Positions 1 through 23,084 of a DNA stretch of 23,084 bases are shown piece by piece. The notes under the pieces were generated by a model. The model saw nothing but the letters and a program-made list of their open reading frames with translations, ran no database searches and had not been told where the DNA came from. The position numbers were made by a program, and so were the translations under genes. Within the stretch, counting starts at the first letter, position 1. Each line of letters opens with the position of its first letter. The DNA is from a virus. Location: positions 1 to 23,084 of the IMG/VR virus record IMGVR_UViG_3300011013_000104; one strand, 5' to 3'.

Positions 1-1976
1 ATTTCAGGATCAGGCATCGTAAAGAGAAGTTTTCTAGTAAGAAGATCCTCTTCCTCGGTACCTCTTCCTACAGTCTCTAATTTTTTAGTAATTTTTTCAT
101 TAATTTTATTAAAAAATTCTGCACCTAATCTTTCCATTAGTACTTCTCTAGAAAGAGGTATTCTAGTAGACCCAATAACATAGTCATCCAGTCTAGGAGT
201 GACTCTGAATCCATACAAAGCCGCAATATAATTATTGAGTTCATAATTCACTGAAAGGACATTAGAGTTAGGAGTATTATGTTTAAAGAATATTCCTGGG
301 TCCTTTACAGATAGAAGCTCAGCCAAGGCACTTTTAATAAAAATATCATCCGTTATCCCATCTTCCCCGAAAGAGGACCCTTTGCCTGTCTCTTCTCGGG
401 AGAATTGATCAGGGAAAGTTGAAACAAAGCCATCAACGTAATCCTTATATAGTTTTCTCCACTCTTCTATTACCAAGGACCCTCTCTGTGTGGTCCCAGC
501 CGGATAAGTATCTGCTATGTAACTTAAATGCGCTAGAGAAAAGTTAGAAGTCTTTGGGATATTATTAATTTTCAGAAAATAATTATCTAAATAAAGGACT
601 TTTTTGATTTCCGACATTTTCCCGAAAACAAAAACAGACTTGTCACTAGCACTATCAGGAAGAATCTTGTGCTTTTTCCATAACCTTAAAATCTTTGTAC
701 TAGATTCTTCAAAAAAATCAAACCCGTCAGGCTCCCCCTCTACAGTCCGATCCTTTAGACCTGCATAAAATTTGAATAGGGGACTCATAATTTGAGTGAC
801 CACAGACTCATTCTCGTATTCGGGAGTCGCATTATAAGTCATCTCCATATAAAACCCTCCAGGATAAACCAGCCCATTGTTTACGGTTGAGGAGTTTTCA
901 GAACTCCCAGGAATAAGATTGTTAAGAAAAGATGTAGCATCGTAATTCGAATTGGGCGTAGTAGAAGGGAGCCAACCAAAGGTTATCCCCAACTTAGACA
1001 GAAAGTTAGTTAAAGCCTTTACCATTGCTTTAAACTGAACCCTAGAATCTGGACTAGTCTTAGCAGTAACATTATTTGAAAAATAGTTCAGAAATCTCTT
1101 ATTTAGGTTATAAGGAATAACAACTACAGCCTCATTCTCTGCCCTGTTAGCTACTCCTGCAATATAGTTTCTAATTAAATTTCTAATGTTACCATCTAAT
1201 TTCCCAATGACTTCATCCTTGAGAGTCTTTAATAAATTATCATATAATCGTCGTTGCCACCAGAGGTCCTGCTGACGCTGGGAATCATTAGGTATATTCG
1301 AACGGAACTCTTTCCTCTGAGTGTGTGTTATACGCACATCCCTGCTTAAAACTTCATCAAACTTTTTTACTGCCCTCTCCTGACCCGAGATATCATCAAA
1401 TCTCGAATTCCAAGCTTTTAAAGAATGAATGGAAGGTATAAAAACAGCTTCAAGAACCCTAGTATTAGCTTCAGTATGGACTAATCTTGCACCCACTAGC
1501 TCCATACTGTAAGGTCCAGACCAACCGTTGACAGCATCTCCAGAACCAAAAGCAAAATAATAGGTATAAGCCAATTTAAGTTGATATTCGGCATCAATTA
1601 GATTAGATTTAAAAATACCCCTCGTTGCTTGGTCCAGAAGTTCTTGCCCGTCCTTTCTTCTGTGTAGTCGCTCGATAGATTCTACTAATTTAAGGGAGGT
1701 TGCTGGGTTACCCAGTAACAGGAATTCGGTTAATTTAGAAGTTTCTAATAATCTAATCTTAGCTTCAAGAGGCTCTTCCCGGTTGTAGTTAAACTCAAAG
1801 GACTGTAAGGCTTGATTATCCAAAGGACTCGCTAGAAAACTTAAGGAAGATTCTTCCTCACTCAAAAATGCCATACGCTCACTTAGATTCGAAAACAGAT
1901 TTCCTGCAAAAAATACTTTATTAATTGCAGTCTTAGACTTAGTTATGAAGATGCTTGGAGTGAGGGTATTAGCCAT
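1..1976 (-). CDS. Large virion/baseplate-type protein, C-terminus beyond the left edge (partial)
   Basis: An uninterrupted minus-strand frame of 658 codons starts with ATG at 1976-1974 and runs off the left edge; I translated it by hand and saw no stop. The start is well placed: its A is shared with the TGA stop of the LysM gene upstream (TGATG), and a GGAC ribosome-site-like sequence lies about 10 bases before it. The N-terminus reads MANTLTPSIFITKSK and the visible end reads LFTMPDPE. The protein is mixed alpha/beta with no signal peptide, membrane segment or enzyme motif that I recognise. It is the last visible gene of the block tape measure, tube/hub, LysM, so a baseplate or hub component is the likely role. 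That role is inferred from position only, and the family is not recognised. Confidence 0.85.
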   Translation of the reverse strand, partial: MANTLTPSIFITKSKTAINKVFFAGNLFSNLSERMAFLSEEESSLSFLASPLDNQALQSFEFNYNREEPLEAKIRLLETSKLTEFLLLGNPATSLKLVESIERLHRRKDGQELLDQATRGIFKSNLIDAEYQLKLAYTYYFAFGSGDAVNGWSGPYSMELVGARLVHTEANTRVLEAVFIPSIHSLKAWNSRFDDISGQERAVKKFDEVLSRDVRITHTQRKEFRSNIPNDSQRQQDLWWQRRLYDNLLKTLKDEVIGKLDGNIRNLIRNYIAGVANRAENEAVVVIPYNLNKRFLNYFSNNVTAKTSPDSRVQFKAMVKALTNFLSKLGITFGWLPSTTPNSNYDATSFLNNLIPGSSENSSTVNNGLVYPGGFYMEMTYNATPEYENESVVTQIMSPLFKFYAGLKDRTVEGEPDGFDFFEESSTKILRLWKKHKILPDSASDKSVFVFGKMSEIKKVLYLDNYFLKINNIPKTSNFSLAHLSYIADTYPAGTTQRGSLVIEEWRKLYKDYVDGFVSTFPDQFSREETGKGSSFGEDGITDDIFIKSALAELLSVKDPGIFFKHNTPNSNVLSVNYELNNYIAALYGFRVTPRLDDYVIGSTRIPLSREVLMERLGAEFFNKINEKITKKLETVGRGTEEEDLLTRKLLFTMPDPE

Positions 1977-2269
1977 CAAATTAAGTCCACTATTTTAATC
2001 CTATCTCCTACATTTAACTGTTGGAAGGGGTCGGAAATGTCATTAGTCCAAAGGACTAACCAGTCCATTTCTGCGGCTCCGTAGAACAAATCAGCTATTA
2101 AATCTGCTCTATGCTCAAACCCAGGAGGAATAACTCCCACCCTTCCAGGCAAGGATCTTATTCGACGCAAATCTCTTTCAAAGTCCTTAGAAGTTAAAGA
2201 GGTTACCACTGGCCTATGTTTAAACTCTTTTCTGCTATAACCTAATTTTAAATGATTTCTATATAACAT
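1976..2269 (-). CDS. LysM-domain baseplate protein (gp53-like)
   Basis: A 97-residue protein. Residues about 55-97 have the phage baseplate LysM pattern: a DLIADLFYG helix, a W-x-x-L-W-x-x-ND-x-x-DPF core, then a LNVGDRIKIVDLI strand. This is the pattern seen in the LysM domain of T4 baseplate wedge protein gp53 and in LysM adaptor proteins of contractile injection systems. In those systems the domain is structural and does not cut peptidoglycan. It lies 23 bases after the tube/hub-like gene, and its stop overlaps the start of the next gene by one base, so it is translated within the tail operon. T4 gp53 is about twice as long; here the N-terminal part is only about 50 residues, so it could instead be a free-standing LysM hub protein of the Afp7/PVC7 type. 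Confidence 0.7.
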   Translation of the reverse strand: MLYRNHLKLGYSRKEFKHRPVVTSLTSKDFERDLRRIRSLPGRVGVIPPGFEHRADLIADLFYGAAEMDWLVLWTNDISDPFQQLNVGDRIKIVDLI

Positions 2270-2292
2270 ATGCTTTTAAAGTCCAATCCGAA

Positions 2293-3318
2293 TTATAAAG
2301 ATCTGATCGTACCATTGTAGGGATCGTTAGTGTTTCTTTCATAAATAGCTTCCCATCCCGCTAGATTATCCCCAGAGGTAAGACCCCCACATACGTAATC
2401 ACTTAAGTCGCCAACACGATTTTCCTTTAGTTTCAAAGAAATATTAATTACATGAGGAGTGAGAGTCCCAACATCATATCCTGCATTTTCCACAATTTTT
2501 ACATTATAGCTCTCCACTAAACACGGAATATTATTATACATTGGCCCATGGGTAAGTCTAACAGTTGGGGGACCATAAGCAGAATTTTTAGAATTATTTA
2601 ATACGGTCCCTCTAATTAAGTTTAGCCAAAAATACAACAGATTTATAGTATCGTCGATGACTTTTGTGTTTAGTGATTCAACCGAAGCCTCAAGAGACTT
2701 TGTAAAAAAATCTGAAAACTCATCAAACGCAGGAGTATCCACAACATAGTTGATAAGGGATCTATAGTAATCCCTATGAATTTTAGCATGATTTACAGGG
2801 TCGCGCTCCATACGAACTTCGTTAGCGTCTAGTAGTCGTTCCGGCGTCATAATCCCATTCCCCATAGTATGTTCGTAAATATCAAATACGCCACCTATAT
2901 TACTTTTACTAATATCACCAGGATCAAGCCAACGTAAATCCGACTCTGTTTTTAACGAAAACATCATTCTTTGCTTATCTTTATTATCAAAAAACAATTT
3001 AAAATTTTGTAGGAATCTACTGGCAAGGCCCTCTCTGGTGGTAATATGATACAAGTGTAATAAGTTTATATTAAACGATAAACTTATTTGCCTAGACTCG
3101 GCACCCATGTAGGAGAATAAGTTACCAGCCCTTCCTATAAGAGAATATTCATCATATCTTGCATTACCGGATTCTGATATAATAGGATTCTCTAGAAACG
3201 GGATTTGGGCTCTTAAAGTGCGCCCTTTTTCAGTAGGAAAGTCTAAAGAAAGATAAGATCTCTCTTCTAGTTTTCTTTTTACAAATTTATCATAAAAAAG
3301 TTCAGACTTCGTTTTCAT
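2293..3318 (-). CDS. Tail tube initiator / baseplate hub-like protein (tentative)
   Basis: A 341-residue protein. Two regions resemble tube-fold proteins of contractile tails. Residues about 55-86 contain SLIGRAGNLFSYMGAESR followed by the alternating strand ISLSFNINL. Residues about 250-297 run from PPTVRLTHGPMYNNIPCLVE through NISLKLKENR, like the 'PP.v.f.wG...y.g.l......v..slkE' layout of tube proteins that pair with LysM proteins. The start has a strong purine-rich ribosome site (GGGAGAGG) lying in the last codons of the tape-measure gene, and only two bases separate the two genes. The position between the tape measure and the LysM gene fits a hub-to-tube adaptor. The fold assignment rests on motif resemblance only and could be wrong; a structural tail protein is a safer call than a specific T4 gene. 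Confidence 0.5.
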   Translation of the reverse strand: MKTKSELFYDKFVKRKLEERSYLSLDFPTEKGRTLRAQIPFLENPIISESGNARYDEYSLIGRAGNLFSYMGAESRQISLSFNINLLHLYHITTREGLASRFLQNFKLFFDNKDKQRMMFSLKTESDLRWLDPGDISKSNIGGVFDIYEHTMGNGIMTPERLLDANEVRMERDPVNHAKIHRDYYRSLINYVVDTPAFDEFSDFFTKSLEASVESLNTKVIDDTINLLYFWLNLIRGTVLNNSKNSAYGPPTVRLTHGPMYNNIPCLVESYNVKIVENAGYDVGTLTPHVINISLKLKENRVGDLSDYVCGGLTSGDNLAGWEAIYERNTNDPYNGTIRSL

Positions 3319-3320
3319 TT

Positions 3321-5117
3321 TTACTTACCTCTCCCTCCAGGAATGATAGGGTCTACTGGAGCTAATTGTGGTTTTGGTGGTGGCTTATTTGCAAGTGCTT
3401 CTGTTGCATCTGCAATGCGCTCCAAAAGTGCTTTCATTTGTATCTCCGAGAACACTTGTGAGGTTTTGCCTCTAGTAGCCGCAGTAATAACACTAGTTGC
3501 CAGCTTTAACCCTGTATCCCTTTTAATTACAGCTGCTTTTTTCCGTGCAGCTTCCTCTTCAGCCAATTTCCTAGCTTTCTCTGCTTCTTCGGCAGACTTG
3601 TCGGTACTATTCCAAATATCGCTAAGGAAAGGGATCCCGAATTCCAGAAGGCCCCATATTGCACCTATAGGAGTTGCGACTTTGGCGAAGTTCAGCGCCA
3701 TCGACCCCAAGCCACGGGCAACTCGACCGATAGGTTGCCCAAGTCCAGGTCCTACGGTTTTAGGTAGTGGTGAAGGGGCAGGTAGCATGGATTGTGGTAT
3801 TCCCCGAGGGTGCAGGGGTGGCAAGTCTTGTGACCTTCTGGGAGTCATCTTAAGGGGGCCTCGACGCCCAGGGACTGCGAGCGGGAAAGTTCCGGCAGGG
3901 GCTTGGGTGAGGGACGTTCTGCCGGTTCCTAATCCTGGATATGACCTCTGGGCGAGGACAGGACTTTGTCTTGGATCGTGTTCCCTTAACCCAGCACCCA
4001 AACGCCCCTTAAGTGCCATACCCATTTGAATTGCCTTTATCGCAAGTGCGGTATGGAAGAACTTCTTAGTTAAATCTAGCATCTCAGGAGCCCACTGGTC
4101 GTAGAACCTATCAACACTTTCTTGCCTTGCTGCTAAGGTTGCCCTTTGGTCATCGGCAGATGCTTTAAGTTCATCCGTAGTTTGATTATTTTTCTTAAGA
4201 AGTTCTCCCAGAGCAAGCAAAGATTGTATTTGAGGACGACCAATAGTCTCAGCTAAGACCTGAGCCTGCATAGGTTGGTCCGAAAGCCTTTGCCGTATAT
4301 CCTCAGAAGCATCTACGATCATTTGGAGATGTCTATCCCCAATCTCTGACCCGTCTCGAACTTCCGTAAACAATCCCTTTAACCCAAGCATTTCCTGTTT
4401 GGTAATCTCCATAGCGTCACCCATGGATAGAAGAACTCCAATTTGTTTTCTAGCCTCTTGCTTTCCTACTGTTGCACCCTCTAAAAGTACTCCTAACTTA
4501 GCTAAGTTACCTACAGCCTGAGGTCCATAAATTGTAAAGGATTCCAGTTGTGTGCCAAGGGATACTATACCCTCTAAAAGCTTATCCGATGTAATTCCAT
4601 ACTTTTTAGACGTATCTCTCGTAACCCTCATTAAATCGGATACTGCTTCGGAGTCCTCATCAATAAAGGTAGTTAATAGCTGCATTGCATTGATTAAGCT
4701 TCTAGTGTCTTGACCAGTTATAAGTAAATCATCGGCCAAGCTATCCATTGCAATATTATTGGATCTTACACCTTCCTGCCATGCATCAATCATAAATTGG
4801 GTAGATTTATTATAAGATACTGAAAAGGAATCTAGCCTTTCACTGTTTTCCTCTAAGAACCCAGTTAACTTAATAAAATTCCCAGCAGATTGTTGTTCAA
4901 TCCTACTAAGCTTAGTAGTAGCGTCAGTAAATTTCCCAATAAAATCAATATTACTTGCAATCTTAGTATGGAGATTAATTATACCAAACCTAAGCATATC
5001 CAAAGCTGTATTGGTGCCATCGAGAGCCTTGGAAAACTCTTTCCCCATTATTTGTTGGGCAACTGTAAGCTCTCTGACTGCTAATAGTGCTTGATTGTCT
5101 TCCTGTCCATTCGCCAT
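3321..5117 (-). CDS. Tape-measure-like tail protein (gp29-like position)
   Basis: A 598-residue protein. Residues 1-370 are almost wholly helical and Gln/Leu/Asp-rich, as in tail tape-measure proteins. Residues about 371-465 are a Pro/Gly/Arg-rich linker. Residues about 470-500 are hydrophobic (GSMALNFAKVATPIGAIWGL), and 505-530 form a highly charged Ala/Glu/Lys helix ending in KKAAVIKR. The length is close to that of T4 gp29 (590 residues), the T4 hub and tail-length protein, which would suit a tail of about 100 nm. The start is supported by AGGA seven bases upstream, and TAATG overlaps it with the preceding gene's stop. No muramidase or peptidase motif is seen. Tape-measure function is inferred from composition, length and neighbours. 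Confidence 0.65.
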   Translation of the reverse strand: MANGQEDNQALLAVRELTVAQQIMGKEFSKALDGTNTALDMLRFGIINLHTKIASNIDFIGKFTDATTKLSRIEQQSAGNFIKLTGFLEENSERLDSFSVSYNKSTQFMIDAWQEGVRSNNIAMDSLADDLLITGQDTRSLINAMQLLTTFIDEDSEAVSDLMRVTRDTSKKYGITSDKLLEGIVSLGTQLESFTIYGPQAVGNLAKLGVLLEGATVGKQEARKQIGVLLSMGDAMEITKQEMLGLKGLFTEVRDGSEIGDRHLQMIVDASEDIRQRLSDQPMQAQVLAETIGRPQIQSLLALGELLKKNNQTTDELKASADDQRATLAARQESVDRFYDQWAPEMLDLTKKFFHTALAIKAIQMGMALKGRLGAGLREHDPRQSPVLAQRSYPGLGTGRTSLTQAPAGTFPLAVPGRRGPLKMTPRRSQDLPPLHPRGIPQSMLPAPSPLPKTVGPGLGQPIGRVARGLGSMALNFAKVATPIGAIWGLLEFGIPFLSDIWNSTDKSAEEAEKARKLAEEEAARKKAAVIKRDTGLKLATSVITAATRGKTSQVFSEIQMKALLERIADATEALANKPPPKPQLAPVDPIIPGGRGK

Positions 5118-5527
5118 TAATATGTCCTAAGATTACCTCTAGATGTATCTAATGATACAGTAATAATATCGCTCATATACCCAACTTTAAATGTTCTAAA
5201 GTTATGAGATTTAACAAATCCTCGAATTGTTGGTAAATTTCTATAGTCAGAAACATAATCGTTGTTGTATAAATTATTTACAAGAATAGTGAACATTCCC
5301 TCACTTAATCCTTCAAGAAGAACTACATTCATTAAAACTGATCTAGAGGATAGAAATATGCCACTGGACGTTCGCCTTGATGCAACAACCACTCCAAGTC
5401 TTAAGGATCCCATATACCCGAATTGGATAACATCCCCAGGTCTAAGACCAAGGTAGGAGGTCTCTCTACCCCTAAAGCTGTATCCAGAAAGCTTCTCTTG
5501 ATTCTCTGTACTTAACCTACGGACCAT
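5117..5527 (-). CDS. Beta-rich protein of unknown function, first gene of the tail operon
   Basis: A 136-residue protein that I do not recognise. The sequence is strand-rich. Around residues 27-50 there is a small barrel-like segment, LRPGDVIQFGYMGSLRLG followed by VVVASRR, that resembles KOW/SH3-type turns in spacing, though this is weak. It has no Cys and no membrane segment. The start has GAG six bases upstream. It is the first gene after an exact late promoter box on the same strand 60 bases upstream, and its stop overlaps the tape-measure start (TAATG). It is therefore probably a late tail protein made in step with the tape measure, for example a tail-completion or tape-measure partner. 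That role is inferred from context. Confidence 0.65.
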   Translation of the reverse strand: MVRRLSTENQEKLSGYSFRGRETSYLGLRPGDVIQFGYMGSLRLGVVVASRRTSSGIFLSSRSVLMNVVLLEGLSEGMFTILVNNLYNNDYVSDYRNLPTIRGFVKSHNFRTFKVGYMSDIITVSLDTSRGNLRTY

Positions 5528-5587
5528 TGCAACTCAGTTGTAATTTCATACTTTTATTTCCAATATAGCAAATAGTTACCTATTACA

Positions 5588-5595
5588 TATTTATA
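5588..5595 (-). promoter_or_regulatory. T4-type late promoter box (TATAAATA) for the tail operon
   Basis: The minus strand reads TATAAATA exactly, the consensus -10 box recognised by the T4 late sigma factor gp55. No -35 element is expected for this class. It lies in the 73-base gap upstream of the minus-strand gene that starts at 5527, leaving a leader of roughly 50 bases. The position fits transcription of the whole 5527-to-left-edge tail operon. Function is inferred from the match and position. Confidence 0.65.
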
Positions 5596-5600
5596 GATAT

Positions 5601-5903
5601 ATGAATACCTTAGAGGAAGACTTAATTGAGATTATTGACCTACTGAACTTCACATTCTCCAGTAGTTTCACTGAAAAATGGAGCTTCAAGTATGGAAGAA
5701 GGCTACCTAAGCTGCTACAAATGAGACTGCTTAAATGTTTAGACTCAAGGAAGCCCTTAAAGCTGCAAGCACTACACAAATTTTTAGTAGTGGACTCCGG
5801 GTTCAGCCCAGAAGTTATAGAAAACTTTTTATTGGACATAGATTACGAGATCTACTCTCCAATAATCTCAGGTAGGTTAAACCAAATTAACCAGACTTAT
5901 TAA
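5601..5903 (+). CDS. Small helical protein of unknown function
   Basis: A 100-residue plus-strand protein, MNTLEEDLIEIIDLLNF through ISGRLNQINQTY. It is predicted mostly helical with a basic middle (KYGRRLPKLLQMRLLKC). It has no recognised domain. I prefer this reading over the 82-residue frame on the opposite strand (5591-5839) because its composition is normal for a soluble protein and it fills the gap between the tail operon and the nuclease gene. Its end overlaps the nuclease end by 17 bases. Weaknesses: no clear ribosome site precedes the ATG, which lies only five bases beyond the oppositely oriented late promoter box, so the true start may be further in. Confidence 0.5.
   Translation: MNTLEEDLIEIIDLLNFTFSSSFTEKWSFKYGRRLPKLLQMRLLKCLDSRKPLKLQALHKFLVVDSGFSPEVIENFLLDIDYEIYSPIISGRLNQINQTY
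5875..5892. terminator. Short inverted repeat at a convergent gene end (possible terminator)
   Basis: GGTTAA and TTAACC flank a six-base loop exactly where the plus-strand small gene (ends 5903) and the minus-strand nuclease gene (ends 5887) meet. The stem is only six pairs and no U-tract follows on either strand, so intrinsic termination would be weak. It is listed because the position fits a bidirectional 3' end. Confidence 0.25.
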
Positions 5904-6678
5904 GTTGATCTTTGAGGACTCTTTGCTCATCGAGCCTCTTGCATACTACATCCTCTGAGTGGAACCTAGGGCAGGCTTCCTTATACTCACACCAGTCGCA
6001 GAAGACATTTTCTTGCGCCCAGAATTCGTCTTTCTTTTTCTTACGAATTCGCCAGACCTTATCAAGCTGTCCCTTCTTCCACATCTCCACCTGGAATCTA
6101 GAGAACTTGACTGATACAAAATTCCCAGTAACCGGATAGTAGTGGGCGCAGTAAATCTTCTCAAAAGGAACATCGTATAGCTTGTGGATAGCCCAGGCGT
6201 ATCCCTTTAACTGATTATCGTCCATAAGAGTTTTCTTCTTCTTTTCTCTTTTGGATGTTTTGTAGTCAATAATAAGGTATCCACCATCAGTCCCCTTCAC
6301 CACCCGGTCAATTACCCCCACAAACTTAATATCATTCTTCTCGTCTAGGGGTATACTAATTAGTTGCTCGGCGGATACCGTCTCCCCAAGATTCTGATTC
6401 CATACTAAAAAGTTTTCAAGACAGCACTTCATTCTGTCATTTTCACGAAAAGGAACCTTATAGGTGGATCTCTCTTGTTCTGCTATTTTTAGTAAAGACT
6501 TAATATCCTTCTCTTGGAAGCCAATTTCAAAGATCTTGTGAATGAAGCTGCCGAAGTTCAAAGCGTCTTCATTCTTGCTGCCGAATCCTGGCAACCTTTC
6601 TATATATCTCAGCTTGTATTTCCATAGGCACTGGTCTATGATGTCACTGCGAGAGGCACTAATATTATTTATAAACAT
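5887..6678 (-). CDS. RecB/Cas4-type PD-(D/E)XK nuclease with Fe-S cluster cysteines
   Basis: A 263-residue protein with the full motif set of the RecB/Cas4/AddB-type nuclease family. It has an N-terminal SASRSD with Cys17, GSFIHKIFE with His47, GVIDRV with Asp124, IIDYKTSK with Asp138 and Lys140, and QLKGYAWA with Gln156 and Tyr160. A C-terminal cluster CDWCEYKEACPRF supplies Cys227, Cys230 and Cys236. Together with Cys17 these form the four-cysteine layout that holds a 4Fe-4S cluster in Cas4 and AddB. Such enzymes are metal-dependent DNA exonucleases or endonucleases. No helicase domain is fused. In a phage the role is probably DNA end processing in recombination or host DNA breakdown. There are no cas genes nearby, so a CRISPR role is not supported. 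The start shares bases with the divergent primase start; no clear ribosome site is seen. Confidence 0.85.
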   Translation of the reverse strand: MFINNISASRSDIIDQCLWKYKLRYIERLPGFGSKNEDALNFGSFIHKIFEIGFQEKDIKSLLKIAEQERSTYKVPFRENDRMKCCLENFLVWNQNLGETVSAEQLISIPLDEKNDIKFVGVIDRVVKGTDGGYLIIDYKTSKREKKKKTLMDDNQLKGYAWAIHKLYDVPFEKIYCAHYYPVTGNFVSVKFSRFQVEMWKKGQLDKVWRIRKKKKDEFWAQENVFCDWCEYKEACPRFHSEDVVCKRLDEQRVLKDQLNKSG

Positions 6679-7630
6679 GACGACTAATTTTATTAGAAAA
6701 TATTGCTTGAGCAGGTTCTCGACTAATTATAGACTTCAGAGCGACGACATTGAACTAGTAGTTCCATCATTATTCATAAATAACGACTACAAGAGACATA
6801 TGTCCATCAACCTAGAAACTGGGTTGTGGAGGTGTTTCAAGTCTGGGGAAGTAGGTAACTTCGTAAAGCTGTATGCTTTACTGGAGAAGTGCTCCTACCA
6901 AGAAGCTTATGAGAAGTTTATCTTTGAAGACTTCATCGCAGGGGGTAAGAACCGAAAGACTAAATCCCTAGAGAGCTTTAACCCTAATAAAATAGAATCA
7001 GATTTAGAGGAAGCTAAAGACTTTGAAGTTGTCGAAGATCATCCATTCGTGGTTAGTAGGCTCCTCTCAGGATTCACGTTCTATTTAGCTAAAAGAGGCA
7101 AATACTCAGGGAGACTGATCATCCCTTTCATGAACAGAAAAGGTAAGATGTTTTACTTTCAAGGTAGATCCCTAAACGGAGATATGCCAAAGTATCTTAA
7201 CTGTAAGAACCTGAAATCCTCCCAAGTCCTATACCCCTTCGATTATGGGTCCTACGAGCCTCTGTACGTCACTGAGGGGGTCTTTGATTGCCTAAGCCTA
7301 CAAGCAGTAGGGCTAAATGCTACGACCACTCTCAGCTGTTTTACGAGCCGTGAACAGATGCTCCAACTCAGCCAATATCAGGGACCTCTTGTGTGTGCTT
7401 TCGATAACGATGAAGCCGGAATGGAGGGACGTAAAAAGTTTATGAGGCTAGCTCACTGGGCGGCTAGAGACGATCTCATGACCGTGGTCCCACCAAAGAA
7501 ATTCAAGGACTGGAATGAAGTCCTAATAAGAGAAGGCCCAGACTACCTGTTAGGGGTGGGCAGAGGATTAGATAGCCTGAACCCTCTCAGCTTAGAATTT
7601 CTAACGTATCAAAAAAGCAAACTCATTTGA
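6677..7630 (+). CDS. TOPRIM DNA primase with degenerate zinc-binding domain (gp61-like)
   Basis: A 317-residue protein if started at MTTNFIRKYC. The TOPRIM domain is clear: VTEGVFDCLS carries the motif glutamate (Glu200), and CAFDNDEAGMEG carries the DxD pair (Asp243, Asp245). This is the metal-binding catalytic core that makes RNA primers for lagging-strand DNA synthesis. Residues 29-65 align in pattern with the N-terminal CHC2-type zinc ribbon of primases (SINLETGLWRCFKSGEVGN), but only Cys53 of the usual four ligands remains. T4 gp61 is 342 residues. The frame stays open upstream to 6542, and an ATG-ATG pair near 6632 could add 15 residues. MTT is preferred because the upstream stretch lies inside the nuclease gene. 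It converges with the 322-residue gene, overlapping by 30 bases. Confidence 0.8.
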   Translation: MTTNFIRKYCLSRFSTNYRLQSDDIELVVPSLFINNDYKRHMSINLETGLWRCFKSGEVGNFVKLYALLEKCSYQEAYEKFIFEDFIAGGKNRKTKSLESFNPNKIESDLEEAKDFEVVEDHPFVVSRLLSGFTFYLAKRGKYSGRLIIPFMNRKGKMFYFQGRSLNGDMPKYLNCKNLKSSQVLYPFDYGSYEPLYVTEGVFDCLSLQAVGLNATTTLSCFTSREQMLQLSQYQGPLVCAFDNDEAGMEGRKKFMRLAHWAARDDLMTVVPPKKFKDWNEVLIREGPDYLLGVGRGLDSLNPLSLEFLTYQKSKLI

Positions 7631-8569
7631 TACAACAGTTTGATTTAAAGCTTCAAACTTCAGTCTAGCAACGTAGGTGCCAGTCATTGCCCCTAAACTT
7701 CCGTCCAACAATCTTGGATGGGTCTTCAATAGGTTTGTATCAAAATTAAATATAACCGTATTTTCAGAAGTTACGTCTATTAACCCAGAGGTTTCCGTGT
7801 AACCGGAAACTTCCACCCTCGCACCAAGGTTTCTATCTACATTCTTTTTGTAGATCTCGATCATTGGGTTAGTGACCAGAGATTGTTTGAACAAGTTCAC
7901 TATTGACCGGTCTATATTTACATTCTCGATTGTGAACTCATTAGTGAACTTAAGATCAACTTTTGAACCTAAAACTACAAAGTTGTTATCCAACCTAGTA
8001 GCTACTCTGAACAGTAAGGGCTCAGTTACACCGAAGAATCTGTCTTCAGTTAAAGTAAACTCATTTACAATTGTGTCGAGATCCGACCCCGCGACCCTCT
8101 CAACAGTCCAAACATCAATATAATCCCCTGTTGATGAGACAGTGTTATACACCCTCGTTAAAACATCGGGAACTGCGGAAAGGTTAAACTGACCACTTGG
8201 GGTAAGTGTGGGGGAGTTCAGAACTACAGCAAATTTACCTTGAGAAAGCCTATAGATCCCCGATGCATCATCAATATTGTAGTTTGTGGGGTTAAAAGCT
8301 TCCTCAATAGTTGCGCCCGTCTTCACTATTGCTGCACTATTCGAAAAGTGCATCATTATATTCCCCGACGCTGTGGACCTTAACTCTCCATCCGAATTTA
8401 TTACGGAGTTTGGACTTTGATTATCTGAAGCCGCAAAAATGGAGACGCCACTGACAGCATAGGGGTCAGTATACTGACCATCATTAATAAAGTATAAAAG
8501 TAAAGCTGTTGGGCCTAGAACTGTGGGTCTCTCAAATCTAGTGGTTACGGGATTGCCATTGATTTTCAT
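7601..8569 (-). CDS. Beta-rich virion protein of unknown function
   Basis: A 322-residue protein dominated by alternating strands and Thr/Ser/Asn/Val residues, with no Cys and no membrane segment. Examples are DYIDVWTVERVAGSDLDTI, EPLLFRVATRLDNNF and a C-terminal GTYVARLKFEALN segment. This composition is typical of phage decoration, collar or fibre-adaptor proteins, but I do not recognise the family. ATG at 8569 has GGAAGA nine bases upstream. Its first 32 bases overlap the end of the chaperone's -1 frame, which suggests coupled translation. It is co-directional with the hub chaperone, so a tail or neck structural role is likely. Confidence 0.7.
   Translation of the reverse strand: MKINGNPVTTRFERPTVLGPTALLLYFINDGQYTDPYAVSGVSIFAASDNQSPNSVINSDGELRSTASGNIMMHFSNSAAIVKTGATIEEAFNPTNYNIDDASGIYRLSQGKFAVVLNSPTLTPSGQFNLSAVPDVLTRVYNTVSSTGDYIDVWTVERVAGSDLDTIVNEFTLTEDRFFGVTEPLLFRVATRLDNNFVVLGSKVDLKFTNEFTIENVNIDRSIVNLFKQSLVTNPMIEIYKKNVDRNLGARVEVSGYTETSGLIDVTSENTVIFNFDTNLLKTHPRLLDGSLGAMTGTYVARLKFEALNQTVVSNEFAFLIR
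7606..7633. terminator. 8-bp inverted repeat at the convergent primase/structural gene ends
   Basis: GTATCAAA and TTTGATAC form a perfect eight-pair stem around a 12-base loop. It sits inside the 30-base overlap of the plus-strand primase end and the minus-strand structural gene end. The stem is AT-rich and no U-tract follows it on either strand. The position suits a bidirectional transcript end or an RNA 3'-stability hairpin, but termination is not shown by sequence alone. Confidence 0.3.
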
Positions 8570-8741
8570 TTTGAAGATCTTCCATTCTTTTCATATCTTC
8601 CGCATAGAATTTCAAGAAAGACATCCTTTCTTGCTTTTTCATTCTTTTAACGTCAGAATATGAAAAGCCAACTTTATGTATTAATATGTAGGCTTGATAA
8701 AGAAGTTCATCCAGGGATAAAGACTCTATCAGCTCACTGAA
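8538..8741 (-). CDS. -1 frame extension of the hub chaperone (67 codons, probable frameshift product)
   Basis: After the slippery heptamer, the -1 frame reads FSELIESLSLDELLYQAYIL and continues through SYSDVKRMKKQERMSFLKFY to QSRNH and a TAG at 8540-8538. It is a compact, helical, charged domain. The pattern around residues 33-48, 'SY.DV..M...ER..FL', resembles the second-frame helices of tail assembly chaperones. It has no ATG, GTG or TTG between its in-frame upstream TGA and the internal ATG at about 8645, which would leave only about 35 codons. Translation therefore probably enters from the 248th codon of the gp26-like frame, giving a 315-residue fusion. Alternatives are a CTG or ATA start with coupling to the upstream stop, or a homopolymer sequencing error that artificially splits one gene. 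Confidence 0.6.
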   Translation of the reverse strand, partial: FSELIESLSLDELLYQAYILIHKVGFSYSDVKRMKKQERMSFLKFYAEDMKRMEDLQNENQWQSRNH

Positions 8742-9484
8742 AAAAAATCAGCACCAAATGGGATCTGCATCATAGTAGTTTCGCCGCAAGACGGACATTC
8801 GAACAGAAACCTGGGGTCAATACCAAATTCATTTAAAGAGATTTCTTTAGCAAGAGTCTTTAAATCCCTAATATGCATTCTCTTTAAAGCCTTTGAAATA
8901 AACACAGGATCCTCATTGCCGTCCAGGGATACAACAAATCTGTACAAGTTGTTACTCGCTAACTCTATGTCTTCAATGAAAGACTCCTCATGAACCCTAG
9001 GGAACCGAACTTTAGCCTCCACTTTAAGCATCGGGAGATCGACTAGTCTAGGGTCCTCTAGGGACTCAGGAACGTATCTCACATTCAGGTGGTCCCCTAT
9101 ATCCAAAGTAGATTTAATCTCTGTGCTACAGGCGGGGCACGCTATGTCAAAGTCATATTCCGATCCATAGGAAGCTTCCCTAACCTTTGTTAAAAGATAA
9201 AACTTATCCATTAACACCAAGTCATGTATATCCACACCCTCAACGCACTTCTCTAAAAGCTTATTAATTATGGAACTTCCTTTGCCTTTAGAATTTAAAA
9301 TCTTCTCTTCTTCATAAAAAGAAAGCGGAGATACTGTTACTTTGGAAACATCCTTATAGAATTTTCCTCTAGAAGGTAAATCAACTTCAATATCCTCGTC
9401 TTTGGGCATACTAGAAAATAAAGCCTCCAAAGCTTTATCCCTTGCCGCTCCCACATCCTTACCCATCCCCTTAAGTTCGCTCAT
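8729..9484 (-). CDS. 26: Baseplate hub assembly chaperone, zinc-knuckle type (gp26-like)
   Basis: A 251-residue protein. The N-terminal half has the T4 baseplate-chaperone signature: VDLPSRGKFYKD at about residues 34-45, then VTVSPLSFYEEEKIL. Two paired-cysteine knuckles, CPAC (Cys116, Cys119) and CPSC (Cys230, Cys233), probably bind one zinc. T4 gp26 acts with gp51 and other factors to assemble the central baseplate hub; it is an assembly factor and not an enzyme. The start has a good ribosome site (AGGA, seven bases upstream). The zero-frame protein ends three codons after the slippery run (SVS then TGA). It lies next to the UvsW gene, transcribed away from it, with 38 bases between the start codons. 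The gene symbol is given by family resemblance. Confidence 0.75.
   Translation of the reverse strand: MSELKGMGKDVGAARDKALEALFSSMPKDEDIEVDLPSRGKFYKDVSKVTVSPLSFYEEEKILNSKGKGSSIINKLLEKCVEGVDIHDLVLMDKFYLLTKVREASYGSEYDFDIACPACSTEIKSTLDIGDHLNVRYVPESLEDPRLVDLPMLKVEAKVRFPRVHEESFIEDIELASNNLYRFVVSLDGNEDPVFISKALKRMHIRDLKTLAKEISLNEFGIDPRFLFECPSCGETTMMQIPFGADFFSVS
8741..8747 (-). promoter_or_regulatory. Programmed -1 ribosomal frameshift site, U UUU UUU
   Basis: On the minus strand the run is eight T. In the zero frame it reads GAT TTT TTT TCA, so the heptamer T TTT TTT is an ideal X XXY YYZ slippery site with both tandem codons UUU. The zero-frame stop is 9 bases further on, while the -1 frame stays open for 67 codons. 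I see no strong pseudoknot directly downstream. The call rests on heptamer phase, frame layout and the chaperone context. Confidence 0.6.
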
Positions 9485-9489
9485 AAATA
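9482..9489 (+). promoter_or_regulatory. Possible late promoter box variant (CATAAATA) before UvsW
   Basis: The plus strand reads CATAAATA, one base off the T4 late box, 33 bases before the UvsW ATG. In T4, uvsW is a late gene. The box overlaps the start codon of the oppositely oriented hub chaperone, so its sequence is partly explained by coding (ATG then AGC on the other strand). Confidence 0.3.
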
Positions 9490-9522
9490 AGTCCTATTAT
9501 ATGTTATAAGGTATTATAGTCT

Positions 9523-10923
9523 ATGAAAATAACAGTGGGGTGTTTAACTTCCTACCTGGAAACCGATAACCCTAAAATACTAGGAGGGTTAAGGGATAAG
9601 TATGCTTTCCCTATACCGGGACATCAATATGCCCCCTCTTACCGATCTCGAAGATGGGATGGTAAAAAAAGATATTTTGGCCTCAACGGTAAGTTCAGAA
9701 CTGGAATATTAAGCAGAATATTAAAGGACTTGGAAACAATTGGAGTAGATCTTGAAAAAGATTTAGAAATAAAGTATAAGGATCCTCCCCCTTTAGATGT
9801 TCCAGTAAAAGAGATACCTGGATTCAAGTATAGAGATTATCAAAAAGATGCAATAGATTATTGTCTCAAAAAGAGAAATGCAATCGTGGATTCTCCTACT
9901 GGATCTGGGAAAACTCTTATCATGGCGGGAGTTGTAGCGTCAATGCTTTCTAACATCCCCGAAACAGTATGCGTAATATTGTTTAGAGAGAAAGGAATCC
10001 TTAATCAAACATTAAAATTCTTTCAAAAATGTGGTATTCCCAATCTAGGGTTTAACTCTGGGGACGGGTATCAGCACGGGAACATAATGTTATCCACAGT
10101 CCAAAGCATAGAGAAGATCCTGGATACCCATCTAGAAGAAGCAGAAATCCTAATGGTAGACGAAGCACATCAGTTCTGTAAGGGAGAAACTACCATTGCC
10201 GCTATAGAAAGCTTCCCTAACGCTATGTATAGGCTAGCTTTTACTGCAACACCTCCTAGGGAAAATGCTAAGGATATAAACGCTAGAATGGTTTTGGAGG
10301 GGGCATTTGGTCCTGTATACACAACTAGGACTGCTGAAGAACTCGTGGAGGATGGAAGTTTAGCTAAACCCATAATTCAAATCGTAGATAACCCTCCAGT
10401 ATCCTCAGTAGAGGAAGGACTTAGTTACCAAGAGATTTATGAAGAATATATCGTAAACTGCGATACTAGGAATGATAAAATAAAGGATATTGTAACTAAA
10501 GTGTATCAAAACAATCCCAACGCAAAAATACTAATACTGGTTAAGAACCTTCTCCATATTGAAAATTTACAATCAAGAATAAGAAATTGCTACACTATAG
10601 AAGGAAAAGACGAAATCGGAAGTAGATATGAAGTTATTAGAGATTTCGTGGACAACAAAAAGCCAGCAACTATTATTGGTACGAACGTCATGCAAACCGG
10701 GATTAGCATTAATGAGATAACCCACATGATAAATGCAAGAGGGTTGTCAGGAGAAGTTCCTACCCTGCAAGGTCTGGGTCGTGGTATTAGGAAGTCTGAG
10801 GGAAAGGATAAAATGTATTTTTACGATTTCTACGACCGAATCCCCTACTTAGAGGGACATTCTAAAGCTAGGATAAGGCACTACAAAAGATTAAAATTTG
10901 AGGTAAACAATGTCAAACTCTGA
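9523..10923 (+). CDS. uvsW: UvsW-like superfamily 2 DNA/RNA helicase
   Basis: A 466-residue protein with a complete helicase superfamily 2 motif series: Walker A SPTGSGKT (124-131), DEAH (213-216), TATP (241-244), TNVMQTGISI (about 387-396) and the arginine-finger motif QGLGRGIRK (416-424). The first 90 residues (MKITVGCLTSYLE, RSRRWDGKKRYF) match the small N-terminal domain of T4 UvsW, whose full length is 502. In T4 the enzyme unwinds R-loops and recombination intermediates and shuts off origin-dependent replication late in infection. AAGG lies 12 bases before the ATG, which is a little far. It overlaps the next plus-strand gene by 14 bases, so the two are probably co-translated. Confidence 0.92.
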   Translation: MKITVGCLTSYLETDNPKILGGLRDKYAFPIPGHQYAPSYRSRRWDGKKRYFGLNGKFRTGILSRILKDLETIGVDLEKDLEIKYKDPPPLDVPVKEIPGFKYRDYQKDAIDYCLKKRNAIVDSPTGSGKTLIMAGVVASMLSNIPETVCVILFREKGILNQTLKFFQKCGIPNLGFNSGDGYQHGNIMLSTVQSIEKILDTHLEEAEILMVDEAHQFCKGETTIAAIESFPNAMYRLAFTATPPRENAKDINARMVLEGAFGPVYTTRTAEELVEDGSLAKPIIQIVDNPPVSSVEEGLSYQEIYEEYIVNCDTRNDKIKDIVTKVYQNNPNAKILILVKNLLHIENLQSRIRNCYTIEGKDEIGSRYEVIRDFVDNKKPATIIGTNVMQTGISINEITHMINARGLSGEVPTLQGLGRGIRKSEGKDKMYFYDFYDRIPYLEGHSKARIRHYKRLKFEVNNVKL

Positions 10924-11155
10924 AATTATAACAAAAGAAGCCCAAGTGGATACAATTAATAAAATCACAAAAGATCAGCTGAACATGATTGATGCCTGTG
11001 TAGACTCTCTAACCACAATGAAAAAAGAGGCTAAAATCACAGAAAGGACTCTCAGAGATCTTACAAGCACTCTTAGAGAGCTAGACTCACTTAGAGAGCT
11101 TTTCTATACTAGAATCTTTAACTCTCTAAAAAGAGGAGATATGATTCTGGATTAG
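10910..11155 (+). CDS. Small coiled-coil-like protein downstream of UvsW
   Basis: An 81-residue protein, predicted helical, with heptad-like Leu/Ile spacing across about residues 40-72 (TERTLRDLTSTLRELDSL). No domain is recognised. A clear ribosome site, GAGG, lies six bases before the ATG and inside the end of uvsW, and the two genes overlap by 14 bases. T4 also has a small gene directly after uvsW, but I cannot show homology. Its stop codon overlaps the stop of the convergent fibre-like gene by two bases. Confidence 0.75.
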   Translation: MSNSEIITKEAQVDTINKITKDQLNMIDACVDSLTTMKKEAKITERTLRDLTSTLRELDSLRELFYTRIFNSLKRGDMILD

Positions 11156-13029
11156 ACTCCGTCTGGAATCTGGTAAATTTCAATAGAGTCCAAAGTGCAA
11201 TTAGCAGTTTCAATACTAGTTACCCACTGAACCTGGAAGTCCACTACAATATCGCTTGTCGTAGACTCCGTAGCAGATCCCCACATCATACCATCTTTGT
11301 AAGTGCTTCCCATATTGCCATATCCGGCAGTCGCTGCTGTCGAGGTCCCAGATTTGAATTTATAGAAAATCTTCTCGGCGGAAGATCCAGTTTTAATAAT
11401 ATCAATGTCGGCTCGCCAACTGTATTCATTTGAATTATTTTGGTAAGTAGTTCCAGATTGAAGCTTTACAGCACCGTTTAAAGCAATGGCAGTATTAAAT
11501 GTTTGATTACCCCCAGAATTTTGAGTAAGCCTTCCAAGCATGTTTATTCTTACATCCTTGTTAGTTAAGAGTCCTGCCGGAATTCTGTAGCTATACAAAC
11601 TATTAAGTGTTGTATTTTCTGCCCCCGAACTCACAGATCCACCTCTCGCCCTGTGAATTAGCATTGGAGTCTTTTCTATCGCTGACACGACAAGACCCGC
11701 AGCACCATTATCTATATTAAACGAATCCGTAGTAGCGTTCCATCTGACAAAAGCCCCATCTTCTATTGAATCATTTGTGAAGTTGTATGACTCAAAATCT
11801 TTGTTGGAAGAGACATACATATACTGAGAAACGAAATCCGTAGACGATGTTCCTGAGGCATAAAGCCAAGTCCCTGAAGGTATACCACCTTTCCCCGTCC
11901 CCTCTTTTAAAGATACATATTTACTAAAATCTAAAATCTTAGTAGTGCCTGGGGCACCAGGACAGCTTGCGGCTCCGGTCGCACCGGGAAGGGAAGGATC
12001 ACAATCGTAACTATAAGTCGTTGCCATCCCCTGAACTATGGTTCCTATAAATTTTCCTCGGTTTGCATCCCACGTAACAAGAGTTCCATCAGTTGCAGTT
12101 ACACTTTCCCCGGATACGTCACGTAGCGTTTGAAGCTGACCGTGCTCGGCTACGACAGCAGATACTGGGGTTCCCGAAGGGCCTATAGATCCCCCTACGT
12201 CAGTAAAATACAATACTGTGCCAGATACTCCTGAAACACTTGAAGCCGCACTTGCATTGGTAGTCGTGACAACAGAACGTGCAGCTATGTCACCATCTAA
12301 AAAACTATCAACTGATGTAGAAATATCTATAAGTGAAGGAGTACCATCAGATGCAAGTTTAATAAGGCCGGGACCTGCTTGGGACGTTAATTGCTTGGAG
12401 GCATTAGTTTTAACAATCTGATTTGCCGTGAGACCTTCTACTATCGCATTTTGAAAAGTTTGAGTACCAGTTGAAAAAGTATTAGCAGCACTGACTGAGG
12501 CATAACCAAGCTCGGCGCGACTCAAGGCAACCCAAGCACTCTCACCAGCCGCATAACCAAGGACATCGACAGCGGCAGGGCTGGGTGGGACAGGGATTCC
12601 CGCCTGAGCTATAGTGGAAGGTGCCCAACAAGTTCCACTCCAAGCTAATACTTCTCCGTCAGATGGATTTTGAAACGCTCCCGAATCTTTACTTATGCAC
12701 GTATCGGTAGCATCACTTACGGAGGTACTACCTCCTGCACCACCCCCGACAAGAAGTGAGGAAGGTGCCCAACAGGTGCCACTCCATACTAAAGCTTTCC
12801 CTGTAGTTGGAAGATGAAAACTCCCAGGAGCGGATTGAATGCACGTATCCGGTAACCCACTTAAAGTAGGATTCGTTGCATCGGGAAGATTTTGATACGT
12901 AGTGGCACTTATAGTAACCGAGCTAAGGTTCGTCAAGGTTACTGAGCTTAATTCAACAAAGGCTTTTGCTTGATTCCTAGCGTCATATCCTATGCCTAAT
13001 GGGGATCCACTTGTAACGTAATGAGACAT
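11152..13029 (-). CDS. Fibre-like virion protein with duplicated Cys-pair motif
   Basis: A 625-residue protein rich in Ser, Thr, Gly and Ala, typical of phage fibres and capsid or tail spikes. Residues 61-91 and 109-139 are near-copies of one motif (DTCI, then SGTCWAPS) resembling the 'DG.vL.W....W.ps' repeats found in T4-like marine phage fibre proteins. Here each copy has two Cys residues, perhaps a disulfide or a metal site. A second Cys-containing, Pro/Gly-rich stretch lies near residues 340-365 (YDCDPSLPGATGAASCPGAPG-like). The last 150 residues are strand-rich and may be the receptor-facing head. The ATG is preceded by AGG at six bases, and 13 bases separate it from the acidic-tail gene. 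The function in adhesion or decoration is inferred. Confidence 0.7.
   Translation of the reverse strand: MSHYVTSGSPLGIGYDARNQAKAFVELSSVTLTNLSSVTISATTYQNLPDATNPTLSGLPDTCIQSAPGSFHLPTTGKALVWSGTCWAPSSLLVGGGAGGSTSVSDATDTCISKDSGAFQNPSDGEVLAWSGTCWAPSTIAQAGIPVPPSPAAVDVLGYAAGESAWVALSRAELGYASVSAANTFSTGTQTFQNAIVEGLTANQIVKTNASKQLTSQAGPGLIKLASDGTPSLIDISTSVDSFLDGDIAARSVVTTTNASAASSVSGVSGTVLYFTDVGGSIGPSGTPVSAVVAEHGQLQTLRDVSGESVTATDGTLVTWDANRGKFIGTIVQGMATTYSYDCDPSLPGATGAASCPGAPGTTKILDFSKYVSLKEGTGKGGIPSGTWLYASGTSSTDFVSQYMYVSSNKDFESYNFTNDSIEDGAFVRWNATTDSFNIDNGAAGLVVSAIEKTPMLIHRARGGSVSSGAENTTLNSLYSYRIPAGLLTNKDVRINMLGRLTQNSGGNQTFNTAIALNGAVKLQSGTTYQNNSNEYSWRADIDIIKTGSSAEKIFYKFKSGTSTAATAGYGNMGSTYKDGMMWGSATESTTSDIVVDFQVQWVTSIETANCTLDSIEIYQIPDGV
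12613..12849 (-). repeat. Two copies of a 31-residue Cys/Trp motif in the fibre-like protein
   Basis: Copy 1 (12849-12757) and copy 2 (12705-12613) encode DTCI...GKALVWSGTCWAPSS and DTCI...GEVLAWSGTCWAPST, 48 residues apart. The match is clear in protein and partial in DNA. Both cysteines, both tryptophans and the TCWAPS ending are kept, pointing to selection for structure. Confidence 0.8.
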
Positions 13030-13042
13030 AGGTTACCTACTT

Positions 13043-14875
13043 TTACCGCTTGTATCTCTCTGGGTCTTCGTCTTCCTCTTCGTCGTCTTCCTCTTCATCC
13101 TCGTCATCGAGGTAGTCTTCTTCTTCATCCTCTAATTCTTCTTCCTCTCCCTCAGTGCTTAACCCCGCTAGGAGATCCTCCATTTTTGCTAGAAGGGCTG
13201 TGAGATCATCCTGATCTATCTCTTCTGGCTCTCCTTCCTCTGCTGGGAGGTCTTCGTCGTCGGATTCTTCGTCGGGAAGCATATCCTCTGGTGCTTCTTC
13301 ACCGTCCATTTGAGCATCCTCTTCCTCTTGGGCGACTTCATCCTGAACCTCGTCGGCTGCCGCTTCTGCATCCATTGCAGAGACTTCTGAGTCACTGTCC
13401 ATAGGATCGGGGGAGCCTAATGGGTCCTGGGGCTCCTCTTCGTAAGCTGCCTCAGGGGCTTCTTCGGGTGGCATTTCGTCAGGGGAGGGTTCGGGCATCA
13501 TTCCTTCCTCAGGTGATCCCATTGCTCCTTCCATATCCTCCTGATGGGTCTCGGCAGTATCGGCTACCTTCGCTACAGCAGGGACTAGCATCTTTAAGAC
13601 CTGACCAATCTTACCTAAATCGTCAGCTACCTTGTTGAAATCCATATAATCCATTAAACTTGCTTCATTAAGAGATTGAGCACCTCCTGCCTCAATAAAC
13701 AACTCAGACAAGAAATCAGCAAGATCAATAGCTTCTGACCCATTCTTTAAAGCTAATGAATTAGCAAACTCTACTAAAGTCTTCCTAACAATTGAGTTCT
13801 TCGGGGCCTGCTTGGCGATAGCCAGCATTATCTCCGATTCCGTCACAAGAAGGGTTTTGAATGTGGGAACCTCACTAAGCTTCCGAACATCAATACCGTA
13901 TTTTTCGTTAAGAATACTTAGGACATACTTCTTAACCGGCTTCTTCATTTCATAGATTAGACCGGCAAAGGCAGCAACATCAGTATGCTTAATCTTAACT
14001 TCGTTCATGGACAACGAGTTACGAAGAAGGTTAGTAAGTTGCTTCTTTGTTGATAAAGCGAAATAGGGGACCTTGGTTACTATGGTAGCAACTTGCTGCC
14101 GGATCTTACCTTCTCCACTTTCGTAGACCATTGAAGCTAAGTCTAGGATGTCTGGGTTATCCACCCAGATCGTGTCAAAGTTTTCCTTGGCCTCTAGAAG
14201 CTCCTTTTGTATTAGCTCCTTACGGCACAAATGTTCATAAAGACTTGTCCTACCAGTGGTTTGGACCTTGAATTCCTTATCCTCACTAAGCTGCTTGATG
14301 GTTACCTTGGGCAAATCAAAAGAGGTCGAAACCAGGGTTGCCAGCTTCATCCCATTTCTAATACTTGCCATCCCAAGGATGTCCTTATTCTCCTTCAAAA
14401 GATCCACAATCTGATCCTTTATCTCGTTAACCCGGATAAACTCATCCGATGAGACAATCTTAGTCTGATTCCCAAACCTTTCGGTCTTCTCATGTAAACG
14501 AGTCTTAATTCTTTCGTAGGCAAGTTTAGTTTCAAACATCGAGATTATTTGATCAAACGAGCCTTCGGCTTGTTGGTAGTCGTCTTCCAGGAGATTAGAC
14601 AGCATACTCATTACCTTCTTATCCGTAAGGGACTCATATGCTTTCCTATCCTCTAAAATTGAGCTATCCTCAACAACAATTTTAGACAGCTTTAGAGTTG
14701 GCTTAAATGAATACTTTCCGCTAATTACGGATCCACTTTCAGTCAAATAGGTAGCAACACCATCTTCAACATAGAATAGTTCTACATTTTCCCTTAGAGT
14801 ACGAGCCAAATAATCCCCGATCTTGATCAGGTTACTAAACTCTTTACCACGATATTCAATTAAGTTAGTTAACAT
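13043..14875 (-). CDS. Structural protein with long acidic C-terminal tail (possible prohead core/scaffold)
   Basis: A 610-residue protein in two parts. Residues 1-440 are a mostly helical soluble domain with one Cys. Residues about 441-606 are an extreme Asp/Glu-rich region with Pro and Met, interrupted by one amphipathic helix (about 556-572, DDLTALLAKMEDLLAGL) and ending in the basic RYKR. Polyacidic tails occur in prohead core and scaffold proteins, and the gene sits directly after the portal, where T4-like genomes carry head-assembly genes (67, 68, 21, 22). Sequence homology to those was not recognised. The start is the first ATG in the frame; no strong ribosome site is seen. The C-rich, repetitive DNA of the tail is simply the opposite strand of GAN codons. 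Confidence 0.65.
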   Translation of the reverse strand: MLTNLIEYRGKEFSNLIKIGDYLARTLRENVELFYVEDGVATYLTESGSVISGKYSFKPTLKLSKIVVEDSSILEDRKAYESLTDKKVMSMLSNLLEDDYQQAEGSFDQIISMFETKLAYERIKTRLHEKTERFGNQTKIVSSDEFIRVNEIKDQIVDLLKENKDILGMASIRNGMKLATLVSTSFDLPKVTIKQLSEDKEFKVQTTGRTSLYEHLCRKELIQKELLEAKENFDTIWVDNPDILDLASMVYESGEGKIRQQVATIVTKVPYFALSTKKQLTNLLRNSLSMNEVKIKHTDVAAFAGLIYEMKKPVKKYVLSILNEKYGIDVRKLSEVPTFKTLLVTESEIMLAIAKQAPKNSIVRKTLVEFANSLALKNGSEAIDLADFLSELFIEAGGAQSLNEASLMDYMDFNKVADDLGKIGQVLKMLVPAVAKVADTAETHQEDMEGAMGSPEEGMMPEPSPDEMPPEEAPEAAYEEEPQDPLGSPDPMDSDSEVSAMDAEAAADEVQDEVAQEEEDAQMDGEEAPEDMLPDEESDDEDLPAEEGEPEEIDQDDLTALLAKMEDLLAGLSTEGEEEELEDEEEDYLDDEDEEEDDEEEDEDPERYKR

Positions 14876-14936
14876 GACTAATATACTTTATCAAAATTAT
14901 TTAGACCACTATTAGTAGGCATCTTTATTAAAATGG

Positions 14937-16709
14937 TTATTGCTGCTCCATTTCCTCTAGAACTTCTAATAACTCATCATCACAGTCTGCTTCGACTGCG
15001 AGTTTCTTCATTAAACTAAAATCAATGGATTCCATTTGAGTTGGAGGAAGGTTCTCATCAGACTCCATACTCATTCCAGGGGTGGCCTCTCCTGCTGGCT
15101 CAGGAGGTGGGGGTGCGCCCATAGGAGGGGCTCCTCCCATCATTGCGGCTTGTTGATCCATACCCGTTTCTTTCATTTCCTTATCAAGTTGGTCCTTAAT
15201 TTCCTCAATTTCATGATCCGACAACCGATAGTAGTCTTTGTAGATCTTATCCTTAGGGAAAATACCCAGTTGTAGGATCTGCATTACTACTTGCGTCTTA
15301 GCTAGATCAATATCCAATTGCCTCTTTAAGGCCATATCCGAAGGGGCTGGTAACTTAATCTTTAGCTCATTCACCAAAACTTTGGGGAACCCTTTAAGCA
15401 GCAAGTGCCTCTTGGCGATTGTCTCCAATCCAATCTCTAAAGACTTTTGAATCCTAGTAATAACTCTTGCAAACTTTACGTCTAATTGGGATAAATTAGC
15501 TTTGCGATCAGGAGCTTGATCCTTCTCTACGATGTAGTCCTTAGGAATTTTAAGAGCAGCTAAGAGCTTGTCTCTAAAGTATTTTACGTCGTCAACCTCC
15601 CCAAGGTTCTCTGCTCCCTTTAGGGTATCAATTTTAGTGCCAGACCCTTTACCATTTATAGCAATATAAAAATCTTCATCAGCAGCTAAAGCGTTGAAGT
15701 TTTCTTCAATGTTCCCTGATTGAGCGTTATAGCTCTTTCTTTTCTTGAACTTATCCATTTGCTTCTTAATATGCATTTCAGCCTTAGAAGCGGGTAAGGA
15801 ACCAGTATCAATGTAGAAAATACGTCTCTCAGGGGCACGAACAAGACGATAGATAAGCATTGCATCTTCCATCATCTTCAAACTCTTATAGGTTACCCTT
15901 GCAGCATTAGCAATTGATTTACCATAGGGGTAATGAGTTGGGTCTGAAGTGTGTAGCCTAAAGTGGACAATCTGGCCTGGGTCTAGGTTAATCATCTGAC
16001 TATCGTCTAAATCGGGGCCAATGGAACCATAAGTCGTCCAATCGTTCTTCTTTGGAATTTCCTGTAAAAATTGCTTTAGGTAGCCAAACTCATCTTCAAC
16101 CCTAAAAATATAGTTTGGATTTAGAATCTTGATCCTTTGGATACCCTTCTTGATATGGTTCAGATCTACAATTGTCTCTAAGAAAATGTCCCCATACTTT
16201 ACAGTGTTCCTGCCGATGTCCCAAAGATATCTCCCTAAGTTTATCTCACCGAACATATTTTCAACTTCATCTTTCACGAGCTTATCTTCGGTAACAAGCT
16301 CCCAGGGAGTCCCATCCACATTTTCTTGAGTGCAATCGTCTGAGTAGATATCAAATGCCGATGAAATCTCAGGATACCCATCCATATCCTCGTATTCTTT
16401 GTATCTCTTCTTACGGTCATACTCTACTTGAGGGAGGATGGGGTAAAAAGTTTTTTCATGTCCAAACTCAGAAGGTATCTTAATAACCTGATTAGACTGG
16501 ACAGAATCGCCTTGAAGGGGCTTTGGTGCGGCAACTTTCTTCCTGGAGACGGGATCTATGTATTGGTCATCCCTTACGTCTTCTGCATTTCTTGCAAAAA
16601 ACTTTCTAAAGAACCTTCCAATCAACCCATAAGTTTTATTATAGGGTGCTTGCGGGTCCGCAAATTGAGTGAAACCTTCTGCGCCTTCTCTTATCTTCCT
16701 AGTAGCCAT
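14937..16709 (-). CDS. 20: Portal vertex protein (gp20-like)
   Basis: A 590-residue protein with the recognisable T4 portal family blocks: DGYPEISSAFDIYSDDC near residue 109, RVEDEFGYLKQFLQEIP, RLVRAPERRIFYIDTGSLP, KIDTLKGAENLGEVDDVKYF and LDVKFARVITRIQK. Twelve copies form the ring at the head vertex through which DNA is packaged and released, and on which the prohead is nucleated. T4 gp20 is 524 residues; the extra length is a C-terminal Met/Pro/Gly-rich segment (about 530-560) and an acidic end. The start overlaps the terminase end by 19 bases, and an exact late promoter box lies 45 bases upstream. The packaging motor (terminase) and its dock are thus adjacent. Confidence 0.93.
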   Translation of the reverse strand: MATRKIREGAEGFTQFADPQAPYNKTYGLIGRFFRKFFARNAEDVRDDQYIDPVSRKKVAAPKPLQGDSVQSNQVIKIPSEFGHEKTFYPILPQVEYDRKKRYKEYEDMDGYPEISSAFDIYSDDCTQENVDGTPWELVTEDKLVKDEVENMFGEINLGRYLWDIGRNTVKYGDIFLETIVDLNHIKKGIQRIKILNPNYIFRVEDEFGYLKQFLQEIPKKNDWTTYGSIGPDLDDSQMINLDPGQIVHFRLHTSDPTHYPYGKSIANAARVTYKSLKMMEDAMLIYRLVRAPERRIFYIDTGSLPASKAEMHIKKQMDKFKKRKSYNAQSGNIEENFNALAADEDFYIAINGKGSGTKIDTLKGAENLGEVDDVKYFRDKLLAALKIPKDYIVEKDQAPDRKANLSQLDVKFARVITRIQKSLEIGLETIAKRHLLLKGFPKVLVNELKIKLPAPSDMALKRQLDIDLAKTQVVMQILQLGIFPKDKIYKDYYRLSDHEIEEIKDQLDKEMKETGMDQQAAMMGGAPPMGAPPPPEPAGEATPGMSMESDENLPPTQMESIDFSLMKKLAVEADCDDELLEVLEEMEQQ

Positions 16710-18259
16710 TCAATATTCTCTTCAGTGAGACCTTGTGTGGATGTCTGCACCTTATATTTATATGCGTTTTGTATAGCTGGGGGAATAAGATATTCATTAT
16801 CTGCACTCTTTTCTATGAAGGCATTACCCCTTAAGTTGTTAAAAACATTGATTGCAGTGGCAAAGGACATAATTAAATCATCATGACAGTTAGTATCTGC
16901 CTCTATTTTACCTGTGTCTGGGTCGATAATGAAGGTTAAAAGCTCATTAACCAATCTATCGGAATTGATTAAAACTTTACCTGCCCTAATATTGTGCTCC
17001 ATGTCAGCAAGTAAGTTCTCTTTATTTTTTTGAGTAATCATAATTCCAATGTCTCGCTTATCATCCATGACCAGATTTTCATACTCATGTTCCTGTTGTA
17101 AGAAATAAATTAAGTTATTACCAATACCATTCCTTTCAGGACACACAAACGCTGTGTTGTATAGTCTTGCTTCATCGGTAATAACTCTAGCAAAGTCATT
17201 AATTGGAGTCCTATTGGAATAAAACTCAGCAACCTGCCTCCCATTATAGATGTCTATGATATGAAATGCTGAATAGTCTCTATCCCGACCTATAGAGGGG
17301 TCGGCAGCAAGCACATACTCATGATTGGGTTGAGGATCCTCCCAAATACGCATTCGATTGTTATATTTTATCCAATAATCCTTATTACAATTTTCCTTTA
17401 AAGATCTAAGAATCTCCCCCTCAATATAGGTCTCGCCAGTTCCAAGGAAACTAGCCTCATATTCCTGCAACCACTCCTTGTAGCTGTGTTTCCTTCTGGT
17501 TTGATTTTCCCAGTTATCAACTAAAATTGGAGGACTGCATTCCTCCATCTGCTCATACAGCCATTCGAACCCTTCATGCCTTTTATACTCTGGGTGTTCC
17601 TTCCATTTAATGTCAATCGGATGAAACCCATTTGACCCTTCAACAGCTTGAGTATACATTTTATGGAACCAGTTACCGATACCATTCACAGTAGAAAGAC
17701 ATACAACCCGTCCACCAGTTGAGGTTGTAGGACCAACAGCAGCCCAAATTGTGTCAATATGTTCAATGAAAGCAGCCTCATCTAAAATTAATAGTGAGGC
17801 CGATATTGATCGCCCAGACTGCTTACCAGAAGCTTTTGACTGAATTGAAGACCCATTTTCGAAAGCAAGGGTATGATCGTTGTCTCTGGTTGTCTTTGGC
17901 CTCATCCAACTAGGAAGTTCCTCATACATAATTTTAATTCTAGAAACAACTTCTTTCGCTTCAGCGTCACCCTTCGATAGGATAGCAACTCTCTTATTTG
18001 TACCAAATATGCAAAAATGCAAGGCATACGCAGCCATAAGGGTTGTGCATCCAGCCTGTCTAAACTTTCGAAGAATAGTAAGTCTGTAGTCTTGAAATTC
18101 ATCTAGGATACGTGATTGGAAAGGGTAAAGTTTAAAGTTAACTAAACCCCGCATCGGGTGAACAACTTTAATGTAGTTGTTCGTAAAATATTCGCAGGAT
18201 CTAGAACATTTTCTAAATTCTTTCGCAATCCGTTCCAGCTCTTGGCTATCATTATTCAT
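16691..18259 (-). CDS. 17: Terminase large subunit, packaging ATPase/nuclease (gp17-like)
   Basis: A 522-residue protein when started at MNNDSQELERI; the frame is open for 16 more codons to 18307, but that extension lies inside the divergent gene. ATPase motifs: RKFRQAGCTT (64-73) as a variant Walker A, LLILDEAAF with Asp160 and Glu161 as Walker B and catalytic acid, and LSTVNGIGN (188-196) as the coupling motif. Nuclease motifs: AADPSIGRDRDYSA (Asp320), CPERNGIG (Glu375) and HDDLIMSFA (Asp460, Asp461), the RNase H-like triad that cuts concatemers. T4 gp17 is 610 residues, so this copy is shorter. The usual P-loop lysine before the Thr pair is replaced by Cys71; Lys65 may take over. No small terminase (gp16-like) is seen in the window. 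Confidence 0.93.
   Translation of the reverse strand: MNNDSQELERIAKEFRKCSRSCEYFTNNYIKVVHPMRGLVNFKLYPFQSRILDEFQDYRLTILRKFRQAGCTTLMAAYALHFCIFGTNKRVAILSKGDAEAKEVVSRIKIMYEELPSWMRPKTTRDNDHTLAFENGSSIQSKASGKQSGRSISASLLILDEAAFIEHIDTIWAAVGPTTSTGGRVVCLSTVNGIGNWFHKMYTQAVEGSNGFHPIDIKWKEHPEYKRHEGFEWLYEQMEECSPPILVDNWENQTRRKHSYKEWLQEYEASFLGTGETYIEGEILRSLKENCNKDYWIKYNNRMRIWEDPQPNHEYVLAADPSIGRDRDYSAFHIIDIYNGRQVAEFYSNRTPINDFARVITDEARLYNTAFVCPERNGIGNNLIYFLQQEHEYENLVMDDKRDIGIMITQKNKENLLADMEHNIRAGKVLINSDRLVNELLTFIIDPDTGKIEADTNCHDDLIMSFATAINVFNNLRGNAFIEKSADNEYLIPPAIQNAYKYKVQTSTQGLTEENIEWLLGR
16755..16762 (-). promoter_or_regulatory. T4-type late promoter box (TATAAATA) before the portal gene
   Basis: An exact minus-strand TATAAATA lies within the last codons of the terminase gene (YKYK segment), 45 bases upstream of the portal ATG. 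It could drive separate late transcription of portal and head genes. Coding constraint on the Tyr-Lys codons could also produce the match by chance. Confidence 0.5.
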
Positions 18260-18268
18260 ATTATATAA

Positions 18269-18979
18269 ATGATTTATTTTTCCGTTTGTAGCAGAAAGAG
18301 TAAACAACCAGCAAGTCTAGAGAAACTAGTAAATTGGTGTGATACTCAAGAATACACTAAAATCAATATAGCTTATGACTCCATATCTATTTATGAAGGA
18401 CATAAATCCAATATTGAATACTTTGAACAATTTAAAATACAAGATGATGATATTATAGTAATGTGCCATGATGACATTGAAATACTATCAACACCAAAGA
18501 AATTAAAAAAGTATTTAGAGGTGGCAAAGAGACCCAGAGTAGGGTTTGTGGGTGTGGCAGGAGCTTGTAGATTTGAGTCTGACGGTGCATGGTGGAATGC
18601 AAGAAAAAAGGGAAATGCCAGAGGATTTGTGTTTCAGGGGATAGACTCAACTACAATGGTGCCAAATTACTTTGGACAATCAGGTCAAGTGACGGTTCTA
18701 GATGGGTGTTTCCTAGCAATAACTTATGAAAATCTAAAGAAGATTGGGCTGGACGAACCAGCATACTTAAAAACAGGGTGGGACTACTACGACATCCACC
18801 TCACAATGAAAGCGCATTTGAGTGGACTTTCTAACTACGTTGTGCCTATAATCGTCATGCATGAATCGTCAGGGCAAATGCGAAACGGATGGTATGAAGC
18901 AAAAGCAAACTTCATGATGCACCACAATAGGGACATACCATGTTGGGTGCCGACAGATAGGACTCATGGGTTACCGTAA
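18269..18979 (+). CDS. GT-A type glycosyltransferase-like protein
   Basis: A 236-residue protein with family 2-like glycosyltransferase features. DDDIIVMCHDDIEIL (59-73) carries the acidic HDD metal/nucleotide-sugar motif, VLDGCFLAI (144-151) resembles the acceptor-loop strand, GWDYYDIHLTMKAHLSG (170-186) supplies acidic residues at the place of the catalytic base, and IVMHESSGQ (195-203) matches the terminal His-containing motif. This resembles the small GT families found in phages of environmental bacteria. Such enzymes may glycosylate virion proteins, phage DNA bases or host surface sugars; the substrate cannot be read here. Its ATG lies only 9 bases from the terminase start on the other strand, and no ribosome site is clear. 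It overlaps the next gene by one base (TAATG). Confidence 0.7.
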   Translation: MIYFSVCSRKSKQPASLEKLVNWCDTQEYTKINIAYDSISIYEGHKSNIEYFEQFKIQDDDIIVMCHDDIEILSTPKKLKKYLEVAKRPRVGFVGVAGACRFESDGAWWNARKKGNARGFVFQGIDSTTMVPNYFGQSGQVTVLDGCFLAITYENLKKIGLDEPAYLKTGWDYYDIHLTMKAHLSGLSNYVVPIIVMHESSGQMRNGWYEAKANFMMHHNRDIPCWVPTDRTHGLP

Positions 18980-19347
18980 TGCAATACTTAATTAACACAC
19001 TTATCTGGATTCTTGGAGTATACGGAATGGCAACCATCCTAGTTCACTCCCAAATAGCACACCCCCTAAGAGAGCGTCTATCTTACTCGTCCAGAGAATA
19101 TGACGAACATGGAAATCTAACATCGGCAAACTATAGAAAAGGCTTTATCGGGTTCCTAGGGAAATTGATACATTGCATCCTCTGTACAGGATTTTGGGTG
19201 GGTATACTATGGGGCCAATGCTACTGGAGTCCACTAGAGAACCTAAACCCCCATTGGGCAGTAACAGTGTTGTTTACAGGTTGCCTAGGGGGCGCAACAA
19301 CATGGCTAATATACCTCAAGGTCTACCCTGCAATGCAAGGTAAATGA
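18979..19347 (+). CDS. Small membrane protein, DUF1360-like
   Basis: A 122-residue protein with probable membrane segments at about 3-22, 58-80 and 94-115. The second contains HCILCTGFWVGILWG, close to the 'C..C.GFW.G' signature of the DUF1360 membrane family, whose function is unknown. It is translationally coupled to the glycosyltransferase-like gene by a TAATG overlap, so the two may work together at the cell envelope. A phage role such as envelope modification or superinfection exclusion is possible but unsupported. Confidence 0.65.
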   Translation: MQYLINTLIWILGVYGMATILVHSQIAHPLRERLSYSSREYDEHGNLTSANYRKGFIGFLGKLIHCILCTGFWVGILWGQCYWSPLENLNPHWAVTVLFTGCLGGATTWLIYLKVYPAMQGK

Positions 19348-19350
19348 GGG

Positions 19351-19382
19351 TAGTCAGCACCCGCCAGCGCAGTGTGTGACTG
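19351..19382 (+). other. Strong RNA hairpin in the gap after the membrane-protein gene
   Basis: TAGTCAGCAC (19351-19360) pairs with GTGTGTGACTG (19372-19382) with one bulged G and two G-U pairs, around an 11-base C/G-rich loop. It begins 3 bases after the upstream stop codon. No U-tract follows, so it is not a standard intrinsic terminator; it may be a 3' stability or processing hairpin. The rest of the 161-base gap (to 19508) shows no tRNA or further structure that I can support. Confidence 0.4.
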
Positions 19383-19508
19383 GTCTTATACCGAATTTTA
19401 AGGATAGTAACATAAAAGATACCCTGCAATTATGTAGCCGCTTGTAGGATATTTTTCTAAGAAATCAAATTTTTGTGTCTCTGTAGTAAATATATTTGGA
19501 GATTCATT

Positions 19509-19712
19509 ATGAGGATATTTCCTAGGAGGCTCAGAGACAAACTACAGTCTCTTGAGAGTTCGATCTCATGGTTGATGACTATGACAGATTCAACAGCCAT
19601 GAAGTGGGGTATGCCAAACTCTGAAGTTAAAATTTTAGGGGAGAGAGTAAATTTAATGTCTAAAACTCTCGACGAAATCTACAATCGGTTGAACAAATAT
19701 ACCACTGAATAG
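19509..19712 (+). CDS. Small basic protein of unknown function
   Basis: A 67-residue protein, MRIFPRRLRDKLQSLESSIS to YNRLNKYTTE. It has a basic N-terminus and a helical C-terminal half with spaced hydrophobics (VNLMSKTLDEIYNRL). I chose the ATG at 19509 because GGAG lies eight bases upstream; an in-frame TTG at 19473 would add 12 residues without such a site. No family is recognised. Confidence 0.6.
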   Translation: MRIFPRRLRDKLQSLESSISWLMTMTDSTAMKWGMPNSEVKILGERVNLMSKTLDEIYNRLNKYTTE

Positions 19713-19726
19713 GTATAATCACTCTC

Positions 19727-19948
19727 ATGGAACTATTCACATTTAGCGTGTCACTACTGTCTCTAGTAGTGATTTGTTACAATGTTCATTTTCTCCTGCT
19801 GATCTATAAGGTCATGCTTGATACCGAGAAAAAGAACAGAAATTTTGATAAGTGTTTCCGCAATAGCTCATGCCCTCCCTCACAAAAGTCAGAAAAAAAG
19901 TTATTGAAACAGCTTGTTCGAAAGCTTACAGGACAGCGGCAAAGATAA
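19727..19948 (+). CDS. Small single-span membrane protein
   Basis: A 73-residue protein. Residues about 4-28 form one hydrophobic span (FSVSLLSLVVICYNVHFLLL), followed by a Lys/Arg-rich tail (EKKLLKQLVRKLTG), the layout of a membrane anchor with a cytoplasmic basic tail. It lies 14 bases after the preceding gene. The last 79 bases overlap the next frame, so either the tail is shared DNA for two proteins or one of the two starts is wrong. No holin-like second span is seen, so lysis function is not supported. Confidence 0.5.
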   Translation: MELFTFSVSLLSLVVICYNVHFLLLIYKVMLDTEKKNRNFDKCFRNSSCPPSQKSEKKLLKQLVRKLTGQRQR

Positions 19949-20151
19949 TTTTAAAAAATCCAGCCAACTGCGGTCCAACAGAATTGGACGACGTAAGTTT
20001 CAAGCATATGGTTTACCTCCTAATGCCAAGAATTTATCAAAGATTCAAAAAGGCATGGGAATCAAGTTCGTTTAAAGAAATATCCCCGCAATTTCCTGTC
20101 ACTTTGACAGAACTTTTCGATTATTTGGACGATTCAGGTTTTAAGTCCTAA
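19870..20151 (+). CDS. Small helical protein of unknown function
   Basis: A 93-residue protein, MPSLTKVRKKVIETACSK to LDDSGFKS, with a basic N-terminus and a mixed charged body (MVYLLMPRIYQRFKKAWESS). The frame overlaps the membrane-protein gene by 79 bases. The composition is protein-like throughout, and the last 200 bases are not used by another gene, so a real gene is likely. The first ATG lacks a good ribosome site; translation might start later, for example at the Met in KHMVYLLM, or be coupled. Confidence 0.55.
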   Translation: MPSLTKVRKKVIETACSKAYRTAAKIILKNPANCGPTELDDVSFKHMVYLLMPRIYQRFKKAWESSSFKEISPQFPVTLTELFDYLDDSGFKS

Positions 20152-20205
20152 AAGAAATAAGCTTTCGTGTAGAAGCTGCCTATATAATTGTTAGGAGCCT
20201 TCTTC

Positions 20206-21360
20206 ATGAACAAGTTGTTAGCTGGACTCTTAACAACGCTCTCCTTCCTCCTCCCCCCAGTTAAGAGTCAGTCGGTAGTTGAAATAAACTCCAATTTAAC
20301 AGGGACAGGTGCAATTCACTTTGGGAATTTATGGACTCAACAGCAGTGGTCCACGGTTCTTCAAAGAACAAATTTGCAGTATAATGCTGCTACCCCAACC
20401 GCATTAGTTGACATAGGATCAACTCCAACGTCAGTTGGGGGATACACCCAATGGGAGAGATCCAATGCTGTTCACAATACGTTTGACCACCCTGATTGGG
20501 TAGACGTGGGTGGGGTTGTGACCTTCTCTCTAGGAGGTCCAACTGTGATAGGTCAGCCTGTTGCGTTCGGAATAAACCATAACTCCAGGATAAGATTTAG
20601 AAATACCTTTAGACCTTCAGATGGGACTCTTAGATTAGAAATTTATCAGTTTAATGATGGAGGTTTGGTTGATATAGAGTCTACAGGGGGATTTCCCCTA
20701 ACATTAGAAGTTACTCTCCCAGACCTCACAGTGCATACTTTGAGTGTAGGAAATGTTCAAGGCTTAAATATAATTCAGCTAGGTCCTGATGCCCCCTTGA
20801 GGCAAGAAGTTATTTTTCTGGAAATTCCATTATCTGTTACCACTACATCCTGGACAGATATTAGAACTAGAATTTACGGAGGAATAAATACAAGGGGAGA
20901 CAACATCTTTAGAACTAGGAAATATGGATACAATGTAAGTTATTGGCCCGAAGCTTCGCCAATATCTATAGGAACTCCTGATGGAAGACTTATACCAGCA
21001 TGGCACACAAGATCATCTGCTAATCCAACCGGGGTGGCATTTCATGGGATTCAAGATACAACAAACACTTTACTTGAGTCATTACCTAGAAGAGATTTTG
21101 ATTTATACTTTTGGAGTATAGGTCCCCCCGCTCAAACCAATATTCCTTTAACTATGGGGTGCGAAGCCGTAGTAGAATTATTCCACCCGCTTACCTTCAG
21201 TCAGATTGTAATACCATCAATGATTGGAACATCCTACCCCCTAGAGACTAATCTCTTATATCTTCCAAGAGGTTATGGGGATTGGGTGTTCCAATGGTTT
21301 GCAGTAACTGACGGTGCGATTGTATCCTCAAAGCCATTCCATATAAATAGTGGCTTTTAA
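20206..21360 (+). CDS. Beta-rich protein with secretion-signal-like N-terminus
   Basis: A 384-residue protein. ATG at 20206 is chosen because TTAGGAG lies eight bases upstream; a TTG six codons earlier would put the ribosome site inside the gene. The N-terminus, MNKLLAGLLTTLSFLLPPV then KSQS, has a short basic part, a hydrophobic core of about 15 residues and small residues for signal peptidase cleavage near residue 23. The rest is strand-rich with many Thr, Gly, Asn and Ile residues and one Cys (in LTMGCEAVVELF). It precedes two late-looking paralogues and may be an exported or virion-surface protein. A secretion signal on a phage structural protein is unusual. The family is not recognised. 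Confidence 0.7.
   Translation: MNKLLAGLLTTLSFLLPPVKSQSVVEINSNLTGTGAIHFGNLWTQQQWSTVLQRTNLQYNAATPTALVDIGSTPTSVGGYTQWERSNAVHNTFDHPDWVDVGGVVTFSLGGPTVIGQPVAFGINHNSRIRFRNTFRPSDGTLRLEIYQFNDGGLVDIESTGGFPLTLEVTLPDLTVHTLSVGNVQGLNIIQLGPDAPLRQEVIFLEIPLSVTTTSWTDIRTRIYGGINTRGDNIFRTRKYGYNVSYWPEASPISIGTPDGRLIPAWHTRSSANPTGVAFHGIQDTTNTLLESLPRRDFDLYFWSIGPPAQTNIPLTMGCEAVVELFHPLTFSQIVIPSMIGTSYPLETNLLYLPRGYGDWVFQWFAVTDGAIVSSKPFHINSGF
21342..21349 (+). promoter_or_regulatory. T4-type late promoter box (TATAAATA) before the paralogue pair
   Basis: An exact plus-strand TATAAATA lies in the last codons of the preceding gene, 62 bases before the ATG at 21412. It is followed by an AT-rich leader containing an AT-only inverted repeat (TTATTTA...TAAATAA). 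It suggests that 21412 and the following paralogue are transcribed late as virion components. Confidence 0.55.
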
Positions 21361-21411
21361 AAAAAAATACGTTATTTATTTAAGTAAATAATTTTGGAGA
21401 ATTAACCTACC

Positions 21412-22326
21412 ATGTATGTATCAGCAAACATCACCCCTCCCCTAAGCTATTCCCCGGCAACCATTAGTGGTACTGTTCCCGCAAATGTAACTAACAATAC
21501 CGCTGGAGTGTCAGGAGATTGGTATATCGAAGAGCAATCTTTGGATATTTGGTATTGGAGGCAACCAATAGCGGAGCTACAAAGTTATAGCGCAACCTTG
21601 TCAAGTATAACCTGCGGGACAAAAATTATAGGAACACAGCTATTAGTAATGCCGAACCTTACTTACAGAAGAGAAAAGCAGCTTGGGACAACCTATTACA
21701 CATCCGCCTACCAACAACCCCAAAGATTTGAACTTCATTCTGCATCATCAGACTCTCAGGGAAACTCTTATGGCTTTGTGGTCAGCGGATCGTCGGGGAC
21801 TTTAGGCCCCCACGGGCGTATTGTAACTCACCAACCTTACTATAAAAGAGTGTTCTGGGATGACGCGAGACATGCTTCCCTGTTCCCTGGTGGAGCATCT
21901 TCCTTCACAAGCCGAATCCCCGGAGGTAGTATAGTAAACTACTATCAAAATAAGGAAATTGTTTCTAACGGAGTTACTACGATAATCCCATCTAGAGCGA
22001 TCCCCTGGGCCTCAGGCGCGAAATGGTGCATAGAAGGGGGAGAACCCGGAACATTCTTCTTGACACCCCGCGAAGCATACCCCCGTGTAGTGGGAGGGTT
22101 TATTGAACTTCCAGGTCCTTACTCAACAAGCCAGGAAGAACGTGTATTTGCCTGGAGATTAATTAATGAAGTAACAAACTCACTCATGGGTGCGGATACT
22201 TCAAATTCTAATTGGTTTAATAATTTTCCCAACGGACATACAACATACAGCGGTAACGAACCTGTCCCCATCGCAACAGAACTCATGGTGTCAGGTTATG
22301 ACCCAAGAAGACATCAGTATACCTAA
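21412..22326 (+). CDS. Probable virion/fibre protein, paralogue A
   Basis: A 304-residue strand-rich protein with many Ser, Thr, Tyr and Gly residues and no signal peptide. It shares a series of blocks with the next gene: YTSAYQQPQRFE (96-107), S-x-S-DSQG-x-SY (about 111-120), LGPHGRIVTHQPYYKR (131-146) and IPGG...KEI further on. GGAG lies 12 bases before the ATG, which is longer than usual, and a late promoter box precedes it. The composition and late promoter point to a tail fibre, collar fibre or head decoration protein; the specific role is unknown. Confidence 0.7.
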   Translation: MYVSANITPPLSYSPATISGTVPANVTNNTAGVSGDWYIEEQSLDIWYWRQPIAELQSYSATLSSITCGTKIIGTQLLVMPNLTYRREKQLGTTYYTSAYQQPQRFELHSASSDSQGNSYGFVVSGSSGTLGPHGRIVTHQPYYKRVFWDDARHASLFPGGASSFTSRIPGGSIVNYYQNKEIVSNGVTTIIPSRAIPWASGAKWCIEGGEPGTFFLTPREAYPRVVGGFIELPGPYSTSQEERVFAWRLINEVTNSLMGADTSNSNWFNNFPNGHTTYSGNEPVPIATELMVSGYDPRRHQYT

Positions 22327-22344
22327 TAACGTAAAGGACTTATC

Positions 22345-23084
22345 ATGGCATTAACACCTCCAACTACCCCCACAGTACCTCTCTCTATTTATACTCCATC
22401 AGGGACCGCCCAACCTGAGGGGTTTGTTGACGGGCCTAATGTATTTTCAGGAAATTGGTGGATAACCCGCCAATGGATGAATATTTCATATTCCCGTGTG
22501 CCCGCCACATACACGGCAGGGTCCAAGACCCCTGGTGCCGGATGTACCCTATCCGCAATAAATTCTCCTGCTCCTTTCAACGGAACTATGTTAGCGGCAA
22601 CTGTATACGCTTTCGTAGAACAAGTGAGTAGTGCAGGAACCTACGCAACTTCTAGCTATCAACAGCCTCAGAAGTTTGCTATATACGCAGGAAGCGCAGA
22701 CCCTCAAGGGCTTACCTACCCAGGAACTTCGGCAACAACGCTCCCCTCCGGGTGCCTCGGACCCCTGGGAGACATTATAACTGTTCAAGAATTCTATAGA
22801 AGAGAGCCATTAAGCTCAGTAGACCCTTGGATCACAAGGAATCAGGGAGCATCCTCAGTACACGGTCCAACCTACGTAGCACGATGGCTACCCGGAGGTA
22901 CCGATATATTCTCACCATCAGCATTAAACTCAGTTGATTACTTCAGAGATTTTGCTGCGTGGGCTAGACGCCCAGGCCACCAACAAAGTAATCGACACAA
23001 AGAAGATGTGGACCTTCTGCAAGTAGGAATAGAATATTACATCCCAGGTGGGTATAATTACGATAAAGAAATTTCTCAAAAAAC
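22345..23084 (+). CDS. Probable virion/fibre protein, paralogue B (partial at right edge)
   Basis: 246 codons are visible before the right edge; the C-terminus lies outside. ATG at 22345 has an excellent ribosome site (AAAGGA, five to six bases upstream) and follows paralogue A by 18 bases. The shared blocks are TSSYQQPQKFAIY (102-114), S-ADPQG-LTY (117-125), LGPLGDIITVQEFYRR (138-153) and IPGGYNYDKEISQK at the visible end. Compared with paralogue A, there are about 60 extra residues between the LGP and IPGG blocks. It probably arose by tandem duplication of a fibre or decoration gene followed by strong divergence. Confidence 0.75.
   Translation, partial: MALTPPTTPTVPLSIYTPSGTAQPEGFVDGPNVFSGNWWITRQWMNISYSRVPATYTAGSKTPGAGCTLSAINSPAPFNGTMLAATVYAFVEQVSSAGTYATSSYQQPQKFAIYAGSADPQGLTYPGTSATTLPSGCLGPLGDIITVQEFYRREPLSSVDPWITRNQGASSVHGPTYVARWLPGGTDIFSPSALNSVDYFRDFAAWARRPGHQQSNRHKEDVDLLQVGIEYYIPGGYNYDKEISQK

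Follow-up and report, generated by a model that had tools for sequence, protein, structure and literature searches.

Passages on tail assembly in a 2016 account describe the chaperone frameshift as widely conserved in long-tailed phages 'except T4', and describe phage lambda, in which many copies of the short form (G) and few of the long form (GT) sit on the tape measure and the C-terminal domain recruits tube subunits (PMC5009743). Tail assembly chaperones of T4-like phages were identified by Vladimirov, Gautam and Davidson (2022, Virology 566:9-15, as cited in PMC10274946 and PMC12846349), and to judge from these citing papers the idea of a frameshifted T4-type chaperone was already published at that point. 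One of them, citing Vladimirov, mentions that some T4-like phages have, in place of frameshifting, a short gene alongside a longer, fused one (PMC10274946), and the other cites polyT as a known -1 signal in the TAC-N genes of T4-like phages (PMC12846349).

The window analyzed here is a stretch of 23,084 nucleotides of viral DNA (IMG/VR record IMGVR_UViG_3300011013_000104), and its gp26-like gene very probably encodes, as judged from sequence, a TAC-N/TAC-NC (G/GT-type) tail assembly chaperone of an uncultivated T4-like phage that was probably contractile-tailed. Like T4 gp26 (TAC-N) and gp51 (TAC-NC), its products belong to PF12322 and phrog_150, the short form corresponding to gp26 and the predicted long form to full-length gp51. 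However, T4 has two genes, as the initial annotation had stated and as we could see, whereas the window, from an uncultivated clade, has a single gene that appears to be frameshifted. Frameshifting is reportedly conserved in several T4-like groups, the T4 group itself being said, in the abstract of the 2022 study, to have separate genes. As in lambda gpG/gpGT and other siphophage chaperones, a short form would be accompanied by a rarer -1 long form with a C-terminal extension. The slippery site differs, however, being G GGA AAG in lambda; the gp26-like protein of the window also has CxxC motifs, and no significant sequence similarity to these chaperones was found. The window also resembles the myovirus TAC of Pakpunavirus Adele and the Vandenendeviridae, in which, according to PMC12846349, a conserved polyT sequence (GTTTTT) serves as the -1 site and the -1 frame beyond it is free of stops; these phages are another lineage and are likened by arrangement. 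As a matter of sequence the finding is almost certain, but given the 2022 publication it is of limited surprise; what is new is the uncultivated clade, together with indications that two other groups of the family shift by +1 (or -2).

A slippery heptamer near the end of a gp26-like gene

The short form matched Pfam PF12322 (T4_baseplate) with an E-value of 3.9e-16 and 59.8 bits, above the curated family cut-off of 24.5 bits, and phrog_150 ('baseplate hub') with an E-value of 9.5e-19 and 68.9 bits, reaching profile position 234. Its final zero-frame codons read GAT TTT TTT TCA GTG AGC TGA. They contain T TTT TTT, a canonical X XXY YYZ heptamer, three codons ahead of the stop and within a run of exactly eight T. 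The initial annotation had placed and phased the site correctly. The -1 frame opens with the codon TTC, and a shift would give a long product of 315 residues; coordinates, codon counts and product length all agree with those first given for this locus. In the -1 frame the first codon is preceded by a stop 6 nt away, and the earliest ATG, GTG or TTG lies 99 nt downstream, confirming the lack of a nearby start codon. Ordinary initiation therefore cannot supply the conserved first half of the -1 frame.

Table 1. Features of the chaperone locus, in positions of the window.
Feature	Coordinates	Strand	Description
gp26-like gene, short form (TAC-N)	8729..9484	minus	251 aa; ORF, PF12322, phrog_150; stop TGA 8731-8729
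Slippery heptamer T TTT TTT	8741..8747	minus	zero-frame phase, inside T8 run 8747-8740
Putative -1 extension (TAC-C domain)	8538..8741	minus	67 codons and stop; -1-frame coding pattern, conserved, helical model
Frozen synonymous patch CAAGCCTACATATTAATA	8679..8696	minus	about 45-60 nt downstream of slip

Conservation and selection among relatives

A search with the window protein alone returned no relatives, and distant homologues diverge too far for their alignment to serve as a query. Relatives were instead collected in two ways. Using the portal protein as bait, we obtained 80 related viral contigs, 19 of which hold the gp26-like gene and the extension; in these the gp26-like gene is 46-58% identical and the extension 52-67% identical (E 1e-15 to 1e-23), and in 19 of 19 the extension lies in frame -1, preceded by T TTT TTT T in the zero-frame phase. 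A search with the aligned gp26-like proteins yielded 80 loci, 78 of them intact and 61 distinct, on contigs partly shared with the first set. All 78 intact loci (61 of 61 distinct) retain the heptamer in phase and an extension that is open in frame -1. The T run numbers eight in 58 of the distinct loci and seven in three, in which the heptamer is still in phase. The initial annotation had reasoned that relatives might instead join the two frames through a run of 7 or 9 T, or give the downstream frame its own start codon. Neither was seen: no frame-joining run length occurred among dozens of independently assembled contigs, and within 30 nt of the slip the -1 frame holds no ATG, GTG or TTG in any of the 61 distinct loci. 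Because every relative keeps the heptamer in phase together with an open -1 extension, chance can be excluded as the origin of this arrangement on the strength of the comparison.

To examine the reading frame of the extension we compared synonymous and nonsynonymous change past the zero-frame stop. In the -1 frame, pN was 0.215 and pS 0.603, and differences at the three codon positions were 0.265, 0.142 and 0.488; both other frames are interrupted by stops in every sequence. The extension thus evolves as coding sequence, with a pattern that indicates purifying selection on a -1-frame protein. Selection also acts on the slip codons themselves. Synonymous difference at invariant gp26 residues averages 0.57, and the two TTT slip codons are the only invariant-residue columns with zero synonymous change, whereas other invariant Phe codons of the gene vary synonymously at 0.31-0.53. 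The nucleotides are therefore under selection, beyond any need for Phe-Phe alone.

Synonymous sites are also nearly frozen, in all relatives, in a second patch within the extension, CAAGCCTACATATTAATA in the window, with the consensus CAAGC-TA-ATATTARTA. The patch may be a stimulator or some other signal. That it is a repeated promoter was considered and rejected, as it is found almost exclusively in the extension. Consensus RNA folding around the slip site in the relatives gave zero pairs and so no conserved downstream stem-loop; the window folded by itself is predicted to form a stem (z -2.87), which was absent from the folded relatives.

The predicted long form has the layout of gp51

T4 gp26 and gp51 are both PF12322 members and resemble each other (single-pair E 2e-6). 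The long form of the window aligned to positions 12-281 of the 282 of phrog_150 with 77.1 bits, and T4 gp51 to positions 13-280. Because the long form spans the profile as gp51 does, the predicted frameshift product has the layout of gp51. The extension itself aligned in register with the gp51 C-terminus (window QAYILIHKVGFSYSDVKRMKKQERMSFL), with a weak profile match (E 0.0044). When profiles of the long forms and of five T4-type gp51 proteins were compared, the latter profile being shallow, a cysteine motif alone was aligned, and when the extension was searched as a single profile against the frames of distant relatives, nothing significant emerged.

AlphaFold2 models were made separately for the short form, which was modelled with confidence (pLDDT 84), and for the extension (pLDDT 88), which is predicted to be helical. 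Re-alignment of Foldseek candidates from the PDB to the N-domain left two chains with Z of at least 5, YqbN (3klu, Z 7.9) and the HK97 tail assembly chaperone (2ob9, Z 6.4), both covering residues 28-108; with Z below 8 these matches are moderate, and the PDB Foldseek E-values were not significant. YqbN comes from a prophage and belongs to a chaperone-type family, and that both top matches to the model are chaperone-type, with the predicted N-domain fold resembling that of the HK97 protein, is telling. The extension model had no significant match in a viral structure library (best E 0.09); among the non-significant matches listed, Gp51 of Prochlorococcus phage P-HM1 was third and several tail assembly chaperones were present. 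Against the PDB the best match of the extension had a Z of 4.1, to an unrelated protein.

The 'hub chaperone' of the initial annotation is better read as a tail assembly (tape-measure) chaperone. Fold and logic would tie the 'hub' chaperones of T4 to those of the G/GT kind in siphophages. The initial annotation had suggested a shared logic for the two, and perhaps a shared origin; this is supported, and had already been published in 2022.

Probable shift sites and shift direction in distant relatives

Outside the clade of the window, T TTT TTC followed by a -1 extension was found in Atu_ph07, Phosso, PA5oct, 121Q, CBB, SCTP-2, cyanophage Sf-FS3 and Rhizobium phage IC12, and also in the uncultured LR756511, where the site lies 21 codons before the stop. 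In Sf-FS3 it lies one codon before the gp26-like stop. The Sf-FS3 locus at 3199-3390, which its record lists as a gene of its own ('baseplate hub assembly catalyst'), is the -1 frame that follows this in-phase T TTT TTC, and from its sequence is probably a frameshift product.

Two other groups of the family have a different arrangement. In a large group typified by Flavobacterium phage immuto and Microcystis phage Mel-JY01, the +1 (or -2) frame is open in 77 of 77 intact loci, and in four of these the -1 frame is open as well. A near-invariant TTT YTT TGG CCT GAC close to the gp26-like stop is the probable +1 site in this group; YTT T in the P site resembles the +1 site of RF2. Of the 31 intact loci in an SP-15-like set, 29 carry a +1 extension, commonly preceded by TTT CGT or CC CGA, and the other two carry a -1 extension with T TTT TTC.

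A tentative reading, which we consider possible and would not favor, is that one chaperone family switched the direction of its shift between -1 and +1 (or -2), with two separate genes in T4, and that the frozen patch of the window is a stimulator other than a stem-loop. The -1 side would comprise the clade of the window, jumbo phages, a cyanophage and a Rhizobium phage, all at T TTT TTY, and the +1 side the Flavobacterium/Microcystis-phage group at TTT YTT TGG CCT GAC and the SP-15 group at other sites. In the literature searched, which covered Vladimirov et al. (2022) as cited by others, we found no description of +1 (or -2) shifts in the gp26 family.

How the two frames may be joined

The frames could also be joined in the RNA, if polymerase added one U (or dropped two) within T8 in a fraction of the mRNA. 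A run of eight T falls in the length range where polymerases can slip, and it is present in 58 of the 61 loci. Such transcriptional slippage is nonetheless made less likely by the three loci with T7, which keep the in-phase heptamer, and by the distant relatives, whose T TTT TTC is a run of six T in the same phase every time; we consider it improbable. Far less probable still is a separate gene in the -1 frame, with its own start or reached by reinitiation at the gp26-like stop. Some related records are annotated in this way, that of Sf-FS3 among them, but none of the 61 loci offers a start near the slip, the first start in the window lies beyond conserved residues and is absent from some relatives, and a second gene would leave the frozen heptamer unexplained. 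Homopolymers are prone to error and a single metagenomic contig supplies the window, so one might suspect that sequencing or assembly got the T run wrong, or that the gene is broken, and that the true gene occupies one ordinary frame. The relatives refute this for practical purposes, since dozens of independently assembled contigs hold the run in identical phase, none with the frames joined, and isolated, finished phages have the equivalent arrangement at T TTT TTC; we give it hardly any weight.

Conservation, codon-level selection, the absence of start codons, the full-length match of gp51 type and the chaperone-like fold together argue strongly for a -1 programmed ribosomal frameshift at U UUU UUU that yields a short and a long tail assembly chaperone, and we hold this reading, proposed in the initial annotation, with high confidence. 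Most ribosomes would terminate at the TGA at 8731-8729 and release the 251-residue short form (TAC-N, T4 gp26 type). In a minority, with Phe-tRNA in both the P and A sites at T TTT TTT, both tRNAs would slip one base back onto UUU UUU, and 67 more codons would then be read to give the 315-residue long form (TAC-NC, T4 gp51 type) with its extra, predicted helical C-terminal domain. If the two forms act as lambda G and GT do, the tape measure protein would be bound by the short form in many copies and the long form in few, with tube subunits brought in by the C-domain. We infer the slipping of the ribosome, its rate and the roles of both forms in this scheme.

A large uncultivated clade thereby adds to the evidence that T4 genes 26 and 51 replace a single frameshifted gene. 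For annotation, the downstream frame called '51' or 'hypothetical' in such phages would be best recorded as a frameshift product.

Gene neighborhood

In SP-15, LIS04 and immuto the chaperone gene lies between the tail tube and tape measure genes; in immuto the gene at the tube position carries the label 'tail completion protein'. Family searches recognized no tail tube gene anywhere in the window. A 598-residue protein encoded at 3321-5117 on the minus strand is a candidate tape measure by position and sequence character, and had zero matches in family searches. On the other side, a UvsW-like helicase (PF21241, ResIII) is encoded at 9523-10923 on the plus strand, divergent from the gp26-like gene, and together the two form a neighborhood that resembles the uvsW-25-26-51 region of T4.
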